From: Faecalibacterium sp. I4-3-84
Lineage (GTDB): Bacteria > Bacillota > Clostridia > Oscillospirales > Ruminococcaceae
NCBI RefSeq assembly: GCF_023347255.1
Contig: NZ_CP094466.1
Coordinates: 2,976,001 to 3,040,000, forward strand
Direction: 5' to 3'
Length of the DNA: 64,000 bases
Shown here piece by piece: positions 1-64,000 of the stretch. The position numbers and the translations under genes were made by a program. How positions within the stretch are numbered: the first letter of the stretch is position 1; every line of letters begins with the position of its first letter. The notes beneath the pieces are model-generated. The model saw only the letters and a program-made list of their open reading frames with translations. It was not told the origin of the DNA and searched no databases.

Positions 1-80
1 AGGTCCATCAGGCCAATGGCAGTGCCTGCCTTGATGTGGTCGATCACGATACCGTTCTGAATTTCATCGATGTTCAGCAT
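1..80 (-). CDS. pyrI: Aspartate carbamoyltransferase regulatory subunit, N-terminal part
   Basis: Only the first 26 codons lie in the window; the rest runs off the left edge. The reading from the ATG at 80 begins MLNIDEIQNGIVIDHI and continues KAGTAIGLMDL, the opening of PyrI, which binds nucleotides and tunes the activity of the PyrB trimer allosterically. It starts one base after the pyrB stop codon on the same strand, so the two subunits are translationally coupled in a pyrB-pyrI operon. The zinc-binding C-terminal domain is not visible here. The identification rests on a short match plus the position after pyrB, which together are convincing. Confidence 0.9.
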   Translation of the reverse strand, partial: MLNIDEIQNGIVIDHIKAGTAIGLMD

Positions 81-81
81 A

Positions 82-1023
82 TCAGTTTTCCTCCTTAGGT
101 GCCTTGGGGTCGCGCAGGCCCAGCAGGGTCATGATCAGTGCCATACGCACATACACGCCGTTCTGCACCTGCTCAAAGTAGGCGGCACGCGGGTCGTCGT
201 CCACGTCCAGTGCGATCTCGTTGACGCGGGGCAGGGGATGCAGCACAGCCATATCCGGCTTTGCAAGGCCCATCTTTTCCTTGGTGAGGATGTAGCTGTT
301 CTTCAGGCGGATGTAGTCCTCCTCGTTGAAGAAGCGCTCCTTCTGCACGCGGGTCATGTACAGGATGTCCAGCTCCGACATGGATTCCTCCAGACTGCGG
401 GTCTCCTTGTAGGGGATGCCGTTGGCCTCCAGCACGTCCTTTACGATGTAGTCCGGCACGCGCAGCTCTTCCGGGCTGATAAGCACGAACCGGATGTTCT
501 TGCAGCGGGCCATGGTCTTGATGAGGGAGTGCACGGTGCGGCCGAATTTCAGGTCGCCGCACAGGCCGATGGTCAGGTCATCCAGCCGTCCCATGCGGCG
601 GCGGATGGTCATGAGGTCCGTCAGGGTCTGGGTGGGGTGCTGGTGGCCGCCGTCGCCCGCGTTGATCACCGGGATGCGGGAGTAGCGGGAAGCGCGCAGC
701 GGTGCGCCCTCTTTGGGGTGGCGCATGGCCACGATGTCCGCATAGCAGGACACCACGCGGATGGTGTCGGCAACGCTTTCGCCCTTGCTTGCGCTGGACA
801 CGTTCTCACTGGGAAAGCCCAGAACATGGCCGCCAAGGTTCAGCATGGCTGCCTCAAAGGAGAGGCGGGTGCGGGTGGAAGGCTCGTAGAACAGGGTAGC
901 CAGCTTTTTATGCCGGGCCACCTCCTGATACGCGGCCGGGTCGTCATGGATGCGGTCGGCCAGGTCGAGCAGAGTGGAAATTTCCTGCTGGGTAAAATCC
1001 AACGGGTCGATCAGATGTCGCAT
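82..1023 (-). CDS. pyrB: Aspartate carbamoyltransferase catalytic subunit
   Basis: A 313-residue cytoplasmic enzyme that joins carbamoyl phosphate to aspartate, the committed step of pyrimidine synthesis. The carbamoyl-phosphate site [12 protein letters not shown] is at about residues 46-57, the HQHPTQ segment lies near the middle, and the aspartate-binding HPLPR loop is near the C-terminus. Length is normal for the family. The ATG at 1023 follows a GGAGG ribosome site about ten bases upstream. A GntR-type gene ends 28 bases upstream on the same strand and pyrI follows one base downstream, so the three may share a transcript. The presence of PyrI indicates an allosterically controlled holoenzyme. 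Confidence 0.97.
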
Positions 1024-1051
1024 GGGTGCATACCTCCGTCAGTTTTTTGGT

Positions 1052-1807
1052 TTAGAGCAGCTTGCGTAAAATGGAAAAATCAAAGAAGTTTGTGTAGTAG
1101 CTCAGCGAGCGCATCACCGGGCGGCACAAACGATTGAAACACACTTCGTCCAGCAGCAGCATGGCCTCGCCCGGAGCAAGGCGCATGGCGGAGCGGATGG
1201 CATCGTCGCCGCAGCTTGCCTTCAGGTGGGCGACGTTGGAGGAGATCTGCTGGTGGCACTCCCGTTCCAGAATATCGAACACGCCGCCGGTCAGGTCGAT
1301 GCGGGTGTAGTCTCTGGCACCGAACAGTGCTCTGGGCAGGTAGTCGATGGAGTAGATCACCGGGGTGGTATCGGCCAGAATGCGCTTTTTGATGCAGATC
1401 ACGTCGTCGCCCGGCTCAATTTCCAGATCGCGGGCCAGCTCTTCACCGGCACGGATGGGAAATACCTGAATGCCGTCGGCGTGGGGGTAGCTGCCAAAGC
1501 TGCGGATCAGCGGGTAGTATTCCAGCTTCTGGTCCAGCCGGCTGCGCAGGCCCAGCACAGCGCGGTTCACCACCGTGCCAATGCCGCGCACGCGCTCCAC
1601 ATAGCCTGCGCGCTCCATCTCGCTCAAAGCATCGCGGATGACGGTGCGGCTCACGCCCAGCTCAGCGGCAAGATCTACCTCGGCGGGCAGACGGTCGGCC
1701 CGGGCATAGCGTCCGGTGCGCAGCTCTTCCAGCAGACTGGCAACGATGCGGTCGCTGATCACAGCACCGCCCAATCGGTTGGAAGAGGTAAGTGCAGATT
1801 CCTTCAT
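1052..1807 (-). CDS. GntR-family transcriptional regulator with UTRA domain
   Basis: A 251-residue DNA-binding protein. Residues about 16-85 form the winged helix typical of GntR proteins (RLPAEVDLAAELGVSR, then a wing with GIGTVV), and residues about 105-245 read as a UTRA effector domain (GDDVICIKKRILAD, PVIYSIDYLP). I chose the ATG at 1807 because a GGAGG site sits about eight bases before it; an upstream in-frame GTG at 1888 has no such support. It precedes pyrB on the same strand with only 28 bases between, and faces a divergent acetyltransferase gene. It may regulate itself and one or both neighbours. The effector is not evident from the sequence. Confidence 0.88.
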   Translation of the reverse strand: MKESALTSSNRLGGAVISDRIVASLLEELRTGRYARADRLPAEVDLAAELGVSRTVIRDALSEMERAGYVERVRGIGTVVNRAVLGLRSRLDQKLEYYPLIRSFGSYPHADGIQVFPIRAGEELARDLEIEPGDDVICIKKRILADTTPVIYSIDYLPRALFGARDYTRIDLTGGVFDILERECHQQISSNVAHLKASCGDDAIRSAMRLAPGEAMLLLDEVCFNRLCRPVMRSLSYYTNFFDFSILRKLL

Positions 1808-1917
1808 GGTTCGGTTCCTCCGTTCACGGGCAGGGGATGCTCCCCGCCGGGACTTGAAGCCTGCGCCGCACGGCACCTTTGTGACCACGCCATACGCCGC
1901 AGACCCCTTTATACTTT

Positions 1918-1959
1918 ATTATAACATAAATTGACATTTATAAAAGCGGCATTTATACT
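1918..1959. promoter_or_regulatory. Divergent promoters between the GntR gene and the acetyltransferase
   Basis: On the plus strand TTGACA (1931-1936) and TATACT (1954-1959) are 17 bases apart, a near-ideal sigma-A promoter for the acetyltransferase gene. On the minus strand a TATAAT box (1918-1923) faces the regulator gene with only a weak -35. The two promoters lie back to back, so a regulator bound here could affect both. The stretch is AT-rich and contains TTTATA repeats but no clear long palindrome. Confidence 0.7.
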
Positions 1960-2004
1960 GGAAACAGCGAAAAAGTATGATTTTATTTTGGAGGGAAACG
2001 CAAG

Positions 2005-2553
2005 ATGGAAGTTTTTCTGCACAAGATCTGCGGCCAGCCGGTGCAGCCGCCGGTGTCCATGCAGCTGCGCCGCTGCACGCCGGAACAGGCCCCGGCGGTG
2101 TACGCCTTGCAAAACGAGGTGCGCGCCGCCATGCCGGACCCGGAGCAGTTCGTGCCGGACACGCTGGAAAACATCACGGCCTATGTCCGCAATGACCTGT
2201 GCATCGGCGCATGGCAGGGCAGCCGCCTTGGCGGGTATCTCATCGTGCGCTTCTGCGGGCGCAGCGCACACAACTATGCGGCCTTCATGGATGTGCCGCG
2301 CACCGAGTGGGAGCACTGGGCCAATGCGGACAGCGCCATCGTCCACGCAGACTTTCGCGGCAACGGCCTGCAACGGCTCATGCTGGAAGCAGCGCTGCCG
2401 CTTTTCCCGAAAAAAATCACCCACATCGGTGCTACCGTCAGCCCGCAGAACCAGTACAGCCTGCACAACGCCCTTGCGTCCGGTTTTGCCATCGTCTCCC
2501 GGCGGGAAATGTACGGCGGCCACGACCGCTACCTGCTGGCAAAGGAGCTGTAA
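2005..2553 (+). CDS. GNAT-family acetyltransferase
   Basis: A 182-residue protein with the fold signature of GNAT N-acetyltransferases: a central strand followed by an acetyl-CoA loop around DFRGNGLQRLMLEAAL (about residues 113-128) and a C-terminal segment, SPQNQYSLHNALASGF, that matches the usual end of the fold where a neighbour residue and the 'GF' turn follow. The substrate cannot be told from sequence. A GGAGG site lies upstream of the ATG and the consensus promoter at 1931-1959 drives it. It is divergent from the GntR regulator, which is the best candidate to control it. Confidence 0.82.
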   Translation: MEVFLHKICGQPVQPPVSMQLRRCTPEQAPAVYALQNEVRAAMPDPEQFVPDTLENITAYVRNDLCIGAWQGSRLGGYLIVRFCGRSAHNYAAFMDVPRTEWEHWANADSAIVHADFRGNGLQRLMLEAALPLFPKKITHIGATVSPQNQYSLHNALASGFAIVSRREMYGGHDRYLLAKEL

Positions 2554-2590
2554 AAAGTTGTAATTCGTCAAAAAGTATGTTAAACTAAAA

Positions 2591-2612
2591 ACGCCACCCC
2601 GAAGGGTGGCGT
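2591..2612 (-). terminator. Rho-independent terminator read on the minus strand
   Basis: A nine-pair stem (ACGCCACCC / GGGTGGCGT) with a CGAA loop. The T run is on the minus strand, directly after the stem; the plus strand has none. No minus-strand protein gene lies just upstream, so it may be a back-up stop for antisense transcription through the toxin locus at 2690-2980. Confidence 0.75.
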
Positions 2613-2689
2613 TAAGGTGCTGTCTGCAAGCGCAGGTGGTCATGCTTCCTGCCCGTTATCGCTGCTCTTTCTACATAGAACGAAGCAGA

Positions 2690-2735
2690 GGTTCCGGGAG
2701 TGGAACTTTTTTGCAAAATGAAACTTCCCGGAGCC
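2690..2735 (+). promoter_or_regulatory. Stable hairpin in the 5' leader of the toxin gene
   Basis: GGTTCCGGGAGT (2690-2701) can pair with ACTTCCCGGAGCC (2723-2735), leaving one bulge and one G-U pair. It ends about ten bases before the GGAGGG ribosome site of the small toxin gene at 2761. Structured leaders that slow translation are usual in type I toxin messages, so a translational brake is likely, but this is inference. Confidence 0.55.
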
Positions 2736-2760
2736 TTGAAGGCGAAGGGAGGGATATCCG

Positions 2761-2898
2761 GTGACTCTGTTGGAAACCCTCGCACTGCTCACCTTCATTC
2801 TCACACTGTTGGGTCTGATCGTGGACGTGATCCGTCTGGCCGTTGAGGTCATGACAATGTTTTCCAAGCACAAAGCCGATGATAGCAAAAAAGACTGA
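2761..2898 (+). CDS. Small hydrophobic protein, holin-like type I toxin family
   Basis: A 45-codon gene starting at GTG, with a strong GGAGGG site seven bases upstream. The protein opens MTLLETLALLTFILTLL and continues with GLIVDVIRLAVEV, giving one membrane helix over about residues 3-32, then a short lysine- and aspartate-rich tail. Size, single helix and charged tail match the 'putative holin-like toxin' (TxpA/BsrG-like) peptides of Firmicutes, which damage the membrane when expressed without their RNA antitoxin. Its stop codon is part of the stem of a two-way terminator, and a consensus promoter fires toward it from the opposite strand at 2987-3015. The family call is from memory of such peptides, not from a search. 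Confidence 0.72.
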   Translation: MTLLETLALLTFILTLLGLIVDVIRLAVEVMTMFSKHKADDSKKD

Positions 2899-2980
2899 CC
2901 GCCCAGCTACCAACTCGTGCGGTCAATCTTTTCTTGACTAAACGGGCAAGGAGCTGACCATTGCGGACAGCGCCTTTTCT
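2886..2980 (-). ncRNA. Candidate antisense RNA antitoxin overlapping the toxin 3' end
   Basis: The minus-strand promoter at 2987-3015 predicts a start near 2980. Transcription toward the toxin meets the stem TGACCGC / GCGGTCA (2896-2925) followed on this strand by GTCTTTTTTG, a good terminator ending near 2886. The predicted RNA is about 95 bases and complementary to the last codons and the 3' untranslated part of the toxin message, the arrangement known for TxpA/RatA-type pairs. No open reading frame is needed to explain it. Confidence 0.62.
2896..2925. terminator. Two-way terminator shared by toxin and antisense RNA
   Basis: Stem TGACCGC (2896-2902) with GCGGTCA (2919-2925) and a 16-base loop. 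The plus strand continues ATCTTTTCTT, the minus strand GTCTTTTTTG, so both convergent transcripts can end here. The toxin stop codon is the first three bases of the stem. Confidence 0.75.
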
Positions 2981-2986
2981 GTTTGT

Positions 2987-3015
2987 AGTATAGTGCTTTT
3001 TTCAGGGATTGTCAA
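2987..3015 (-). promoter_or_regulatory. Consensus promoter for the antisense RNA
   Basis: On the minus strand TTGACA (3010-3015) and TATACT (2987-2992) are 17 bases apart. It lies after the stop of the MATE gene and there is no minus-strand protein gene ahead of it, so a non-coding transcript against the toxin is the simplest explanation. Confidence 0.75.
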
Positions 3016-3032
3016 GGGCGCAGGGCTTCTCT

Positions 3033-4400
3033 TTACGCCGCCTGTAGTGTCTGACCTCTCTGGCGCATCTTGTGCCGCACCACCAGCAGGCAGGCCAGGT
3101 GCACGGCAGCCGTCAGCACCCAGCTGATGGGGTAGCTGATGTACAGCATGAACGGTGTGCGGTTCAGCTGGAAGATGGTGGCGATCCACACCAGCCGCAG
3201 CAGGCAGCTGCCCACAAGGCTCACCACCATGGGCAGCACGCTGTAGCCAAGGCCGCGCAGGCTGCTGGCCAGCGTATCCATGATGCCGCACAGCAGGTAG
3301 GTGCCGCAGATCACCCGCAGGCGCTCGTATCCGGCAGCGATCACCGCCGCATCCGAGGAGTAGAAGTGCAGCAGCTGGGTGCCTGCCAGCACCGCACCGC
3401 CGCCCAGCACCACGCCGGTCACGATGGCGCACAGCAGGCAGTTGAGGACAACACGGTTCAGGTTCTGATACTTGCGCGCGCCCATGTTCTGGCTGGTAAA
3501 GGTGACGGCAGCCTGCGAAAAGGCGTTCATGGCGGTATAGACGAAGCCCTCCAGATTGGCGGAGGCCGAACTGCCTGCCACCACCGTGGAGCCGAAGGAG
3601 TTGATGGCAGACTGGATGACCACGTTGGACAGGCTGAACACGGTGCTCTGCAGACCGGCAGGCAGGCCGATGAGCAAAATCTGCTTCAGGGCACCCATGT
3701 GGAAGCCCAGATGATGCAGATCCAGATGCAGCGCGCCCTCCTCCTTCATCAGCATCCGCGTCACCATGCAGGCGGAAACGGTCTGACTGATGATGGTAGC
3801 CAGCGCCACGCCTGCCACGCTCATGGAAAAGCCAATGACGAACACAAGGTTCAGCACCACGTTGATGAGACCGGCTGCTGCCAGACAGTACAGCGGGCGC
3901 TTGGTGTCGCCCACAGCGCGCAGCAGCGCACTGCTGAAGTTGTACAGCATGGTCATGGGCATCCCGATGAAATAAATTTTAAGGTACAGCGCAGAGAGGT
4001 CGATCACATCCTCCGGGCAGCTCATCAGCTCCAGCAGCCCCCGGGCTGCAAAGAACCCCACCACAGCCAGCAGCACGCCGCTGACAAGGCCCAGCGTCAC
4101 CGAGGTCTGCACCGTGTCCTGTACGCCGTGGTCATCCTTTGCGCCAAAGCAGCGGGCCGCCACCACGTTTGCGCCCAGCGAAAGCCCTACGAACAGGTTC
4201 ACCAGCAGGTTGATGAGGGAGCCGTTGGAGCCGACGGCGGCCAGTGCGGTGCTGCCCGCAAAGCGGCCCACGACCACTACGTCCGCAGCGTTGAACAGCA
4301 GCTGCAGAATGCTGGAAGCTGCCAGCGGGATGGAGAACAGGATGATCTTTTGGAGCATCGGGCCGCTGGTCAGGTCAGCGGAGCGGCTTGTCTGAGCCAT
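3033..4400 (-). CDS. MATE-family multidrug efflux transporter
   Basis: A 455-residue integral membrane protein with about twelve hydrophobic helices in two similar halves. The N-terminal segment (LFSIPLAASSILQLLFNAAD, then VVVVGRFAGS) is the classic MATE opening, and a matching QSTVFSLSNVVIQSAINSFG stretch starts the second half. Members export drugs or metabolites using a sodium or proton gradient; the substrate is unknown. The ATG at 4400 has a GGAGG site about nine bases upstream and a strong promoter at 4522-4550. It stands alone, ending next to the antisense RNA promoter of the toxin locus. Confidence 0.93.
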   Translation of the reverse strand: MAQTSRSADLTSGPMLQKIILFSIPLAASSILQLLFNAADVVVVGRFAGSTALAAVGSNGSLINLLVNLFVGLSLGANVVAARCFGAKDDHGVQDTVQTSVTLGLVSGVLLAVVGFFAARGLLELMSCPEDVIDLSALYLKIYFIGMPMTMLYNFSSALLRAVGDTKRPLYCLAAAGLINVVLNLVFVIGFSMSVAGVALATIISQTVSACMVTRMLMKEEGALHLDLHHLGFHMGALKQILLIGLPAGLQSTVFSLSNVVIQSAINSFGSTVVAGSSASANLEGFVYTAMNAFSQAAVTFTSQNMGARKYQNLNRVVLNCLLCAIVTGVVLGGGAVLAGTQLLHFYSSDAAVIAAGYERLRVICGTYLLCGIMDTLASSLRGLGYSVLPMVVSLVGSCLLRLVWIATIFQLNRTPFMLYISYPISWVLTAAVHLACLLVVRHKMRQRGQTLQAA

Positions 4401-4521
4401 GAGAAGAGTGCCTCCTTTTTATCGTTTACGCGGAGAAGCTGTTTTCCGAAGCATTGCACACTGCTTAGAAGGACAGCATCTGAGATGTAAATTTTTCGTA
4501 AATAAAGGGAACCGAAGGCAT

Positions 4522-4550
4522 ATTATAACGCGCGGCGCAGAAAAATACAA
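4522..4550 (-). promoter_or_regulatory. Promoter of the MATE gene
   Basis: Minus-strand TTGTAT (4545-4550) and TATAAT (4522-4527) with a 17-base spacer. It leaves a leader of roughly 110 bases before the ATG at 4400. Confidence 0.75.
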
Positions 4551-4607
4551 GTGGCACCGCCGAAAAAAGACAGTTTTTTTCCGGCAATGCCACAGGAAAA
4601 CGGCTTT

Positions 4608-6623
4608 TCAGTTCAATTCAAGCGTCTTCCAGTGCTCCGGTGCGGCAAAATCGCTCGTCTCGCCGTCATCGGTGTACATCCGGCAGCGGGCGCTGCCATT
4701 TTCGTCCGGGCATGCCCACAGGGTCAGGCTGGTCTCGTCCAGCTGGGCGGTGCAGCTGGCGGGTCTTGCCACCGGCACCGCATGGCCCGGGCGGATGAAC
4801 AGCAGCACTTCGTCCAGTGCGCAGCGGACGTAGCGGTGCCCGGCGGGCAGAAGCTCGGTGTCGTAGTCGTCCACACTGCGGATGCGGTAGAGCTTCATTG
4901 CTTCCGGCAGGTAGACATGCCGTCCGCTGGCGTTCTGGGTGTAGACAGGCGCTACCATCACACCCTCGCCCAGCAGCAGCTGGTCCTGCACCTCGCGGGC
5001 ATCCGGGTCAGCGGGAAAATCAAAGCCCAAGGGCCGGAAGTAGCTGGTATTTTCCAATGCCGCCTTCATGAAGGTACTATAAAGGTAGGGCAGCAGGGCA
5101 TACCGCAGCCGGAGCATCTTCCGCAGGGCAGGCAGCATATCCGCAAAGCGGTAGTATTCCTGCATCCGGGAGCCGTTGGTGGCGTGGTTGCGCATCAGCG
5201 GCGTGAACAGGCCGAACTCCAGCCAGCGCAGAGCCAGATCGGGCGTAGTATCGTAGGAAAAACCGCACAGGTCGGCACCGGTATAAAGAAAGCCGCACAG
5301 CTGCACGTTGGGCATCATCTGGATATTGGCCAGAAGCTGTGCCCATGTGGAAGCGTTGTCACCCAGCCAGATGCCGCCGTAGCGGTGGCTGCCGATGAAG
5401 CTGGAACGGCTGTAGAGCAGTGTGCGTCTGCCGGGCCGCAGGCGGGCAAAGGCTTCGCCTGCCGCACGGGTCATATTGCCGCCGTAGAGGTTGTGCACCC
5501 TGTCATGGCGCACCCGCTGGCCGTCCACATCGTGGTAGAAGCTGGCGTAGTCCTCCGGGGCGTTCATCAGGCCCAGCGCACCGCCCACCACCTTGCCAAA
5601 GAATTCATCCTGCACGATGTTGTCCTTCCGGCTCAGTTCGTCCATGCTCTCAAAGAAAGCCTTGAGCCGCTCGGGTGAGTAAAACAGCGCAGGCTCGTTC
5701 ATATCGTTCCAGAAGCCCTCGATGCCGCAGTCGGTCAGTGCCTTGTACTGCCGGCCGAACCACTCCCGCACCTCCGGGCGCAGGAAGTCCGCAAAGTAAG
5801 CCTTGCCGGGCCACACCGCCGCCACAAAGGGGGTGCCGTCGGCTTTGGTGCAGAAGTAACCGTTTGCAAGGCCCTCGGCACAGACGGGGTTTTCCGGGTC
5901 GATGCGCACACCCGCATCGATGATGGGCACCAGCCGGATGCCCTGTGCCTTCAGTTCAGCGCTCAGGGCGGCAAGGTCCGGGAAGCGCTGCTTGTTTACG
6001 GTAAAATCCGCGTAGTCCTGCATGTAATCGATGTCCATGCAAATCATATCCAGCGGCAGATCGTTCTCTTTGTACTGGCGGGCCACCTCCCGCACGTCCT
6101 CAGCGGTCTTGTAGCCAAAGCGGCTCTGTGCCAGACCAAAGGCCCACTTGGGCGGGATATAGCTGCGGCCGATGAGCTGCCGGAACTGGCGGCTGATATC
6201 GTTCAGGTCGTCGCCGGTAATGATGTAAAGCTCATGATCCGGCTCTTCGGTGGCAAAGCGCAGGGCATCGTATTCGGTGTAGCCGATATCGTAACGCACT
6301 TTGCCCGGGAAATCGATGAACACACCAAAGCATTCACGGCCTGCGCCGCCGTCAATGAGCAGAAAATTGTGCGCACCATAGTAGGAAAGCTTATCCTCGC
6401 TGTGGCGGGCTTCATCGGTGTTGTTGGTCACGTAGTGCCAGCCGCGCTTGTTGATGCCGCGGGGCATTTCGCCCAGGCCGTACACGATGGCATCCGGAGC
6501 CATCCGGTAGGCCCAGCCGTCTTCTTCGGCTGTGAGGAAGGGAACCGGCCCGGCGGAAACTGGGATCTCCTGCACCACACTGTCGGTGGGCAGGGGCAGG
6601 CCAAAACGGAAACGCTGGATCAT
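4608..6623 (-). CDS. Glycoside hydrolase family 31 alpha-glucosidase
   Basis: A 671-residue protein with the GH31 layout: N-terminal beta domain (about 1-140), (beta/alpha)8 barrel (about 155-500) and C-terminal beta domains. The nucleophile motif WNDMNEP has its Asp at residue 307, and the acid/base Asp 422 lies in WLGDNAS after the RSSFIGSHRYGG segment. MDIDY (196-200) and HDVDG add family support. It probably releases glucose from alpha-glucosides; no signal peptide is seen, so it is cytoplasmic and acts on imported sugars. A GGAGG site precedes the ATG at 6623. The neighbours do not define its substrate, since no sugar transporter adjoins it. Confidence 0.93.
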   Translation of the reverse strand: MIQRFRFGLPLPTDSVVQEIPVSAGPVPFLTAEEDGWAYRMAPDAIVYGLGEMPRGINKRGWHYVTNNTDEARHSEDKLSYYGAHNFLLIDGGAGRECFGVFIDFPGKVRYDIGYTEYDALRFATEEPDHELYIITGDDLNDISRQFRQLIGRSYIPPKWAFGLAQSRFGYKTAEDVREVARQYKENDLPLDMICMDIDYMQDYADFTVNKQRFPDLAALSAELKAQGIRLVPIIDAGVRIDPENPVCAEGLANGYFCTKADGTPFVAAVWPGKAYFADFLRPEVREWFGRQYKALTDCGIEGFWNDMNEPALFYSPERLKAFFESMDELSRKDNIVQDEFFGKVVGGALGLMNAPEDYASFYHDVDGQRVRHDRVHNLYGGNMTRAAGEAFARLRPGRRTLLYSRSSFIGSHRYGGIWLGDNASTWAQLLANIQMMPNVQLCGFLYTGADLCGFSYDTTPDLALRWLEFGLFTPLMRNHATNGSRMQEYYRFADMLPALRKMLRLRYALLPYLYSTFMKAALENTSYFRPLGFDFPADPDAREVQDQLLLGEGVMVAPVYTQNASGRHVYLPEAMKLYRIRSVDDYDTELLPAGHRYVRCALDEVLLFIRPGHAVPVARPASCTAQLDETSLTLWACPDENGSARCRMYTDDGETSDFAAPEHWKTLELN

Positions 6624-6648
6624 AGGGGACCTCCTTGTAGCATCCTTG

Positions 6649-6754
6649 CCCTCTCCGTCACGCCTTTCGGCGTGCCACCTCGCTCAAAGTGAGAGGTTTT
6701 GCCAAAGGCCCCATCTCCGAGGGGGCTGTCGAGCGAAAGCGAGACTGGGGGAGC
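6649..6754. repeat. Intergenic palindromic repeat, copy 1
   Basis: About 106 bases with hairpins at each end: CGCCTTTCGGCG near the left and GTCGAGCGAAAGCGAGAC near the right, flanked by CCCTC- and GGGGGAG-type ends and an inner TTTGCC/GGCAAA motif. The same plan recurs at 17860-17990 (shared CCCCATC-CGAGGGGGCTGTC block and ACTGGGGGAG end). It resembles a small non-autonomous repeat. The remaining gene-less bases from 6624 to 6951 hold only the promoter at 6886. Confidence 0.72.
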
Positions 6755-6885
6755 TGACTTCTCATTTTCTTTATCTTACCCCGGGCCGCGCTGCAAAACA
6801 AGAGACAAAACCGGCACTTTTTTGCCACAAAACCGGCAGAACGCAGCCAAAGCATAAAAATATCGGCGGCAGGCGGCGGATGCAA

Positions 6886-6914
6886 TTGCAAATTCCGGCC
6901 CATACTGTTATACT
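6886..6914 (+). promoter_or_regulatory. Promoter of the sugar transferase gene
   Basis: TTGCAA (6886-6891) and TATACT (6909-6914) with a 17-base spacer, about 37 bases before the ATG at 6952. Confidence 0.72.
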
Positions 6915-6951
6915 GGAACTGCTACTTTGAATCGGAAAATGGAGGAAACCC

Positions 6952-7572
6952 ATGTATCGCAATGGAATCAAGCGCCTGCTGGCGGTGGTGCTGTCGCTGT
7001 GCGGCATGATCTGCCTGTCCTGGCTTTTTCTCATTCTGGCCGTCGCCATCAAGCTGGACTCGCCCGGCCCGGTGTTCTTCAAACAGAAGCGTGTGGGCAT
7101 TGGCAAAAAGCACTTTTACATTTTAAAGTTCCGCACCATGCGCATCGACACGCCCCACGATATGCCCACCCATCTGCTGCACGACCCGGACCAGTATATC
7201 ACCCGCATGGGTCATTTCCTGCGCAAGACCAGTCTGGACGAGCTGCCCCAGCTGTGGAACATCTTTGTAGGTGATATGGCGGTCATCGGCCCGCGGCCTG
7301 CTTTGTGGAACCAGTATGATCTGCTGGCAGAGCGCGACAAGTACCATGCAAACGATGTGCGCCCGGGCCTGACCGGCTGGGCACAGATCCACGGCCGCGA
7401 CGAGCTGGAGATCGCGGAGAAGGCCAAACTGGACGGCTGGTATGTGGAGCATCTGAGCTTTGGGCTGGATGTGAAATGCTTCTTCGGCACCATTGCCGCG
7501 GTGCTTAAGCACGACGGCGTGGTGGAGGGCGGCACCGGCACTCTGCACGAAGAGGAAAAGCGGGATCATTAA
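6952..7572 (+). CDS. Undecaprenyl-phosphate sugar phosphotransferase (bacterial sugar transferase)
   Basis: A 206-residue monotopic membrane enzyme of the WcaJ/PglC type. It has one N-terminal hydrophobic segment (about residues 8-33), then the conserved GPVFFKQKRVG, KFRTM, RKTSLDELPQLWN and IGPRPAL blocks and a closing PGLTGWAQIHGR. Such enzymes move a sugar 1-phosphate onto the lipid carrier to begin a glycan repeat unit for capsule, exopolysaccharide or glycoprotein. It is the short catalytic form without the multi-pass N-terminal domain of WcaJ. A GGAGG site precedes the ATG. No other glycosyltransferase is adjacent, so it works at a distance with other genes. Confidence 0.93.
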   Translation: MYRNGIKRLLAVVLSLCGMICLSWLFLILAVAIKLDSPGPVFFKQKRVGIGKKHFYILKFRTMRIDTPHDMPTHLLHDPDQYITRMGHFLRKTSLDELPQLWNIFVGDMAVIGPRPALWNQYDLLAERDKYHANDVRPGLTGWAQIHGRDELEIAEKAKLDGWYVEHLSFGLDVKCFFGTIAAVLKHDGVVEGGTGTLHEEEKRDH

Positions 7573-7813
7573 AAATGGCTCCGCTTTGCTCTGCCATTCT
7601 TAGCAGAAAAAGATTTTATGTTTGCAGTTCTGGAAAATCTGCGGATTTTCCAGAACTGTTTTTTTCACGGAGGGGCTGTGACCAGAAACTGCATTTTTGC
7701 TGATTTGTCCTGATTTGTGAAAAGGTGCTTGGAGCGGCCCGCAGGCCGCGACAAACACAAAATAAAAATAATTCTTCCGCAGAAGATGGCCAGAGCGCAG
7801 CGGAGGCCATTCT
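7573..7813. repeat. Repeat-like segment with long inverted ends
   Basis: The two ends of this 241-base gene-less stretch are imperfect inverted copies of each other over about 45 bases: AATGGCTCCGCTTTGCTCTG at the left, and AATGGCCTCCGCTGCGCTCT read on the opposite strand at the right, each followed by GCAGAA-type and AT-rich runs. Each arm can also fold on itself (AATGGC with GCCATT). No gene is inside; it contains the terminator at 7625 and a GCGGCC/GGCCGC hairpin at 7734-7749. It may be a MITE-like insertion between the sugar transferase and aspS genes. Confidence 0.5.
7625..7665 (+). terminator. Strong terminator after the sugar transferase gene
   Basis: Fifteen-pair stem (7625-7639 with 7644-7658), TGCG loop, then a run of seven T. 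Confidence 0.9.
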
Positions 7814-7828
7814 AAATCGCCATATCTC

Positions 7829-7856
7829 TTGATTTATCCCCGGAAAAGCGTATAAT
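7829..7856 (+). promoter_or_regulatory. Promoter of aspS
   Basis: TTGATT (7829-7834) and TATAAT (7851-7856), 16 bases apart, placed just outside the inverted-end repeat and about 40 bases before the aspS ATG. Confidence 0.7.
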
Positions 7857-7895
7857 AAAACAGTACACAAGACGTCAAAGGAGGATTCCTGTATT

Positions 7896-9230
7896 ATGGA
7901 ACGCACCTATATCAACGAGGCTCAAAAGGCCATCGGCGGCACGGTCAAGGTGCAGGGCTTTATCGAAAACCTGCGCAACAGCAAGTATATGGCTTTTATC
8001 GTGCTGAAGGATATTACCGGCAAGCTGCAGATCACGGTGGAAAAGGAAGATCACCCCGATCTGGTGGGTACCATCGATCAGCTCACCCCGGATTCCGTCA
8101 TCACCGTCACCGGCAAGGTGGTGGAGAACGACTACGTCAAGATGGGCGGCGTGGAGATGATCCCCGAGAGCATCGAGATCGAGAGCATCGCCAACGCTCT
8201 GCCCATCGTCCGCAAGGAGATCGCAGCCACCAAGAAAAAGAAGGCTGTGGAGCGCTCCAGCATCGACCAGCGCATTGATTACCGCTGGATCGACCTGCGC
8301 ACCGACGAGAACCAGCTCATGTTCAAGGCACAGAGCTGCTTTGTGAACGCCATGCGCAAGTTCCTGCTGGACCGTAACTTCATCGAGATCCACACCCCCA
8401 AGCTGATCGCTGCTGCCAGCGAGAGCGGCTCTGAGGTGTTCAAGGTGGACTACTTTGACCGCAACGCCTATCTGGCACAAAGCCCTCAGTTCTACAAGCA
8501 GATGGCCATGGCTGCAGGCTTTGAGCGCATCTTCGAGACCGGCCCTGTGTTCCGCGCCGAGAAGAGCTACACCAACAAGCACTCCACCGAGTTCTCCGGC
8601 TTCGACCTGGAGTTCAGCTACATCACTTCCTATAAAGACGTGATGAAGATGGAAGAAGAGCTGCTGACTGCCGGTCTGCAGGCCGTCAAGGACAACTATG
8701 GCGACCAGATCAAGGAGCTGTTCGGGCAGGAAGTGATCGTTCCCACCACTCCGTTCCCGGTGGTCAAGCTGGCTGACCTGTACAAGGGTCTGGAAGAAGA
8801 GTTCGGCTACACCGTCGATGAGAGCGAGAAGGGCGACCTGACCACTGAGGCCGAGCGCCTGAGCTATGAGTGGGTGAAGAAGCATTACGGCCACGAGTTC
8901 CTCTTCATCACCGATTACTCTGCCGAGAAGCGTGCGTTCTACCACATGCGCGACGAGAACGGCGTGCCCCAGGGCTACGACCTGATCTGGCGTGGTGTTG
9001 AGATCACCACCGGTGCCCAGCGCGAGCACCGCTACGAGGTGCTGAAGAAGCAGGCCGAGGAAAAGGGTCTGGCCGATGATGTCAAGTTCTATCTGGAGTT
9101 CTTCCAGTACGGCTGCCCGCCCCACGGCGGTTTCGGTCTGGGCATCGACCGCCTGACCATGCTGCTGTGCGGCCTGACCATCAAGGATGCCGAGTTCCTG
9201 TTCCGCGGCCCCAACCGTCTGACCCCGTAA
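7896..9230 (+). CDS. aspS: Aspartate-tRNA ligase, archaeal/non-discriminating type
   Basis: A 444-residue class IIb synthetase. An OB-fold anticodon domain (about 1-100) is followed by the catalytic core with FRAEKSYTNKHSTEF (motif 2) and GGFGLGIDRL (motif 3, residues 411-420, Arg 419). The SPQFYKQ and EFSGFDLEFSY segments fit AspRS rather than AsnRS, and the short form without the bacterial insertion domain is the archaeal type. Bacterial enzymes of this class often charge both tRNA-Asp and tRNA-Asn, with Asn then formed by the GatCAB amidotransferase; whether that holds here needs the rest of the genome. An AAGGAGG-like site precedes the ATG. Confidence 0.88.
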   Translation: MERTYINEAQKAIGGTVKVQGFIENLRNSKYMAFIVLKDITGKLQITVEKEDHPDLVGTIDQLTPDSVITVTGKVVENDYVKMGGVEMIPESIEIESIANALPIVRKEIAATKKKKAVERSSIDQRIDYRWIDLRTDENQLMFKAQSCFVNAMRKFLLDRNFIEIHTPKLIAAASESGSEVFKVDYFDRNAYLAQSPQFYKQMAMAAGFERIFETGPVFRAEKSYTNKHSTEFSGFDLEFSYITSYKDVMKMEEELLTAGLQAVKDNYGDQIKELFGQEVIVPTTPFPVVKLADLYKGLEEEFGYTVDESEKGDLTTEAERLSYEWVKKHYGHEFLFITDYSAEKRAFYHMRDENGVPQGYDLIWRGVEITTGAQREHRYEVLKKQAEEKGLADDVKFYLEFFQYGCPPHGGFGLGIDRLTMLLCGLTIKDAEFLFRGPNRLTP

Positions 9231-9246
9231 TTGTAAAAATGTTTGT

Positions 9247-9280
9247 AAAGGCTCCTGTGCTGCTGGCATGGGAGCCTTTT
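9247..9280 (+). terminator. Terminator after aspS
   Basis: AAAGGCTCC (9247-9255) pairs with GGAGCCTTT and a T run ends at 9280. Confidence 0.85.
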
Positions 9281-9370
9281 GTCATATCCGGCCTTTCCCC
9301 AACATACGATTACAACAAGCGGACCGGAATCCTGTCCGGTGCACAGCGCAAACGGGAAGGGGAGAGCAAT

Positions 9371-10861
9371 TTGGCAAATCAGGAACAGAAGAGCATCTGC
9401 CGCGAGATCGGCGCACGCACCGGCGGAGATATCTACATTGGGGTGGTTGGCCCGGTGCGCAGCGGCAAATCCACCTTTATCAAGCGTTTCATGGAACAGC
9501 TGGTGCTGCCCGCCATCGGCCCGGCGGCTGCGCGGGAGCGTGCCCGGGACGAGCTGCCCCAGTCGGCAGCGGGCCGCACCATCATGACCACGGAACCAAA
9601 ATTCATCCCGGAAGCAGCCGTGCCCCTGCAGTTGGAGGGCGGCGGCGAGTGCCGGGTGCGGCTCATCGACTGCGTGGGTTACATGGTGGAGGGGGCTATG
9701 GGCCACGAGGAGAACGACAAGCCCCGCATGGTCAAAAGCCCGTGGTTCGACCACGAGGTGCCCTTCGACCTTGCCGCCGAGACCGGCACCCGCAAGGTGA
9801 TCTGTGAACATTCCACCATCGGCATCGTGGTCACCACCGACGGCTCTGTGAGTGACATCCCGCGGGAGGGCTATGCCAGAACCGAGAAGCGCATCGTGGA
9901 AGAACTGGATGCGCTGGGCAAGCCCTACATCATCCTGCTCAACAGCACCCACCCGGATGCGCCGGAGACGAAGCAGCTGGCCGAGGGCATGGCCCGGGAC
10001 TACGACCACACCGTGCTGCCGGTGAGCTGCGTGGATCTGGACGCGGAGGCACTCGGCAGCATCCTGCGGCAGGTGTTGTACGAGTTCCCGGTGCAGGAGC
10101 TGGATTTTGCCCTGCCGCGCTGGGTCACGATGCTGGAAAACGGCCACTGGCTGCAGACGCAGGTGTACGATGCGGCCATGCAGCTGGCGGCAAAGGTCTC
10201 CCGCATGAAGGATGTGCCCTCCGGAACAGACGCACCTGCGCTGGAATGTGACGCAGTGCAGCGCTCGGCCATCAGCGGCATCGACCTTGCAAACGGCAGT
10301 GTGCGCATTACGGTGGAGCTGAAGCCGGAAATTTTCTATCAGGTGCTGAGCGAGCAGACCGGCCTTGCCATTGGCGACGAAGCGGGCCTGATGCCCTGCA
10401 TCATGGAGCTGGCGAAGGCCAAACGGGAGTACGAGAAGGTGCGCAGCGCCCTTGAGCAGGTGGAAGCCACCGGCTACGGCATCGTGATGCCCACGGTCAG
10501 CGAGCTGAAACTGGAACAGCCCCAGATCGTGCGGCAGGGCACGAACTACGGCGTGCGGCTGGAAGCCTGCGCGCCCTCCATCCAGATGATGAAGGCCACC
10601 ATCCACACCGAGATCAGCCCCATCGTGGGCACCGAAAAGCAGAGCGAGGACCTTGCCCGCAGCCTGCTGGCCGGCTTTGAGGACGACCCGGAAAAGCTGT
10701 GGGAATCCAACATCTTTGGCAAGAGCCTGCACGAGCTGGTGAACGAAGGGCTGCAGAACAAGCTGCTGCACATGCCGCAGGAGGCCCGCACCCGCCTGCA
10801 GGAAACGCTGGAACGGGTCATCAATGAGGGCTGCACCGGGCTCATCTGCATTCTGATCTGA
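9371..10861 (+). CDS. spoIVA: Stage IV sporulation protein A
   Basis: A 496-residue ATPase that polymerises on the forespore surface as the base of the spore coat. The start is TTG at 9371, preceded by GGGGAGAG; the protein opens LANQEQKSICREIGAR and its Walker A motif GPVRSGKS is at residues 27-34, as in Bacillus SpoIVA (492 residues). The middle holds a TRAFAC-type GTPase-like fold (IDCVGYMVEG, then STIGIVVTTDGS), and the C-terminus ends in GLICILI, the known anchoring region. Longer in-frame starts would overlap the aspS terminator and are rejected. It stands as a single gene. Its presence is notable in a lineage usually described as non-sporulating. Confidence 0.95.
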   Translation: MANQEQKSICREIGARTGGDIYIGVVGPVRSGKSTFIKRFMEQLVLPAIGPAAARERARDELPQSAAGRTIMTTEPKFIPEAAVPLQLEGGGECRVRLIDCVGYMVEGAMGHEENDKPRMVKSPWFDHEVPFDLAAETGTRKVICEHSTIGIVVTTDGSVSDIPREGYARTEKRIVEELDALGKPYIILLNSTHPDAPETKQLAEGMARDYDHTVLPVSCVDLDAEALGSILRQVLYEFPVQELDFALPRWVTMLENGHWLQTQVYDAAMQLAAKVSRMKDVPSGTDAPALECDAVQRSAISGIDLANGSVRITVELKPEIFYQVLSEQTGLAIGDEAGLMPCIMELAKAKREYEKVRSALEQVEATGYGIVMPTVSELKLEQPQIVRQGTNYGVRLEACAPSIQMMKATIHTEISPIVGTEKQSEDLARSLLAGFEDDPEKLWESNIFGKSLHELVNEGLQNKLLHMPQEARTRLQETLERVINEGCTGLICILI

Positions 10862-10874
10862 CCGCTACAAAACA

Positions 10875-10913
10875 GAAGAGGGAAGCGCCGCGCGGGTGCC
10901 TCCCTCTTTATTT
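10875..10913. terminator. Shared terminator between spoIVA and the DUF4364 gene
   Basis: AGAGGGA (10877-10883) pairs with TCCCTCT (10901-10907); T runs lie on the plus side and A residues on the other, so it can serve both convergent genes. Confidence 0.75.
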
Positions 10914-10915
10914 GT

Positions 10916-11479
10916 TCACTTTTCTTCTTCGGTCAGCTTATTGATGAGCATTTGGTAGATCTCGTTGCCCTTGAGGATGAACTGCTTTTTTACCAGCTCG
11001 GCGGTCAGCCGGTCCGGTGTGCCGAGATCCAGACAGAACAGCTCACTGTCCAGCCCTTTCACCGTGCAGCGGATGGTGCAGTGGCCGTCCTCTTTTTCGG
11101 TAATGCTGGCACTGTACTTGGCTTCCTTGCGGGCCCATGTCTGGCAGCGCAGCACAGCGGCCACAGCGCGCTCCCGCACACTGCGGGGCAGGTCGTAGGC
11201 AAGCTCCTGCGCCACTTTGCGGCCCTTCTCGGTGATGGTGTAGCTGCCCTTTGTCAGGGTGACGAGCTGCTGCCTGGTGATATCGTCCAGACACGAGCCG
11301 ATCTCGAAATAGTTCACCAGCGCTTCTTCCATCAGGGCGTTTTCGATCTCCTGCCGGGTAATGGGTCCGGCATTTTTGACCAGATAGCACAGCAGCAGCC
11401 GGATCTCGGTGCTGCTGGTCAACCCGCCGGGACGTACACCGGCAGTAAAAGCATCATTGACGGCCATCGTTCCATACAT
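10916..11479 (-). CDS. DUF4364 family protein
   Basis: A 187-residue protein common in Clostridia. Residues about 20-95 look like a winged helix (SSTEIRLLLCYLVKNAG, TRQEIENALMEE, then a GSYTITEKGRKVAQ wing), so a DNA-binding role is likely; the C-terminal half is a beta-rich domain of unknown role. Function has not been established for the family as far as I know. The start is uncertain: the ATG at 11479 directly follows an AAGGGGG run, and the in-frame ATG at 11467 would have better spacing. It converges on spoIVA and follows the S1-domain gene on the same strand. Confidence 0.82.
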   Translation of the reverse strand: MYGTMAVNDAFTAGVRPGGLTSSTEIRLLLCYLVKNAGPITRQEIENALMEEALVNYFEIGSCLDDITRQQLVTLTKGSYTITEKGRKVAQELAYDLPRSVRERAVAAVLRCQTWARKEAKYSASITEKEDGHCTIRCTVKGLDSELFCLDLGTPDRLTAELVKKQFILKGNEIYQMLINKLTEEEK

Positions 11480-11517
11480 CCCCCTTGCATTCCTTTTCTT
11501 TTATAGTATAAAGGCTT

Positions 11518-12453
11518 TCACGCCGGATTGCAAGCCGCAGCGGCAAAATCTGTCTCAATGCGCTTGGGGCTTTCCGGCGTGGAGTACACCCAGTGGTCCA
11601 GATGGCCCTCGGTGATGAAATACTTCAGCTCGAACCGGTGGCGCTGGCTCAGGGCGTGGTTCACGATCACCAGCTTGATCTTCATTTTTTCCGGCAGGAT
11701 GTTCTTGATGTAGACGCTCACCGCCTGCCCGGGCACAAGGTCGGTGCAGCTCTCGGCAAGGCCCGCGAGGTTGGGCGCGATCTCGATAAAGGTGCCGTAT
11801 TCCTCCACACTGCGCACGATGCCCACCACGGTCTCACCCACGGTGAACCCGGCCGCATTTTCCTCCCATGTGCCCAGCAGTTCCCGGATGGTCAGCACAA
11901 AGCGGCCCTGTACATCCCGGTTCTTGACGGCGCACAAGATCTGCTGGCCCACGCTCACCCGGTCGGCGGGGGAAGAGATGCGGCTCACCGACATGCAGTC
12001 GATGGGCAGCAGGGCACTGATGCCGCAGCCCACATCACAGAACGCGCCAAACGGCTCGATATGGGTCACGGTGCAGGGCAGGATATCGCCGGGCTGCAGG
12101 GTGTCCAGATAGTCGGCCTTGCACATCTGCTGCGCCAGCGCGCGGGAGAGCCGGTAGAAGGGCTGACCGTTCTCGTCGGTGTCCAGCGCTTCGATCACAA
12201 AGCAGGTGGGGCGGCCCACCCTCGTCAGCACCGCAATGTCCCGCACGGTGCCGTTTGCGGCACCATCGGCGCACTGGGCAAAGGGCATCACGGCTCTCAC
12301 CCCGCCGATCTCGAACCGCAGCTGGCGCTGGGTATCAAAGGCCAGAGCAGTGGCCTGCAGGATCTCGCGGTTTGCCATGGCGGCGCGCAGTTCAGCGGGG
12401 GACAGGCGCGCAGCAGAACGGTAGTTGCCTTCGGTACGGTAAGCTTGCATCAT
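11518..12453 (-). CDS. S1-domain RNA-binding protein
   Basis: A 311-residue protein with two recognisable S1 RNA-binding modules, at about residues 120-190 (GDILPCTVTHIEPFGAFCDV, then SALLPIDCMS) and 205-265 (GETVVGIVRSVEEYGTFIEI, then LAGLAE). The N-terminal 110 residues lack a clear S1 signature and may hold a degenerate one. It resembles short ribosomal S1-like proteins of Clostridia, which bind mRNA; a direct ribosomal role is not shown. An AGAGG site lies eight bases before the ATG at 12453. It sits upstream of the DUF4364 gene with a 38-base gap, so co-transcription is possible. Confidence 0.85.
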   Translation of the reverse strand: MMQAYRTEGNYRSAARLSPAELRAAMANREILQATALAFDTQRQLRFEIGGVRAVMPFAQCADGAANGTVRDIAVLTRVGRPTCFVIEALDTDENGQPFYRLSRALAQQMCKADYLDTLQPGDILPCTVTHIEPFGAFCDVGCGISALLPIDCMSVSRISSPADRVSVGQQILCAVKNRDVQGRFVLTIRELLGTWEENAAGFTVGETVVGIVRSVEEYGTFIEIAPNLAGLAESCTDLVPGQAVSVYIKNILPEKMKIKLVIVNHALSQRHRFELKYFITEGHLDHWVYSTPESPKRIETDFAAAACNPA

Positions 12454-12658
12454 CTTTCATTCCTCTTTCTCTGCTTTTTAGGCCGTGCTTGGAACGGCAG
12501 CGGCCTTTCTGTTAAAACTTATGCATCCGCATGGGCGGATATTTGCATTTTGTGCGGCTTTGCATTATACTATATCTGTATGCGCAGCAAACCGGCACGC
12601 CGGGCTTTGCGCACACACCGCCTGCTGTTTTGGGCAGGCAGAAGGGAGAAGCAGAGCT

Positions 12659-12847
12659 ATGGACATTGCTGTAGGCGATACCATCCTCACCCGCAAAAAG
12701 CACCCCTGCGGAGCGTCCAGCTTCGAGGTGCTGCGCGTCGGCATGGATTTTAAGATCCGGTGTACCGGCTGTGGGCGCGAGGTGATGCTGCCGCGTGCTA
12801 AAATTGAAAAGAACATCAAAAAGGTGGTAAAACCCGGGCAGGCCTAG
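12659..12847 (+). CDS. DUF951 family small protein
   Basis: A 62-residue protein, MDIAVGDTILTRKKHPCG at the start, with a cysteine pattern (CTGCGREVMLPR, plus an early Cys) that looks like a small zinc- or nucleic-acid-binding fold. The family (YyzM in Bacillus) is widespread in Firmicutes and sits near translation or chromosome-partition genes; its role is not known to me. A GGGAG site precedes the ATG. I set the start at 12659, since longer in-frame starts add unrelated sequence. It lies about 95 bases before prfA, in the same direction. Confidence 0.88.
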   Translation: MDIAVGDTILTRKKHPCGASSFEVLRVGMDFKIRCTGCGREVMLPRAKIEKNIKKVVKPGQA

Positions 12848-12941
12848 CGCCCGGCGCAGCACGCATCCGGGGCGGAAAGGCCCCGGAGCCGTTCAGCTGC
12901 ACGAACATGAATCTGAGTTTGTAAGGAGAACTGCCGGAATT

Positions 12942-14033
12942 ATGCCGAACATGTTTACCCAGATGGATGCTGTCTGCCACCGCTTTGAAGAGCTTTCCAT
13001 CCGCCTGAACCAGCCGGATACCGCCGCAGACCCTGCGCTTTTCCGCAGGCTGATGCGGGAGTACCACGATGCAGAACCTGTGGTGCAGGCCTACCGCGCG
13101 TGGCAGACCGCACAGGATCATCTGGCACAGGCCAAAGCTCTGCTGGAAGAACCGGGCGCACTTGACCCGGACTTCAAGCAGATGATACAGCAGGAAATCA
13201 GCGAAAAAAGTCAAGATGTGGCAAAGCTGGAAAATAATCTCAAAATTCTGCTGCTGCCCAAGGATGTGAACGATGGCAAAAATGTCATTGTGGAGATCCG
13301 CGGCGGCGCAGGAGGGGAGGAAGCTGCCCTGTTTGCCCACAGCCTGCTGCGCATGTACACCATGTATGTGCAAAGCAAGGGCTGGCAGCTGGAAATGCTC
13401 AACCTCAACGAGACGGAGCTTGGCGGCGTGAAGGAGGCCATCTTTTCGGTGGACGGTGCCGGGGCCTACAACCGCCTCAAGTACGAGAGCGGTGTACACC
13501 GTGTGCAGCGTGTGCCGGAGACCGAGACGCAGGGCCGCATCCACACCTCCACGGCCACGGTAGCTGTGATGCCGCAGGCCGAAGAGGTGGACTTTGCGCT
13601 GGATATGAAGGACCTGCGCATCGACACCTTCCGCTCCTCCGGCGCGGGCGGTCAGCACATCAACAAAACCTCCAGCGCCATCCGTGTGACACATCTCCCC
13701 ACCGGCATGGTGGTAGAATGCCAGAACGAGCGCAGCCAGTTCCAGAACAAGGACAAGGCACTGGAGATCCTGCGCAGCCGCCTGCTGGCACAGAAGCAGA
13801 AACAGCAGCAGGATGCCATCAACGCCAGCCGTCAGGGGCAGGTGGGCACCGGCGACCGCAGCGAAAAGATCCGCACCTACAACTTCCCGCAGGACCGCTG
13901 CACCGACCACCGCATCGGCCTGACCGTGCACAATCTTTCCAAGATCATGGACGGCAATCTGGACGAGGTGATCGACGCACTGGCCACCCGCGAACAGGCC
14001 GAAAAGCTGCAAAAGCTCAACGAGCAGGGCTGA
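12942..14033 (+). CDS. prfA: Peptide chain release factor 1
   Basis: A 363-residue release factor that reads UAA and UAG stop codons and triggers peptide release. The PET tripeptide (residues 192-194) is the codon-reading P-x-T motif of RF1, and GGQ (236-238) in SSGAGGQHINKT is the catalytic loop entering the peptidyl-transferase centre. Length and domain order are normal. An AAGGAG site is about 13 bases upstream of the ATG; the in-frame ATG at 12951 is an alternative. It leads a same-direction run through the Sua5, coaE, transglycosylase and aminopeptidase genes. Confidence 0.97.
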   Translation: MPNMFTQMDAVCHRFEELSIRLNQPDTAADPALFRRLMREYHDAEPVVQAYRAWQTAQDHLAQAKALLEEPGALDPDFKQMIQQEISEKSQDVAKLENNLKILLLPKDVNDGKNVIVEIRGGAGGEEAALFAHSLLRMYTMYVQSKGWQLEMLNLNETELGGVKEAIFSVDGAGAYNRLKYESGVHRVQRVPETETQGRIHTSTATVAVMPQAEEVDFALDMKDLRIDTFRSSGAGGQHINKTSSAIRVTHLPTGMVVECQNERSQFQNKDKALEILRSRLLAQKQKQQQDAINASRQGQVGTGDRSEKIRTYNFPQDRCTDHRIGLTVHNLSKIMDGNLDEVIDALATREQAEKLQKLNEQG

Positions 14034-14110
14034 AATGCGGTTTTGAAAATAAAACGATATCCCGTCGATAAATGCTGAAAAGCACAAATACTTTACAGAT
14101 AGAAAGAACG

Positions 14111-15148
14111 ATGATCCGTATGGAAATGAAAACTGAAATTTTGCCCGCATCGGACGAAAAGAGCATTGAAAAAGCCGCTGCCCTGCTGCAGAACGGTGAG
14201 CTGGTGGCCCTGCCCACCGAGACGGTTTACGGCATTGCTGCCGATGCCCGCAACGGCGAGGCTGTGAAGAAGATCTTTGTGGCCAAGGGCCGCCCGCAGG
14301 ACAATCCCCTGATCGTCCACGTCACCGGACCGGAAATGCTGCCCGGCCTTGTCAGCGAGGTGCCGGAGCGCGCCCAGCTGCTGATGGCTGCGTTCTGCCC
14401 CGGCCCGCTCACCATCATCATGCCCCGCGGCCCGGAGGTGGCAGCGGAGTGCTGTGCCGGTCTGGACACCGTGGGCATCCGGATGCCCAGCCACCCGGTG
14501 GCCCGCGCCGTCATTGAAAAGAGCGGCTGCGCCTTTGCTGCCCCCAGCGCCAATCTTTCCGGCAAGCCCAGCCCCACCAACGCGCAGGATGTGTTCACCG
14601 ATATGGACGGCCGCCTGCCGCTGATTTTGGACGGCGGCGAGTGCGACGTGGGCGTAGAAAGCACTGTGGTGTCGGTGGTGGGCGAAAAGCCCACTCTGTT
14701 CCGTCCGGGCCACATCACGCTGGAAGACCTCGAACGCGCCCTCGGCGAAGAGGTGGAAGTGTCCAAAGCCATCCTCGAAAAGCTGCCGGAGGGTGCTGTG
14801 GTGCGCAGCCCCGGCATGAAGTACAAGCACTACGCCCCCAAGGCGGATGTGACCTTGCTGGACGGCACCTTTGAGCAGTTCAAAGCCTATGTGGATGCCC
14901 ACGCCGAGCAGGATCCCAGCTGCCTGTGCTTTACCGGCGAGGCGGAAAAGCTGGGTGTGCCCTGCGTGGAGTATGGACGCGAGGGCGACGGTGCCGATCA
15001 GGCAAAGCACATCTTCCGCTGCCTGCGCGCGCTGGATGAGCAGGGCGATGCGGTGGTCTACGCCCGCTGCCCGCAGAAGGACGGCCTTTCCATGGCGGTG
15101 TACAACCGCCTGATCCGCGCTGCGGCCTTCCGGGTGATCAAGCTATGA
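14111..15148 (+). CDS. ywlC: L-threonylcarbamoyladenylate synthase (Sua5/YwlC type)
   Basis: A protein of about 345 residues that makes threonylcarbamoyl-AMP, the precursor of the t6A modification next to the anticodon of ANN-reading tRNAs. The YrdC core (about residues 10-200 from this start) carries PTETVYGI, the KGRP block and the FAAPSANLSGKPSPT segment, and a C-terminal Sua5 domain follows with GAVVRSPGMKYKHYAPKA. Start choice is uncertain: ATGs at 14072, 14111 and 14120 are in frame and none has a strong ribosome site. The stop overlaps the coaE start (ATGA). Confidence 0.9.
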   Translation: MIRMEMKTEILPASDEKSIEKAAALLQNGELVALPTETVYGIAADARNGEAVKKIFVAKGRPQDNPLIVHVTGPEMLPGLVSEVPERAQLLMAAFCPGPLTIIMPRGPEVAAECCAGLDTVGIRMPSHPVARAVIEKSGCAFAAPSANLSGKPSPTNAQDVFTDMDGRLPLILDGGECDVGVESTVVSVVGEKPTLFRPGHITLEDLERALGEEVEVSKAILEKLPEGAVVRSPGMKYKHYAPKADVTLLDGTFEQFKAYVDAHAEQDPSCLCFTGEAEKLGVPCVEYGREGDGADQAKHIFRCLRALDEQGDAVVYARCPQKDGLSMAVYNRLIRAAAFRVIKL

Positions 15149-15762
15149 TCGCGCTTGGCATCACGGGCCGCAGCGGCTGCGGCAAATCCACGGTCACGGC
15201 GGTGTTTTCGGCCCACGGTGTGCCGCTGGCCGATGCCGACCAGATCAGCCGCGAGATTTTACTGCCCGGCTCGCCGCTGCTGCCCCGGCTGGCCCAGCGG
15301 TTCGGCGCGGACATTTTAAAACAGGACGGCACATTGGACCGCCGCCTGCTGGCTGACCGCGCTTTTGCCACCCCGGAAGGCAAGGCGGCGCTGGACAGCC
15401 TGACCCACCCGGAGATCGTGCGCCGCATCCGTGCGGCAAAGCAGGCAGCACAGGATGCCGGTGCACCACTGTTCGTGCTGGATGGCGCGGTCATCGTGGG
15501 GACTGCGGCGCAGGCCGAGTGTGACCGCCTGTGCGTGGTCACGGCACCGTTTGAGACCAGTGTGGCCCGCATCGTGGCCCGGGACGGCATCTCGGCCGAG
15601 ATGGCCGCCCGCCGCCTGAACGCCCAGACACCGGAAAGCACCCTCACCGCGCAGGCAGACTATGTGCTGCGCAACGATTCCAGCCTTGCACATCTGCAGG
15701 CTGCGGCAGAGCAGCTCTGCACAAAGCTTCTGGCAGAAGGAGGTGCGGGAAAAGAATTTTGA
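15145..15762 (+). CDS. coaE: Dephospho-CoA kinase
   Basis: A 205-residue kinase for the last step of coenzyme A synthesis, phosphorylating the 3' hydroxyl of dephospho-CoA. The P-loop GRSGCGKST is at residues 8-16, followed by the family's DADQISREIL block and, later, HPEIVRRI and the lid segment around FETSVARIVARDG. The ATG overlaps the stop of the Sua5 gene and its own stop overlaps the next start, so three genes are translationally coupled. Length is normal. Confidence 0.94.
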   Translation: MIALGITGRSGCGKSTVTAVFSAHGVPLADADQISREILLPGSPLLPRLAQRFGADILKQDGTLDRRLLADRAFATPEGKAALDSLTHPEIVRRIRAAKQAAQDAGAPLFVLDGAVIVGTAAQAECDRLCVVTAPFETSVARIVARDGISAEMAARRLNAQTPESTLTAQADYVLRNDSSLAHLQAAAEQLCTKLLAEGGAGKEF

Positions 15763-16427
15763 ACAAACGATATAACGAACAAGATTCTGCACCGCAGTAC
15801 GACCCGGAGACGGCCCGCATCCGCCGCGCTCTCCGCGCCCAGAAGGCACGCCGCCGCAAAAAAATGCGCAGCCGCAGGCTGTTCCTGCTGGGCATGGCGC
15901 TGATCCTGCTGTTTGTGCTGGTGCCCAACTTGTGGGGCAGGGCAGAACGGCTTTTATACCCCCGCAAGTACGAAGTGCTGGTGGACCAGTGGGCGGAGAC
16001 TTACGGCCTTGACCCGCTTCTGGTGGATGCCTTCATCCGCACCGAAAGCGGCTTTGACCCGCAGGCCACCTCCACTGTGGATGCCCGGGGCCTGATGCAG
16101 ATGACCGAGGAGACCTTTATCTGGCTGCGCAGCAAGATCGCACCGGACGAAGGACTGCTCTTTGCAAATCTCTACGACCCGGAGATCAGCATCCGGTTCG
16201 GATGCTATTACCTGCACCTGTGCATGGAGCGCTACAACGGCGATGTTGCCACTGCCGCTGCCGCTTATCACAGCGGGTGGGGCACGGTAGATGCTCTTTT
16301 ACAGATGGAAGAGCACTCCGCAGACGGCGAAACGCTGCAGGGCTTTCCCTATAACCAGATGAACCATTACGTAAAAAAGATCACTTCCTGCTATGCGCGG
16401 TATCAGCGTATCTATGCAGAAAGCTGA
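15759..16427 (+). CDS. Membrane-anchored lytic transglycosylase (SLT domain)
   Basis: A 222-residue protein. A basic cytoplasmic N-terminus (about 1-38) precedes one membrane helix (about 40-58), then an extracellular SLT domain with the catalytic Glu 96 in RTESGFDP, GLMQMTEETF and the AAAAYHSGWG segment. It cleaves the glycan strand of peptidoglycan. The start is TTG at 15759, with AGGAGG about 13 bases before it and an overlap with the coaE stop. Such short enzymes in Firmicutes support wall turnover or, in some species, spore germination or engulfment; the role here is open. Confidence 0.9.
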   Translation: MNKRYNEQDSAPQYDPETARIRRALRAQKARRRKKMRSRRLFLLGMALILLFVLVPNLWGRAERLLYPRKYEVLVDQWAETYGLDPLLVDAFIRTESGFDPQATSTVDARGLMQMTEETFIWLRSKIAPDEGLLFANLYDPEISIRFGCYYLHLCMERYNGDVATAAAAYHSGWGTVDALLQMEEHSADGETLQGFPYNQMNHYVKKITSCYARYQRIYAES

Positions 16428-16442
16428 GAGGAGATAAGGAAC

Positions 16443-17846
16443 ATGAGCGAGAAACTTACCGCAAAGCAGGCTGCCGAACAGCTGCTTTACAAGCCGGAGT
16501 ACGCTGCCGACAAGAGCGCCGACGTGAAGGAGAAGGCTGCAGCCTTTGCCGAAGGCTACAAAGCCTTCCTGAACGCTGCCAAGACCGAGCGCGAAGCTGC
16601 CGCCGCCAGCGAAAAGCTGCTGCTGGAGGCCGGTTACGAAAAGTTTGAGCCGAAAAAGACCTATGCCCCCGGCCAGAAGATCTACTTTGTGCAGGAGCAC
16701 AAGGCGGTGGTGGCCGCTACCATCGGCCGGAAATCTTTTGAGGAGGGCTTCCGTCTGGTGATCGCCCACATCGACAGCCCCCGTCTGGACCTGCGCCCGA
16801 ACCCGCTGTACGAAGCAAACCACCTCAGCTACTTCAAGACCCACTATTACGGCGGCATCCGCAAGTACCAGTGGGGCACCATGCCGCTGGCCATCCACGG
16901 CGTGTTCACCCGTGCTGATGGCTCCAGCGTGTCCTTTGCAGTGGGTGAGGACGAGAATGACCCCGTGTTCTGCATCACCGACCTGCTGCCCCATCTGGGT
17001 GCCGAGCAGAACGACCGCAAGCTCAGCGAGGGCATCAAGGCCGAAGAGCTGAACGTGCTCATCGGCTCCGACGCTGTGGAGGATGCCGACATCAAGGAGG
17101 CCGTCAAGCTGAACACCCTGATGCTGCTGCACGAAAAGTACGGCATCACCGAGCGGGACTTCACCCGCGCTGAGATCGAGGTGGTGCCCGCCCATAAGGC
17201 CCGGGACGTGGGCTTTGACCGCTCCATGGTGGGCGGCTACGGTCACGATGACCGGGTGGACGCATACCCCGCCCTTATGGCCGAGATCGAGACGAAAGAT
17301 CCTGTGCACACCACCGTCTGCGTGCTGACCGATAAGGAAGAGATCGGCTCCGACGGTGTGACCGGCATGCAGAGCATGTATGTATTCCACTTTATGCATC
17401 TGCTGTGCCGCGCCGCCGGTCAGGACGACATCCTTGCCTTCCAGAACAGCGTGTGTCTCTCCGCCGATGTGACCGCCGCCTACGACCCCTCCTGGGCAAA
17501 TGCCTTCGAGCCGCAGAACGGTACTTACGCAGGCCGCGGCGTGGCCTTCTTCAAGTACACCGGCAGCCGCGGCAAGAGCTCTGCCAGCGATGCTTCCGCT
17601 GAGCTGGTAGGGGACATCACCCGCCTGCTGGATGCCAACGGCGTGGCATGGCAGATCGGTGAGCTGGGCCGTCTGGATCTGGGCGGCGGCGGCACCATTG
17701 CCAAGTACGTGGCCAACCGCGGCATCCCGGTGCTGGACATCGGCGTGCCGGTGCTGTCCATGCACTCGCCCTTCGAGGTCATCCATAAGACCGACCTGTA
17801 CATGGCTTACCGCACCTTTGCACTGTTCTGCCAGAACGCGGACTAA
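16443..17846 (+). CDS. M18 family aminopeptidase
   Basis: A 467-residue cytoplasmic zinc aminopeptidase. The metal-binding motifs of the M18 family are present: IAHIDSPRLDLRP (His 109, Asp 111), the DKEEIGSDG pair of glutamates, the GYGHDDRVDAYP segment, and a final VPVLSMHSPFE with a metal-ligand His. M18 enzymes form large tetrahedral complexes that trim peptides from the N-terminus. A GGAG site precedes the ATG. It is the last gene of the same-direction run that begins at prfA and is followed by an intergenic repeat. Confidence 0.94.
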   Translation: MSEKLTAKQAAEQLLYKPEYAADKSADVKEKAAAFAEGYKAFLNAAKTEREAAAASEKLLLEAGYEKFEPKKTYAPGQKIYFVQEHKAVVAATIGRKSFEEGFRLVIAHIDSPRLDLRPNPLYEANHLSYFKTHYYGGIRKYQWGTMPLAIHGVFTRADGSSVSFAVGEDENDPVFCITDLLPHLGAEQNDRKLSEGIKAEELNVLIGSDAVEDADIKEAVKLNTLMLLHEKYGITERDFTRAEIEVVPAHKARDVGFDRSMVGGYGHDDRVDAYPALMAEIETKDPVHTTVCVLTDKEEIGSDGVTGMQSMYVFHFMHLLCRAAGQDDILAFQNSVCLSADVTAAYDPSWANAFEPQNGTYAGRGVAFFKYTGSRGKSSASDASAELVGDITRLLDANGVAWQIGELGRLDLGGGGTIAKYVANRGIPVLDIGVPVLSMHSPFEVIHKTDLYMAYRTFALFCQNAD

Positions 17847-17859
17847 TTGAAAAAGCAAA

Positions 17860-17990
17860 CTCCCTCAGTCAACCCCTATCGGGCTTGACAGTTCCCTCAA
17901 GGAGGAAGCCTTTGGCAAAGAGGTAAACTTTCCAGTTTTGCCAATGGCCCCATCCCCGAGGGGGCTGTCACCGAAGGTGACTGGGGGAGT
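17860..17990. repeat. Intergenic palindromic repeat, copy 2
   Basis: A 131-base relative of the repeat at 6649-6754. The left end reads CTCCCTCAGTC and the right end GACTGGGGGAG-like, each with an inner hairpin (GTCACCTTCGGTGAC on the minus strand), and the interior carries TTTGGCAAA and GCCAATGGCCCC. It separates the M18 gene from the convergent deacetylase gene and may double as a terminator. Confidence 0.75.
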
Positions 17991-17996
17991 TCTTTT

Positions 17997-18839
17997 TCAT
18001 CTTACCGGCAAGGCTTCGGCCACCGTCAGAAAGGTGTAGCCGTTGTCCGCATACCACCGGATGATGTCCGGCAGTGCTTCGGCGGTGGTGTGTGTGGAGG
18101 AAGAATCGTGCATCAATACGATGCAGTTCGTCTGCTGCCCGGTCTCGTGCACCACATTGCGGTAAATGGTGCCCGCGCTTGGGTGCCCGCCCACGGCATC
18201 CTCGGCGCACACGTTCCAGTCCACCCAATGCCAGCCTTTCTGCTCTACTTCGGCTTTCAGCTGCTTCATCAGGCCTTTGCCGCCGTAGCGCCGACTGACG
18301 GTGTTGGTGCTGCCGCCCGGAAACCGTAGATACCGGATGCTCTCGGCATCCACATAGGGCGCAATGCGCTCCTTTAAAAGGGCAATGTCCTCCCAATAAG
18401 CGTCGCTGCTGCGGTAGATATCGCTGTACTCGTGGGAAGCAGAGTGCAGCGCGATCTGGTGCCCGGCGCTGACCGCTTCGGTGAGCAGGGGCAGATACTT
18501 CTCGTTGTAACCGGTAGCCACCACAAAAAATGTGGCGTGCACTCCGGCCGCGTTCAGCGCGCTGAGCACATCCGGTGTGGTCTTGCTGGGGCCGTCGTCA
18601 AAGGTCAGGCAGACCCACTTTTCCGGCAGCGGCTGGGCAGCAGGTTCCTGCTGCTCCTGTGCCAGAGCCGAAACGGCGGGGGAGAGCATCGAAGTGTCCG
18701 GTGCCGGGGTAAGATCCTGCGCCTGACATCCGGTGACGACCGGCGGCGCAGCAGATACAAACCCCATAATGAGGGCGAACAGCATCACGGCCGCAACTCT
18801 GGCCCGCCTGCGCCGTGCGAGATATTCTGCAAGCTTCAA
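17997..18839 (-). CDS. Polysaccharide deacetylase (NodB domain), exported
   Basis: A 280-residue protein with a basic N-terminus, a membrane or signal helix (about 16-32), a short linker and a NodB deacetylase domain from about residue 72. Metal and catalytic motifs are TFDDGPS (Asp 81, Asp 82), a HSASHEY segment with the two metal His, RFPGGST and a final MHDSSSTHT block. It probably removes acetyl groups from cell-wall glycan, as in PdaA-like enzymes. I chose the TTG at 18839, eight bases after AGGAGG, over the TTG at 18845, which is too close. Before the mobile element arrived this gene lay directly downstream of spo0A. Confidence 0.9.
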   Translation of the reverse strand: MKLAEYLARRRRARVAAVMLFALIMGFVSAAPPVVTGCQAQDLTPAPDTSMLSPAVSALAQEQQEPAAQPLPEKWVCLTFDDGPSKTTPDVLSALNAAGVHATFFVVATGYNEKYLPLLTEAVSAGHQIALHSASHEYSDIYRSSDAYWEDIALLKERIAPYVDAESIRYLRFPGGSTNTVSRRYGGKGLMKQLKAEVEQKGWHWVDWNVCAEDAVGGHPSAGTIYRNVVHETGQQTNCIVLMHDSSSTHTTAEALPDIIRWYADNGYTFLTVAEALPVR

Positions 18840-18911
18840 GAGCAAAACCTCCTTTGTCTGTTTGGTTTGCTCTTATCAGAATATGAACGACGGCGGATTC
18901 TATGAAAAAAA

Positions 18912-19227
18912 TTACCCCACTCTCTGCCGTTTATCCAGCCGCATCTTGTCGGCGATCATTGCGATGAACTCCGAGTTAGTGGGTTTTCCGCGCAGGTTAT
19001 GGATGGTGTAGCCAAAGTAGCTGTTGAGGGTGTCCACGTCTCCCCGGTCCCATGCCACCTCGATGGCGTGGCGGATGGCGCGCTCCACCCGGCTGGCGGT
19101 GGTGCCGTTTTTCTTGGCGATTTCCGGGTACAGGCGCTTGGTCACGGCGTTGATGTACTCCGGCTCGTTCATGGTGAGCAGGATGGCATCCCGCAGGAAC
19201 TGGTAGCCCTTGATGTGGGCGGGGACG
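18912..19227 (-). pseudogene. spo0A: Displaced 3' end of spo0A
   Basis: This stretch encodes the last 100 or so residues of Spo0A (from [17 protein letters not shown] to RLDKRQRVG and the stop) but has no upstream half: at 19228 the sequence becomes unrelated AT-rich DNA. It matches the intact gene at 25765-26080. Bases 19015-19220 are identical to the intact copy, while the last 103 coding bases differ at 13 positions, all silent. It is best read as the original chromosomal 3' end, cut off by the insertion at 19228-25764. It has no promoter or ribosome site and should not make protein. Confidence 0.93.
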
Positions 19228-19705
19228 GTATCAGAGTAGGCAATAAATCTAAGTCAAAATCTTATTATTTGTTGGTATAGTCTCGAACGCTTTATTGTGC
19301 TACCAGTATACCTCATCCCATCTATAAAAGCAACTTCTCTTTACGGTTTGTATTGCAGCGGATGGCGTTTTGTGTCCGCTACCGTCTGTGCTTCATTCAC
19401 TTGTCAGAATCAAAATAGGCTCTAGCAAGCCTTGCAGAGCATCAACCTTTCATACGAGCTCTTTTCATTATCTAAGACAAAAAGGCTGTCAAAACGTCTG
19501 TTAGAACGCCTAACAGCCCTTTATCATAATCCCTGCTGAACCCGCTATAAAATATATTTTTTGTTTGTCTGGTCTTTCTTGCTACCCGGCGGGGTCTTTG
19601 GCTGCTGCTTGACTGGGGCTGTTCAATCCCGCCGGGTGGATAGATTCTTTTTATAATCTAAGAGAAAAGACTCCCGCGCCTTTTTGCGTAGAAGTCCTTG
19701 TAAAA
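19228..19705. other. Gene-less left end of the element
   Basis: I see no gene. It holds the arm-like GTTGGTATAG (19271-19280) and the related CTACCAGTATACC (19300-19312), the stem CTGTTAG/CTAACAG (19498-19516), which could end minus-strand transcription, and a strong ten-pair stem ACCCGGCGGG (19584-19593) with CCCGCCGGGT (19628-19637) around a 34-base loop. The last is much more GC-rich than its surroundings and may be a recognition structure. Confidence 0.6.
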
Positions 19706-20347
19706 TCAAGCTGCCAAATCCGCCAAAAACCAACACACTGGATGTTGGGCACGATATTCTATTATCCCCCTACGGATTCTATCATATCGGTCGTGCTGCT
19801 TTTTGGTTAAGCAGATTGATAGATTGCAAGCGGCATTATTCTCCTTGCCCCGCCAATGGTGAACTTCACATTTAGAGAAGTCCGTTCCTTTCGGCATTTG
19901 AGACAACAAGAAATAATATGCCACTATCCTATGGAGTCTGATTCTTGGCCGCTTTCCATCACATCGAAATGTAACCATGTAATAACCATGCGTGTACGGT
20001 TTTGCTTTCATTAAAGCAGCTTCGTAACCTGCATAGCTCTTCACTCGGCCACGGTCACTTACTAGATAGGTGCCGTTGTAGTTTTTGAATCGTTTATCAA
20101 ACTCACTTCCAATAAAGAACCACTGTTCTCCGGGCAAATCTGGAATACTGTCAAGACAATATTCTAAATCATAGACCTCACGAACAATCTCTTTCATCGT
20201 GTATGAGAGACGGTTATTATTTTCATCTCTTAGATATACACGATGATTTATGACTGGTATGACTGTTTTCTTTTTTTGTTTATCATAAATGGTATAACTT
20301 GCCTTGCAGTCAATAATAGTCTGCACAATTACGTATCTGTTCGGCAT
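19706..20347 (-). CDS. NUMOD4/HNH endonuclease-like protein
   Basis: A 213-residue protein. Residues about 75-105 (GEQWFFIGSEFDK, then YLVSDRGRVKSY) match the NUMOD4 module found in phage homing endonucleases, and residues about 160-200 carry an HNH-type motif (CEVHHWRGKENNAACNLSIC). Such proteins cut DNA and often move with mobile elements. The first 70 residues do not match a module I recognise. The ATG at 20347 has only a weak ribosome site; a GTG at 20353 is the alternative. It is the leftmost gene of the element and reads away from the integrase. Confidence 0.78.
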   Translation of the reverse strand: MPNRYVIVQTIIDCKASYTIYDKQKKKTVIPVINHRVYLRDENNNRLSYTMKEIVREVYDLEYCLDSIPDLPGEQWFFIGSEFDKRFKNYNGTYLVSDRGRVKSYAGYEAALMKAKPYTHGYYMVTFRCDGKRPRIRLHRIVAYYFLLSQMPKGTDFSKCEVHHWRGKENNAACNLSICLTKKQHDRYDRIRRGIIEYRAQHPVCWFLADLAA

Positions 20348-20749
20348 AAGCACCGCAAACCATTCAGATAAATCTATTTCCTATTCATTATATTTATATT
20401 CAATATTATGAATCAACATAATTTCTCAACCTCCATAATTTTATAAAATTTGAACGTCAAACCATATAAAAAGGCTACTTCATGCCTTGAATCTAACGCA
20501 AATATTTTCTCAAAGCTTTATCACCTTCTTTCTATGTCCACCTTGTAAGTATGCCCGCAGCGGTAGCCCATAAAGCGAACGCAAGCGGGCATACGGTGAA
20601 ATGAAAATATTACATTTTAAAAAATCTAAAAATAATCCTTCTTTAGATTTTGAAAATATCTCTTTTTCTCTTTAAGGGTAATGTGTCCAAACCCCAACAA
20701 AACAAGGGGCTAAAATCAAGATTTAGCACACTTTTTGTGCCAAAGAATT
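20348..20749. repeat. Gene-less AT-rich stretch with a long hairpin
   Basis: No gene seen. GTATGCCCGC (20549-20558) pairs with GCGGGCATAC (20585-20594), and the outer CACC/GGTG bases extend the stem, with a 26-base loop containing AGCCCATAAAGCG. The hairpin is GC-rich in otherwise AT-rich DNA. It lacks a T run, so it is not a simple terminator; a nicking or replication-related structure is possible. Confidence 0.55.
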
Positions 20750-22048
20750 TTATCCCATCCAATCGAGCAACAACTTCCTCATTCTGGCACTGGGCAGATA
20801 TAATGACACTGCTTCGTCATTTCTGATTGCAGAACGCCAAACCCATTGCATCAACTGCGCCAGCGCGTACGAATCCGCATCAAATTCAGCTGTTGTACCC
20901 TGTGAAAGATACTGTAACACAGGTGGAACGGGAAATATATTACAAAGATATATCAATGTCGTTCTGTCCGCATACCGATTTGTGGCTCGTGCATTGCATG
21001 AAACAAAATTAACCCCGCACGGCCTCGTACATTCACTACAACTGATTCTTCCGTTCCATCTGCAATTAGCTTTCATTCTTCGGTTTTCATATTTGTTTGC
21101 AGCAGGTTTGAAGGTTGTCCATATAACTGTGTTCTTTGGCGCGTGTCTGTAATTCTGGATATAGTTCACCGCGTTACGGTTAAGAACATTTATATATTTT
21201 TTGTTCTTTCTATTTTGATGCCATGATGATGAAAGACCAGAATATTCTTGAATATCCCTTTTCTTTTTAGATTCTGGCAAATAGTTAGTATTCAATCTTC
21301 CCTCATATACATCTAAAAGGAATTTAATTCTGACTTTCTCCAATTTTGACACTTCTTCATATCCCTGTGAAAAATAATATTTTTCTTGAGAATCCTTTTC
21401 AACGTGCAAATATTGAAAGGACATTCCATATTTCTGGAAATACAGGAATAGCATACTTCCACGAAATAGAAAGGTCATAATGTAGACTTGGTGAAAAGCC
21501 TCAAATATTCCCGGCGGCAGTTGCCAAAGAATTATATTCTGTTCCACTTCATAAAGTGCTTTCTGCTGAATCTCGCGCTTTGTCCGTTCAAAGTCACCGT
21601 GATACTGTGAATCAAGCCACTTTACTCTTTTAGATGTCGGGTCAATTTCTATAAGGCGCTGCTCTTTCAGAATTTTCAAATCGTCTTGTGTAATATCTGA
21701 TAATTCAACCACTTCTATTTCTTCATCTAAGAATAGTGTGTAATCAAATTCTTTAATGCGGTCTATCGCAGTGTCATTCAATAGCTTAAACAGTTCATGC
21801 GACAGAGCTACATTCTGCCCTTCAGAAAGTAGGCGCAAAAGGTCAGCGGATTTTGTAGGGAGTGCTCCTGTGTCTGATGGCTCTTTGAACTGCAAATCCG
21901 GGCAAGCAATCTATACTCGCTGACACTCCGATAGATACGGAGCAACATACAGGTAACGCTTATCCTTGTTGTCATTGATGTACTGCAAGGCGGCACTATT
22001 CTTGCCCTTGCCCATGATATTGTCGATGATATTGATTATAGGAATCAT
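20750..22048 (-). pseudogene. Helicase-like mobile-element protein interrupted by one stop codon
   Basis: From the ATG at 22048 the frame reads MIPIINIIDNIMGKGKNS, a slightly degenerate Walker A, then LYVAPYLSECQRV and a TAG at codon 46 (21911-21913). The same frame resumes with IACPDLQFKEPSDTG and runs 386 more codons, including YTLFLDEE, a Walker B-like motif, and a C-terminal block WVWRSAIRNDE and LYLPSARMRKLLLDW. The whole matches my recollection of DEAD/DEAH-like proteins of about 430 residues in clostridial prophages and islands. The Walker A Thr is replaced by Asn, adding to the impression of decay. A restart at the TTG at 21895 would lack the ATP site. Amber suppression or a sequencing error are alternatives. 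Confidence 0.72.
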
Positions 22049-22495
22049 CCTTTCTTGTGAATATTTTCAAGAGAGTTTTCAGATGCCATGGCCGTTGTCC
22101 TCGGCTCTCTTGGTGGCACCATCATAGCACTGAGCCGCCGAAAAGTCAAGGGCTTTTGAAGAAAAAATTCAATTTATTTTCGTTGTTTTTTCATATCAAG
22201 ATATGATAGAACCTTTGCCAAAAGATACAGCACTCGATTTTACACCTGTTGTTTTCTAAAGTCAAGAACTTTTGAAAAATTCATTTTTCGTTAATAATCC
22301 GGCTTTGACAGCTGTATATATTCATATCATTATTATATCGTATATCGTTTTGTTTTTTCTGTGCTATGAACACAAACCAGGTATAAATTAAATCGGTCAT
22401 GATTTTTTCTCCGAATACAGATTGAACGGCTACCACGTCATTTTAACAAAAATTTGTGCAGGGTTTGTTTTTGGGCGGGGGAGCATGTTTCCGAC
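22049..22495. other. Gene-less AT-rich stretch with direct repeats
   Basis: No gene seen. AAGTCAAGGGCTTTTGAA (22143-22160) recurs as AAGTCAAGAACTTTTGAA (22259-22276), each followed by an AAATTCA-type run. TTGACA (22305-22310) and CATTAT (22328-22333) could form a plus-strand promoter, though no plus-strand gene follows for 2 kb; a minus-strand TATAAT (22332-22337) could serve the helicase-like gene. Confidence 0.5.
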
Positions 22496-22519
22496 AAAAA
22501 AGCACCCCTTGCGGGGTGC
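22496..22519 (-). terminator. Terminator of the serine recombinase gene
   Basis: Stem GCACCCC / GGGGTGC (22502-22519) with a TTGC loop, followed on the minus strand by six T. Confidence 0.88.
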
Positions 22520-22525
22520 GTGGTA

Positions 22526-23092
22526 TTAAGACAGTCCTTTGTCCTTTAGCAACTTATTCAGTGTCGGGCGGCTGATTCTCAATTCTGCTGCAAGTTGCGT
22601 CTTGTTCAGTTCCCGGTGCTGGTAACGGTCATACGCTGCACAGAAGGTCTTATCATCAATCCGCTTGACCTGACCGCCTTTGAACTTGCCCGCTGCTCTA
22701 GCGATTGCAATTCCTTCCCGCTGACGTTCCAGCAGGTTCTCACGTTCAAACTCGTTGATGGCTGCAATCATTGTCAGCATCAATCTGCCGTTTGAAGTGC
22801 TTGTATCAAGATTCTCCTTATTAGATACAAGGTGTACGCCTTTTTTCTGCAACTGGTCTACAATAGCTAAAAGGTCTTTTGTAGAACGTGCAAGGCGGCT
22901 AAAGTCGTGAATATAAACCGTGTCGCCTTCTCGCACATAGTCCAACATAGCTTTAAGCTGTGGGCGGTTCATGTTTTTACCGCTGACCTTTTCAGTGTAC
23001 CACTTGTCGATGTCGTGCTTCTTGAGGGCTTCAATCTGCCGCGCTTCATTCTGTTCAGCGGTGGAAACTCGTACATAAGCAATGTGTGCCAT
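22526..23092 (-). CDS. Small serine recombinase (resolvase/invertase family)
   Basis: A 188-residue recombinase. The catalytic Ser 10 is in YVRVSTAEQN, and the family motifs DFSRLARSTKDLL (with two active-site Arg) and the long E-helix (MIAAINEFERENLLERQREG) are intact. A C-terminal helix-turn-helix (about 145-185; LNKTQLAAELRISRPTLNKLL) binds DNA. It resembles plasmid and transposon resolvases and invertases of the Pin/Hin group. Its target site is not evident; it could resolve multimers of the element or invert a segment elsewhere. A TTGACT-18-TACAAT promoter and a clean terminator frame it, so it is expressed alone. Confidence 0.93.
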   Translation of the reverse strand: MAHIAYVRVSTAEQNEARQIEALKKHDIDKWYTEKVSGKNMNRPQLKAMLDYVREGDTVYIHDFSRLARSTKDLLAIVDQLQKKGVHLVSNKENLDTSTSNGRLMLTMIAAINEFERENLLERQREGIAIARAAGKFKGGQVKRIDDKTFCAAYDRYQHRELNKTQLAAELRISRPTLNKLLKDKGLS

Positions 23093-23134
23093 ATTGCAAG
23101 CCTGTCCTTTCGTCCTGTGATTATCTCCACCCCT

Positions 23135-23164
23135 ATTGTACCTCTATGTAAAAAAAGAAGTCAA
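23135..23164 (-). promoter_or_regulatory. Promoter of the serine recombinase gene
   Basis: Minus-strand TTGACT (23159-23164) and TACAAT (23135-23140), 18 bases apart, about 43 bases before the ATG at 23092. Confidence 0.7.
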
Positions 23165-23281
23165 TGACTTTATTTACATCTCGCAAAATAAATCTAAAAC
23201 AAAGTCTGTTTTTACAAAAAATAGCGGCTTTGAGGATGTAATAGGCAAGTATACTCTGTTTTGACAAAATACACACCAAAC

Positions 23282-23304
23282 AAAAAAGGCCGCAAGCGGC
23301 TTTT
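23282..23304 (-). terminator. Terminator of the Ltp-like gene
   Basis: GCCGC/GCGGC stem (23289-23300) with flanking A and T runs; on the minus strand six T follow. Confidence 0.82.
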
Positions 23305-23336
23305 GTACCGTCTGCGGTCTTGTGCTTAGATTGCTC

Positions 23337-24257
23337 TTAGGTTAGATTCTTCATAGCGTAGTCTATCGCGTCTTTTTCATAGCCTTCATATTCAAGCTGC
23401 TTGCGAACCTGCGATTTGGACAAATCCATGTCGTGATAATAACGTTCTGCCCTTGAAAGTGCATTTTTACTTTCTTGCGGTATTTCATCCGTTTTACTCG
23501 ATGCAGAACTAGAGCCATGCTTAGACACACTCGTGCTAGGAACATACCCTTTATAAATTACGTCTTTATTCTTATACACACTTTTATCAAATGTGTACAC
23601 CTTATAGCAATCATCTCCTGAGTAGATATTTCCTAACGATACCCGTTCCTTACATACTTTTATCTTGGAACCAACAGAATTTTCAATTTCTTGATAAGTT
23701 TGTAGCATTTTACTTGGTTTAAGTTCTCCCCAGTTTGAACAAGTCACATCAGCATAATACCGGTGATTCCGTCCGTCATTACTTATTCTTCTTAAATCAA
23801 CTGTCACGTCACTTAACCCGCAAGCTTCTACTATGCTGGTAATCGAATTGGCAGCATTACGAACTTGTATCTGCCTGTTAATATACCATCCCAGACAGCC
23901 ACCTAGAAAAATTGCAACCGCTGCCGTCACAAAAATAGTTTTCTTGGTAATTGAGTTCTTGAAGCGCCTTAGCCGTTTTTTGAAACTCCTTTTGATGTCT
24001 ACTTTGGAAATGACTCCTATTTCTGAAAGTGCTGCTTTTAATGCAGTCTCATCTTTCCCGTCTACCAAATAAACGCACTGCTCTTTTATATCGCTTTCTG
24101 CTGTGGTGATTATTAGCGCTGCCTTTCCGCCCTTTCGTGTCACCTTTATATTTTTGATAGCTGTGTAAAAAATAAACTTCCCAGTCCCATCAATAATGCC
24201 ATCTGCAATAAGGGTAAAGTCTGGTGAGCCGCCTGTTCCCGTAAAGTAGTACTCCAT
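23337..24257 (-). CDS. Membrane protein with C-terminal Ltp-like domain
   Basis: A 306-residue protein. The N-terminal part (about 1-90) is a beta-rich, PH-like stretch (FTLIADGIIDGTGKFIFY) on the cytoplasmic side; a basic segment and one membrane helix follow (about 105-130, IFVTAAVAIFLGGCLGWYIN). The outer region ends in ALSRAERYYHDMDLSKSQVR and EYEGYEKDAIDYAMKNL, close to the repeat of the Ltp family, known from a Streptococcus phage lipoprotein that blocks DNA injection by related phages. Unlike Ltp it has no lipobox and a single repeat. AAGGAGG lies eight bases before the ATG at 24257. A role in exclusion of other elements is inference. Confidence 0.72.
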   Translation of the reverse strand: MEYYFTGTGGSPDFTLIADGIIDGTGKFIFYTAIKNIKVTRKGGKAALIITTAESDIKEQCVYLVDGKDETALKAALSEIGVISKVDIKRSFKKRLRRFKNSITKKTIFVTAAVAIFLGGCLGWYINRQIQVRNAANSITSIVEACGLSDVTVDLRRISNDGRNHRYYADVTCSNWGELKPSKMLQTYQEIENSVGSKIKVCKERVSLGNIYSGDDCYKVYTFDKSVYKNKDVIYKGYVPSTSVSKHGSSSASSKTDEIPQESKNALSRAERYYHDMDLSKSQVRKQLEYEGYEKDAIDYAMKNLT

Positions 24258-24379
24258 TGTACAGTCCTCCTTGTTTTGGCTTCTTTGTTTCATTATATCA
24301 TTTTATGTTTAATTGTAAACATAATCATAACATTTCTTTCTATCATTCTGTGCATCATAATAGAAACAGGGTGATAATT

Positions 24380-24553
24380 ATGGACGAACTTAAGATAACA
24401 AAGCGCACTGAGCCTGTTATGTTCACAATTCGGGTTGATAAATCCATCGTAGACTTTTACGACGATTTGGCGCAGAAAACAAACCGCTCTCGAAATGAGC
24501 TTATTGGTCTTGCGCTGGAATATGCCAAAGACAAAATCAAAATCGAACCGTAA
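24380..24553 (+). CDS. Small ribbon-helix-helix protein
   Basis: A 57-residue protein whose middle (VMFTIRVDKSIVDFYDDLAQ, then RSRNELIGLALEYA) fits the ribbon-helix-helix fold of CopG/Arc-type DNA-binding proteins. It is the only plus-strand gene of the element and stands divergent from the Ltp-like gene and convergent with the integrase gene. A CAGGGTG ribosome site is about six bases upstream of the ATG at 24380. It may regulate element genes or copy number; no target is evident. Confidence 0.75.
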   Translation: MDELKITKRTEPVMFTIRVDKSIVDFYDDLAQKTNRSRNELIGLALEYAKDKIKIEP

Positions 24554-24572
24554 TACGATTATTTACATTAAA

Positions 24573-24611
24573 AGAGCCGCAGCTGGGGAAGTGATTCCTG
24601 TCTGCGGCTCT
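24573..24611. terminator. Two-way terminator between the small regulator and the integrase
   Basis: AGAGCCGCAG (24573-24582) pairs with CTGCGGCTCT (24602-24611) around a 19-base loop; short T runs lie on both outer sides. Confidence 0.82.
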
Positions 24612-24616
24612 TCTGT

Positions 24617-25579
24617 TTAGATTATCTTACTAAGCGGGCTGTGCTTGCGGTACATCTCTGCAAGGTCGTCTTGGTTCACATCCAAATAGGCCTGCTCTGT
24701 TACGGTAACGCTGCTGTGCCCTAGCAAGCGGCTCAAGGTGTAGATGTCTCCGCCGCTCATAAGGAAGCGCTTTGCAAAGTTGTTTCGAAAAACATGCGGG
24801 TGAATGTCCTTTAGTCCTATCCGCTGGGCATACTTGCGAACATTGGCTTCAAAATTATTCACCTCAAGAAATTTACCTTTGTTTGTACAGAACAGAAAAT
24901 CGCTGTCCCGGTATCTATCCTTATACTTTATCCACCGTTGCAGTTGCGTTGCCATTTTGTCAGAGAAGAACACATAGCGGCCTTTCTTACCCTTGGTGTT
25001 CTCCGCCGGGAGATAGATGTACCGTTTTTGCAAATTCACATCCGTTACTTGAATCAGTAGACATTCGTTGACCCTCATGCCAGTATCTAGCAAAAGCTGA
25101 ATAACGATAGAATCCCGGTACTCGCTAAAGCTGGCCGTATTCATATTCCGCAGTAGTTTGCGGAAGTCCTCATCCGACACAAACTCAAGCGGGCGGCGTT
25201 CCACCTTGATGTAATCGCTACGTTTGACAGGTGAACGGAGAATCAAGTCCTCTTCCACACACCAGCCAAAGAAAGCGCTCATGTTCCGCAGGTAGTTGTT
25301 GATAGTCACATCTGACACTTTCTTGCCGAAATCCAACCGCCGCTCCTGATAGTTCCCGCTGTTCGGATTGCTTGTGACTGTGTATTTGCCCCGCTCCTTT
25401 ATCTGTTTAACATAGTTCTGAATGACCGTGTGCGTGATTTTCTCTGTCTGTGTGATTCCCTGTTCATCAAGGTAAAGCATCAAAAGCCGCAACGTTTGTT
25501 CATAACTTCCAATCGTCTTTGTTGCAAGCCCTTTGTTTTCACAGTGTTCAATGAACATCTCCACATCCCGGATAAGCAT
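24617..25579 (-). CDS. Tyrosine site-specific integrase
   Basis: A 320-residue phage-type recombinase. The N-terminal SAM-like arm/core-binding domain (about 1-110; VEMFIEHCENKGLATKTIGS) precedes the catalytic domain with LLLDTGMRVNECL (first catalytic Arg), HPHVFRNNFAKRF (His-x-x-Arg) and LLGHSSVTVTEQAY (His and the nucleophile Tyr). All catalytic residues are present. The ATG at 25579 is eight bases after AGGAGG; the first 13 residues of a longer frame are rejected. It lies directly inside the right end of the element, the usual place for an integrase next to its attachment site, and almost certainly catalysed insertion into spo0A. Confidence 0.95.
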   Translation of the reverse strand: MLIRDVEMFIEHCENKGLATKTIGSYEQTLRLLMLYLDEQGITQTEKITHTVIQNYVKQIKERGKYTVTSNPNSGNYQERRLDFGKKVSDVTINNYLRNMSAFFGWCVEEDLILRSPVKRSDYIKVERRPLEFVSDEDFRKLLRNMNTASFSEYRDSIVIQLLLDTGMRVNECLLIQVTDVNLQKRYIYLPAENTKGKKGRYVFFSDKMATQLQRWIKYKDRYRDSDFLFCTNKGKFLEVNNFEANVRKYAQRIGLKDIHPHVFRNNFAKRFLMSGGDIYTLSRLLGHSSVTVTEQAYLDVNQDDLAEMYRKHSPLSKII

Positions 25580-25608
25580 AAAAAATAACCTCCTGTATTT
25601 GCCGGGAC

Positions 25609-25764
25609 TATGACCCAATAAATACAGGAGATTTATTGCCTTAGATTTAAGCTATTTATTGGTCTGGTTCCATATTTCCACAACGTTTTTCGCTATACTG
25701 GTTGGTATAGCTCCCATCGTTGGAATATTATGGAACAATTTCAGACGTTTTACCGTTTCTCTGT
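25609..25764. repeat. Right end of the element with arm-like repeats
   Basis: This 156-base stretch between the integrase and spo0A holds AATAAAT/ATTTATT (25618-25637), CTTAGATTTA (25640-25649) whose reverse complement echoes the AATAAATCTAAG at the left end (19241-19252), and the palindrome CTATAC-TGGTTG-GTATAG (25693-25710), which contains the GTTGGTATAG also found at the left end (19271-19280). These are plausible integrase arm sites. Confidence 0.6.
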
Positions 25765-26523
25765 TTACCCAACCCTCTGTCGTTTATCCAGCCGCATCTT
25801 ATCCGCAATCATCGCGATGAACTCCGAGTTGGTGGGCTTGCCGCGCAGGTTATGGATGGTATAACCGAAGTAGCTGTTGAGGGTGTCCACGTCTCCCCGG
25901 TCCCATGCCACCTCGATGGCGTGGCGGATGGCGCGCTCCACCCGGCTGGCGGTGGTGCCGTTTTTCTTGGCGATTTCCGGGTACAGGCGCTTGGTCACGG
26001 CGTTGATGTACTCCGGCTCGTTCATGGTGAGCAGGATGGCATCCCGCAGGAACTGGTAGCCCTTGATGTGGGCAGGGACGCCGATCTGATGCAGGATCTC
26101 GGTAACGGTCAGCTCATCGCTGTCCACGCTGGTGTGCAGGATGTGCTTTTCCGGGCCAAGTGCCGCCTTGAGCACCCGTGCGGCAAGCACGGTCTCATCA
26201 AAGGGCTTTACAAAGTAGTAGGCAAAGCCTTCGTCCAGCAGCTCCTGAACCATCTCTTCGCTCTGGAAGGCACCGGTCACGAAGAAGGAGGTGTGCCGCT
26301 CACCGGCGGCATTGTAGCGCTGCTTTACCGCAAGGGCATCCAGACCGGGCATAAAAGCATCCAGCAGAACCACCTGCGGGCGCACGGTGAGCATTTTCTG
26401 CAGGACCTTGTTGCCGTCCTTTTCCACAACGGTCACGTCCACGCCCTTCTGCTCCAGCGCTTCGCGGCAGGCGGCAGTGAACGGGGCACCAGTATCCGAC
26501 ATCAAAAATCTAACTTTGTCCAT
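25765..26523 (-). CDS. spo0A: Sporulation master regulator Spo0A (3' end supplied by the element)
   Basis: A 252-residue response regulator. The receiver (about 1-120) has the phosphorylation Asp 55 in [10 protein letters not shown] and Lys 106 in FVKPF; the usual second acidic residue at position 11 is Thr (SDTG). The Spo0A_C DNA-binding domain (about 140-252) contains [17 protein letters not shown] and ends [14 protein letters not shown] precedes the ATG at 26523. It follows spoIVB, the normal order in Firmicutes. The last part of the gene was brought by the inserted element: its terminal 103 coding bases differ from the displaced copy at 13 silent positions. The protein is therefore unchanged by the insertion, though its 3' flank is new. 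Confidence 0.96.
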
Positions 26524-26639
26524 GGTTGTTTCCTCCAATGTGTGCAGTTCCCTTAACACCATGGATTTTACCATAATTTTCCAGAACTTTCAACGGTTTA
26601 TATTGGCAAATTTTGGCAAAGAAAATCGAAACCCGCAAA

Positions 26640-27887
26640 TTATTTTGCGTTTTGGGCCTGCGTATGCGCTGTATCGTCTGTCTTTTCAACAGCGCGGGCC
26701 TGCTTGAGCATGGTCTGAGCAAAAATGCCGTAGCCCCGCGTGGGGTCGTTTACCAGCACATGGGTCACTGCACCCACCAGTCTGCCGTTCTGCAGGATGG
26801 GACTGCCGCTCATGCCCTGCACGATGCCGCCGGTTTTGGCAAGCAGCTGCCGGTCGGTCACGCGCAGGATCATGTTGCGGTGGGGGTCTGCGTCGTTTAC
26901 CTTTTCAATGCGGATGCGGTATGCCTTGGGCACCTCGCCGTCCACGGTCGTCCAGATCTCGGCATCGCCCGGCACAACCTCCTGCGCAAAAGCCATCTCC
27001 AGCTCCGGGCCGGAAAATGCAGCCCGTGTTCTGCCATAGACCCCTGTCTTGCTGTTGATGCAGATGCTGCCAAGCGCATGGGTGCTCAAAAAGCGGCCCT
27101 TCAGCTCACCGGGGCTGCCCACGGTGCCGCTGGTACACCCCACGATCTGGCAGGGGACGATCTCGCCGCTGCGCAGGGCCACGCTCTCACCGGTGTCGCT
27201 GTCGCTGATGGGGTGGCCAAGCCCGGCAAACACCCCGGCGGCATTGTCCACAAAGGTCATGGTGCCTACCCCGGCGGAAGAATCCCGCACCCACATCCCG
27301 GCGCGCCACTGCCCGGCGGTGCTGTCCCACACGGGGGTCAGCCGGGTCTGGAATTGCTCACCATTGCGGATGTAGACCACCTGCACCGGTGCGCCTGCGG
27401 CCGTTTCCAGAGCATCGTGCACGGCGTCGTTCGTCTCGGTCAGAGCGTCATCCATGCGCACCACCCGGTCGCCCAGCCGCAGCCCGGCCTTCTTGGCGGG
27501 GTTTGCGGTGCCGTCCGGGGTGTTCAGGTCGGAAAAGCCCACAATGAGCGCGCCCTCGGAGAACATCTTAACGCCGAAAGGCGTACCGCACACGGTTACC
27601 ACCGGACGTGTTTCCACCAGAGCGCGCACAGTCTTGACGGGCAGCCACCCGCCAATGGACAAAGTGGCCTGATAGCTGCCCGCAGCCTGCGTGCTGGCCG
27701 CGTTGCGGGAGCCAGCGGTGCGCAGCGGCTGCACATAGGCAAAACGGGGCAGGGTAAGGGTCTGGCCGGGTTCCAGCAAAATTTCAGCAGGCAGACTGTG
27801 CCACAGCCAGCCCAGCACCGCCAGCGCGGCCACCAGAAGATAAGTTGCCGCAATGCTGCCAGCGCGGCGTAGTTTTGATCTGCGCAT
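26640..27887 (-). CDS. spoIVB: SpoIVB peptidase
   Basis: A 415-residue serine peptidase which in Bacillus is secreted into the space around the forespore and triggers sigma-K activation. It has a short basic N-terminus and one signal-anchor helix (about 10-30), a PDZ domain (about 110-185; AKKAGLRLGDRVVRMDD) and the SpoIVB peptidase domain with FAGLGHPISD (His 225) and GMSGSP (Ser 360). I chose the ATG at 27887, preceded by AAAGGGG; longer frames run into the tRNA gene upstream. It lies directly before spo0A on the same strand. No sigK is in the window, so its target is not shown. Confidence 0.94.
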   Translation of the reverse strand: MRRSKLRRAGSIAATYLLVAALAVLGWLWHSLPAEILLEPGQTLTLPRFAYVQPLRTAGSRNAASTQAAGSYQATLSIGGWLPVKTVRALVETRPVVTVCGTPFGVKMFSEGALIVGFSDLNTPDGTANPAKKAGLRLGDRVVRMDDALTETNDAVHDALETAAGAPVQVVYIRNGEQFQTRLTPVWDSTAGQWRAGMWVRDSSAGVGTMTFVDNAAGVFAGLGHPISDSDTGESVALRSGEIVPCQIVGCTSGTVGSPGELKGRFLSTHALGSICINSKTGVYGRTRAAFSGPELEMAFAQEVVPGDAEIWTTVDGEVPKAYRIRIEKVNDADPHRNMILRVTDRQLLAKTGGIVQGMSGSPILQNGRLVGAVTHVLVNDPTRGYGIFAQTMLKQARAVEKTDDTAHTQAQNAK

Positions 27888-28044
27888 CGGCAAAAAGCCC
27901 CTTTCCGCCATGGAAAATGATACGATCGTCCGGCGATAGTATGCGCTGTGAAGGGCGGAAATATCAATGCAGTGATTGACTTTTGCCGCCGGAACTGATA
28001 CTATATTAAGGCGGTTTGGCCGCACCTGTAGAATAGAAGAATAC

Positions 28045-28126
28045 GCGGGTATGGTGGAATTGGCAGACGCGCAGGATTTAGGTTCCTGTGCCGCAAGGCG
28101 TGTGGGTTCGACCCCCACTACCCGCA
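28045..28126 (+). tRNA. tRNA-Leu (anticodon UAG)
   Basis: Acceptor stem GCGGGTA with TACCCGC, D arm with GGAATTGGCAGAC, anticodon stem CAGGA/TCCTG around TTTAGGT (anticodon TAG), a long variable arm typical of class II tRNA, and GGGTTCGACCC in the T arm. CCA is not encoded. It converges on the tRNA-Leu(GAG) gene. Confidence 0.96.
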
Positions 28127-28136
28127 TAAGAGAAAA

Positions 28137-28170
28137 AGCGCGATGAGTTCTCAGAATTCATCGCGCTTTC
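28137..28170 (+). terminator. Terminator after tRNA-Leu(UAG)
   Basis: AGCGCGATGA (28137-28146) pairs with TCATCGCGCT (28158-28167), then TTTCTT. Confidence 0.85.
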
Positions 28171-28210
28171 TTATATAATAAATAGTGTTGTTCGAGGTCT
28201 GCTCCCTCGC

Positions 28211-28249
28211 ACAAAAAGAAAAACCAGCACACAATGTGTACTGGTTTTT
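28211..28249 (-). terminator. Terminator after tRNA-Leu(GAG)
   Basis: AAAAACCAGCACAC (28219-28232) pairs with GTGTACTGGTTTTT (28236-28249), giving a T run followed by CTTTTTG on the minus strand. Confidence 0.85.
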
Positions 28250-28332
28250 GGTGCGAGGGAGGGGACTCGAACCCCCAAGGATAAACCACACGCACCTCAA
28301 ACGTGCGCGTCTGCCAGTTCCGCCACCCTCGC
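28249..28332 (-). tRNA. tRNA-Leu (anticodon GAG)
   Basis: Acceptor GCGAGGG with CCCTCGC, discriminator A and an encoded CCA (28249-28251). Anticodon stem CACGT/GCGTG around TTGAGGT gives anticodon GAG; a long variable arm and GGGTTCGAGTCCC T arm complete a class II tRNA-Leu. It has its own consensus promoter at 28399-28427. Confidence 0.95.
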
Positions 28333-28398
28333 ATACCGTATTGTTTTCGCAGCCCTGAAATCTCTGAGGTGAAAGACCGTGATGCGGACTGCTTGAAT

Positions 28399-28427
28399 AT
28401 ATTACCACGTTCCTGGCAGATAGTCAA
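28399..28427 (-). promoter_or_regulatory. Promoter of tRNA-Leu(GAG)
   Basis: Minus-strand TTGACT (28422-28427) and TAATAT (28399-28404) with a 17-base spacer, 67 bases before the mature 5' end. Confidence 0.75.
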
Positions 28428-28630
28428 GCGCTTTTTCTCTTTTTAAATGAAATTTTCGGGCCGTCATTCCTTAAGAATATGTTGGTTGAAATGCATGGAT
28501 GGGTGTGATACTATATAACTAACTATCTCTGCTCAGTTGTTTTGGCAGCAGGGAAGAAGATGATAAGGATACGGCGGAAATGCATTTCTGCGCAGGGTGC
28601 AGACCGGCCGGTTTTTTGAAAGGAATTTGA

Positions 28631-30097
28631 GTGGACGCAGGAATGAACGAGAAAAAAGAAAATGTTATTGTAAACGGTTTTTTCTGGCGCTTTGCAGAGC
28701 GGTGCGGTGTGCAGCTGATCTCAGCGGTGGTGTCCATCCTTCTGGCGCGCATCCTTACACCCGATGATTACGGCAAGGTGGCACTGGTGACGGTGTTCAA
28801 CAATATCATGTATGTCCTGCTGGACTGCGGCATTGGCACCGCGCTGGTGCAGAAGAAGGAAGTGGACGAGCTGGATTACTCGTCGGCGTTCTTTTTCAGC
28901 ATTGTGATCAGCTTTGTGCTGTATGGGGGAATGTTCGTGGCGGCACCGTATCTGGCTGCTTTCTACAATGACCCCAGCATGACCCCAATCTTTCGCGGCA
29001 TCAGCCTGACAGTGGCGGTCTGCGGCATCAAAACGATCCAGCAGGCGCATGTGACCCGGAACATGAAGTTCCAGTATTTTTTCTATTCCGCCTTTGCGGG
29101 CGCGATCGTATCCACGGTTCTGGGCCTGGGCCTTGCCTATATGGGCTTTGGAGTCTGGGCGCTGGTGGTGCAGCAGGTATCCAATATCACGGTGGACACG
29201 CTGGTGTTGTGGAAGCTGTCCTCCTGGCGGCCTAAGATGGAGTTTTCGTGGCAGCACCTGAAAGGGCTGCTCTCTTATGGCTGGAAGCTGCTGGCCTCGT
29301 CGCTGAGCAGCGTCATCTACAACAACCTGCGCAGCCTGATCATCGGCAAGATGTACACCTCGGCGGATCTGGCGTATTACAATCAGGGCGATAACCTGAC
29401 TTATAATATCGCGTCAAGCGTGGATACTTCCATTGAGAGCGTTTTGTTCCCGGTCATGTCCTCACTGCAGGATGACCGTGCGCAGGTCAAGAACATGACC
29501 CGCCGCTCCATCAAGACCAGCACCTATATCATTGCGCCGGTGATGATGAGCATTGCGTTCTGTGCCGAACCGCTGGTGCGCCTGATCCTCACCGAGAAGT
29601 GGCTGCCCTGTGTGCTGTTCCTCAGGGTGTTCTGCCTGAGCTATATATGCTGGCCGATCATCACGGCAAACCTGAATGCAGCCAAGGCAGTGGGCCGCAG
29701 CGATCTTTACCTGAAGCGTCAGCTTATGAACGAAGCGGTGTGCATCCTTCTTCTGCTGGCAACATTCCGTATCAGCGTCGAGGCCATTGCATATGGTGTG
29801 CTGATCACGAATGTCGTGACCCAGATCCTGGATGCACAGCCCAGCAAAAAGCTGATCGACTATGGCTATCTGGAACAGATGCGCGATATCCTGCCGACCC
29901 TGCTGCTGGCAGCGGGCGCAGGCCTGTGCGTGTATCTGGTCATTTTCCTGCACCTGCCGGATCTGCTGACGGTGATCATTCAGGTGGTGGTTGGTCTGGG
30001 CATTTATCTGACAGGCTCTGCCATTCTGGAATTGGACACCTTTGAATATTTCAAGGATGTGCTGGCTCCGTCCATTCGGCAGAAGCTGAAACGCTGA
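28631..30097 (+). CDS. Polysaccharide flippase of the MOP superfamily (Wzx/TuaB-like)
   Basis: A 488-residue membrane protein with about twelve to fourteen helices. The N-terminal segment (NGFFWRFAERCGVQLISAVV, then LLARILTPDDYGKVALVTVF) is typical of flippases that turn lipid-linked oligosaccharide units to the outer face. It may act with the sugar transferase at 6952, although the genes are far apart. The GTG at 28631 follows AAAGGA by six bases; an ATG at 28643 is the alternative. It stands alone between the tRNA genes and the uxu operon, with a strong terminator behind it. Confidence 0.9.
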   Translation: MDAGMNEKKENVIVNGFFWRFAERCGVQLISAVVSILLARILTPDDYGKVALVTVFNNIMYVLLDCGIGTALVQKKEVDELDYSSAFFFSIVISFVLYGGMFVAAPYLAAFYNDPSMTPIFRGISLTVAVCGIKTIQQAHVTRNMKFQYFFYSAFAGAIVSTVLGLGLAYMGFGVWALVVQQVSNITVDTLVLWKLSSWRPKMEFSWQHLKGLLSYGWKLLASSLSSVIYNNLRSLIIGKMYTSADLAYYNQGDNLTYNIASSVDTSIESVLFPVMSSLQDDRAQVKNMTRRSIKTSTYIIAPVMMSIAFCAEPLVRLILTEKWLPCVLFLRVFCLSYICWPIITANLNAAKAVGRSDLYLKRQLMNEAVCILLLLATFRISVEAIAYGVLITNVVTQILDAQPSKKLIDYGYLEQMRDILPTLLLAAGAGLCVYLVIFLHLPDLLTVIIQVVVGLGIYLTGSAILELDTFEYFKDVLAPSIRQKLKR

Positions 30098-30118
30098 AAC
30101 CGGCATTTTGAATCGCGT

Positions 30119-30157
30119 AAAAATCCGTCGGGCGGGTGATGTCCGACGGATTTTTGT
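30119..30157 (+). terminator. Terminator after the flippase gene
   Basis: AAAAATCCGTCGG (30119-30131) pairs with CCGACGGATTTTT (30143-30155). Confidence 0.88.
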
Positions 30158-30210
30158 TCTTTTTGTCTAAAGTATACAAGAACAAACATTAAAAACCGGC
30201 AAAGCGACCA

Positions 30211-30239
30211 TTGAAAAAACGCAACTGATATACTAGAAT
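30211..30239 (+). promoter_or_regulatory. Promoter of uxuA-uxuB
   Basis: TTGAAA (30211-30216) and TAGAAT (30234-30239) with a 17-base spacer, about 70 bases before the uxuA ATG. Confidence 0.7.
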
Positions 30240-30312
30240 ATAAGTACAAGAGCGCGGCACACGGCTGCGCGGAAAATGCAAAGCAGAAAATATAAAACAG
30301 GAGGATTTTCCT

Positions 30313-31413
30313 ATGCCTATGAAAATGGGTTGGCGCTGGTATGGCGAGGGCAACGATCCCATCAGCCTGAGCGACATCAAGCAGATCCCCGGCGTGACCA
30401 GCATCGTCTGGGCGCTGCACGATAAGATGCCCGGCGAGATCTGGGAGATCGACGAGATCCAGAAGGTAGCCGATCAGATCCACGCCTACGGCTTCGACAT
30501 GGACGTGGTCGAGTCGGTCAATGTCCACGATGACATCAAGATCGGCCTGCCCACCCGCGACAAGTACATCGAGAACTACAAGCAGTGCATCCGCAATCTG
30601 TCCAAGTTCGGTGTCAAGGTCATCTGCTACAACTTCATGCCGGTGTTCGACTGGACCCGTACCGATCTGTTCCACCCCGTGGGCGACGGCTCCACTGCAC
30701 TGTTCTATGAGAAGGACAAGATCAAGGGCGATTACAAGGCTATGGCTGAGTACATCATGTCCTTCACTGAGAAGTATAACATGACCTTCCCCGGCTGGGA
30801 GCCGGAGCGCATGGCAAAGCTGGACGAGCTGTTCAAGGCTTACGCCCCTGTCACCAAGGAAAAGCTGTGGGAAAACCTGAAGTACTTTCTGGAAGCACTG
30901 ATGCCCACCTGCCATGAGTGCGGCATCAAAATGGCCATCCATCAGGATGATCCCCCTTGGGATATCTTCGGCCTGCCCCGTCTGCTGGTGGATGCTGAGA
31001 GCATCGACCGCTTCCTGAGCATGGTGGATGATCCGTACAACTGCCTGACCCTGTGCACCGGCAGCCTGAACGCAAACCCCAACAACAACTGTGCCGAGAT
31101 CGTGCGCAAGCACTGCGACCGCATTGCCTTTGGTCACATCCGCAACATCCACCACTTCCCCAACGGCGACTTCTCCGAGGCTGCTCACCGCGACTGCTGC
31201 GGCGAGACCGGCATCATCGAGGTGCTGCGTGCTTACCATGACTGCGGCTTTGAGGGCTACATCCGTCCCGACCACGGCCGTCAGCTGTGGGAGGAAGGCC
31301 CCGGCAGCTGCCGCCCCGGTTACGGCAAGTATGACCGTGCTCTGGGCGTTCAGTACATGCTGGGTGTCTGGGATCTGCTGGATCGTCTGGATGAAGAGAA
31401 AAAGAAGGGCTGA
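30313..31413 (+). CDS. uxuA: Mannonate dehydratase
   Basis: A 366-residue enzyme that removes water from D-mannonate to give 2-keto-3-deoxygluconate, in the breakdown of glucuronate. The start MKMGWRWYGEGNDPI, the GVTSIVWALHD block, VICYNFMPVFDWTRTD and the metal-site segments AIHQDDPPWDIFGLPR and HIRNIHHFPNG are those of the UxuA family. AGGAGG precedes the ATG, and the ATG at 30319 is an alternative start. uxuB follows after five bases. The nearby TRAP transporter and sensor genes suggest a hexuronate use cluster. Confidence 0.97.
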   Translation: MPMKMGWRWYGEGNDPISLSDIKQIPGVTSIVWALHDKMPGEIWEIDEIQKVADQIHAYGFDMDVVESVNVHDDIKIGLPTRDKYIENYKQCIRNLSKFGVKVICYNFMPVFDWTRTDLFHPVGDGSTALFYEKDKIKGDYKAMAEYIMSFTEKYNMTFPGWEPERMAKLDELFKAYAPVTKEKLWENLKYFLEALMPTCHECGIKMAIHQDDPPWDIFGLPRLLVDAESIDRFLSMVDDPYNCLTLCTGSLNANPNNNCAEIVRKHCDRIAFGHIRNIHHFPNGDFSEAAHRDCCGETGIIEVLRAYHDCGFEGYIRPDHGRQLWEEGPGSCRPGYGKYDRALGVQYMLGVWDLLDRLDEEKKKG

Positions 31414-31418
31414 TAAAT

Positions 31419-33005
31419 ATGAAGCTGTCTGAGATCAAAAACGGCAATCTGTCCGCCGAGTGGGCAGAGAAGGGCTATGAGCTGCCCAAATTCGATATCG
31501 AGGCTGTCAAGGCCAAGACCCACGCTGAACCCACCTGGGTGCACTTCGGCGCAGGCAATATCTTCCGTGCATTCCCGGCTGCCATCCTGAACGATGCGCT
31601 GAACACCGGCAAGTATGACCGCGGTGTCATCGTGGCCGAGAGCTTTGACTACGAGATCATCGACAAGGCTTATCGTCCCTACGACAATATGAGCCTGCTG
31701 GTCTGCCTGAAGTCCACCGGCGAGATCGAGAAGAAGGTGGTGGCTTCCGTTACCGAGAGCCTGAAGGCTGACTACTCCTTCGGCGAGGACTGGGCACGTC
31801 TGGTGGAGATCTTCCAGAACCCCAGCCTGCAGATGATCTCCTTCACCATCACTGAGAAGGGCTACGGCGTTGCTCCTGCTGATCTGGAGCGCGGCCTGAC
31901 CCCCGTGCTGGCCATGGGCAAGGTCACTGCTCTGCTGTACGAACGCTTCAAGGCCGGCAAGCTGCCCCTGACCGTCCAGAGCATGGATAACTGCTCCCAC
32001 AACGGCGATAAGGTCAAGAATGCTGTCCACGCATACGCCGCAAAGTGGGTGGAGCAGGGTCTGGTGCCCGCCGAGTTCCTGGCCTATGTGCAGGACGAGA
32101 CCAAGATCACCTTCCCCTGGAGCATGATCGACAAGATCACCCCGCGCCCGGATGCCAAGGTCCAGCAGATGCTGGCCGACGACGGCTTTGAGGACAACTA
32201 CACCATCGTCACCGAGAAGCACACCTTCACCGCTCCCTTCGTTAACGCCGAGGAGACCCAGTACCTGTGCATCGAGGATCACTACACCAATGGCCGTCCT
32301 CCGCTGGAGCTGGGCGGTGTGCTGTACTGCGACCGCGAGACCGTGGACAAGATCGAGAAGATGAAGGTGTGCACCTGCCTGAACCCGCTGCACACTGCAA
32401 TGTCCATCTATGGCTGCATGCTGGGCTACACCCTGATCTCCGCCGAGATGGCCGATGAAGACCTGCGTGCCTTCATCCAGAAGATCGGCTACATCGAGGC
32501 TATGCCTGTGGTCGTTGATCCCGGCGTACTGAACCCCTACGAGTTCATCGGTGCTGTCATCAACCGCCGTCTGCCCAACCCCTTCATGCCGGATGCTCCC
32601 CAGCGTATCGCTACCGATACCTCCCAGAAGCTGGCCATCCGCTTTGGCGAGACCATCAAGGCCTACGAGGCACGCGGTCTGGACAAGAGCAACCTGATCC
32701 TGATCCCGCTGGTGCTGGCAGGCTACGCCCGCTACCTGAAGGGCATCGATGACAACGGCCAGGCCTTTGAGCCTTCCACCGATCCGCTGCTGGCTGAGCT
32801 GCAGGCCATCGTGGCTCCGCTGGAGGTCAAGGAAGGCGAGCAGGACTTCAGCTGCCTGAAGCAGCTCTACAGCCGCACCGATGTGTTCGGCGTAGATCTG
32901 TACGCTGTTGGTCTGGGCGAGAAGACCGAGGCAATGGCCAAGGAGCTGTTTGCAGGCCCCGGCGCTGTGCGCAAGACCCTGCACAAGTATACGCTGGCCC
33001 GTTGA
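31419..33005 (+). CDS. uxuB: Fructuronate reductase (mannitol dehydrogenase family)
   Basis: A 528-residue NAD-dependent long-chain polyol dehydrogenase that reduces D-fructuronate to D-mannonate, the substrate of UxuA. The nucleotide-binding stretch THVHFGAGNIFRAF-like (WVHFGAGNIFRAFPAAI, about residues 44-60) and the C-terminal substrate domain with DNCSHNGDK fit the mannitol dehydrogenase superfamily; its place directly after uxuA favours fructuronate over mannitol or tagaturonate as substrate. Two terminators follow, so the operon has two genes. Codon use is strongly biased, which suggests high expression. Confidence 0.93.
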   Translation: MKLSEIKNGNLSAEWAEKGYELPKFDIEAVKAKTHAEPTWVHFGAGNIFRAFPAAILNDALNTGKYDRGVIVAESFDYEIIDKAYRPYDNMSLLVCLKSTGEIEKKVVASVTESLKADYSFGEDWARLVEIFQNPSLQMISFTITEKGYGVAPADLERGLTPVLAMGKVTALLYERFKAGKLPLTVQSMDNCSHNGDKVKNAVHAYAAKWVEQGLVPAEFLAYVQDETKITFPWSMIDKITPRPDAKVQQMLADDGFEDNYTIVTEKHTFTAPFVNAEETQYLCIEDHYTNGRPPLELGGVLYCDRETVDKIEKMKVCTCLNPLHTAMSIYGCMLGYTLISAEMADEDLRAFIQKIGYIEAMPVVVDPGVLNPYEFIGAVINRRLPNPFMPDAPQRIATDTSQKLAIRFGETIKAYEARGLDKSNLILIPLVLAGYARYLKGIDDNGQAFEPSTDPLLAELQAIVAPLEVKEGEQDFSCLKQLYSRTDVFGVDLYAVGLGEKTEAMAKELFAGPGAVRKTLHKYTLAR

Positions 33006-33037
33006 TCGGCTGACGCAATCACATAAGCTATCTTCGC

Positions 33038-33120
33038 ACCCACGCTGCGCGTTGCTTTGCCGCAGTGTGGGTCTTTATAAAAGAAAAGAACTGCTGAACG
33101 AAATGTCAGCAGTTCTTTTT
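33038..33120. terminator. Two tandem terminators after uxuB
   Basis: First stem ACCCACGCTGCG (33038-33049) with CGCAGTGTGGGT (33061-33072). Second stem AAGAACTGCTGA (33086-33097) with TCAGCAGTTCTT (33106-33117) and flanking A and T runs, so the second can also end the convergent minus-strand gene. Confidence 0.85.
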
Positions 33121-33142
33121 TGCGTGTGCATATTTTTTGGGC

Positions 33143-33676
33143 TTACCCTTTTCTGCAGTCGTGCAGCTTTTCTTTGGGCAGGATGCCGGCCAGAAACTTC
33201 CACACCACTTCCATGCGGTCATTCAGTAAGTAAGCTTTCTCTTTTTCTACGTAGAGGTACACTGCATTGTCCGTGCGGTAGGCGCAGTAAAAGCTGTCCC
33301 ATGCGTGGCGGCTGGTGGGTTCGGGCTTGTCCTGCTGGCCGTACATCCACACAGCAATGCCGGTGTCGGCCAGCTCCACACGATAGAAGGCACGCGGCAG
33401 GTGCATCTGTTTGATCTGCCGGGAAACGCTGCGAAAGAACGAGTAAAAGTAGCTCACCGGCAGGCCGATGCCCACAATGGCAAGCACAGCAGCCAGCAGC
33501 CCGGCACCCGGGCGCTTGCCCAGCTGCGAAAGGCAGACGGCGGCAAAAGCCAGCATGATGGCGGCAAAAACAGCGGGACGCAGCCATGCTTTGCGGTGAT
33601 GGAATGCATCGAACACGGCAAAATCGCGGAAGCCCTGCTCACCCATAGTGGTGGAAACGGAGATGGTCTGGGACAT
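33143..33676 (-). CDS. Membrane protein with YcxB-like C-terminal domain
   Basis: A 177-residue protein. Two membrane helices (about residues 35-52 and 58-78) follow a short N-terminus, then a soluble domain (about 95-165) with VWMYGQQDKPE, AWDSFYCAYRTDNAVYLYV and the KAYLLNDR segment, which fits the YcxB-like domain of Firmicutes. The role is unknown. AAGGAGG lies seven bases before the ATG at 33676. It is a single gene, convergent to uxuB and divergent from the sensor kinase gene. Confidence 0.8.
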   Translation of the reverse strand: MSQTISVSTTMGEQGFRDFAVFDAFHHRKAWLRPAVFAAIMLAFAAVCLSQLGKRPGAGLLAAVLAIVGIGLPVSYFYSFFRSVSRQIKQMHLPRAFYRVELADTGIAVWMYGQQDKPEPTSRHAWDSFYCAYRTDNAVYLYVEKEKAYLLNDRMEVVWKFLAGILPKEKLHDCRKG

Positions 33677-33750
33677 AAAGTCGCCTCCTTTGTATTTATA
33701 GGCATCGTACCACAATTGCGCGGTTTAGGCAAGAGAAAAACATGCAAACC

Positions 33751-33780
33751 TTGCCAATCCGGCCCAAAGCGTGGTACAAT
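33751..33780 (+). promoter_or_regulatory. Promoter of the sensor kinase operon
   Basis: TTGCCA (33751-33756) and TACAAT (33775-33780) with an 18-base spacer, 34 bases before the TTG start at 33814. Confidence 0.68.
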
Positions 33781-33813
33781 AAATCGTTACCAAACGAAAG
33801 GAGGCGGCAGGCT

Positions 33814-35337
33814 TTGCAGCACCGCAAGCGGCAGATCACCCTCAAGCAGCGCATGGGCTTGTGTCTGGCAGCATTTTTTGCGGCCTTTGCCATGCAGCTC
33901 ACGCTCAATGGCTACCAGTCCAGAGCAGTGCAGGCAGTACAGGACGCGCAGATGGGCTGCTTCAACGCCATCAGCCGCTTTCAGGGCGGTGTGGAAAGCT
34001 CTATTTCCGTGCTGGAGAACTACCGCTGGGAGAACAGCGAGCCGGAGGAGATCATTGACCGGCTGCAGTCGGCATCTTCCACCTGCAACGCATGGCTTTG
34101 GCGCATCGGTACCAGCCTGAACAGTCTGGAAAGCGTCAGCGATGAGCAGCGGGTGCTCTACAGCGCAGTGGATACGGTCTATCAGACCTACACCGGCCTG
34201 CTGGATGAGCTGGAAAACGACCTGCTCAGCGGCAACGATGCCGCAGCTTCCCAGCTGTATTATGCAAAGGTGGTGCCCTGCGGCGATTACCTGAGCCAGT
34301 ACACCCTGCAATTGCTGAAAACCGCCATTCAGGATTCCCAGACCACCTACACCACCATCTCGGCCCTGAACGAGCGCATCACCATGCTGCAGACGGTGGT
34401 GGTGGCGCTGTGCGTGGCGCTGGGCTGCGTTACCGGTTTGATGGTCATGCGTCTGCTCACGCCGGTGCAGCAGATGATCGCTGCCTCCCGCGCCATTGGC
34501 AAAAGTGAGTTCGACACCCCGGACATCCCGCTGCCCAAGCAGCCGGAGATCGCTCAGCTGGCCGAGTCCTTCAACATCATGAAGCACTCCATGGCCCAGC
34601 AGGTGACCACCCTGCAGGAGAAAAACGAGATCGAGCGGGAGCTGCACCGCCAGAAGACCGAAGCACTGGAGCTGCAGAACCGCATGGAGCGCAGCCGGCT
34701 GCAGCAGCTGCGCAGCCAGATCGACCCGCACTTTCTGTTCAACACCCTGAATGTGATCCAGCAGACCGCCGGCACCGAGACGGCCTACCGTACGCAGGCA
34801 CTCATCATGGCGCTTTCGCACCTGCTGCGCTACAGCCTGATGAGCAACGATGAACAGGTGCCGCTCTCCCGTGAGGTGCGCATCGTGGATGAATATTACT
34901 CCATCTACCATGTCCGCTTTGGTGAGCGGGTGCGTATGGAGTGGCGCATTTCCGATTCGCTGGATCTTACCGAGACCATGGTGCCGTCCTTTATTTTACA
35001 GCCCATCGTGGAAAATGCCTTCAAGCACGGCATTTGCCCCAAAGAGGAGGGCGGTGTGGTGCGCATCCGCGTGAACCCTCTGCGGGAGAAGGGACTGCTG
35101 TGCATCCGCGTGGTGGATAACGGCGTGGGCATCCAGCTGGATCAATTACGACAGCTGCGCAGGGCGCTCAGCCAGCCCGGTGAGCGCTGGGAGCATATTG
35201 GTATTTATAATGTTGCGGCCCGCCTGCGTCTGCTGGATCGGAACAGCCGCTTTGTGATACGGTCCCATCCGGGACGCGGTACGGCGGTGGTGCTGTATCT
35301 GCCATTGGTGGAAAATGAGGAGGAGTTTGAGGAATGA
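33814..35337 (+). CDS. Sensor histidine kinase, LytS/YesM type
   Basis: A 507-residue membrane kinase. The first helix (about residues 15-31) and a second (about 192-212) bracket an outer sensory region; a HAMP-like linker and coiled coil follow, then the kinase core with QIDPHFLFNTLN (phospho-acceptor His 306) and an ATPase domain with IVENAFKHGI and DNGVGI. I chose the TTG at 33814, which follows AAAGGAGG by eight bases. The stop overlaps the response regulator start (ATGA). With the response regulator and a TRAP-type binding protein it forms a likely three-part hexuronate sensing unit. Confidence 0.93.
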   Translation: MQHRKRQITLKQRMGLCLAAFFAAFAMQLTLNGYQSRAVQAVQDAQMGCFNAISRFQGGVESSISVLENYRWENSEPEEIIDRLQSASSTCNAWLWRIGTSLNSLESVSDEQRVLYSAVDTVYQTYTGLLDELENDLLSGNDAAASQLYYAKVVPCGDYLSQYTLQLLKTAIQDSQTTYTTISALNERITMLQTVVVALCVALGCVTGLMVMRLLTPVQQMIAASRAIGKSEFDTPDIPLPKQPEIAQLAESFNIMKHSMAQQVTTLQEKNEIERELHRQKTEALELQNRMERSRLQQLRSQIDPHFLFNTLNVIQQTAGTETAYRTQALIMALSHLLRYSLMSNDEQVPLSREVRIVDEYYSIYHVRFGERVRMEWRISDSLDLTETMVPSFILQPIVENAFKHGICPKEEGGVVRIRVNPLREKGLLCIRVVDNGVGIQLDQLRQLRRALSQPGERWEHIGIYNVAARLRLLDRNSRFVIRSHPGRGTAVVLYLPLVENEEEFEE

Positions 35338-36143
35338 TTCGTCTATTGATCGCGGATGATGAAGCACTGGAACGGGAAACGCTGGCGGACATCGTGGCCC
35401 ACCGCTTTGAGCACGAAGTGACCATCGAGACTGCCGAGAACGGCCGCAAGGCAGCGGATACGGCGGTGCTGTGGGGCGCAGACCTGATCCTGATGGACAT
35501 TGAGATGCCCGGTATGAACGGTCTGGATGCAGCCCGCGCCGTGCTGGAACAGCGCCCGGAGTGCAAGGTGATCTTTGTTACGGCCTACAGTCTGTTCCAG
35601 TACGCCCACGAGGCCATGCATCTGGGTGCCTGCGATTATCTGCTCAAGCCGGTGAACCCGGACGAAGTGGAAGCTTCCATCCGCAAGGCTATCCGTCAGA
35701 TCGAGGCGGGCCGCCGCCTTGCAGAGCTGGCTCCGGTGGAACCGGAGCCGGAAGCTGACCCGGAGAGCGATGCCGCCGAAGCAGGGGAGAACGACCGCAA
35801 TGCACTGGTCATGGCCCATGTGCGCAAGTATATGGAGGATAACTATATGTTCGACCTCTCGCTGGACAGTGTGAGCGAGATCCTGCATATCAGCCCGGCG
35901 TATCTCTCGGCACAGTTCAAGAAGTACCAGAAGATGAACTTTCTGGACTGCCTGACCGAACTGCGTATCAACGCTGCCAAGGAGCTGCTCACCGACCCGT
36001 TCCGTTCGGCAGCAGAGGTGGCTTCCATGGTGGGCTACGAGGATTCCAGCTATTTTGCCCGCACCTTTAAAAAACGCACCGGCATGACCCCCACTCAGTA
36101 CCGCAGGGAAGCGGCCAAGGCTGCACGGGAGGCCCGCCTGTGA
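35334..36143 (+). CDS. Response regulator with AraC-type output domain (YesN-like)
   Basis: A 269-residue regulator. The receiver (about 1-120) has Asp 8/9, the phosphorylation Asp 55 in LMDIEMPGMNG and Lys in LLKPVN. A short acidic linker leads to the AraC helix-turn-helix pair (about 165-265; LSEILHISPAYLSAQFKKYQ-like and AAEVASMVGYEDSSYFARTF). It overlaps the kinase gene and the downstream binding-protein gene, so all three are coupled. Its probable target is the dctP promoter region at 37331-37422. Confidence 0.95.
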   Translation: MIRLLIADDEALERETLADIVAHRFEHEVTIETAENGRKAADTAVLWGADLILMDIEMPGMNGLDAARAVLEQRPECKVIFVTAYSLFQYAHEAMHLGACDYLLKPVNPDEVEASIRKAIRQIEAGRRLAELAPVEPEPEADPESDAAEAGENDRNALVMAHVRKYMEDNYMFDLSLDSVSEILHISPAYLSAQFKKYQKMNFLDCLTELRINAAKELLTDPFRSAAEVASMVGYEDSSYFARTFKKRTGMTPTQYRREAAKAAREARL

Positions 36144-37150
36144 CCCGCCGTCAGATGCTCACCGCCCTGTTTGGTGCAGCCGTGCTGGCGCTGCCGGTGG
36201 CGGGCTGCGGCCACCAGCCGGTGCAGGACGAGCCGGGGGCAGAGCTGATCCTGCGCTATGCGGAGAACCAGCCGGAGGATTATCCTACTACGCAGGCAGC
36301 GCTGGCCTTTGCAGACCTTGTAGCCCAGCGCACCGATGGCCGCGTGAAAGTGCTGGTGTACAGCGGGGGAGAACTGGGCGCGGAGCAGAGCGTGATCCAG
36401 CAGATGCAGTTTGGCGGCATTGACTTCTCCCGCGTGTCCCTCAGCCAGCTGGCAGAGTACGAACCGGCGCTGAGCGTATTGCAGCTGCCGTACCTTTACA
36501 CCGACGCTGACCAGATGTGGCGCGTGCTGGATGGGGCCATCGGCGACGAGTTCCTCTCCACGCTGGAGTCGCTGGAGCTGACCGGCCTTTCCTGGTTCGA
36601 TGCCGGTGTGCGCAGCATCTACACCCGGCAGAAGGTGACAGGCCTTGCGGATCTGCAGGGCCTGGCCATCCGCGTGCAGGAATCGGACATGATGAGCGAA
36701 ATGATCACCGACCTCGGCGCAAAGCCGGTAAAGGTAGTGTACAGCAAGGTGTATGCCGCCCTGCACAACGGTGAGATCGATGGCGCAGAGAACAACTGGC
36801 CCAGCTACGAAGCCATGGGTCACTACGAGGTGGCACCTTACTTTTTAAAGGACGAGCACACCCGCGTGCCGGAGGTGCAGCTTGCAAGCCCTGCTGTGAT
36901 GGAAAAGCTGGCCGCACTGGACGAGCGCTACCCGGAGATCATCCGCCTGTGTGCCCGGGAGAGCGCCAAGGTGGAGCGCAGGCTCTGGGCGCAGCAGGAG
37001 GCGGAATCGGAAAGTGATCTGCGTGCAGCAGGCATTGAGGTGACAGAGCTGGACGAAGAAGAAAAGGCAAGGTTCCGTGCTGCTGTGCAGCCGATGTATG
37101 ATCGGTTTGCCCAGCAGGGCGAATTGATCGCCCGCATCCGGCAGGCATAA
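36140..37150 (+). CDS. TRAP-type solute-binding lipoprotein of the sensory operon
   Basis: A 336-residue DctP-family protein. The N-terminus (MTRRQMLTALFGAAVLALPV, then AGC) is a signal peptide with a lipobox at Cys 23. The rest follows the DctP fold, including LADLQGLAIRVQESDM with the conserved Arg that contacts the carboxylate and GEIDGAENNWPSY. The start is GTG at 36140, overlapping the response regulator stop. Because it is translated with the kinase and regulator, it may present the ligand to the kinase rather than feed the transporter; that is inference. The transporter has its own dctP at 37498. Confidence 0.9.
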   Translation: MTRRQMLTALFGAAVLALPVAGCGHQPVQDEPGAELILRYAENQPEDYPTTQAALAFADLVAQRTDGRVKVLVYSGGELGAEQSVIQQMQFGGIDFSRVSLSQLAEYEPALSVLQLPYLYTDADQMWRVLDGAIGDEFLSTLESLELTGLSWFDAGVRSIYTRQKVTGLADLQGLAIRVQESDMMSEMITDLGAKPVKVVYSKVYAALHNGEIDGAENNWPSYEAMGHYEVAPYFLKDEHTRVPEVQLASPAVMEKLAALDERYPEIIRLCARESAKVERRLWAQQEAESESDLRAAGIEVTELDEEEKARFRAAVQPMYDRFAQQGELIARIRQA

Positions 37151-37497
37151 GCCCCACAGCAAAGCCCGGAAAAGATGGGCAAAGAAATCAGGAAAACAGA
37201 AAAAAGAACCGGCAAAGCGCTGTGTGCTCTGAACCCCAAAGGGAAGGGCATCCAGCGCTTTGCTCCTATCTGGAATACAGAAATGTATCCATCTGATAGG
37301 CGAAGGTGCACAAACAAAAAGTAAAGTACTTGGCATTTTTCACAAAAGAAATTCTGACATTTTTTCAAAAAACAGGACATTTTTTGAAAGCCCTTGTTTC
37401 GGTTAAAAAAATTTGCTAAAGTGTGTACAGTAAATGAACGGCATGAGGGCCCTGTGCAGACCGGGCCGTTCGGGAGATTTAAGGAGGACGATTTATT
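37151..37497 (+). promoter_or_regulatory. Regulatory region upstream of dctP
   Basis: No gene in this 347-base stretch. Three AT-rich copies of a G-[GA]-CATTTTT-type motif have their CAT at 37334, 37358 and 37378, the last two 20 bases apart and the first two 24. They end just before a promoter with TTGTTT (37394-37399) and TAAAGT (37417-37422), 17 bases apart. The arrangement fits an activator bound on one face of the DNA; the response regulator at 35334 is the obvious candidate. An AAGGAGG ribosome site lies before the ATG at 37498. Confidence 0.65.
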
Positions 37498-38586
37498 ATG
37501 AAAAAGATCACTCGTCGCAGCTTTCTGGCAGCAGCCGGCGTTTCCGCCGCTGCTCTGGCTCTGACCGCATGTGGTGGCTCCAGCAATTCTGCTGCTTCCA
37601 CCTCTACCGCAGCTTCTTCCACCGCAGCTTCTGCTGCTGGTGATGCTGCTGCTGCTGCAAACGATCCCAAGGTGACTCTGGTCTACGCCGAGGTCAACCC
37701 GCTGGATACCATCGTTGGCCAGACCGCTACCCACTTCAAGGAGAAGGTCGAGGAGCTGACTGGCGGTTCCGTCGTCATCGACGTGCAGGCTTCCGGCGTT
37801 CTGGGTTCTGAGAACGACGTTCTGGATGCAATTCTGGGCGGTTCTACCTCCATCGATATGAGCCGTATCTCCGCTTTCGCACTGACCAGCTACGGCTGCA
37901 ACAAGTCCAAGCTGCTGTCCATCCCCTTCACTTTCGAGAACCGCGCACACTTCTGGAACTTCGCCAACAGCGATCTGGCACCTGAGTTCCTGAACGAGCC
38001 TCAGGAGCTGGGCCTGCCCGTTCGTGGTGTCTTCTACGGCGAAGAGGGCTTCCGTCACTTCTTCACGGTCAACCCGGTCTCCGGCATCGCTGATTTCAAG
38101 GGCCTGAAGCTGCGCGTGTCCAACGACCCCGTTATGAACGGCATGGTCGAGGGTCTGGGCGCTAACCCCACCGTCGTTTCCTTCGGTGAGCTGTACAGCG
38201 CACTGCAGACCGGCGTTGTGGATGGTGCTGAGCAGCCCATCGCAAACTACAAGTCCAATGCATTCCCCGAGGTTGCCAACAACCTGATCCTGGACGGCCA
38301 CACTCTGGGCGCTATTCAGGCTGTTATCACCGATAACGCATGGGGCAAGCTGACCGAGAACCAGCAGGCTGCCATCATGGAGGCTGGTGCTGATACGCAG
38401 GCCTTCAATGCAGACCTGTCCGAGACCGCTGAGAACAAGGTTCTGGAGGAGCTGAGAAGCTCCGGCTGCAACGTTGTGGATGTTGACGACAAGGCACCCT
38501 GGCAGGAGGCCTGCGCTAAGGTCATCAGCGAGAACACCTCCGATCAGGCTGAGCTGTATCAGCAGCTGCTGGACATGAAGGCATAA
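37498..38586 (+). CDS. dctP: TRAP transporter solute-binding protein
   Basis: A 362-residue extracellular lipoprotein. The N-terminus has a twin-arginine RRSFLAAAG stretch (residues 6-14) and a lipobox LTAC with Cys 25, followed by a Ser/Ala-rich linker. The mature part has the DctP motifs: GLKLRVSNDPVMNGMV (carboxylate-binding Arg) and GVVDGAEQP. It delivers an organic acid to the DctQM channel; the uxu genes nearby point to a hexuronate. An attenuating terminator follows, so this protein should exceed the membrane parts in amount. Highly biased codons support strong expression. Confidence 0.95.
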   Translation: MKKITRRSFLAAAGVSAAALALTACGGSSNSAASTSTAASSTAASAAGDAAAAANDPKVTLVYAEVNPLDTIVGQTATHFKEKVEELTGGSVVIDVQASGVLGSENDVLDAILGGSTSIDMSRISAFALTSYGCNKSKLLSIPFTFENRAHFWNFANSDLAPEFLNEPQELGLPVRGVFYGEEGFRHFFTVNPVSGIADFKGLKLRVSNDPVMNGMVEGLGANPTVVSFGELYSALQTGVVDGAEQPIANYKSNAFPEVANNLILDGHTLGAIQAVITDNAWGKLTENQQAAIMEAGADTQAFNADLSETAENKVLEELRSSGCNVVDVDDKAPWQEACAKVISENTSDQAELYQQLLDMKA

Positions 38587-38620
38587 TTGAAAAAGCCTTT
38601 CCTGTTCTGAGATAGTACAT

Positions 38621-38670
38621 AGCCCGGCGGGGGACTACGGGATACGCCCGCAGACCTGCCGGGTTTTTTA
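38621..38670 (+). terminator. Leaky terminator between dctP and dctQ
   Basis: CCCGGC (38623-38628) pairs with GCCGGG (38658-38663) followed by six T, with inner pairing of GGCGGG and CCCGC. The dctQ ribosome site follows within ten bases and no new promoter is seen, so this probably limits rather than stops read-through. Confidence 0.8.
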
Positions 38671-38685
38671 TATGGAGGAATTCAT

Positions 38686-39207
38686 ATGCCGAAAATCTTT
38701 ACCACTTTGGATAAGATCAAGCCGGCGTACGACATCACCTACAAAGTGGTCCTGTTTATCTGCAAGCTGCTGCTGATCGCAGATATCCTCATCACTACCA
38801 TGTCGGTCATCGGTCGTTACGTCTCGTTCATCCCGGACCCGGCATGGTCGGAAGAAGTTGTGCTGACCTGCATGAGCTACATGGCCGTGCTGAGTGCTGC
38901 TCTGGCCATCCGCCGCGGTGCCCATATCCGCATGACTGCGTTTGACGTGTATCTGCCCAAAACCGCCGTCAAGGTGCTGGATATTCTGGCCGATCTTGCC
39001 GTGTGCATTCTGGGTGTCATCATGATGGTGGTCGGCTGGAACTATGCCACCACTCTGGGCGGCCGCGGCTTCTACGTGTCCATGCCCTGGCTGAGCCGCT
39101 TCTGGATGTACTTCCCGGTGCCGCTGGCCGGTGTTGCCATGATCATCTTTGAGATCGAGGCACTGTACAACCACATCAAGAGCATTTTTGTAAAGGAGGA
39201 AGTGTAA
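38686..39207 (+). CDS. dctQ: TRAP transporter small membrane subunit
   Basis: A 173-residue protein with four membrane helices, the size and topology of DctQ. The first two helices hold ICKLLLIADILITTMSVIGR, and the sequence PDPAWSEEVVLTCMSYM is the conserved loop and helix of the family, where Trp-Ser-Glu-Glu is a hallmark. It partners DctM in sodium-driven uptake. A GGAGG site precedes the ATG, and dctM begins one base after its stop. Confidence 0.95.
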   Translation: MPKIFTTLDKIKPAYDITYKVVLFICKLLLIADILITTMSVIGRYVSFIPDPAWSEEVVLTCMSYMAVLSAALAIRRGAHIRMTAFDVYLPKTAVKVLDILADLAVCILGVIMMVVGWNYATTLGGRGFYVSMPWLSRFWMYFPVPLAGVAMIIFEIEALYNHIKSIFVKEEV

Positions 39208-39208
39208 T

Positions 39209-40549
39209 ATGACAGTTCAGACACTGGCAATCATTGTCCTTCTTGTCAGCTTCTTTGTAATGATCTTCCTGCGTTTCCCCATTGCATACGCCGTTGGTCT
39301 TTCCAGCGTGCTGTGCATGATGGTGCAGGGTCAGGCACTGACCGATGTCTGCCGTCTGATGGTCAAGGGCATCTCTTCCTTCAGCCTGATGGCCGTGCCG
39401 TTCTTCATCACCATGGGTGTGCTCATGGGCTCCGGCGGCATTTCTGAAAAGCTGATCGCTCTGGCTGATGCCTGCGTGGGCTGGATGCGCGGCGGCATGG
39501 CAATGGTCAACATCGTTGCTTCCTACTTCTTCGGCGGTATTTCCGGTTCTGCATCTGCAGATACCGCTTCCATCGGCTCCATCATGATCCCCATGATGGT
39601 CGATCAGGGCTACGATGCCGACTTCTCCACTGCTGTTACCATCACCTCCTCCTGCGAGGGTCTGCTGGTTCCTCCGAGCCACAACATGGTCATTTATGCC
39701 ACCACTGCCGGCGGCATCTCGGTCGGCAGCCTGTTCCTGGCAGGTTATCTGCCCGGCGCTCTGCTGGCCATCGTCCTGATGATCGGTTCCTACATCATCT
39801 CGGTCAAGGAGAATTACCCCAAGGGCTCTCCGTTCAGCATCAAGGGCTTCGTTAAGCAGCTGGGCACTTCCATCTGGGCACTGGCCGCTGTTGTCATCGT
39901 TGTGTTCGGCGTTGTTGGCGGTGTGTTCACCGCTACCGAATCTGCAGCTATTGCAGTTATCTACTCTCTGTTCGTGTCGGTGTTCGTCTACAAGGGTCTG
40001 GACTGGAAGGGCGTCTGGCATGCACTGGATGAGTGCGTGAACACTCTGTCCATCGTGCTGATCCTGATCGCTACCTCTGCAGTCTTCGGCAACTGCCTGA
40101 CCATGCTGCATGTGCCGGATCTGGCTGCAAATGCCATTACCAGCGTCACCGATAACCCCTACATCATCGCTCTGCTGATCGACCTGATCATTCTGGTTCT
40201 GGGCTGCATCATGGATATGGCTCCCATCATCCTGATCGCTACTCCCATCCTGCTGCCCATCGCAACCTCCATCGGTATCGATCCCATCCAGTTCGGTATC
40301 ATCGTGGTTCTGAACTGCGGCATCGGCCTGCTGACTCCTCCTGTCGGCGCTGTGCTGTTCATCGGCTCTGCCGTTGCAAAGCGCCCGATGGAAAAGGTCG
40401 TCAAGGCGACCCTGCCGTTCTACCTGTGCATGTTCGTTGCACTGCTGCTGCTGACCTTCGTGCCCGACATCAGCCTGGCGATCCCCAAGCTGCTGGGCGG
40501 CTACGTCAGCCCCATCACCAACCCGCTGGGTCCTGTGTTCATCCACTGA
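39209..40549 (+). CDS. dctM: TRAP transporter large membrane subunit
   Basis: A 446-residue protein with about twelve helices that forms the transport channel. Family features include the N-terminal FVMIFLRFPIAYAVGLSSVL, SGSASADTASIGSIMIPMM and the PPSHNMVIYA segment, with a second repeat near LGCIMDMAPIILIATPILLP. It works with DctP and DctQ to bring an organic acid in with sodium. It ends the TRAP operon and is followed by a clear terminator. Codon bias is strong, as in dctP. Confidence 0.96.
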   Translation: MTVQTLAIIVLLVSFFVMIFLRFPIAYAVGLSSVLCMMVQGQALTDVCRLMVKGISSFSLMAVPFFITMGVLMGSGGISEKLIALADACVGWMRGGMAMVNIVASYFFGGISGSASADTASIGSIMIPMMVDQGYDADFSTAVTITSSCEGLLVPPSHNMVIYATTAGGISVGSLFLAGYLPGALLAIVLMIGSYIISVKENYPKGSPFSIKGFVKQLGTSIWALAAVVIVVFGVVGGVFTATESAAIAVIYSLFVSVFVYKGLDWKGVWHALDECVNTLSIVLILIATSAVFGNCLTMLHVPDLAANAITSVTDNPYIIALLIDLIILVLGCIMDMAPIILIATPILLPIATSIGIDPIQFGIIVVLNCGIGLLTPPVGAVLFIGSAVAKRPMEKVVKATLPFYLCMFVALLLLTFVPDISLAIPKLLGGYVSPITNPLGPVFIH

Positions 40550-40578
40550 TGGCCTGACGGCGTAAGGTAAAACCGTTA

Positions 40579-40611
40579 AAGTCCTCTGCATGAAAGTGCA
40601 GGGGACTTTTT
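40579..40611 (+). terminator. Terminator after dctM
   Basis: AAGTCCTCTGCA (40579-40590) pairs with TGCAGGGGACTT (40597-40608), followed by T residues. Confidence 0.88.
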
Positions 40612-40637
40612 GTATGCTAAAAACTTTATTTTCCCTC

Positions 40638-40665
40638 TTGCATTCTGTCGGAATCGTGCTATAAT
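40638..40665 (+). promoter_or_regulatory. Promoter of rpmE
   Basis: TTGCAT (40638-40643) and TATAAT (40660-40665) with a 16-base spacer. A leader of about 110 bases precedes the ATG at 40783; it may carry L31 feedback elements but I see no known motif. Confidence 0.7.
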
Positions 40666-40782
40666 AGTAAGGCAATCGTTTCCAAGGCCGCTCGACGGGG
40701 TAGCCGATATTGAAGGTTGTGATGGGCACATACATTTATAATATGGCCCCAATAAGTCAGAACCAGAAATGAGGTGAAAAGA

Positions 40783-40983
40783 ATGAAACAGGGTATCCAT
40801 CCGAACTACGTTGACTGCACCATCACCTGCGCATGCGGCAACGTCATTAAGACTCGTTCCACCAAGCCTGAGATCCACGTCGAAGTTTGCTCCAAGTGCC
40901 ATCCTTTCTACACTGGCAAGCAGAAGCTGGTTGACACCGGCGGACGTGTTGAGCGCTTCAACAAGCGTTTCGGCCGTAAGTAA
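40783..40983 (+). CDS. rpmE: 50S ribosomal protein L31
   Basis: A 66-residue ribosomal protein that bridges the two subunits. It opens [19 protein letters not shown]; the Cys 16, 18, 36 and 39 set makes it the zinc-binding (C+) form. The ATG at 40783 follows a GAGGTG site; an in-frame GTG nine bases earlier overlaps that site and is rejected. It has its own promoter and terminator. In many Clostridia rpmE lies beside prfA; here they are 27 kb apart. Confidence 0.97.
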
Positions 40984-40996
40984 TTATGGTTTTCTG

Positions 40997-41029
40997 AGCA
41001 CCGTTTCCTTTGGGAGACGGTGCTTTTTT
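40997..41029 (+). terminator. Terminator after rpmE
   Basis: AGCACCGT (40997-41004) pairs with ACGGTGCT (41017-41024), then six T. Confidence 0.9.
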
Positions 41030-41172
41030 GCTGCCTTTTTGGCATATGAAAGGGCGGCCTTAATCATTCTTAAGAATTCTTTTTGCATCCCACCACAGGA
41101 TTGTCTTAATTTTTACACATTTTCCGTCTAAAATATACCAGCATTGAACTAGATGAAAAAGGAGCGTTTGCT

Positions 41173-42147
41173 GTGATCGAAGTATCGCATCTGAGCAAAA
41201 AGTATGGCACGCACCCTGCCATTGAAGATTTGTCCTTTACGGTGGGCGACGGCCAGATCTTCGGCCTGCTCGGCCCCAACGGCGCGGGCAAATCCACGAT
41301 CATGAATATCCTCACCGGCTACCTTGCCCCCACCTCCGGTGAAGTGAAGGTGGCGGGCTTCAGCCTGCCGGAGCAGGCCCAGCAGGCCAAGGCCTGTGTG
41401 GGCTATCTGCCCGAGCAGCCGCCGCTCTACCCGGAAATGACGGTGCAGGAATATCTGGATTTTGCTGCAGAGCTGAAAGGCATCAAAAAGAAGGCCGACC
41501 GCAAAGAACAGGTGCGCAAAGCTGCCCGCCGCACCGGGCTGGAAGAGGTGCTGCCCCGGCTCATCCGCAGTCTGTCCAAGGGCTACCGCCAGCGCGTGGG
41601 CATTGCGCAGGCACTGCTGGGCGCACCGCAGCTCATCATTCTGGACGAGCCTACCGTGGGCCTTGACCCTGCACAGGTCATCGAGATCCGCAGACTGATC
41701 CGGGAGCTGGGGAAAAGCCACACGGTCATCCTGTCCAGCCACATCCTCAGCGAGGTGCAGGCAGTGTGCAGTCAGGTACTGATCCTTTCCAAGGGGCATC
41801 TGGTGGCGGTGGGTGCGCCGGAACAGCTGGCCGAAAAGCTGAACCCCGGCAGCCGTCTGCGCGCTACCGTTCTGGGCGGGGGGAAGACCGTGCTGAAAAC
41901 AGTCGGCTCCATTCCGGGCATCCGCAAGGTGGAGATCGAATCCGAGGCCGACGGACAGGTGACCTTTACCGCAGAAAGTGCCGATGCTTCTGACCGCCGC
42001 GCCGAGGTGTCCCGCGCCCTTTCGCAGGCCGGATGCACGGTGCTGGCGCTGGCAGCGGAAAACAGGACGCTGGAGGAAGTGTTCCTTGCACTGACCGAAA
42101 ACGAGTCTGAAACACCATCGGATGAAGGGGAGGAGAAAACGGAATGA
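41173..42147 (+). CDS. ABC transporter ATP-binding protein (GldA-like)
   Basis: A 324-residue ATPase. Walker A GPNGAGKST is at residues 34-42, the signature reads RSLSKGYRQRVGIAQ (S-K-G-Y form instead of SGGQ, common in GldA/NatA-like exporters), and Walker B is LIILDEPTVGLDP. A C-terminal extension of about 100 residues follows, as in GldA. The start is GTG at 41173, preceded by AAGGAG. It forms an operon with a permease, a GldG-like protein and a DUF4340 protein, with ATGA overlap to the permease gene. The exported substrate is unknown. Confidence 0.92.
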   Translation: MIEVSHLSKKYGTHPAIEDLSFTVGDGQIFGLLGPNGAGKSTIMNILTGYLAPTSGEVKVAGFSLPEQAQQAKACVGYLPEQPPLYPEMTVQEYLDFAAELKGIKKKADRKEQVRKAARRTGLEEVLPRLIRSLSKGYRQRVGIAQALLGAPQLIILDEPTVGLDPAQVIEIRRLIRELGKSHTVILSSHILSEVQAVCSQVLILSKGHLVAVGAPEQLAEKLNPGSRLRATVLGGGKTVLKTVGSIPGIRKVEIESEADGQVTFTAESADASDRRAEVSRALSQAGCTVLALAAENRTLEEVFLALTENESETPSDEGEEKTE

Positions 42148-43016
42148 CTGCCATTTTCAAACGCGAAGTCCGCAGCAGCTTTCATGGCATGATCGGCTAT
42201 GTGCTCACCGCCTTTATGCTGGCGGCAACGGCCATCTATTTTGTTGCCCTGAATCTGGGCTACGGCCTGACGGATTTTGGCTATTACACGCTTTACCGCA
42301 CCACGTTTGTGCTGCTTTTGTATATCCCGGTGCTCACCATGCGCTCCTTTGCAGAGGAACGCCGCGCCCGCACCGATCAGCTGCTGCTTACCAGCCCGGT
42401 GTCTGTGTGGGAGATCGTGCTGGGCAAATTCTTTGCCCTGTGCGTCATCTTTGCACTGCCGTGCCTTGCCGATGCGGTCATGATCCTTGTACTGGCCGCA
42501 CTGGGTGCCACCGGCACGGCCACGCTGGCAAACTTGGCCGCTCTGCTGTGCTATTATCTCATGGGCTGCGCCGCCATTGCCATTGGCGTGTTTCTTTCCA
42601 GCCTGACCGAGAATCAGATCATTGCTGCGGTGGCAGGTGTTGCCGCACTGCTGCTGGCCTACATGATGCCCAGCCTGCGCAGCATGTTCACCGCAGGCAG
42701 CGCAGTGGCGCTGGCCCTGTTCACCGCCATTGCGGCAGTGCTCAGTGTGGTGGCAGGCCTGCGTACCCGCAGCTTTACGCTGGGCTGCCTGACCTTTGCG
42801 GGCTGCTGTGTGGTGCTGACGGCACTGTTCCTGCTGCAGAGCAGCTGGCTGACCGAAGCGTTCAGCGCGGTGCTCAGCGGGCTGTGCCTGTTCACGCCGT
42901 TTGAAGAGTTTGTCAACAACAGCTTTTCCATCCCGACGCTGGTGTACTACCTGACCGTGACCATGCTGTTTTTGTTCTTCACGGCGCAGGGGCTGGAAAA
43001 GCGCCGCTGGAACTGA
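42144..43016 (+). CDS. ABC-2 type permease (GldF-like)
   Basis: A 290-residue protein with six or seven membrane helices. The opening MTAIFKREVRSSFHGMIGYV and the segment TMRSFAEERRARTDQLLLTS, followed by VWEIVLGKFFA, are typical of GldF-like ABC-2 permeases. It overlaps the ATPase gene by four bases and is followed after 15 bases by the GldG-like gene. Together they form an exporter-like complex; in Bacteroidetes the Gld proteins serve gliding, but in Firmicutes the role is unknown. Confidence 0.9.
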   Translation: MTAIFKREVRSSFHGMIGYVLTAFMLAATAIYFVALNLGYGLTDFGYYTLYRTTFVLLLYIPVLTMRSFAEERRARTDQLLLTSPVSVWEIVLGKFFALCVIFALPCLADAVMILVLAALGATGTATLANLAALLCYYLMGCAAIAIGVFLSSLTENQIIAAVAGVAALLLAYMMPSLRSMFTAGSAVALALFTAIAAVLSVVAGLRTRSFTLGCLTFAGCCVVLTALFLLQSSWLTEAFSAVLSGLCLFTPFEEFVNNSFSIPTLVYYLTVTMLFLFFTAQGLEKRRWN

Positions 43017-43031
43017 GGGGAGGGGAACAAC

Positions 43032-44462
43032 ATGAAAAATTTCAAATTTTCTTCCTCCGCAAACGGCAAGGTGTTCCGCAATGGGCTGTACTCCACGGCC
43101 ATTCTGGCAGCAGCCATCGTGTTGGCCGTGCTGATCAATCTGCTGGTGGGGGCCATCCCGAAAAAATACACCGAGTTCGACCTCTCTGCCGCCAAAATGT
43201 ACACGCTGGGCGACAGCTCCAGGCAGCTGATGCAGAGCCTGGATCAGGACGTGACCGTTTATTATCTCTGTGAGACCGGCAGCGAGGATGCCATTATCAC
43301 CAAGCTGCTGGATCACTACGCCGACGAGAGCGGTCACTTCCACTGGGAGCAGAAGGACCCGGCGCTTTACCCGACCTTTGCAGCGCAGTACGGCGCAGAG
43401 GATGCATCCACCGGCAGTCTGATCGTGGTCAGCGGTGAGAACAGCGAAGTGCTGAACGCCGCCGAACTTTACGAGTACGATTACTCCGATTACTACACCA
43501 CCGGCGCTGCCAATGTGACCTTTGGCGGCGAAAAGCAGATCAGCTCTGCCATCTACAAGCTGACTGCCGCAGCAGAAAGTCATGCCTACTACACCACCAA
43601 CCACGGCGAGCAGGCGCTTACCTCCTCGCTGACCGAGGCGCTCAAGGCGCAGAATATCGATGCCCAGCCGCTGGATCTGCTCACCGGCACCATTCCGGAG
43701 GACTGTGATCTGCTCATCATCAGCGACCCCGCTTCGGATTTTGCAGCTGACGGCCTTGTGAATGAGATCGCGCAGCTGCAGGCCTATCTGGAAAACGGCG
43801 GCAAGGTGCTGCTGACCACCAGCGGCTATACCGAAACGCCCGCTCTGGATGCAGTGATGGCACAGTTCGGCCTTGCGCGAGAGCCGGGCCTTGTGGTGGA
43901 GGGCGATGCGGGCCACGCGCTGTACGGCTACCCGTACTCGCTGTTCCCGGACTACGCGGCCGCCGACGAAAGCACCGCGCTGGACGGCGTGAACCAGAGC
44001 ACCCATGTGATGCTCTCGGTGGCACAGGGCATCACCATTACCGAGACAGACGATGTGACGGCGGAACCGCTGCTGTATACCACTGAGGATGCCTACAGCA
44101 AGCAGGACTTTGATGCCAGCTCTTCTTCCGCAAAGGAAGCCGGCGATACCGACGGCCCGTTCTCGCTGGCCGTATGGGCGCGCAATGAATCCACCGGTGC
44201 CGAGGTGATCTGGATCGGCTGCCCCAACATGGACAACGAGCAGGTGTACCAGTCCATTCCGGGCAACCTGACCTTCCTGCAGGGCTGTGCCGCTTCGCTG
44301 GTAGGGCAGAGCCTGCTCATCGACACCAAAGCACTGGAAGCTGCACCCATCACGGTCCCGGCTTCCGCATCCATGACGCTGGGCATGGTGTTCGTATTCG
44401 TGCTGCCCGCAGCAGTGCTCATTGCAGGTGCTGTGGTGGTGCTGCTGCGCCGCCGCAGGTAA
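43032..44462 (+). CDS. GldG-like ABC-associated membrane protein
   Basis: A 476-residue protein with one membrane helix near the N-terminus (about residues 19-40), a large outer region and a C-terminal helix (about 447-470) ending in RRRR-type residues. The outer part begins with KYTEFDLSAAKMYTLGDSS, a hallmark of the GldG/ABC-type uncharacterised transport family, followed by DVTVYYLCE and a TTNHGEQAL block. No enzyme motif is evident. It lies in the four-gene operon with the ATPase and permease and probably works at the outer face. Confidence 0.88.
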   Translation: MKNFKFSSSANGKVFRNGLYSTAILAAAIVLAVLINLLVGAIPKKYTEFDLSAAKMYTLGDSSRQLMQSLDQDVTVYYLCETGSEDAIITKLLDHYADESGHFHWEQKDPALYPTFAAQYGAEDASTGSLIVVSGENSEVLNAAELYEYDYSDYYTTGAANVTFGGEKQISSAIYKLTAAAESHAYYTTNHGEQALTSSLTEALKAQNIDAQPLDLLTGTIPEDCDLLIISDPASDFAADGLVNEIAQLQAYLENGGKVLLTTSGYTETPALDAVMAQFGLAREPGLVVEGDAGHALYGYPYSLFPDYAAADESTALDGVNQSTHVMLSVAQGITITETDDVTAEPLLYTTEDAYSKQDFDASSSSAKEAGDTDGPFSLAVWARNESTGAEVIWIGCPNMDNEQVYQSIPGNLTFLQGCAASLVGQSLLIDTKALEAAPITVPASASMTLGMVFVFVLPAAVLIAGAVVVLLRRRR

Positions 44463-44474
44463 GGGGGCACTGCC

Positions 44475-45458
44475 ATGAAAACAAAACAGCGCACCCTTGC
44501 GGTGCTTCTGGTGCTGGTGCTTGTGCTGGGCGGGCTGCTGTGGTTTGTCAGCCGCAGCAATGCCGCAGAAGAAGCTGCTTCCAGCGCCGCCGCAGAGGGC
44601 AGCATCCTGCTTTCTTCTTTTGCGGCGGGCGATGTGACCAGCATCCGGTATGCCTATGGCGGCGAAACGCTTGCCCTGAATTACGATTCCGGCAGCTGGA
44701 CGCTGGCGGATGACCCGGACTATCATCTGGATGCATCTGCCTGCAATACCATGGTCACGGCGCTGGCATCCCTGAACGCCAAACGTCAGCTCACGGCTCA
44801 GCCCGGCGAGGACTACGGCCTTGCCGATCCGGCTGTTACGGTCACAGTGACGGCGGCAGGCGAGACGAACACCTTTGCCTTTGGCACCGAGAACCCGGTC
44901 ACAGGAGATCTGTATGTGCAGAAGGCAGGGGACGATGCCGTGTACACCGTTTCTGGCAACAAGGCGGCCTGCTTTGAGCTGACCAAAGCAGACATTTTTG
45001 GCACGTTCAACCCGGCGGAACTGACAGTCTCCGCGCTGGAAAGTGTTTCCATTACGACGGGCAGCGGCACCCTTGCACTGAATGCAGTTTCTGAGCCTGC
45101 GGAAGCGGAGAGCGATTCCTCGGAAAGTGCGGCCGATTCCACTACCTATCAGACCGTGTGGCGGCTGGCCGATGAACCCTCTGCCGATCTGGACGACAGC
45201 AAGGTGCAGAGCATCCTCTCTGCTCTGGCAGGCTATGTGACCGCACAAATCACGGATGCCGACCCTTCGGCCTACGGCTTTGATGCACCGCTTGCAACGG
45301 TGCGGGCCGCCTCTGCCGATGGGACCGTGACCATCCACTACGCCGAAAATGCAGACGGCTGCTGGATGATGGTGGAGGGGGACAGTTCCGTCTATGCGGT
45401 TGACCTTGACACTGTGCAGGCCCTTCTGATAACGGCCACTGCCTTAAAAGCTGAATAA
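44475..45458 (+). CDS. DUF4340 domain protein
   Basis: A 327-residue protein with one N-terminal membrane helix (about residues 8-26) and an outer region built of repeated beta-rich units with SIRYAYGGETLALN and VWRLADEPSADLDDSKV, which fit DUF4340. This family regularly follows GldG-like genes in the same operon, as here (12-base gap). Its role is unknown, probably structural at the outer face of the exporter. A terminator follows. Confidence 0.88.
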   Translation: MKTKQRTLAVLLVLVLVLGGLLWFVSRSNAAEEAASSAAAEGSILLSSFAAGDVTSIRYAYGGETLALNYDSGSWTLADDPDYHLDASACNTMVTALASLNAKRQLTAQPGEDYGLADPAVTVTVTAAGETNTFAFGTENPVTGDLYVQKAGDDAVYTVSGNKAACFELTKADIFGTFNPAELTVSALESVSITTGSGTLALNAVSEPAEAESDSSESAADSTTYQTVWRLADEPSADLDDSKVQSILSALAGYVTAQITDADPSAYGFDAPLATVRAASADGTVTIHYAENADGCWMMVEGDSSVYAVDLDTVQALLITATALKAE

Positions 45459-45467
45459 AAACCTTTG

Positions 45468-45509
45468 TGCGCCGTATGCGGAAAGCCCGCTGCGGCGCAT
45501 GTTTTTTTG
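45468..45509 (+). terminator. Terminator of the Gld-like operon
   Basis: TGCGCCG (45468-45474) pairs with CGGCGCA (45493-45499), then a run of seven T. Confidence 0.85.
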
Positions 45510-45548
45510 TTGCGGCGTGTAAAGCTTCGGCAAACATTGGCAGAGTGA

Positions 45549-45577
45549 TTGACATTTCAGCAAAGATTGATTAAGAT
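45549..45577 (+). promoter_or_regulatory. Promoter of the pot operon leader
   Basis: TTGACA (45549-45554) and TAAGAT (45572-45577) with a 17-base spacer. The predicted start is near 45584, exactly where the structured leader begins. Confidence 0.8.
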
Positions 45578-45583
45578 AGACGA

Positions 45584-45704
45584 GACAGGGCAGAATAACT
45601 GCGCAATATAAGAGCCTGCTTTTGCAGGTTCTCCGGTCGTCATGGATGTTGTGCGGGGCTGGGTCGCCCTGGTACGAGGGATGGGGCATGGCCCTGTCTT
45701 TTTT
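45584..45704 (+). ncRNA. Structured leader RNA upstream of potABCD, riboswitch-like
   Basis: The first eight bases of the predicted transcript, GACAGGGC (45584-45591), pair perfectly with GCCCTGTC (45691-45698), which is followed by six T. The 121-base RNA is thus closed by its own ends and ends in a terminator. Inside, GCGCAA (45601-45606) can pair with TTGTGC (45649-45654), enclosing the nine-pair hairpin 45611-45632 with a TTTT loop; a further CCCT/AGGG hairpin lies at 45667-45680. The potA ribosome site follows 17 bases later. A cis-acting polyamine or metabolite switch or a stand-alone small RNA would both fit. I do not recognise a known family. Confidence 0.6.
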
Positions 45705-45737
45705 CGTATCTGAGTTACAAGGAGGATAAAGTAAAAA

Positions 45738-46784
<1,047 letters not shown>

Positions 46785-46790
46785 GCCGCA

Positions 46791-47609
46791 ATGATGAAGA
46801 TTTACGATAAAAAGCTGGCCTATCCGTACTTTGTATGGATGACGCTGTTCACAGTGGTGCCTTTGATCATCGTGGTGTACTATGCATTTACGGATGCAAA
46901 CGGAGCTTTCACGCTGGATAACCTCACCTCCATCAGCGGCTACGGCTCGGTGTTTGCCCGCAGCCTGCTGCTGGCCCTCATTGCCACGGTCATTTGTCTG
47001 GTCATTGCGTTCCCGGTGGGCTATTTTCTTTCCCGCCTGCGGGTGAACAAGCAGCACATCATGCTCATGCTGGTCATGCTGCCCATGTGGATGAACTTTC
47101 TGCTGCGCACCTATGCATGGATGGGCCTGCTCAGCATCAACGGCCCGGTGAACGCCGTTCTGGGCGTGTTCGGCCTTGGCCCCTTCAATATGCTCAACAC
47201 CTCCGGTGCGGTGGTGCTGGGCATGGTGTATAACTATGTGCCCTATATGATCCTGCCGCTGTACACCAGCATGACCAAGATCGACCAGAGTCTGGTGGAA
47301 GCTGCGCAGGATCTGGGCGCTTCCACCACCAAGACCCTTCTCCGGGTGCTCATTCCCATGAGCGTGCCCGGCATCAGCACCGGCATTACCATGGTGTTCG
47401 TCCCGGCGGTGTCCACCTTTGTTATCAGCCGTATGCTGGGCGGCGGCTCCAACCTGCTCATTGGCGATCTGATCGAGATGCAGTTCCTTGGCAACAGCTA
47501 CAACCTGAACGTGGGTTCTGCCATGAGCCTTGTGCTGATGATCATTGTGCTGCTGTGCATGAGCTTCACCTCCAGCTTTGATGAAGATGAAATGGAGGGC
47601 GTGTCCTGA
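46791..47609 (+). CDS. potB: Spermidine/putrescine ABC transporter permease
   Basis: A 272-residue permease with six membrane helices. The ABC inner-membrane motif is the EAAxxxG loop, here EAAQDLGASTTKTLLRVLIP (about residues 167-186), which contacts the ATPase. The sequence starts MMKIYDKKLAYPYFVWMTLF. It begins six bases after potA and its stop overlaps the potC start (TGATG). The third of the four pot genes follows on the same frame boundary, so synthesis is coupled. Confidence 0.94.
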   Translation: MMKIYDKKLAYPYFVWMTLFTVVPLIIVVYYAFTDANGAFTLDNLTSISGYGSVFARSLLLALIATVICLVIAFPVGYFLSRLRVNKQHIMLMLVMLPMWMNFLLRTYAWMGLLSINGPVNAVLGVFGLGPFNMLNTSGAVVLGMVYNYVPYMILPLYTSMTKIDQSLVEAAQDLGASTTKTLLRVLIPMSVPGISTGITMVFVPAVSTFVISRMLGGGSNLLIGDLIEMQFLGNSYNLNVGSAMSLVLMIIVLLCMSFTSSFDEDEMEGVS

Positions 47610-48454
47610 TGAAAACGAAACATCTGCGCCTGATGCAGCGCGTCTATATCGTGCTGTTTTTCTGCTTCATGTACCTGCCCATTGCATACATGATCGTATT
47701 CAGCTTCAACCAGTCCAAGGGCTATTCGCTCTTCACCGGCTTTACCCTCAAGTGGTACTCCAGCCTGCTGCATAACTCCTCCATCCTGCATGCGCTGCTG
47801 GTCTCGCTGGAAGTGGCTCTGATCTCTGCGGTCATTGCCACTGTGCTGGGTACAGCGGCAAGTCTGGGCATTGCGTCCATGGGCCGCGGGAGCCGCCTTG
47901 TCGTTACCAACATCACCTATATCCCGGTGGTCAACCCGGAGATCATCACCGGCATCTCGCTCATGCTGCTGTTCGTGGCCTACCAGCGCTTTGCCGGGGG
48001 TGTCTCCTGGCTGCCGGATACCATCATGGGCTTCCCGACGCTGCTCATTGCGCATATCGCGTTCAATGTGCCGTATGTCATCTTCAACGTCACGCCCAAG
48101 CTCAAGCAATTGGATATCAAGCTGTATGAGGCAGCGCTCGACCTTGGCTGCGACCCCAGGCAGGCCTTCTTCAAGGTCATCCTGCCGGAGATCAGCCCGG
48201 CCATCCTGTCGGCATTCCTCATCTGCCTGACCTATTCCATCGACGACTTCATGATCTCCTATTTCAACTGCGGCACGGTGGAAACGCTGCCCATCGCCAT
48301 CTACTCCATGACCCGTAAAAAGGTCAGCCCGGAGATCTATGCGCTGTCCACCATCATGTTCGTGGTCATTCTGTGCATCATTCTGATCTCCAACGCAATG
48401 GAGAGCCGCAGCTACCGCCGCGACCAGAAGGCGCTGAGAGGGGAGGGCGTGTGA
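47609..48454 (+). CDS. potC: Spermidine/putrescine ABC transporter permease
   Basis: A 281-residue permease, second half of the PotBC channel. It has six helices and the EAALDLGCDPRQAFFKVILP coupling loop. The N-terminus (QRVYIVLFFCFMYLPIAYMI, then VFSFNQSKG) is typical of PotC. Its start and stop each overlap the neighbouring genes (TGATG), linking it tightly to potB and potD. Confidence 0.94.
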   Translation: MKTKHLRLMQRVYIVLFFCFMYLPIAYMIVFSFNQSKGYSLFTGFTLKWYSSLLHNSSILHALLVSLEVALISAVIATVLGTAASLGIASMGRGSRLVVTNITYIPVVNPEIITGISLMLLFVAYQRFAGGVSWLPDTIMGFPTLLIAHIAFNVPYVIFNVTPKLKQLDIKLYEAALDLGCDPRQAFFKVILPEISPAILSAFLICLTYSIDDFMISYFNCGTVETLPIAIYSMTRKKVSPEIYALSTIMFVVILCIILISNAMESRSYRRDQKALRGEGV

Positions 48455-49686
48455 TGAAACGTTTTGCTGTGCTGCTGCTGGCGCTGGCAATGACGGTCTG
48501 CTGTGCAATGCCCGCCTTTGCCGCCGGCACCATTGAGGTGACCGAGGATGTCTCGGTGTCGGACGATTACGACTGGACCCGCTTCAAGGGCCAGAACATG
48601 GCCATCAATGTCTATAACTGGGGCGAGTACATCTCCAACGGCTCGGACGACAGCGTGGACGTGGTGGCGGCCTTTGAAAAGCTCACCGGCATCAAGGTGA
48701 ACTACACCACCTTCGACTCCAACGAGTCCATGTACGCAAAGCTCAAGTCCGGTGCAGCCAACTACGATGTGGTCATTCCGTCGGATTACATGGTGGCAAA
48801 AATGATTGCCGAGGGGATGCTCAAGCCTCTGAACTACGACAATATCCCGAACTTCAAAAAGATCAATCAGGAATACGTGGATCCGGATTACGATCCGCAG
48901 AATGCCTACACCGTGCCCTATATGCTCTGCACCACCGGCATCATTTATAACACCACCATGGTGGACAAAGCGCCTGCCAGCTGGGCCGACCTGTGGGACG
49001 AGCAGTACGCAGGCAATATCCTGATGTTCAACAACAGCCGCGATGCCTACGCCATTGCTGCTTTTAAGAGCGGCCACGATATCAACCCGCAGTCCACCGA
49101 AGAGGTGGATGAGGTGGTGGAAGAGCTGAAGGCTCAGAAACCGCTGGTGCAGGCCTACGTCATGGATGAGATCTTTGATAAGATGATCGGCGGCGAGGCA
49201 GCCGTCGGTGTGTACTACTCCGGCGATGCCATCACCATGATCGACGATAATCCCGACCTTGCATGGGTGTTCCCGGAGGAAGGCAGCGTGCTTTCCGTGG
49301 ACTGCATGACCATTCCTGCTGCCAGTGAACATCAGGAAGCTGCGGAAATGTTCATCAACTTCATGTGTGAGACGGACATCGGCAAGGCAAACGCCGAGTA
49401 CATCGGCTACACCACCCCCATGCAGGATGTGTGGGAGGTGCTGGACGAGGATCTGAAGGAGAGCGAGATCGCTTATCCGTCCGAAGAGAAAGCCGCCAAG
49501 GAAAAGGTGTTCACTGCCCTGAGCGACGATGTGAACAGCGAGCTGGACGTGAAGTGGAGCGAAATGAAGAGCTACGACGAGGGTGGCAGCAGTCTGCTGT
49601 TCCTTGCGCTGCTGGCAGCCATGGTGGCGCTGGCCTGCTTCAACATCTGGCGCAAGGTCCGCAGGCGCAACCGCAATCAGTATTAA
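48454..49686 (+). CDS. potD: Spermidine/putrescine-binding protein with C-terminal membrane anchor
   Basis: A 410-residue solute-binding protein. The N-terminus (MKRFAVLLLALAMTVCCAMP, then AFAAG) is a Sec signal peptide cleaved near residue 26. The mature part has the PotD fold with MAINVYNWGEYIS and YDVVIPSDYMVAKM. After the binding domain a helix (about 378-398; LLFLALLAAMVALACFNIW) and a basic tail (RKVRRRNRNQY) form a C-terminal membrane anchor, unusual because Gram-positive PotD proteins are normally lipoproteins, and the signal lacks a proper lipobox. The ATG at 48454 overlaps the potC stop. It ends the pot operon. Confidence 0.93.
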   Translation: MKRFAVLLLALAMTVCCAMPAFAAGTIEVTEDVSVSDDYDWTRFKGQNMAINVYNWGEYISNGSDDSVDVVAAFEKLTGIKVNYTTFDSNESMYAKLKSGAANYDVVIPSDYMVAKMIAEGMLKPLNYDNIPNFKKINQEYVDPDYDPQNAYTVPYMLCTTGIIYNTTMVDKAPASWADLWDEQYAGNILMFNNSRDAYAIAAFKSGHDINPQSTEEVDEVVEELKAQKPLVQAYVMDEIFDKMIGGEAAVGVYYSGDAITMIDDNPDLAWVFPEEGSVLSVDCMTIPAASEHQEAAEMFINFMCETDIGKANAEYIGYTTPMQDVWEVLDEDLKESEIAYPSEEKAAKEKVFTALSDDVNSELDVKWSEMKSYDEGGSSLLFLALLAAMVALACFNIWRKVRRRNRNQY

Positions 49687-49749
49687 ACGCAAAGGAGGCT
49701 GCTGCACAGAACAACGTGCAGTGGTCTCTTTTTATAGAAAGGAAAAACC

Positions 49750-50487
49750 ATGGAACAGTTCTTTTACACCGAGACCATGACAGTCATGAACGCAGATGCC
49801 GACTTCCGCAGCCTGCTCAAGCCCAGCGCCCTGCTGCGCTATGTGGAGCAGATTTCGACAGACCACGCCCGCGCCTTTGGTATGGATGACCAGTTCTTCA
49901 AAGATCGCGGTGTGACCTTTCTGGTGGGCAAGCAGGCCCTGAAATTTGACCGTGTGCCCCAGCGTGCCGAAACGCTGACCCTTACCTCCCGGGCGCAGGT
50001 CAGCAAACACGGTTCCGTCAAACGCATCACCACCCTGACCGATGCCGAGGGCAAAGAGGTGGCTATGGTGGACTGCCGCTGGATCGTGGCAAGCCTTGCC
50101 GAGGGCCGTATCCTGCGGGAGCCGGGCTGGACGGTGGAGAATTTCTGGAACGATACGGTGGAGGGCGAGCTGCCTTTGCAGCTGCACAAGTGCAAGGATG
50201 GTCTGACCAGCGCAGGGGAGTGGACGGTGCATTATTCCCAGTGCGATCTGAACGGCCATTTGAACAACGCATTCTATCTGGACCTTGTCTGCGATGCGCT
50301 GCCGCTGGAAGTGATGCGCAAAGGCCCCGTGACATTTGCTTCTATCAACTACCACCGCGAGATCCCGATGGGAGAAACGGCAGAGGTGTTTTATGCCCCT
50401 TCGGCGGATGGCTGGTATGTGATCGGAAAGCACAACGGCCAGACCAGCTTTGAGTGCTATCTGGAGGTGGGAAAGACAAACGTGTAA
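49750..50487 (+). CDS. Acyl-ACP thioesterase (FatA/FatB-like)
   Basis: A 245-residue protein with two hot-dog folds. The first half (MEQFFYTETMTVMNADADFR, then LLRYVEQISTDHARAFG) and the second with YSQCDLNGHLNNAFYLD (Asn and His of the catalytic set) match bacterial acyl-ACP thioesterases. They release free fatty acids from the carrier and shape lipid composition. An AGAAAGGA site lies before the ATG. It stands 63 bases after potD and could be co-transcribed, but no functional link is evident. Confidence 0.9.
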   Translation: MEQFFYTETMTVMNADADFRSLLKPSALLRYVEQISTDHARAFGMDDQFFKDRGVTFLVGKQALKFDRVPQRAETLTLTSRAQVSKHGSVKRITTLTDAEGKEVAMVDCRWIVASLAEGRILREPGWTVENFWNDTVEGELPLQLHKCKDGLTSAGEWTVHYSQCDLNGHLNNAFYLDLVCDALPLEVMRKGPVTFASINYHREIPMGETAEVFYAPSADGWYVIGKHNGQTSFECYLEVGKTNV

Positions 50488-50663
50488 ATCGTTGATCTCT
50501 CAAGAAAACCGCTGCGCCGCTTTTAGCTGAAAATAAGCGAGCAATGCAAAAAACGTCACCTGTGCAGAAAAAACGGCGCATTTTGAGAATTGCATCCTCT
50601 GAGGAACAGGGAGTACTCTTTTATTAGAAGGACCTTCTCGTTGTCCAAAGGAGGATAAAACAA

Positions 50664-50960
50664 ATGAAAAAACATCTCCGAGTCCTTGCGGCCGTTCTGG
50701 CACTGTGCTTCAGTCTGCTGTGCCCGGCAGCATCTGCCGCCAGTGTACAGACTGCGGTCTGCAAGCCGTCCACTGCAGCCGTTCAGACCATTTCTGCCGG
50801 CAAAAAGACGGAGCAGATGGTCTGGGTCCCAACGCACGGCGGCAAAAAATATCACAGCAAGTCTACCTGCAGCAATATGAAAGACCCGGAAAAGGTTACA
50901 TTATCGAAAGCAAAAGCGGAAGGCTTCACTGCTTGCAAAAAAGTGCTATTAAGGAAATAA
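50664..50960 (+). CDS. Small secreted protein with a Cys-pair domain
   Basis: A 98-residue exported protein. Residues 1-26 are a signal peptide (HLRVLAAVLALCFSLLCPAA, then SA). After a Ser/Thr/Ala-rich linker the domain VWVPTHGGKKYHSKSTCSNM (about 52-71) continues to KAEGFTACKKV. The 'KYH...C' and 'A...GF..C..' pattern resembles the small Ada-like or nuclease-linked metal-binding domains found at the ends of many Gram-positive surface proteins, here as a stand-alone unit. The final Cys of the usual set is absent. AAGGAGG precedes the ATG. The role is unknown. Confidence 0.78.
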   Translation: MKKHLRVLAAVLALCFSLLCPAASAASVQTAVCKPSTAAVQTISAGKKTEQMVWVPTHGGKKYHSKSTCSNMKDPEKVTLSKAKAEGFTACKKVLLRK

Positions 50961-51395
50961 AGAATGATCTGCAAAGCCCTTGCCGGAAATTTTCTGGCAG
51001 GGGTTTTGTATGTGTCTACAAAAAGTTAACAAAAGAAATTACAGAAAAATTACAAAACCCTATTGCAAAATGGTTTCAAAAGAGTTACAATATGGTTACA
51101 GCAAGGGTGAACGACCCTGCTGAGTGTGAAATCTTTTTCTTCTTGTTTTTTGGGATATCGGGCACAGGTTCTCCTCCTCCGGCTGTTCTCCTTCACAGTC
51201 GTGATCCATGTGCCGCACAGGCGGTATCCCGCTTCGTGTGCAAAAAAGCTCGTCCGTTCTGGACGAGCTTTTTTGCATCCATAAATCACGCAAAACCGGC
51301 TTCTCATGCGGGAAAGTATGACCTTACGCCATTTTGGTGGGCAATTTGCCTGTTTTTCTGCAAAGGACATTTACAAAGTTTGGCGCGGCGGGGGT
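50961..51395. other. Gene-less stretch with two terminators
   Basis: No gene seen up to the guaB promoter. A terminator for the small secreted protein gene is at 50973-51007 (AAAGCCCTTGCC with GGCAGGGGTTTT-type pairing). A perfect 14-pair stem, 51242-51255 with 51261-51274, with A and T runs on both sides, is a strong two-way terminator. Between them lie several (A/G)TTACA copies (51047-51095) of unclear meaning. I see no purine riboswitch upstream of guaB. Confidence 0.65.
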
Positions 51396-51424
51396 TTGTA
51401 TTCCGGCTGGCTTTGTGGTACAGT
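51396..51424 (+). promoter_or_regulatory. Promoter of guaB
   Basis: TTGTAT (51396-51401) and TACAGT (51419-51424) with a 17-base spacer, about 75 bases before the ATG at 51499. Confidence 0.65.
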
Positions 51425-51498
51425 ATATACAATCAATTTACAGGTTGCAAACATGAATCCGATTGATGTTGATGCGTTAAGAGAAAAGGAGTTTGAAC

Positions 51499-53013
51499 AT
51501 GGCTTATTTCTATAAAGAACCTTCCCGCACTTTCGGTGAATATCTGCTGATCCCCGGCTATTCCTCTGCAGAGAATATCCCCACGGCTGTCAGCCTCAAG
51601 ACCCCGCTGGTCAAGTACCGCAAGGGCGAGGAGGAGTGCCCCCTGCAGATGAATATTCCCATGATCAGCGCTATCATGCAGGCGGTCTCTGGCGATAAGC
51701 TGGCCATTGCACTGGCCCGTCAGGGCGGCGTGTCCTTCATCTACGGCTCTCAGAGCATTGAGAACGAGGCTGCCATGGTGCGCCGCGTCAAGAGCTTCAA
51801 GGCCGGTTATGTCGTGTCCGATTCCAATCTGGCCCCCACTGCCACCCTGCACGATGTGCTGGAGCTGAAGGCACGCACCGGCCACTCCACCATTGCCATC
51901 ACTGCCGATGGCACTCCGAGCGGCAAGCTGCTGGGCATTGTTGCATCTCGTGACTACCGCATCAACCACACCCCGGATGATGCCCCTGTCACCACCTTCA
52001 TGACTCCCATTGAAAAGCTGGTCACTGCACCGGAGAACACCTCCCTGCACGATTGCAACAACATCATCTGGGATAACAAGATCAACACCCTGCCTCTGGT
52101 GGATGCCGAGGGCAACCTGAAGTATATGGTGTTCCGTAAGGACTACGACTCCCACAAGAAGAACGCCAACGAACTGCTGGATAAGAACAAGAGCTATGTG
52201 GTGGGCGCAGGCATCAACACCCGCGATTACGCTGAGCGCGTGCCCGCACTGGTGGATGCCGGTGTGGATGTGCTGTGCATCGACTCTTCCGAGGGTTACT
52301 CCGAGTGGCAGAGCCGCACCATCGGCTGGATCCGTGAGCACTACGGCGATACCGTCAAGGTGGGCGCAGGCAACGTTGTGGATGCCGAGGGCTTCCGCTT
52401 CCTGGCCGAGGCTGGTGCAGACTTCGTGAAGATCGGCATTGGCGGCGGTTCTATCTGCATCACCCGCGAGACCAAGGGCATTGGCCGTGGTCAGGCTACC
52501 GCTGTCATCGAGGTGGCAAAGGCCCGCGATGAGTACTATAAGGAGACCGGCATCTACGTGCCCATCTGCTCCGACGGCGGCATCGTCCACGATTACCACA
52601 TCACGCTGGCACTGGCCATGGGTGCGGATTTTGTGATGCTGGGCCGCTACTTTGCCCGCTTTGACGAAAGCCCCACGAATAAGGTGCGCATCAACGGCCA
52701 GTATATGAAGGAGTACTGGGGCGAAGGCTCCAACCGTGCCCGCAACTGGCAGCGCTACGATCTGGGCGGTTCCAGCAAGCTGAGCTTTGAGGAAGGCGTG
52801 GACAGCTACGTGCCCTATGCCGGCCCTCTGGCTGACGGTGTGCAGACCACTCTGTACAAGGTCAAGAGCACCATGTGCAACTGCGGCGCTCTGTCCATCC
52901 CGGAGCTGCAGCAGAAAGCAAAGCTGACCGTGGTTTCCTCTACCTCCATCGTTGAGGGCGGCAGCCACGACGTTGTGCTGAAGAATGCTACCCCCAATAT
53001 CATCAACGGTTAA
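51499..53013 (+). CDS. guaB: IMP dehydrogenase
   Basis: A 504-residue enzyme that oxidises IMP to XMP, the committed step to GMP. The TIM barrel is interrupted by two CBS domains (about residues 100-220; [16 protein letters not shown] is the first), and the catalytic loop [18 protein letters not shown] has the active Cys. The flap segment with Arg-Tyr ([11 protein letters not shown]) is slightly unusual in length compared with Bacillus GuaB (488). The ATG at 51499 follows AAAGGAG by seven bases. It stands alone between two terminators. Confidence 0.95.
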
Positions 53014-53028
53014 CACGTTTGTTCCGAA

Positions 53029-53064
53029 AGCCGCCCGTGCTGTTTGTGTATGGGCGGCTTTTTC
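53029..53064 (+). terminator. Terminator after guaB
   Basis: AGCCGCCC (53029-53036) pairs with GGGCGGCT (53052-53059), then T residues. Confidence 0.88.
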
Positions 53065-53237
53065 TTACCGGAAATCGACCGGGATTTTCCAAAAATGCTT
53101 GCACCGCTCTGCGTTTGGTGATATCATGATAGAAACGCACTGTCAAGACAGGCAGGCGCGCAAACCTTCCCACAGGTCAGAACGGCAGGGGACAGCAAGG
53201 AGCCTTTGCCGGGTGTAAAGAAGAGAGGATACTGTTC

Positions 53238-54755
53238 ATGGACGAAATCAAGGTTGTGCCTTATATTCCAGATGAGGACTACGACAACCCCGCAATGGTC
53301 GTGGATTTTTATGAATTTACAATGGCAAACTGCCTGTTCCTGCACGGATTCAAGGACACCACGCTGGTGTTTGATATGTTCTTCCGCAAGAACCCGGATG
53401 CTCAGGGCTACTCCATCAGCGCCGGTCAGCGCAAGCTGACCCGCTTCCTGCTGAACTACCACTTCAATGCACAGGATATCTGGTGGCTGCGCACCAAGGG
53501 CATGAGTGAGGAATTCTGCGAGTATCTGCGCGCCTATCAGTGGAAGGGCGACATGTACGCTCTGCCCGAGGGCACGGTGGCATACCCGCATGTGCAGATG
53601 GTGCGCATCGAGTGCGACCTCGTGGGCGCAATTCTGATCGAGACCTACCTGCTGCAGACCATGAACTTCCACAGTCTGATCGCCACCAAGGCTACCCGCG
53701 TCACCGGCCTGAACACCCACACGCCCCGCAGCGTGATGGAATTCGGCACCCGCCGTGCGCAGGGCGAAAGCGCTGGCAACGATGGTGCATATGCTGCTGT
53801 TCTGGGCGGCTGCGTGGGCACTGCCAACTGTTTGGCCGAGATGAAGTTCGGCGCGGAGGTCAAGGCTGTGGGCACCGTAGCGCACAGCTTCATCGAGTTC
53901 TTCCCCACGGAGTTTGATGCATTCAAGGCCTTTGCCGATACCTACCCGGATTCGGTCAGTCTGCTGCTGGACACCTATAATATCATGGAGAGCGGTCTGC
54001 CCAACCTCATTAAACTGGACGATTACCTCATCGAGAAATACCCCAACGACCCGAACCGCCGCGTCAAGAGCGCTCGTATCGACTCCGGCGACCTGGCCCG
54101 CGGCTCCAAGCGCCTGCGCAAGGCACTGGATGCGGCCGGTAAGCCTTACATCAAGCTGGTGGCTTCCAATGGTCTGGATGAAAAGAAGATCGCCAACATG
54201 GAGCTGTATGAGCACGCTCATTTTGACTCCTACGGCGTGGGCGAAAACCTGATCACCTCTGCTTCCGACCCCGTGTTCGGCGGGGTGTACAAGCTGGTGG
54301 CGGTCAAGCAGCCGGACGGCAGCTACACTCCCAAGATGAAGTGCTCGGATTCCGCCAGCAAGGCCATCATTCCGGGCAAGAAGATGCCGTGGCGCCTCTA
54401 CGATGAAAATGGTCAGGCCCAGTGTGACCTGATCGCCATGGATGATGAAGTCATCGAGGCGGGCAAGCCCGTCACGATGGTCAATCTGGACTCCGATGCC
54501 ATCGAGCGCACCGTCACCATTACCCCCACCAAGGTCAAAAAGCTGCTGGTGCCGCATGTGCTGAATGGTCAGCTGGCCATTGAGCTGCCTTCGATCGCAG
54601 AGAAGAAGGCCTACATTGCAAAGCAGCTCACCGAGGAGACCTGGGAGAGCGAACTGCGTCTGGAGTGCCCGCATAAGCACTATGTGAACATGACCCCGGC
54701 TGTGGCCGAGTGCCGTTCCAAGATGTACGCAGAGCTGCACGGCGGCAAGGTGTAA
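53238..54755 (+). CDS. pncB: Nicotinate phosphoribosyltransferase
   Basis: A 505-residue NAD salvage enzyme that joins nicotinate to PRPP. The N-terminal DNPAMVVDFYEFTMANCLF block, EFGTRRAQGESAGNDGA-like active-site stretch, and SARIDSGDLARGSKRLRKAL with the phosphate-binding region are characteristic. Length is that of the long form found in Firmicutes. It is followed by a terminator shared with a convergent tRNA gene, and preceded by the guaB terminator, so it is transcribed alone; I see no clear promoter in 53065-53237. Confidence 0.94.
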   Translation: MDEIKVVPYIPDEDYDNPAMVVDFYEFTMANCLFLHGFKDTTLVFDMFFRKNPDAQGYSISAGQRKLTRFLLNYHFNAQDIWWLRTKGMSEEFCEYLRAYQWKGDMYALPEGTVAYPHVQMVRIECDLVGAILIETYLLQTMNFHSLIATKATRVTGLNTHTPRSVMEFGTRRAQGESAGNDGAYAAVLGGCVGTANCLAEMKFGAEVKAVGTVAHSFIEFFPTEFDAFKAFADTYPDSVSLLLDTYNIMESGLPNLIKLDDYLIEKYPNDPNRRVKSARIDSGDLARGSKRLRKALDAAGKPYIKLVASNGLDEKKIANMELYEHAHFDSYGVGENLITSASDPVFGGVYKLVAVKQPDGSYTPKMKCSDSASKAIIPGKKMPWRLYDENGQAQCDLIAMDDEVIEAGKPVTMVNLDSDAIERTVTITPTKVKKLLVPHVLNGQLAIELPSIAEKKAYIAKQLTEETWESELRLECPHKHYVNMTPAVAECRSKMYAELHGGKV

Positions 54756-54768
54756 AATAAGCAAAATA

Positions 54769-54805
54769 AAAAGCCCCTCAAGCGTAAGCTTGGGGGGGTC
54801 TTTTT
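54769..54805. terminator. Two-way terminator between pncB and tRNA-Leu(UAA)
   Basis: AAGCCCCTCAAGC (54771-54783) pairs with GCTTGGGGGGGTCTT (54788-54802) around GTAA, flanked by A and T runs on both strands. Confidence 0.88.
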
Positions 54806-54806
54806 A

Positions 54807-54890
54807 TGCCGCCGACGGGGGTTGAACCCGTACTCTGTCTCCAGAAAGGGATTTTAAGTCCCTCGTGTCTGCCAATTTCACCACAGCGGC
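54807..54890 (-). tRNA. tRNA-Leu (anticodon UAA)
   Basis: Acceptor GCCGCTG with CGGCGGC, D arm GTGGTGAAATTGGCAGAC, anticodon stem AGGGA/TCCCT around CTTAAAA (anticodon TAA), a long variable arm and GGGTTCAACCC in the T arm. CCA is not encoded. It is the third tRNA-Leu in the window. Confidence 0.95.
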
Positions 54891-54904
54891 ATACAACGCT
54901 AATA

Positions 54905-54933
54905 ATAATACAATAGAATGGCTTCTTTGTCAA
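54905..54933 (-). promoter_or_regulatory. Promoter of tRNA-Leu(UAA)
   Basis: Minus-strand TTGACA (54928-54933) and TATTAT (54905-54910) with a 17-base spacer, 15 bases before the mature tRNA 5' end. Confidence 0.8.
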
Positions 54934-55014
54934 GAAAAAGCACGGAGCCCGTCTCTTCATCCTCCATTCACGATTCATTTGTAAAAAGTGCTTTTTCTTT
55001 CCGTGGTTTCATGG

Positions 55015-55164
55015 TATAATAACCTTCAGATACGGTTTTCCGGGCCGTAGCCGCGTGCTTTGGCAGCGCGGCAGAAGAGGGCAGAGCGGGCAGCGTACCG
55101 CTCTGCTGGGGCAGTGCCCGCAAGATAGGGCGGGCGGGAAATACAAAAAGAGAGGCGAATCGAG
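55015..55164 (+). promoter_or_regulatory. Promoter box and folded leader of the aconitase-like gene
   Basis: A TATAAT box (55015-55020) starts a leader of about 140 bases. Three hairpins follow in series: CCGCG...CGCGG near 55051-55073, GCAGAGCGG with CCGCTCTGC (55082-55107), and GCCCGC with GCGGGC (55117-55136). No T run follows, so it is not a terminator. The leader is GC-rich and may control translation; I do not recognise a known riboswitch. Confidence 0.5.
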
Positions 55165-57441
55165 ATGTTGGATATGATCAAGTGCAGCACCGGCGGCGCA
55201 TACTATGCCCGCGGTGAATGGGTGCCTGCAGACGGCGAAGCAAGCGCCGCACTGGCAGCAAAGGGCTTTGATGCCGCAGCCATCGAGAACGCAAAGACCG
55301 GCACCATGGCCTACAGCATTCTGCAGGCCCACAACACCAGCGGCGATGCCGAAAACCTGAAGATCAAGTTCGATGCCATGGCCAGCCATGACATCACCTT
55401 TGTGGGCATCATCCAGACGGCCCGTGCGTCCGGTCTGGAGAAATTCCCCATTCCGTATGTGCTCACCAACTGCCACAACAGCCTTTGCGCCGTGGGCGGC
55501 ACCATCAATGAGGACGACCACCGCTTCGGCCTGTCCGCCGCCAAAAAATACGGCGGCATTTTTGTGCCCCCGCATCTGGCGGTCATCCACCAGTACATGC
55601 GCGAAAAGTTTGCGGGCTGCGGCAAGATGATCCTTGGCTCGGACTCCCACACCCGCTACGGTGCTCTGGGCACCATGGCCATTGGTGAGGGCGGCGGCGA
55701 GCTGGCAAAGCAGCTGCTGGGCCGCACCTACGATGTGGCTCGTCCGGGTGTTGTTGCAATTTATCTCACCGGCTCTCTGCCTGCAGGCTGCGGCCCGCAC
55801 GATGTGGCCATTGCGCTGGTGGGCAAGCTGTTCAAGAGCGGCTATGTCAAAAACAAGGTGATGGAGTTTGTCGGCCCCGGCGTTGCGTCCCTGCGTCAGG
55901 ATACCCGCAACGCCATCGATGCCATGACCACCGAGACCACCTGCCTGTCCTCCATCTGGGAAACCGACGAAACGACGCAGAAATTCCTTGCGGTGCATGG
56001 CCGTGCCGCCGACTATAAGAAGCTGGCTCCGGCCGACCTTGCTTATTACGACGGTGTGGTAGAGGTAGACCTTTCTGCCATCCGCCCCATGATCGCACTG
56101 CCCATGCATCCCTCCAATGCATTTACCATTGAAGAGCTGAACGCAAACCTTGAGGATATTCTCCATGCCTGCGAGCAGGATGTGCAGAAGCTGATCGGCC
56201 GCAAGGATGTCAGCCTTGACCTGTGCAGCAAGATCGAAAACGGTAAACTGCGTGTGGATCAGGGCGTGATCGCAGGCTGTGCAGGCGGTCTGTACGACAG
56301 CATTTATGAAGCTGCCTCCATCCTCAAGGGCCACACCGGCGGCTGCGGTGACTACGCCCTGAGCGTGTATCCCGGCAGCCAGCCCATCATGATGGAACTG
56401 GTGCGCACCGGAGTCATCCACGACCTGATGGCCAGCGGTGCCACCGTCCGCACTGCGTTCTGCGGCCCCTGCTTCGGCGCAGGCGACGTGCCCGCCAACG
56501 GCGCGCTGTCTATCCGCCATACCACCCGCAACTTCCCCAGCCGCGAAGGCTCCAAGCCCGGCAACGGCCAGCTTTCCGGTGTGGCACTGATGGATGCCCG
56601 CAGCATTGCGGCCACCACGGCCAACGGCGGCATTCTGACCCCGGCTACCGATATCGACTATGATCCCACCGTGCCGGAGTATCAGTACGATCCTTCCAGC
56701 TACGATACCCGCGTGTATCAGGGCTTTGGCAAGGGCGATTACGATGCCCTGCTCAAGCTTGGCCCCAACATCAAGGACTGGCCCGAAATTGCACCGCTGG
56801 GCGATAACCTGCTGCTGAAGGTGGCATCTTACATCACCGACCCTGTCACCACCACCGACGAGCTGATCCCCTCCGGTGAGACTTCGTCTTACCGTTCCAA
56901 TCCTCTGGGCTTGGCCGAGTTCACCCTCAGCCGCAAGGACCCGGAGTATGTGGGCCGTGCCAAGGCCGTGCAGGCCGAAGAAAAGGCCCGCCGTGCAGGC
57001 GAGGGCAGCGCCGAGGTGCTGGCCCAGCTGCACAAGGTGCCCGGCTGCGAAAACCTGACTTGGAACGATGTGCAGATCGCATCCACCATCTTTGCCGTCA
57101 AGCCCGGCGATGGTTCTGCCCGTGAGCAGGCGGCCAGCTGCCAGCGTGTGCTGGGGGCCGGTGCCAACATCGTTACCGAGTACGCCACCAAGCGCTACCG
57201 CTCCAACCTCATCAACTGGGGCATGCTGCCGCTGCAGCTGGTGGGCGCAACGCCCTTCGGTCTGGGCGACTATGTCTTTATCCCGAATGTCCGCGAGGCC
57301 CTCAAGGGCGACCTGCAGGACATCAAGGCCTATGTGCTGGGCGACACTGCAAAAGAGTTCAGCCTGTACATGGCCCCGCTGACCGCCGACGAGCGCAAGA
57401 TCCTGGCCGACGGCTGCCTGATCAATTTCTATAAGCACTGA
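55165..57441 (+). CDS. Aconitase-family hydratase (YbhJ-like)
   Basis: A 758-residue iron-sulfur protein of the aconitase superfamily. It has [21 protein letters not shown] (DSHT at 160-163), a likely first cluster Cys at 372 in AGCAGGLYD, and the CGPC pair (Cys 433 and 436) in [11 protein letters not shown], with the swivel domain at the C-terminus ([12 protein letters not shown] with its Arg). The sequence departs from AcnA/AcnB and resembles the E. coli YbhJ group of similar length, whose substrate is not known to me. It could serve as the citrate-isocitrate enzyme here or act on another hydroxy acid. No other citrate-cycle gene is near. Confidence 0.85.
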
Positions 57442-57449
57442 TATGATAG

Positions 57450-57479
57450 AAGGCTTCCTCTTTGGGGGAAGCCTTTCTC
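57450..57479 (+). terminator. Terminator after the aconitase-like gene
   Basis: AAGGCTTCC (57450-57458) pairs with GGAAGCCTT (57467-57475), followed by TCTCT. Confidence 0.85.
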
Positions 57480-57505
57480 TGGCTTTCTTGGGAGGTTCGT
57501 TTTCC

Positions 57506-58363
57506 ATGCCCGGCGATCTTCACAACCATTCCACCTGTTCCGATGGCTCTGTACCCATCCACCGCCTGCCGCTCATGGCGGCGCGTGCGGGGCTGGACAC
57601 CATGGCCATTTCCGACCACGACACCCTGCTCAGCGTGAACTACTGCTATGAGCACCCTGTGCAGGACGGCGTGCGCCTGCTTCCGGCCACCGAGCTGACC
57701 GGCTATGACCATGAGCATAGGCATCGCGTGCACCTGCTGTGCTACTTCCCGGACCCGGAAAGCCGGGAACTGAAGGAGCACTGCGACATCCTGCGCCAGC
57801 GCCGCAACGAGTGCGGCCTGCAAAGCGCAAAGGAGATCGAAGCGCTGTACCCGCAGTTCCGCACGGAACAGGCGCTGGAATACGCAAAGGACAGCGGTGT
57901 GCTGTTCAAAAGCGGCATTATGGAAGCGCTGCACCAGCTGGGGCTGTGCGATGCTGTGTACGGCAAGCTGTACAGTTATCTCTTTGGCTGGGAGCCGCGC
58001 GGCGTGGTGCTGCATCAGGTAAAGTATCCCTCGGTGCAGGAAGTGATCGCCACGGCGAAAGCTGCCGGTGCGGTGCTGGTATTTGCACACCCGACCGTTT
58101 ACAAGAGCATGCCGCTGGTGCGTCAGCTTGCCAAAGAGGGCATCATCGACGGCATTGAGGTGGAGCACCCCCGCAACAGCCCGGAGGACAGGGCCGAGTG
58201 TGCTGCTCTGTGTGAGCAGTATGGGCTGATCCATACCGGCGGTACGGACTTCCACGGTGCAAACCACAAGGTGCCGCACCCGGTGGGTACCTGTACCACG
58301 GCAGACGATCAGGTGGCCCGCATTCTGGAGCTGGCCCACAAGCGCCGCGGTATTGATGTGTGA
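57506..58363 (+). CDS. PHP-domain metal-dependent phosphoesterase
   Basis: A 285-residue protein with the PHP metal sites: DLHNHSTCSDG (residues 4-14), SDHDT, the ATELTG segment, and later FAHPTVYK, EVEHPRN and GGTDFHGANH. Proteins of this group cleave phosphates from nucleotides such as 3',5'-bisphosphates (RNase AM/YciV type) or related substrates; the exact one is uncertain. The ATG at 57506 follows GGGAGG by ten bases; the in-frame start at 57443 would translate through the terminator hairpin and is rejected. Confidence 0.9.
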   Translation: MPGDLHNHSTCSDGSVPIHRLPLMAARAGLDTMAISDHDTLLSVNYCYEHPVQDGVRLLPATELTGYDHEHRHRVHLLCYFPDPESRELKEHCDILRQRRNECGLQSAKEIEALYPQFRTEQALEYAKDSGVLFKSGIMEALHQLGLCDAVYGKLYSYLFGWEPRGVVLHQVKYPSVQEVIATAKAAGAVLVFAHPTVYKSMPLVRQLAKEGIIDGIEVEHPRNSPEDRAECAALCEQYGLIHTGGTDFHGANHKVPHPVGTCTTADDQVARILELAHKRRGIDV

Positions 58364-58373
58364 CCCGGTCACA

Positions 58374-58401
58374 TTGACATTCCGACACGCTGCTCTATAA
58401 T
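58374..58401 (+). promoter_or_regulatory. Promoter of the TSCPD protein gene
   Basis: TTGACA (58374-58379) and TATAAT (58396-58401) with a 16-base spacer. Confidence 0.8.
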
Positions 58402-58454
58402 AGAAGCAGACGATCTTCGTCGGGATTTCTGTCAAAAAGAGAGGATTTTGAACT

Positions 58455-58718
58455 ATGAGCAAGGAATTCAGCTTCCCGAACAGCGGCACCTGTTCCAAGC
58501 AGACCAACTTTGTGCTGAACGATGACCACACCATTGCGTCTATGGAAGTCATTGGCGGCTGCAACGGCAACCTGAAGGGCATCTGCCGTCTGGTCAAGGG
58601 CATGAAGGCCGAAGATGTGATCGACCGCATGGAGGGCACGCTCTGCGGTTTCCGCAATACCAGCTGCCCGGATCAGATCGCCAAGAACCTGAAAAAGGCT
58701 CTGGCCGAAATGGACTGA
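58455..58718 (+). CDS. TSCPD domain protein (TIGR03905 type)
   Basis: An 87-residue protein built of the TSCPD domain, which also occurs at the C-terminus of class II ribonucleotide reductases. The signature reads NTSCPDQIAKNLKKAL at residues 72-87, with further Cys at 12, 35, 43 and 64 (SGTCSKQ, GGCNGN, GICR, LCGF). A redox or metal role is likely; none is proven. It has its own strong promoter and ribosome site, and stands alone before the Clp-like gene. Confidence 0.9.
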   Translation: MSKEFSFPNSGTCSKQTNFVLNDDHTIASMEVIGGCNGNLKGICRLVKGMKAEDVIDRMEGTLCGFRNTSCPDQIAKNLKKALAEMD

Positions 58719-58856
58719 AAAATCAAACAGCGAAGGGGAGATGCCTGCGGGTATCTCCTTTTTGTTTTCCCATCCCGACAGAAAGAGATGTTTTTTTTCT
58801 GTGCTTCGGGGCTATACTTCTTGTGAAAACGAATTTCATCAGCAAGGAGCGGGCAA

Positions 58857-61157
58857 ATGAGTATTTGGGAAAAACTTGGCTTTGGCGGGTACAAGGGCTT
58901 TTCGCACGAGTCGGATCAGCTGCTGCGCAGTGCGGTGGAGCTTGCCGGGAACCTTGGCTGCGAAAAAGCCGATACCGGCCACCTGCTGCTGGCGATCCTG
59001 CAGCAGGATCACGGGGCGGCAGCACGGTTTCTGGAGGGCAAGCAGATCCGGGAACCAGAGGTGCGCCGTCAGCTGGCCGAGAGCCGCCGCGCACCGGCTT
59101 TGCATCTGGACCGCTACGCTCTTGCGCCGGACCTCAAGCGCACCATGGATTACGCCATCATCGGGGCACAGAACGCGCACCTGAACCGGGCCGAGCCGGA
59201 ACATCTGCTCTGCGCCATGCTGGAGGATGACGGCTGCACAGCAGGCATCCTGCTGGCATCCATGGGCGTGCAGCTCACAGATGCCGTGCGGGAATGCCGC
59301 CAGCTGTCCGGGCAGTTCGTACTGCCGTATCAGACGCGGACCACGGTCAGTGCGCCGCGCGGCAGCCGCGCCAGTGATAAGTACTGCCGGGATCTGACCC
59401 GCCGTGCTGCGGAACGGGAACTGGACCCGGTGTTCTGCCGAGAAGCAGAGCTGGATCGCATGGTGGAGATCTTATGCCGCCGTCAGAAGAACAACCCCTG
59501 CCTTGTGGGGGAGCCGGGCGTGGGCAAGACCGCCCTTGCCGAAGGGCTGGCCCAGCGCATTGCCACGGATCGTGTGCCCCGTGCGCTCAAGGGCCGCCGT
59601 CTGCTGGCACTGGATATGGCCAGCCTTGTGGCGGGCACCAAATACCGCGGTGACTTTGAGGAGCGGTTCAAGAACCTGCTGGAAGAGCTGGTGCGGGACG
59701 GCAGCTCCATCCTGTTCGTGGACGAGTTCCACACCATCGTGGGTGCCGGTGCAGCGGAGGGTGCCATCGATGCAGCCAGCATCTTAAAACCGGTGCTGGC
59801 CCGGGGCGAGATACAAATTATCGGCGCTACCACTACCGAAGAGTTCCGCACCCACATCCAGAAGGATGCCGCACTGGAACGCCGTTTCGGCAAGGTGCAG
59901 GTAGAGGAGCCTACGCCCGCGCAGGCGCTGGATATCCTCAACGGGCTTGCGCCGCGCTATGAGCGCTACCACAATGTCTGCCTTCCGCCGGAAGCGCTGC
60001 AGGCTGCGGTGGAGCTTTCGGTGCGGTATCTGCCGGGGCGCTTTCTGCCGGATAAGGCCATCGACCTTGTGGACGAAGCCTGTGCGGCGGCACGCATCCG
60101 GGCCGAGCAGGCAAAGCAGTCAAAGCCCACGCTGATGCCGGACGATATCGCCCATGTGGTGGCGCAGGCCAGCGGTGTGCCGGTGGAGCGGGTAGGTGAG
60201 CAGGAGCGGGAACGACTGGACAAGCTGGAAGAACGTCTCAACGCCGAGATCGTGGGCCAGAGCCGGGCTGTGGCTGCGGTGGCAGGTGCCATCCGGCGCA
60301 GCCGCACCGGTCTTGGCGAGCCGGGCCGGCCCATGGGTGCCATGCTGTTTCTTGGCCCCACGGGAGTGGGCAAAACGGCTCTTGCCCGGGCGCTGGCGGT
60401 CAGCTGGTTCGGCAGCGAAAAAGCCCTGCTCAAATTTGATATGTCGGAGTATCAGGAGCAGCACACCGCTGCCCGGCTGCTGGGTGCGCCGCCGGGCTAT
60501 CTGGGCCATGACGAGGGCGGACAGCTGACCGAAGCAGTGCGCCGCCGCCCTTACAGTGTGGTGCTGTTTGACGAGATCGAAAAGGCACACCCGGACATTC
60601 AGAACATCCTTTTGCAGATACTGGAAGATGGCCAGCTGACCGATGCCATGGGCCGCAAGGCGGATTTCCGCAACACCATCGTACTGCTCACCTCAAACCT
60701 CGGCGCACGTTTTTTGGCGGGTCAGAGCACGCCGCTGGGCTTTGCGGCGGGCAGCGAAGCCGTGTTTGAAAAGCAGTCTGCGCAGGCCATTGAGGAGGCA
60801 AAAAAGTGGTTCCGGCCAGAGCTGGCAGGCCGTCTGGACGAGATGATCGTATTCCGTCCGCTGGCCGACGACAGCCTGTGCGCCATTGCCGAAAAAATGC
60901 TGTGCCAGCTGGAGCAGCGTGCCGCCCGCAGCGGCTACCAGCTGCATCACACACCGCGGGTAGGGCAGGCGCTGGCAGCAAAGGCCCGCTCTGCCTACGG
61001 GGCCAGAGAACTGCGCCGCGCAGTGGACAGGGCAGTGGAGCAGGCACTTGCGGATCAGATCGCATCCGGCACGGCCTGCGTGGGCCAGCACTGGACAGCG
61101 GACTGCTCGGCGGATGGTGCTATCGTCCTGCGGGAGGACGAAACCGCAACACTGTAA
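58857..61157 (+). CDS. ClpA/ClpC-like AAA+ unfoldase
   Basis: A 766-residue Hsp100 protein. A double Clp-N domain (about 1-145) leads to AAA domain 1 with Walker A GEPGVGKT (218-225) and Walker B ILFVDE (285-290), then AAA domain 2 with GPTGVGKT (500-507) and VVLFDE (568-573). The LGF tripeptide (627-629) is the loop that docks on ClpP, so it should feed a protease. The M domain that ClpC uses to bind McsB or MecA is missing: only about 20 residues join domain 1 to the next region. It is thus closer to ClpA in plan. The ATG at 58857 follows AAGGAGCGGG. Confidence 0.93.
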
Positions 61158-61177
61158 AGCATCTGAAGCTCAAAAGG

Positions 61178-61214
61178 ACCGCCCTGAGTTACAAGACCCG
61201 GGGCGGTATTTTTT
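61178..61214 (+). terminator. Terminator after the Clp-like gene
   Basis: ACCGCCC (61178-61184) pairs with GGGCGGT (61201-61207), then ATTTTTTG. Confidence 0.85.
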
Positions 61215-61238
61215 GTCTGCAGGGGGCGGGCGGAAGCA

Positions 61239-61328
61239 ATTCACGCAGCTTTTGGCGCGATTCACGCAGGTTTTGTTCCATTTTTTGTTAAAATGTGGTA
61301 TGCTTCCCTCAAAGCATACCCCCCCCCC
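61239..61328 (+). promoter_or_regulatory. Direct repeats, hairpin and C10 tract before the secreted protein gene
   Basis: ATTCACGCAGCTTTTG (61239-61254) recurs with one change at 61260-61275, exactly 21 bases on, so both copies face the same side of the helix. TTAAAAT near 61288-61294 may be the -10. A perfect hairpin, GGTATGCTT (61297-61305) with AAGCATACC (61312-61320), is followed at once by a run of ten C (61319-61328). The ATG at 61363 follows AAGGAG. The C run could vary in length by slippage and alter leader folding. Confidence 0.6.
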
Positions 61329-61362
61329 GTAAATAAAACGGAACAAAAAAGGAGAAATCTGT

Positions 61363-63138
61363 ATGAAATTGCACAAGCTTATCCAGCGCGCTTCGGCGGC
61401 AGTTGTGGCCTCGGCCATGATACTGTCGGTGACACTGCCAACATTGGCTGCGGCCCCGGACGGAACGGGCAATGCCGCTGCGGCAGATATGGTAAATTTG
61501 ACGAACGGTACTGCCGCTTTGAGCGAGGAAGATGAAGGGCGAGATACCGGTATCACCGTCAACGGCCAGAGGGTGCTTGTCAACAGTACCGTGGTCGATA
61601 ATATCCCGATTCAGTTTACAAGCGGCACGGATGCCAGCACCCTGACGATCCTGCAGGCAGTTGCCGGCGATCTGACGATTAAGGTAAATCCTACCGCTGC
61701 GGGTGAAGTTGATGTAGTGATGAAAACAGAAAGCGGCGCAGCTGTCGGCGGAAAACTGACCGTGGCCGGTGCACACAACGTGACCATAACCGGTGAAACC
61801 ATGGTGGCAGATCGAGCGGATATTGACGATATCAGCGGTGATCTGACCCTGATCGCAACGGGTGAGGGTGGCAAGGCGATCCGTGATCGGATATCGGTCT
61901 GCGTTTCTTCTAGTAGTGGCGAAAAGGCGATTTATGTCGGCAGCAACAGAGAAACGGAACAGTTTGAAAGCCGTATCCATCCTTGCGTATGGCGCAGTTG
62001 GTATCCTTCGGAAGCTTATATCAGCGTCCGGAAAGCACCTGCCTACCCGGTAACAGTGCATGGAGGAGAACTCGATAACTCTGAGAATAACACGACCTTT
62101 TACAAAGGTGAAACTGTATGGGTGAAAAGCTCCCGGCCAGAAAAGGGCCTGAAATTCAACCGCTGGTTTTTCCCGGCTGACGTAGAAACTACCGATGACC
62201 CGACAGATACGGCCTTTTTCTTTACCATGCCAGACCATGCGGTGGAAGTGACGGCGAATTGGGAACTTTACACCGGCAGCGAACCGACGGTGTTCTGGGA
62301 ATATTACACCGGTAGCGGTTTGCTTACCCCGGATAATACTCCGCAGGATCCGGCTGGCATGTCAAACATGACCGTTTCCTATGACTCTGCAAGCAAGACA
62401 TACACGGTCGATCTTAAGGGCGATCTTGAGATTCCGGTGGATTTCAAAGGCAACGAAAATCCGAACATCAAGGTCAAAGGTGAACTGGGAAATTCCGTCC
62501 ATATTTCCGGTGCAAACAATGTAAGCGTCGATATTGATTCCCAGGAGAGGAGAACAGATCTGAATGTGGATTGCGCCGGTACGCTGAGGCTGGAAAATAA
62601 AACCGGGAACTCTCCTCTGGAACTAAAACTGACCTATAAGCAGGCCGAAGGCGCGGGCTACACTGTGGTGCTGGACGGCGAAGAACTGGAAGAAGCGCCT
62701 GCTTATGAAAATGCCGCCGTAAGCCTGAACGAGAGCCTGACCATCATCCCGGACATCTCGGACCCCATCCCGGATGATTCCAGTGCGGGCGGTGACAGCT
62801 CCGATGCCGCAGGGGCTCTTGTGGCAGCAGCTGTTGCAGGTGCTGCTGTCTTTGGCGGCTACACCATCATCACGGAACTGATGCTGCAGGATCTTCTGCC
62901 CGAGGGCGCGGCGATCCCCAAAAATCAGGCCCAGCTGGCAAAACTGGTCTGGCAGACGGCGGGCTTTCCGGAACCGGAAAATGCTTCTGCCTTTGCCAAT
63001 ATGACGGACCCCGAAACAGCCAAAGCTGCACAGTGGTGCGTGGAGCAGGGCTATTTGGATGCGGATTTCGATCCCGACAGATGGACCCCGAAATTCAAGG
63101 TCATCCAGACATGGAATAAGGCATTCCCCAAACAGTAA
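61363..63138 (+). CDS. Large secreted surface protein
   Basis: A 591-residue exported protein. Residues 1-31 are a signal peptide (ASAAVVASAMILSVTLPTLA). A beta-rich region of SGDLTLIA- and LKGDLEIPVDF-like strands follows, and residues about 228-302 (PVTVHGGELDNSENNTTFYK to FFFTMPDHAVEVTANW) fit an InlB-like beta-grasp repeat. A Gly/Ser/Asp-rich linker and a hydrophobic stretch (about 483-502) lead to a C-terminal domain (about 510-590; LLPEGAAIPKNQAQLAKLVW, then AAQWCVEQGYLDAD) that resembles an SLH-type wall-binding unit. It is probably displayed on the cell surface. Ligand and role are unknown; codon use is less biased than in its neighbours. Confidence 0.8.
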   Translation: MKLHKLIQRASAAVVASAMILSVTLPTLAAAPDGTGNAAAADMVNLTNGTAALSEEDEGRDTGITVNGQRVLVNSTVVDNIPIQFTSGTDASTLTILQAVAGDLTIKVNPTAAGEVDVVMKTESGAAVGGKLTVAGAHNVTITGETMVADRADIDDISGDLTLIATGEGGKAIRDRISVCVSSSSGEKAIYVGSNRETEQFESRIHPCVWRSWYPSEAYISVRKAPAYPVTVHGGELDNSENNTTFYKGETVWVKSSRPEKGLKFNRWFFPADVETTDDPTDTAFFFTMPDHAVEVTANWELYTGSEPTVFWEYYTGSGLLTPDNTPQDPAGMSNMTVSYDSASKTYTVDLKGDLEIPVDFKGNENPNIKVKGELGNSVHISGANNVSVDIDSQERRTDLNVDCAGTLRLENKTGNSPLELKLTYKQAEGAGYTVVLDGEELEEAPAYENAAVSLNESLTIIPDISDPIPDDSSAGGDSSDAAGALVAAAVAGAAVFGGYTIITELMLQDLLPEGAAIPKNQAQLAKLVWQTAGFPEPENASAFANMTDPETAKAAQWCVEQGYLDADFDPDRWTPKFKVIQTWNKAFPKQ

Positions 63139-63152
63139 ACATCCCCCCGAAG

Positions 63153-63178
63153 GGAGCGGAGACATCCGCTCCTTTTTT
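63153..63178 (+). terminator. Terminator after the secreted protein gene
   Basis: GGAGCGGA (63153-63160) pairs with TCCGCTCC (63165-63172) around GACA, then six T. Confidence 0.9.
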
Positions 63179-63270
63179 GTGCGTACGGGGCAGGGACATT
63201 GTGAGATTGGCTCTTGCATCCTTTTGGTTTTCTGTTATCATAGAAGCAACAGAATTGCAGGAGGAAGTCC

Positions 63271-64000
63271 ATGCGCACATTATTTCTTTTGAACCCAACT
63301 GCCGGTAAGGCCGATTGCACCCGTACGCTGCCGCAGCAGCTCAATGCTGCCGCCGCGCGTGCAGGGCTTGCGCCGGAAGAGTATACCATTCAGGTCACAA
63401 ATCACGCCGGTCATGCCCGGGAGCTGGCCAATGCCGCTGCGCAGCAGGCCCGGCAGAGCGGGGAAGAACTGCGGGTCTTCACTGCCGGCGGCGACGGCAC
63501 CTTCAACGAAGCGCTCACCGGGATCTATGGCTATACAAATGCAGCCGTGGGCTGTCTGCCCTTTGGCAGCGGCAACGATTTTCTGCGCACCTTTGGTACA
63601 AAGGAAGAGTTTCTGGATCTGGATGCCCAGCTGGCCGGTGGGCCGGTGAGCATCGATCTGATGCAGACCAGCCTTGGCCTTTCGGCCACCATCTGCGCTG
63701 CCGGTCTGGATGCGCAGGTTGCCTACGGCATCCCGAAGTTCCGGCGCATCCCGCTGTGCGGCGGCGAGATGGCCTATGTGCTTTCCATTGTGGAACAGCT
63801 GTGCGGACACATTGGCCGCAGGGTGGAGTACACCATCGATGGTGAAACGCTGGATGTGGACTGCCTGATGTGTGCCATCTGCAATGGCCGCACCTATGGC
63901 GGCGGCTTCTATGCAGCGCCGGAAGCACAGCCCGACGACGGCTGGCTGGATGTATATATCATCCGCAAGGTGAGCCGCGTGACCATTGCAAAGCTGCTGG
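63271..64000 (+). CDS. Diacylglycerol kinase-like lipid kinase, N-terminal part
   Basis: The gene runs past the right edge; about 243 codons are visible. It opens MRTLFLLNPTAGKADCTRTL, and the ATP-binding GGDGTFNEALTG and PFGSGNDFLRTFG motifs are those of the DagK/YegS lipid kinase family, which phosphorylate diacylglycerol or related lipids at the membrane. AGGAGG lies about six bases before the ATG. It is preceded by a strong terminator, so it begins a new unit. Confidence 0.92.
   Translation, partial: MRTLFLLNPTAGKADCTRTLPQQLNAAAARAGLAPEEYTIQVTNHAGHARELANAAAQQARQSGEELRVFTAGGDGTFNEALTGIYGYTNAAVGCLPFGSGNDFLRTFGTKEEFLDLDAQLAGGPVSIDLMQTSLGLSATICAAGLDAQVAYGIPKFRRIPLCGGEMAYVLSIVEQLCGHIGRRVEYTIDGETLDVDCLMCAICNGRTYGGGFYAAPEAQPDDGWLDVYIIRKVSRVTIAKLL

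Follow-up and report, generated by a model that had tools for sequence, protein, structure and literature searches.

The stretch analysed here (the window, 64,000 nucleotides of Faecalibacterium sp. I4-3-84) carries an intact spo0A gene on the minus strand at 25765..26574, recognised by TIGR02875 and PF08769 matches and by codon comparison, and a displaced copy of its 3' end at 18912-19227, with a register offset of 6,853 bp. The longest spo0A frame has 269 codons, with the family match starting at residue 19. The far remnant is without the 5' part of the gene and keeps a frame of 86 codons open. When the window genome was searched with positions 18500-19300, these near and far copies were the only matches. 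Outside them lie two host genes on the minus strand, which are also the neighbours of spo0A in G028, a genome of the same species: spoIVB at the near end (26640..28127, TIGR02860, true start inside the frame) and a polysaccharide deacetylase gene at the far end (17997..18845, PF01522).

The element in between, of 6,853 bp, has a G+C content of 0.407, against 0.57-0.61 in the flanks. Next to spo0A, 24617..25618 (minus strand) encodes a predicted tyrosine recombinase, or phage integrase (PF00589, E=5e-35), which likely starts at a conserved Met14. Beyond it come a small plus-strand ORF with no convincing family match (24257..24553; a 92% identical copy lies beside spo0A in genome G029) and, all on the minus strand, genes for an Ltp-repeat, superinfection-exclusion-like protein (23337..24293; PF07553, phrog_4980), a serine recombinase of the DNA invertase type (22526..23092; PF00239, phrog_125), a phrog_2467 protein (20750..21895) and a NUMOD4/HNH homing-endonuclease-like protein (19706..20353; PF07463, phrog_59, PADLOC HEase). 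Six window ORFs were scanned, and among them no head, tail or packaging gene was found with PHROGs, and no relaxase match with Pfam, NCBIfam and PHROGs; classification as a prophage or as a conjugative or mobilizable element was set aside on these grounds.

The near and far copies differ at 13 positions within 18912-19014, the last 103 coding bases, in codons 236, 237, 238, 245, 246, 248, 254, 256, 257, 258, 265, 267 and 268, and every difference is silent. The adjoining 206 bases (19015-19220) are identical, and homology stops at 19227. An earlier note, made from the sequence alone, had described a cut-off far copy beside an intact gene, and 206 identical bases followed by 13 silent changes in 103; codon comparison of the copies bore out both points and added one silent difference at 19221. 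In codons 236-269, 70 of the 306 possible single changes are silent, which gives p ~5e-9 for 13 silent changes out of 13, and 206 identical bases next to 12.6% divergence have p ~8e-13 if divergence is uniform. Neither pattern can therefore be put down to chance.

An empty site is present in G028 (one genome): with the element left out, its two flanks can be aligned to this site without a break over 2,853 bp at 97.7%. In G028 the DNA past the spo0A stop codon is of the far type. At the seven informative sites 5' of the crossover defined below (codons 167, 236, 237, 238, 245, 246 and 248), G028 is of near type five times and of far type twice, being near type at 236-238 and 248 and far type at 245 and 246. 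At the seven sites 3' of it, G028 is of far type four times, of near type once, and of neither type twice. Of the 13 tail codons that can be compared with G028, the near copy departs in 7 and the far copy in 4, whereas codons 19-165 of the near copy show 3 differences in 143. This codon comparison covered 17 genomes, among which G015, G008, G003, G013 and G002 gave no data because the upstream frame ended early. The empty site that the earlier note hoped for in sister genomes thus exists, but the uninterrupted gene with a pure far-type end that it predicted was not found, since the tail of G028 is mixed. Nor did we find the two outcomes it had named against its own model: the element-free sister carries the near-type end at one tail site of seven, and the repeat is no ordinary duplication lacking an empty site.

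The integrase proved to be tied to spo0A far beyond this species. Residues R182, K209, H275, R278, H301 and Y311, which we take to be the R-K-H-R-H-Y catalytic residues, are invariant among six relatives. Relatives were gathered with a profile of which five of the six members already lay at spo0A; 79 in named genomes were kept (39-75% identity, hosts in Clostridia and Bacilli), and 77 of these come just after a Spo0A C-terminal coding sequence. At L132, the adjacency fits across a contig break, and a single relative (L092, in G377) does not adjoin spo0A. As a control, the 40 other tyrosine-recombinase places listed in 31 genomes of the genus were checked, and none had spo0A on its own contig at a distance of 10 kb or less. 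In Paenibacillus macquariensis, a tandem array contains three partial spo0A copies, each followed by an integrase. Other elements with related integrases, which the earlier note proposed to look for, are found at spo0A, and its view of the gene as a striking target holds as to the targeting but was understated, as integrases of this family are found at the same gene in Clostridia and in Bacilli alike.

Position of the crossover was deduced from the 44 loci where a second spo0A copy could be found. By sequence comparison of these intact/displaced pairs, the crossover is placed within codons 249-254. Codons 248-253 keep their protein sequence in 44/44 pairs (219 identical, 45 silent and 0 non-silent codons). 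In four pairs, homology starts only at codons 246-249, and in three host pairs identity switches after codon 250 or 251; at L151, L153, L154, L146 and L148 the apparent crossover is closer to the stop codon. The best family-wide 8-bp window in the pair comparison is identical in 36 of 44 pairs, at a place where twofold codons vary less anyway. In the near copy this window, GAGTTCAT, lies at 25817-25824, inside a putative attachment core of 17 bp (25814..25830, minus strand; AACTCGGAGTTCATCGC on the gene strand) that is identical in the far copy (18961..18977, minus strand, with the 8-bp window at 18964-18971).

With these cores, the remaining spo0A sequences (all minus strand) can be assigned. 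Positions 25765..25816, about the last 16 codons and the stop, would be a replacement 3' end borne by the element, as judged from divergence from G028 and from the element DNA that follows the near stop. The displaced original end would be 18912..18963, whose downstream flank is contiguous with the G028 empty site. Between the far core and the cargo, 18972..19227 resembles codons 165-250 in the copy comparison and would be an element-borne left arm, which is shorter or absent in other elements. The intact gene thus appears host-derived 5' of the crossover and element-derived 3' of it. This arm holds most of the 206-bp block identical to the host gene. The block is not a plain attachment core, and probably results from a later homologous exchange between the repeats.

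An intact target at one end and a displaced 3' fragment at the other make this a gene-restoring, 3'-end replacing element. In all likelihood it is an integrative element whose tyrosine recombinase joins its own attachment site to a conserved site in the spo0A 3' end, rebuilding the gene with the element's tail. The recombinase would act around the TNSEFI codons (248-253) of the C-terminal domain, on an element site that includes its own version of the gene end, starting at about codon 252 and running as far as the stop. Integration would then join the host 5' part to the element tail, giving an intact Spo0A, and leave the host's own tail in the far remnant, which lacks the 5' part. The window integrase presumably catalyses this reaction, and the element may still be able to excise. 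The earlier note's central claim, a mobile element in spo0A that restores the gene with its own 3' end, is upheld by the empty site and by the integrase family adjoining spo0A.

Two direct copies with a 206-bp identical block are also what an ordinary segmental duplication of the gene end, followed by drift, would give. This has next to no probability in view of the empty site in the same species, the low G+C of the insert and the integrase that it carries at one end, the recurrence of the layout in 43 other pairs with largely different cargo, and, in the minimal cases, homology that breaks off sharply at codons 246-249; duplication without mobility was rejected on the evidence of the G028 site. 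A regulatory element like skin or yin, whose excision in sporulating cells restores an interrupted gene, is highly improbable. Mobile DNA in sporulation genes does have precedents in sigK, spsM, gerE, spoVFB and yabG, in the available text of PMC10747680; however, known intervening elements interrupt their gene and are almost all in mother-cell genes, in the available text of PMC6957869, whereas the frame 25765-26574 is intact with the element in place, so that excision is unnecessary for making Spo0A.

That homologous recombination or the serine recombinase (22526-23092), rather than the tyrosine integrase, brought the element in is scarcely probable either. The 206-bp identity would suit the former, and serine recombinases occur in 9 of 27 compared elements, the window's included; yet the tyrosine integrase alone is common to all 27, and homology starting at codons 246-249 leaves only some 60-70 bp for homologous recombination. 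The sharp 206/103 border could still suggest the same mechanism with the crossover at codon 235/236, the whole 103-base end being supplied by the element, as the earlier note had it. We judge this unlikely: G028 is of near type at 236-238 and 248 (though of far type at 245 and 246), identity switches later in the three host pairs, and a crossover at codon 235 is impossible where displaced copies begin at codons 246-249, which rules out the 206/103 border itself. With the crossover in codons 249-254, the earlier border is wrong. Of the 13 differences, the 6 in codons 236-248 are 5' of the crossover, in what is host DNA in the near copy and element DNA in the far one; the supplied tail accounts for no more than the 7 in codons 254-268.

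As judged from codon changes, the tail supplied by the integrative element is under protein-level selection, as the earlier note had supposed: besides the 13 silent changes out of 13 in the window, codons 254-262 show 82 silent and 5 non-silent differences over the 44 pairs. Its suggestion of passage through several hosts agrees with near-identical integrases in different genera. At L140 and L141, the integrases are 99.4% identical and the Spo0A front parts 56%; codons 118-235 differ at 106/354 bases and the tails at 3/45 (Fisher 6e-4). Corresponding values are 58/354 and 3/105 for L145/L149 (1e-4), and 82/354 and 4/105 for L107/L108 (1e-6), these two tails including 60 bases past codon 268. 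When 13 pairs of loci with near-identical integrases were compared, 3 clearly shared the tail, 1 (L143/L150) gave a suggestive result and 9 did not share it; integrase and Spo0A distances were compared at the 72 of 80 loci with both proteins long enough. Some tails change the protein, as at L140 (near CLDMKKNHVG, displaced LLLEKKNGTG). Position 257 is probably inside the swapped tail. A257V is a sporulation mutation in Spo0A, according to the available text of PMC9195935.

Clustering of frames of at least 60 aa in the 27 elements left the tyrosine integrase as the only common gene, the remaining cargo differing largely. It is the first long frame after spo0A, overlapped ahead by an 80-aa frame at L130 and split in two at L115 and L165. 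A cargo survey of 107 of the 156 non-integrase ORFs of at least 85 aa, from 23 of the 26 non-window elements, gave resolvases in 8 members, WYL in 6 and single defence-like matches among the matches listed; capsid, portal and terminase were absent from the families listed (best 25 of 142 phrogs, 25 of 77 pfam and 25 of 170 padloc). Weak matches to phrog_2, presumably terminase, mean little, as 11 of 14 control genomes matched too. The L169 integrase (92% identical) is encoded in a phage record of 59.8 kb that also carries terminase, portal, head protease and tail genes. Among 50,697 annotated phage records, tblastn with the integrase (E<=1e-30) hit one, at 33% identity over 70% of the query; Spo0A hit 18 (16 unannotated faecal phage and 2 Acinetobacter phage), and plasmids gave one record, 8% of the query at 84%. 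In IMG/VR, L176 and L181 carry a partial spo0A end by the integrase, without the 5' part (at L176 codons ~235-255 only), as a tandem prophage would too; we take the first to lie between phage-like tail frames and replication-like frames, and the second after a holin-like frame. The integrase family is thus on phages and small islands and has crossed genera.

No paper naming spo0A as an attachment site came up in the open-access literature searched (PMC). To a wider reading we give an even chance: that throughout the spore-forming phylum the spo0A 3' end serves as a hitherto unrecognised hotspot for the integration of both temperate phages and small islands, some of them bearing defence-like genes. 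With every element bringing along a working C-terminus of its own, a functional part of the regulator would be repeatedly swapped between species; Spo0A_C fragments on mobile elements would be largely attachment-site DNA, and in lysogens sporulation could be tuned by the exchanged tail. The spo0A gene governs whether a cell commits itself to sporulation, and with an integrase family tied to this gene, some strains owe the end of the regulator to mobile elements. The family also offers an explanation of why silent divergence can change abruptly over a short distance at the 3' end of spo0A, and it marks a locus where prophages and islands may be sought; genetic tools for spore formers may find a natural landing site there.

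In Escherichia coli, the tyrosine integrases of e14 and phage 21 act in the 3' part of icd, a mostly silent replacement end being supplied and the original displaced. The window element works like e14, by intragenic 3' crossover, replacement end and displaced original; unlike e14 and phage 21, it targets a developmental master regulator, in other hosts and with relatives in Clostridia and Bacilli. Integrases targeting tRNA genes likewise carry the gene end in their attachment site, keep the gene functional and allow tandem accretion, as the spo0A family does, but here the target codes for a protein, so that the supplied tail evolves under codon-level selection and silent or amino-acid changes are possible. 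By sequence the integrase belongs with XerC, XerD and XerA (XerA 5hxy, E=3e-30; XerD 1a0p, E=3e-23), its NCBIfam scores being below the equivalog cut-offs; unlike the chromosome-dimer Xer proteins, it is encoded at the end of a mobile element and tied to spo0A. The skin, yin, gin, vfbin and SPbeta/spsM elements are also mobile or prophage-like and lie in sporulation genes, but they break the gene until excision, whereas the spo0A element leaves it intact and its excision has no known role. Finally, Spo0A_C domains are reported to be enriched on gut mobile elements of Firmicutes, and are listed under sporulation in the available text of PMC6907783; the likeness is C-terminal Spo0A sequence, and the integrase family offers a candidate explanation for that enrichment, such fragments being attachment-site DNA here.

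The intact spo0A gene of the window (near copy, 25765-26574, minus strand) is accompanied, at an offset of 6,853 bp, by a displaced copy of its 3' end in the same orientation (far copy, 18912-19227; homology stops at 19227). Comparison of the two, codon by codon, confirmed what the earlier note had read: 206 identical bases adjoin an end in which 13 of the last 103 coding bases differ, all 13 silently. An additional silent difference is found at 19221. Codons 236-269 allow 306 single changes, of which 70 are silent, so 13 silent out of 13 is not a matter of chance (p ~5×10−9), and under uniform divergence 206 identical bases next to 12.6% divergence have a p of ~8×10−13. In the complete 3.12-Mb genome, the spo0A 3' end matches at these two places only, and the G+C content between them is 0.407, versus 0.57-0.61 in the surrounding DNA.

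A spo0A without the element, which the earlier note had proposed to look for, is present in one same-species genome, G028, where the deacetylase, spo0A and spoIVB genes are adjacent. When the window flanks were joined in the core, a 17-bp block identical in the near/far comparison (18961-18977 and 25814-25830), they gave a single alignment to G028 of 2,853 bp, at 97.7% identity with 6 gap openings, starting at the deacetylase stop and reaching the end of the piece; with the flanks unjoined, it falls into two pieces. Past the stop codon, the G028 sequence matches the far side and departs from the near side. Silently different codons between the near gene and G028 amount to 3/143 (codons 19-165), 4/68 (166-235), 2/11 (236-247) and 7/13 (254-268). 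Because divergence is concentrated in codons 254-268, the end of the intact gene must be foreign to the host line. The far tail, with 4 of 13 codons different, is nearer to G028 than the near tail, yet unequal to it. The G028 spo0A (L063, 13406-14211) has a frameshift near the attachment core, due to real decay or sequencing error, unlike the intact copies present in other genomes.

Other spo0A neighborhoods carry related DNA. In genome G029 (L070, 3123-4880), spo0A has as neighbors a 92% identical copy of a small window ORF (24257-24553) and a relative (32%) of the window Ltp protein, with no match to the window integrase; this would be an element at the same site, either decayed or of another kind. 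In G012 (L072), the spo0A stop is followed by 183 bp that share 87% identity with the end of the window element; no integrase match was found in the fetched 14 kb, and this is likely an element remnant. On the window flank, the longest spoIVB frame overlaps a tRNA-Leu gene on the opposite strand (28045-28127), so that the true start is further in, the first residues of that frame being antisense tRNA.

The first gene beyond the intact spo0A encodes a tyrosine recombinase (PF00589; 24617-25618, minus strand), hereafter the integrase. A search of 31 genomes of the genus showed two more close relatives, 74% identical, and a fragment directly after spo0A; the other 40 tyrosine-recombinase places listed all lie on other contigs or more than 10 kb from spo0A. 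Relatives 45-51% identical adjoin spo0A in two further genera of the host's taxonomic family. A profile built on six integrases (A1) was scanned against a collection with one genome per species (84,980 species), and of 90 relatives 79 distinct loci were kept. Five of the six profile members sit at spo0A, and the query set was not position-blind; the scan itself used the integrase protein alone, and 77 of the 79 loci have Spo0A C-terminal coding sequence immediately ahead of the integrase in the same orientation, in hosts including Clostridium, Paenibacillus, Lysinibacillus, Rummeliibacillus, Niallia, Sporolactobacillus and Oscillibacter. The L132 integrase is at a contig end, and a different contig of the same genome has a spo0A at its edge; L092, with its integrase away from spo0A, is a true exception. 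Among the 77, the upstream gene of L113 encodes the Spo0A C-terminal domain only, and the integrase lies behind a shortened frame in L166 and behind a displaced copy belonging to a tandem array in L167. The Spo0A-C-only gene of Aminicella lysinilytica (L113, 9300-9960; L173, 1-500) keeps the LTNSEFIG core. Prevalence is low in the samples searched: relatives at E≤1e-50 occur in 5 of 396 genomes of the host's family, one of them not at spo0A, and at E≤1e-60 in 3 of 394 genomes of its order. Over the 72 of 80 loci in which both proteins were long enough, integrase distances correlate with Spo0A distances (Mantel r 0.57; none of 999 permutations reached this value). Sixteen integrase pairs are at least 95% identical, and in eight of these the Spo0A front parts are only 56-80% shared. 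The association with spo0A looks old, and transfer of the integrase between hosts continues.

To the window pair were added 26 loci with both copies in the fetched DNA and 17 records searched whole, giving 44 near/far pairs. L101, a 27th locus with both copies, was left out, its contig ending within the copy; among 27 named-genome records searched whole, 17 were usable and 8 were without a usable second copy; further copies seen in L132 and L167 are not among the 44, and the remaining 25 of the 79 loci lay outside the search. Codons 248-253 comprise 219 identical, 45 silent and 0 non-silent codons. Third-position mismatches number 12 of 44 at codon 248, then 2, 8, 5 and 3 at codons 249-252, and 13 at codon 253; the most often identical 8-bp window, GARTTYAT (codons 251.1-253.2), is identical in 36 of 44 pairs. 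In L149, L156, L159 and L161, near/far homology starts only at codons 246-249. A second test used host pairs with nearly identical integrases (13 locus pairs). L145/L149, L140/L141 and L107/L108 show host differences up to codon 250 or 251, and are then nearly identical (Fisher p = 1e-4, 6e-4 and 1e-6, respectively, on 45 tail bases only for L140/L141 and with 60 further bases included for the other two). A shared tail is suggested for L143/L150 (2/45 differences versus 61/354, switch after codon 256), and none was found in 9 of the 13 pairs. In the group L151, L153, L154, L146 and L148, it looks as if the crossover were nearer the stop codon.

These comparisons place the crossover interval inside the 103-base divergent stretch. 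Differences in codons 236-248 oppose host DNA (near) to the left arm, the spo0A-like element DNA 5' of the crossover (far), and only codons 254-268 compare the element tail with the host's original one. The earlier note had all 103 bases supplied by the element; this holds for codons 254-268, and not for codons 236-248, 5' of the mapped crossover. The 206-bp identity falls in the left arm, and its sharp limits would fit homologous exchange between repeats. Since left arms, long in some elements, are absent in others, integration does not require this identity. Near both element ends (25629-25641 and 19238-19250) there is a 13-bp inverted repeat, AGATTTATTGCCT, and ATAAATCTA motifs recur at 19243, 20368 and 23188; both may be arm-type integrase sites.

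Codon differences in the tail (codons 254-262) of the 44 pairs are silent in 82 cases and non-silent in 5, versus 76 and 18 for left-arm codons 236-247 in the 36 pairs with a comparable arm (Fisher p = 0.007). The supplied tail is preserved as coding sequence for protein, and with more stringency than the left arm, in line with the protein-level selection on the element's copy that had been proposed from the window. Some tails alter the protein end: in L140 (9060-9830) the element-borne CLDMKKNHVG faces the displaced host LLLEKKNGTG, and the same tail is found in L141, from a different genus. Provided that the numbering applied here is right, Spo0A position 257 falls within the supplied tail. 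According to PMC9195935, A257V abolishes sporulation in Bacillus subtilis and not in Paenibacillus polymyxa.

The integrase is the sole gene common to all 27 elements clustered. A serine recombinase is present in 9 of them, and the remaining cargo varies, including resolvase, WYL, restriction and helicase-like matches (107 of 156 ORFs, among the 25 families listed per library). Other elements are large: several genomes of Clostridium, Sporolactobacillus, Niallia and Paenibacillus have the second copy 15-40 kb off. A match to phrog_2, the terminase large subunit, lies between the two copies in genome G783 (3e-66), with weak ones in G791, G784 and G802. In the IMG/VR record L169 the integrase shares 92% identity with that of the window, and the record starts within a spo0A 3' end (codons 236-269). 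This phage record of 59.8 kb has matches to DNA polymerase, terminase, portal, head protease, tape measure and reverse transcriptase. Its matches to a family labelled RNA-dependent RNA polymerase and to a reverse transcriptase family (L214-L216) may mark a diversity-generating system. In Paenibacillus macquariensis (L167, L204, L212, L213; G797:C51:277888-333400), three partial copies follow the intact spo0A in a row (ends at 304833, 283518 and 277888-277928), and behind each of them lies an integrase of its own. The alignment of one of these three integrases falls into two pieces, the frame shifts within one partial copy, and the 13.7 kb fetched directly after the intact gene gave no match to the window integrase.

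Two phage-like contigs, L176 and L181, carry an attachment-type spo0A fragment without the 5' part of the gene. These fragments look as free attP would, and a tandem prophage would look alike. The L176 fragment is without tail, so its integration should alter Spo0A. The unannotated faecal phage records MT837510.1 and MT835737.1 encode full-length Spo0A, 92.5% and 89.4% identical to that of the window, either as host DNA beside a prophage or as a carried spo0A.

In PMC6907783, the Spo0A C-terminal domain is reported as enriched on gut mobile elements and classed with sporulation functions; this enrichment could stem from attachment-site fragments. Among the open-access papers searched, none was recognisable as reporting that spo0A serves as an attachment site. 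An intervening element of the skin type was considered and rejected, since spo0A is intact while the element is integrated. The mechanism is the same as that of e14, which inserts in icd.
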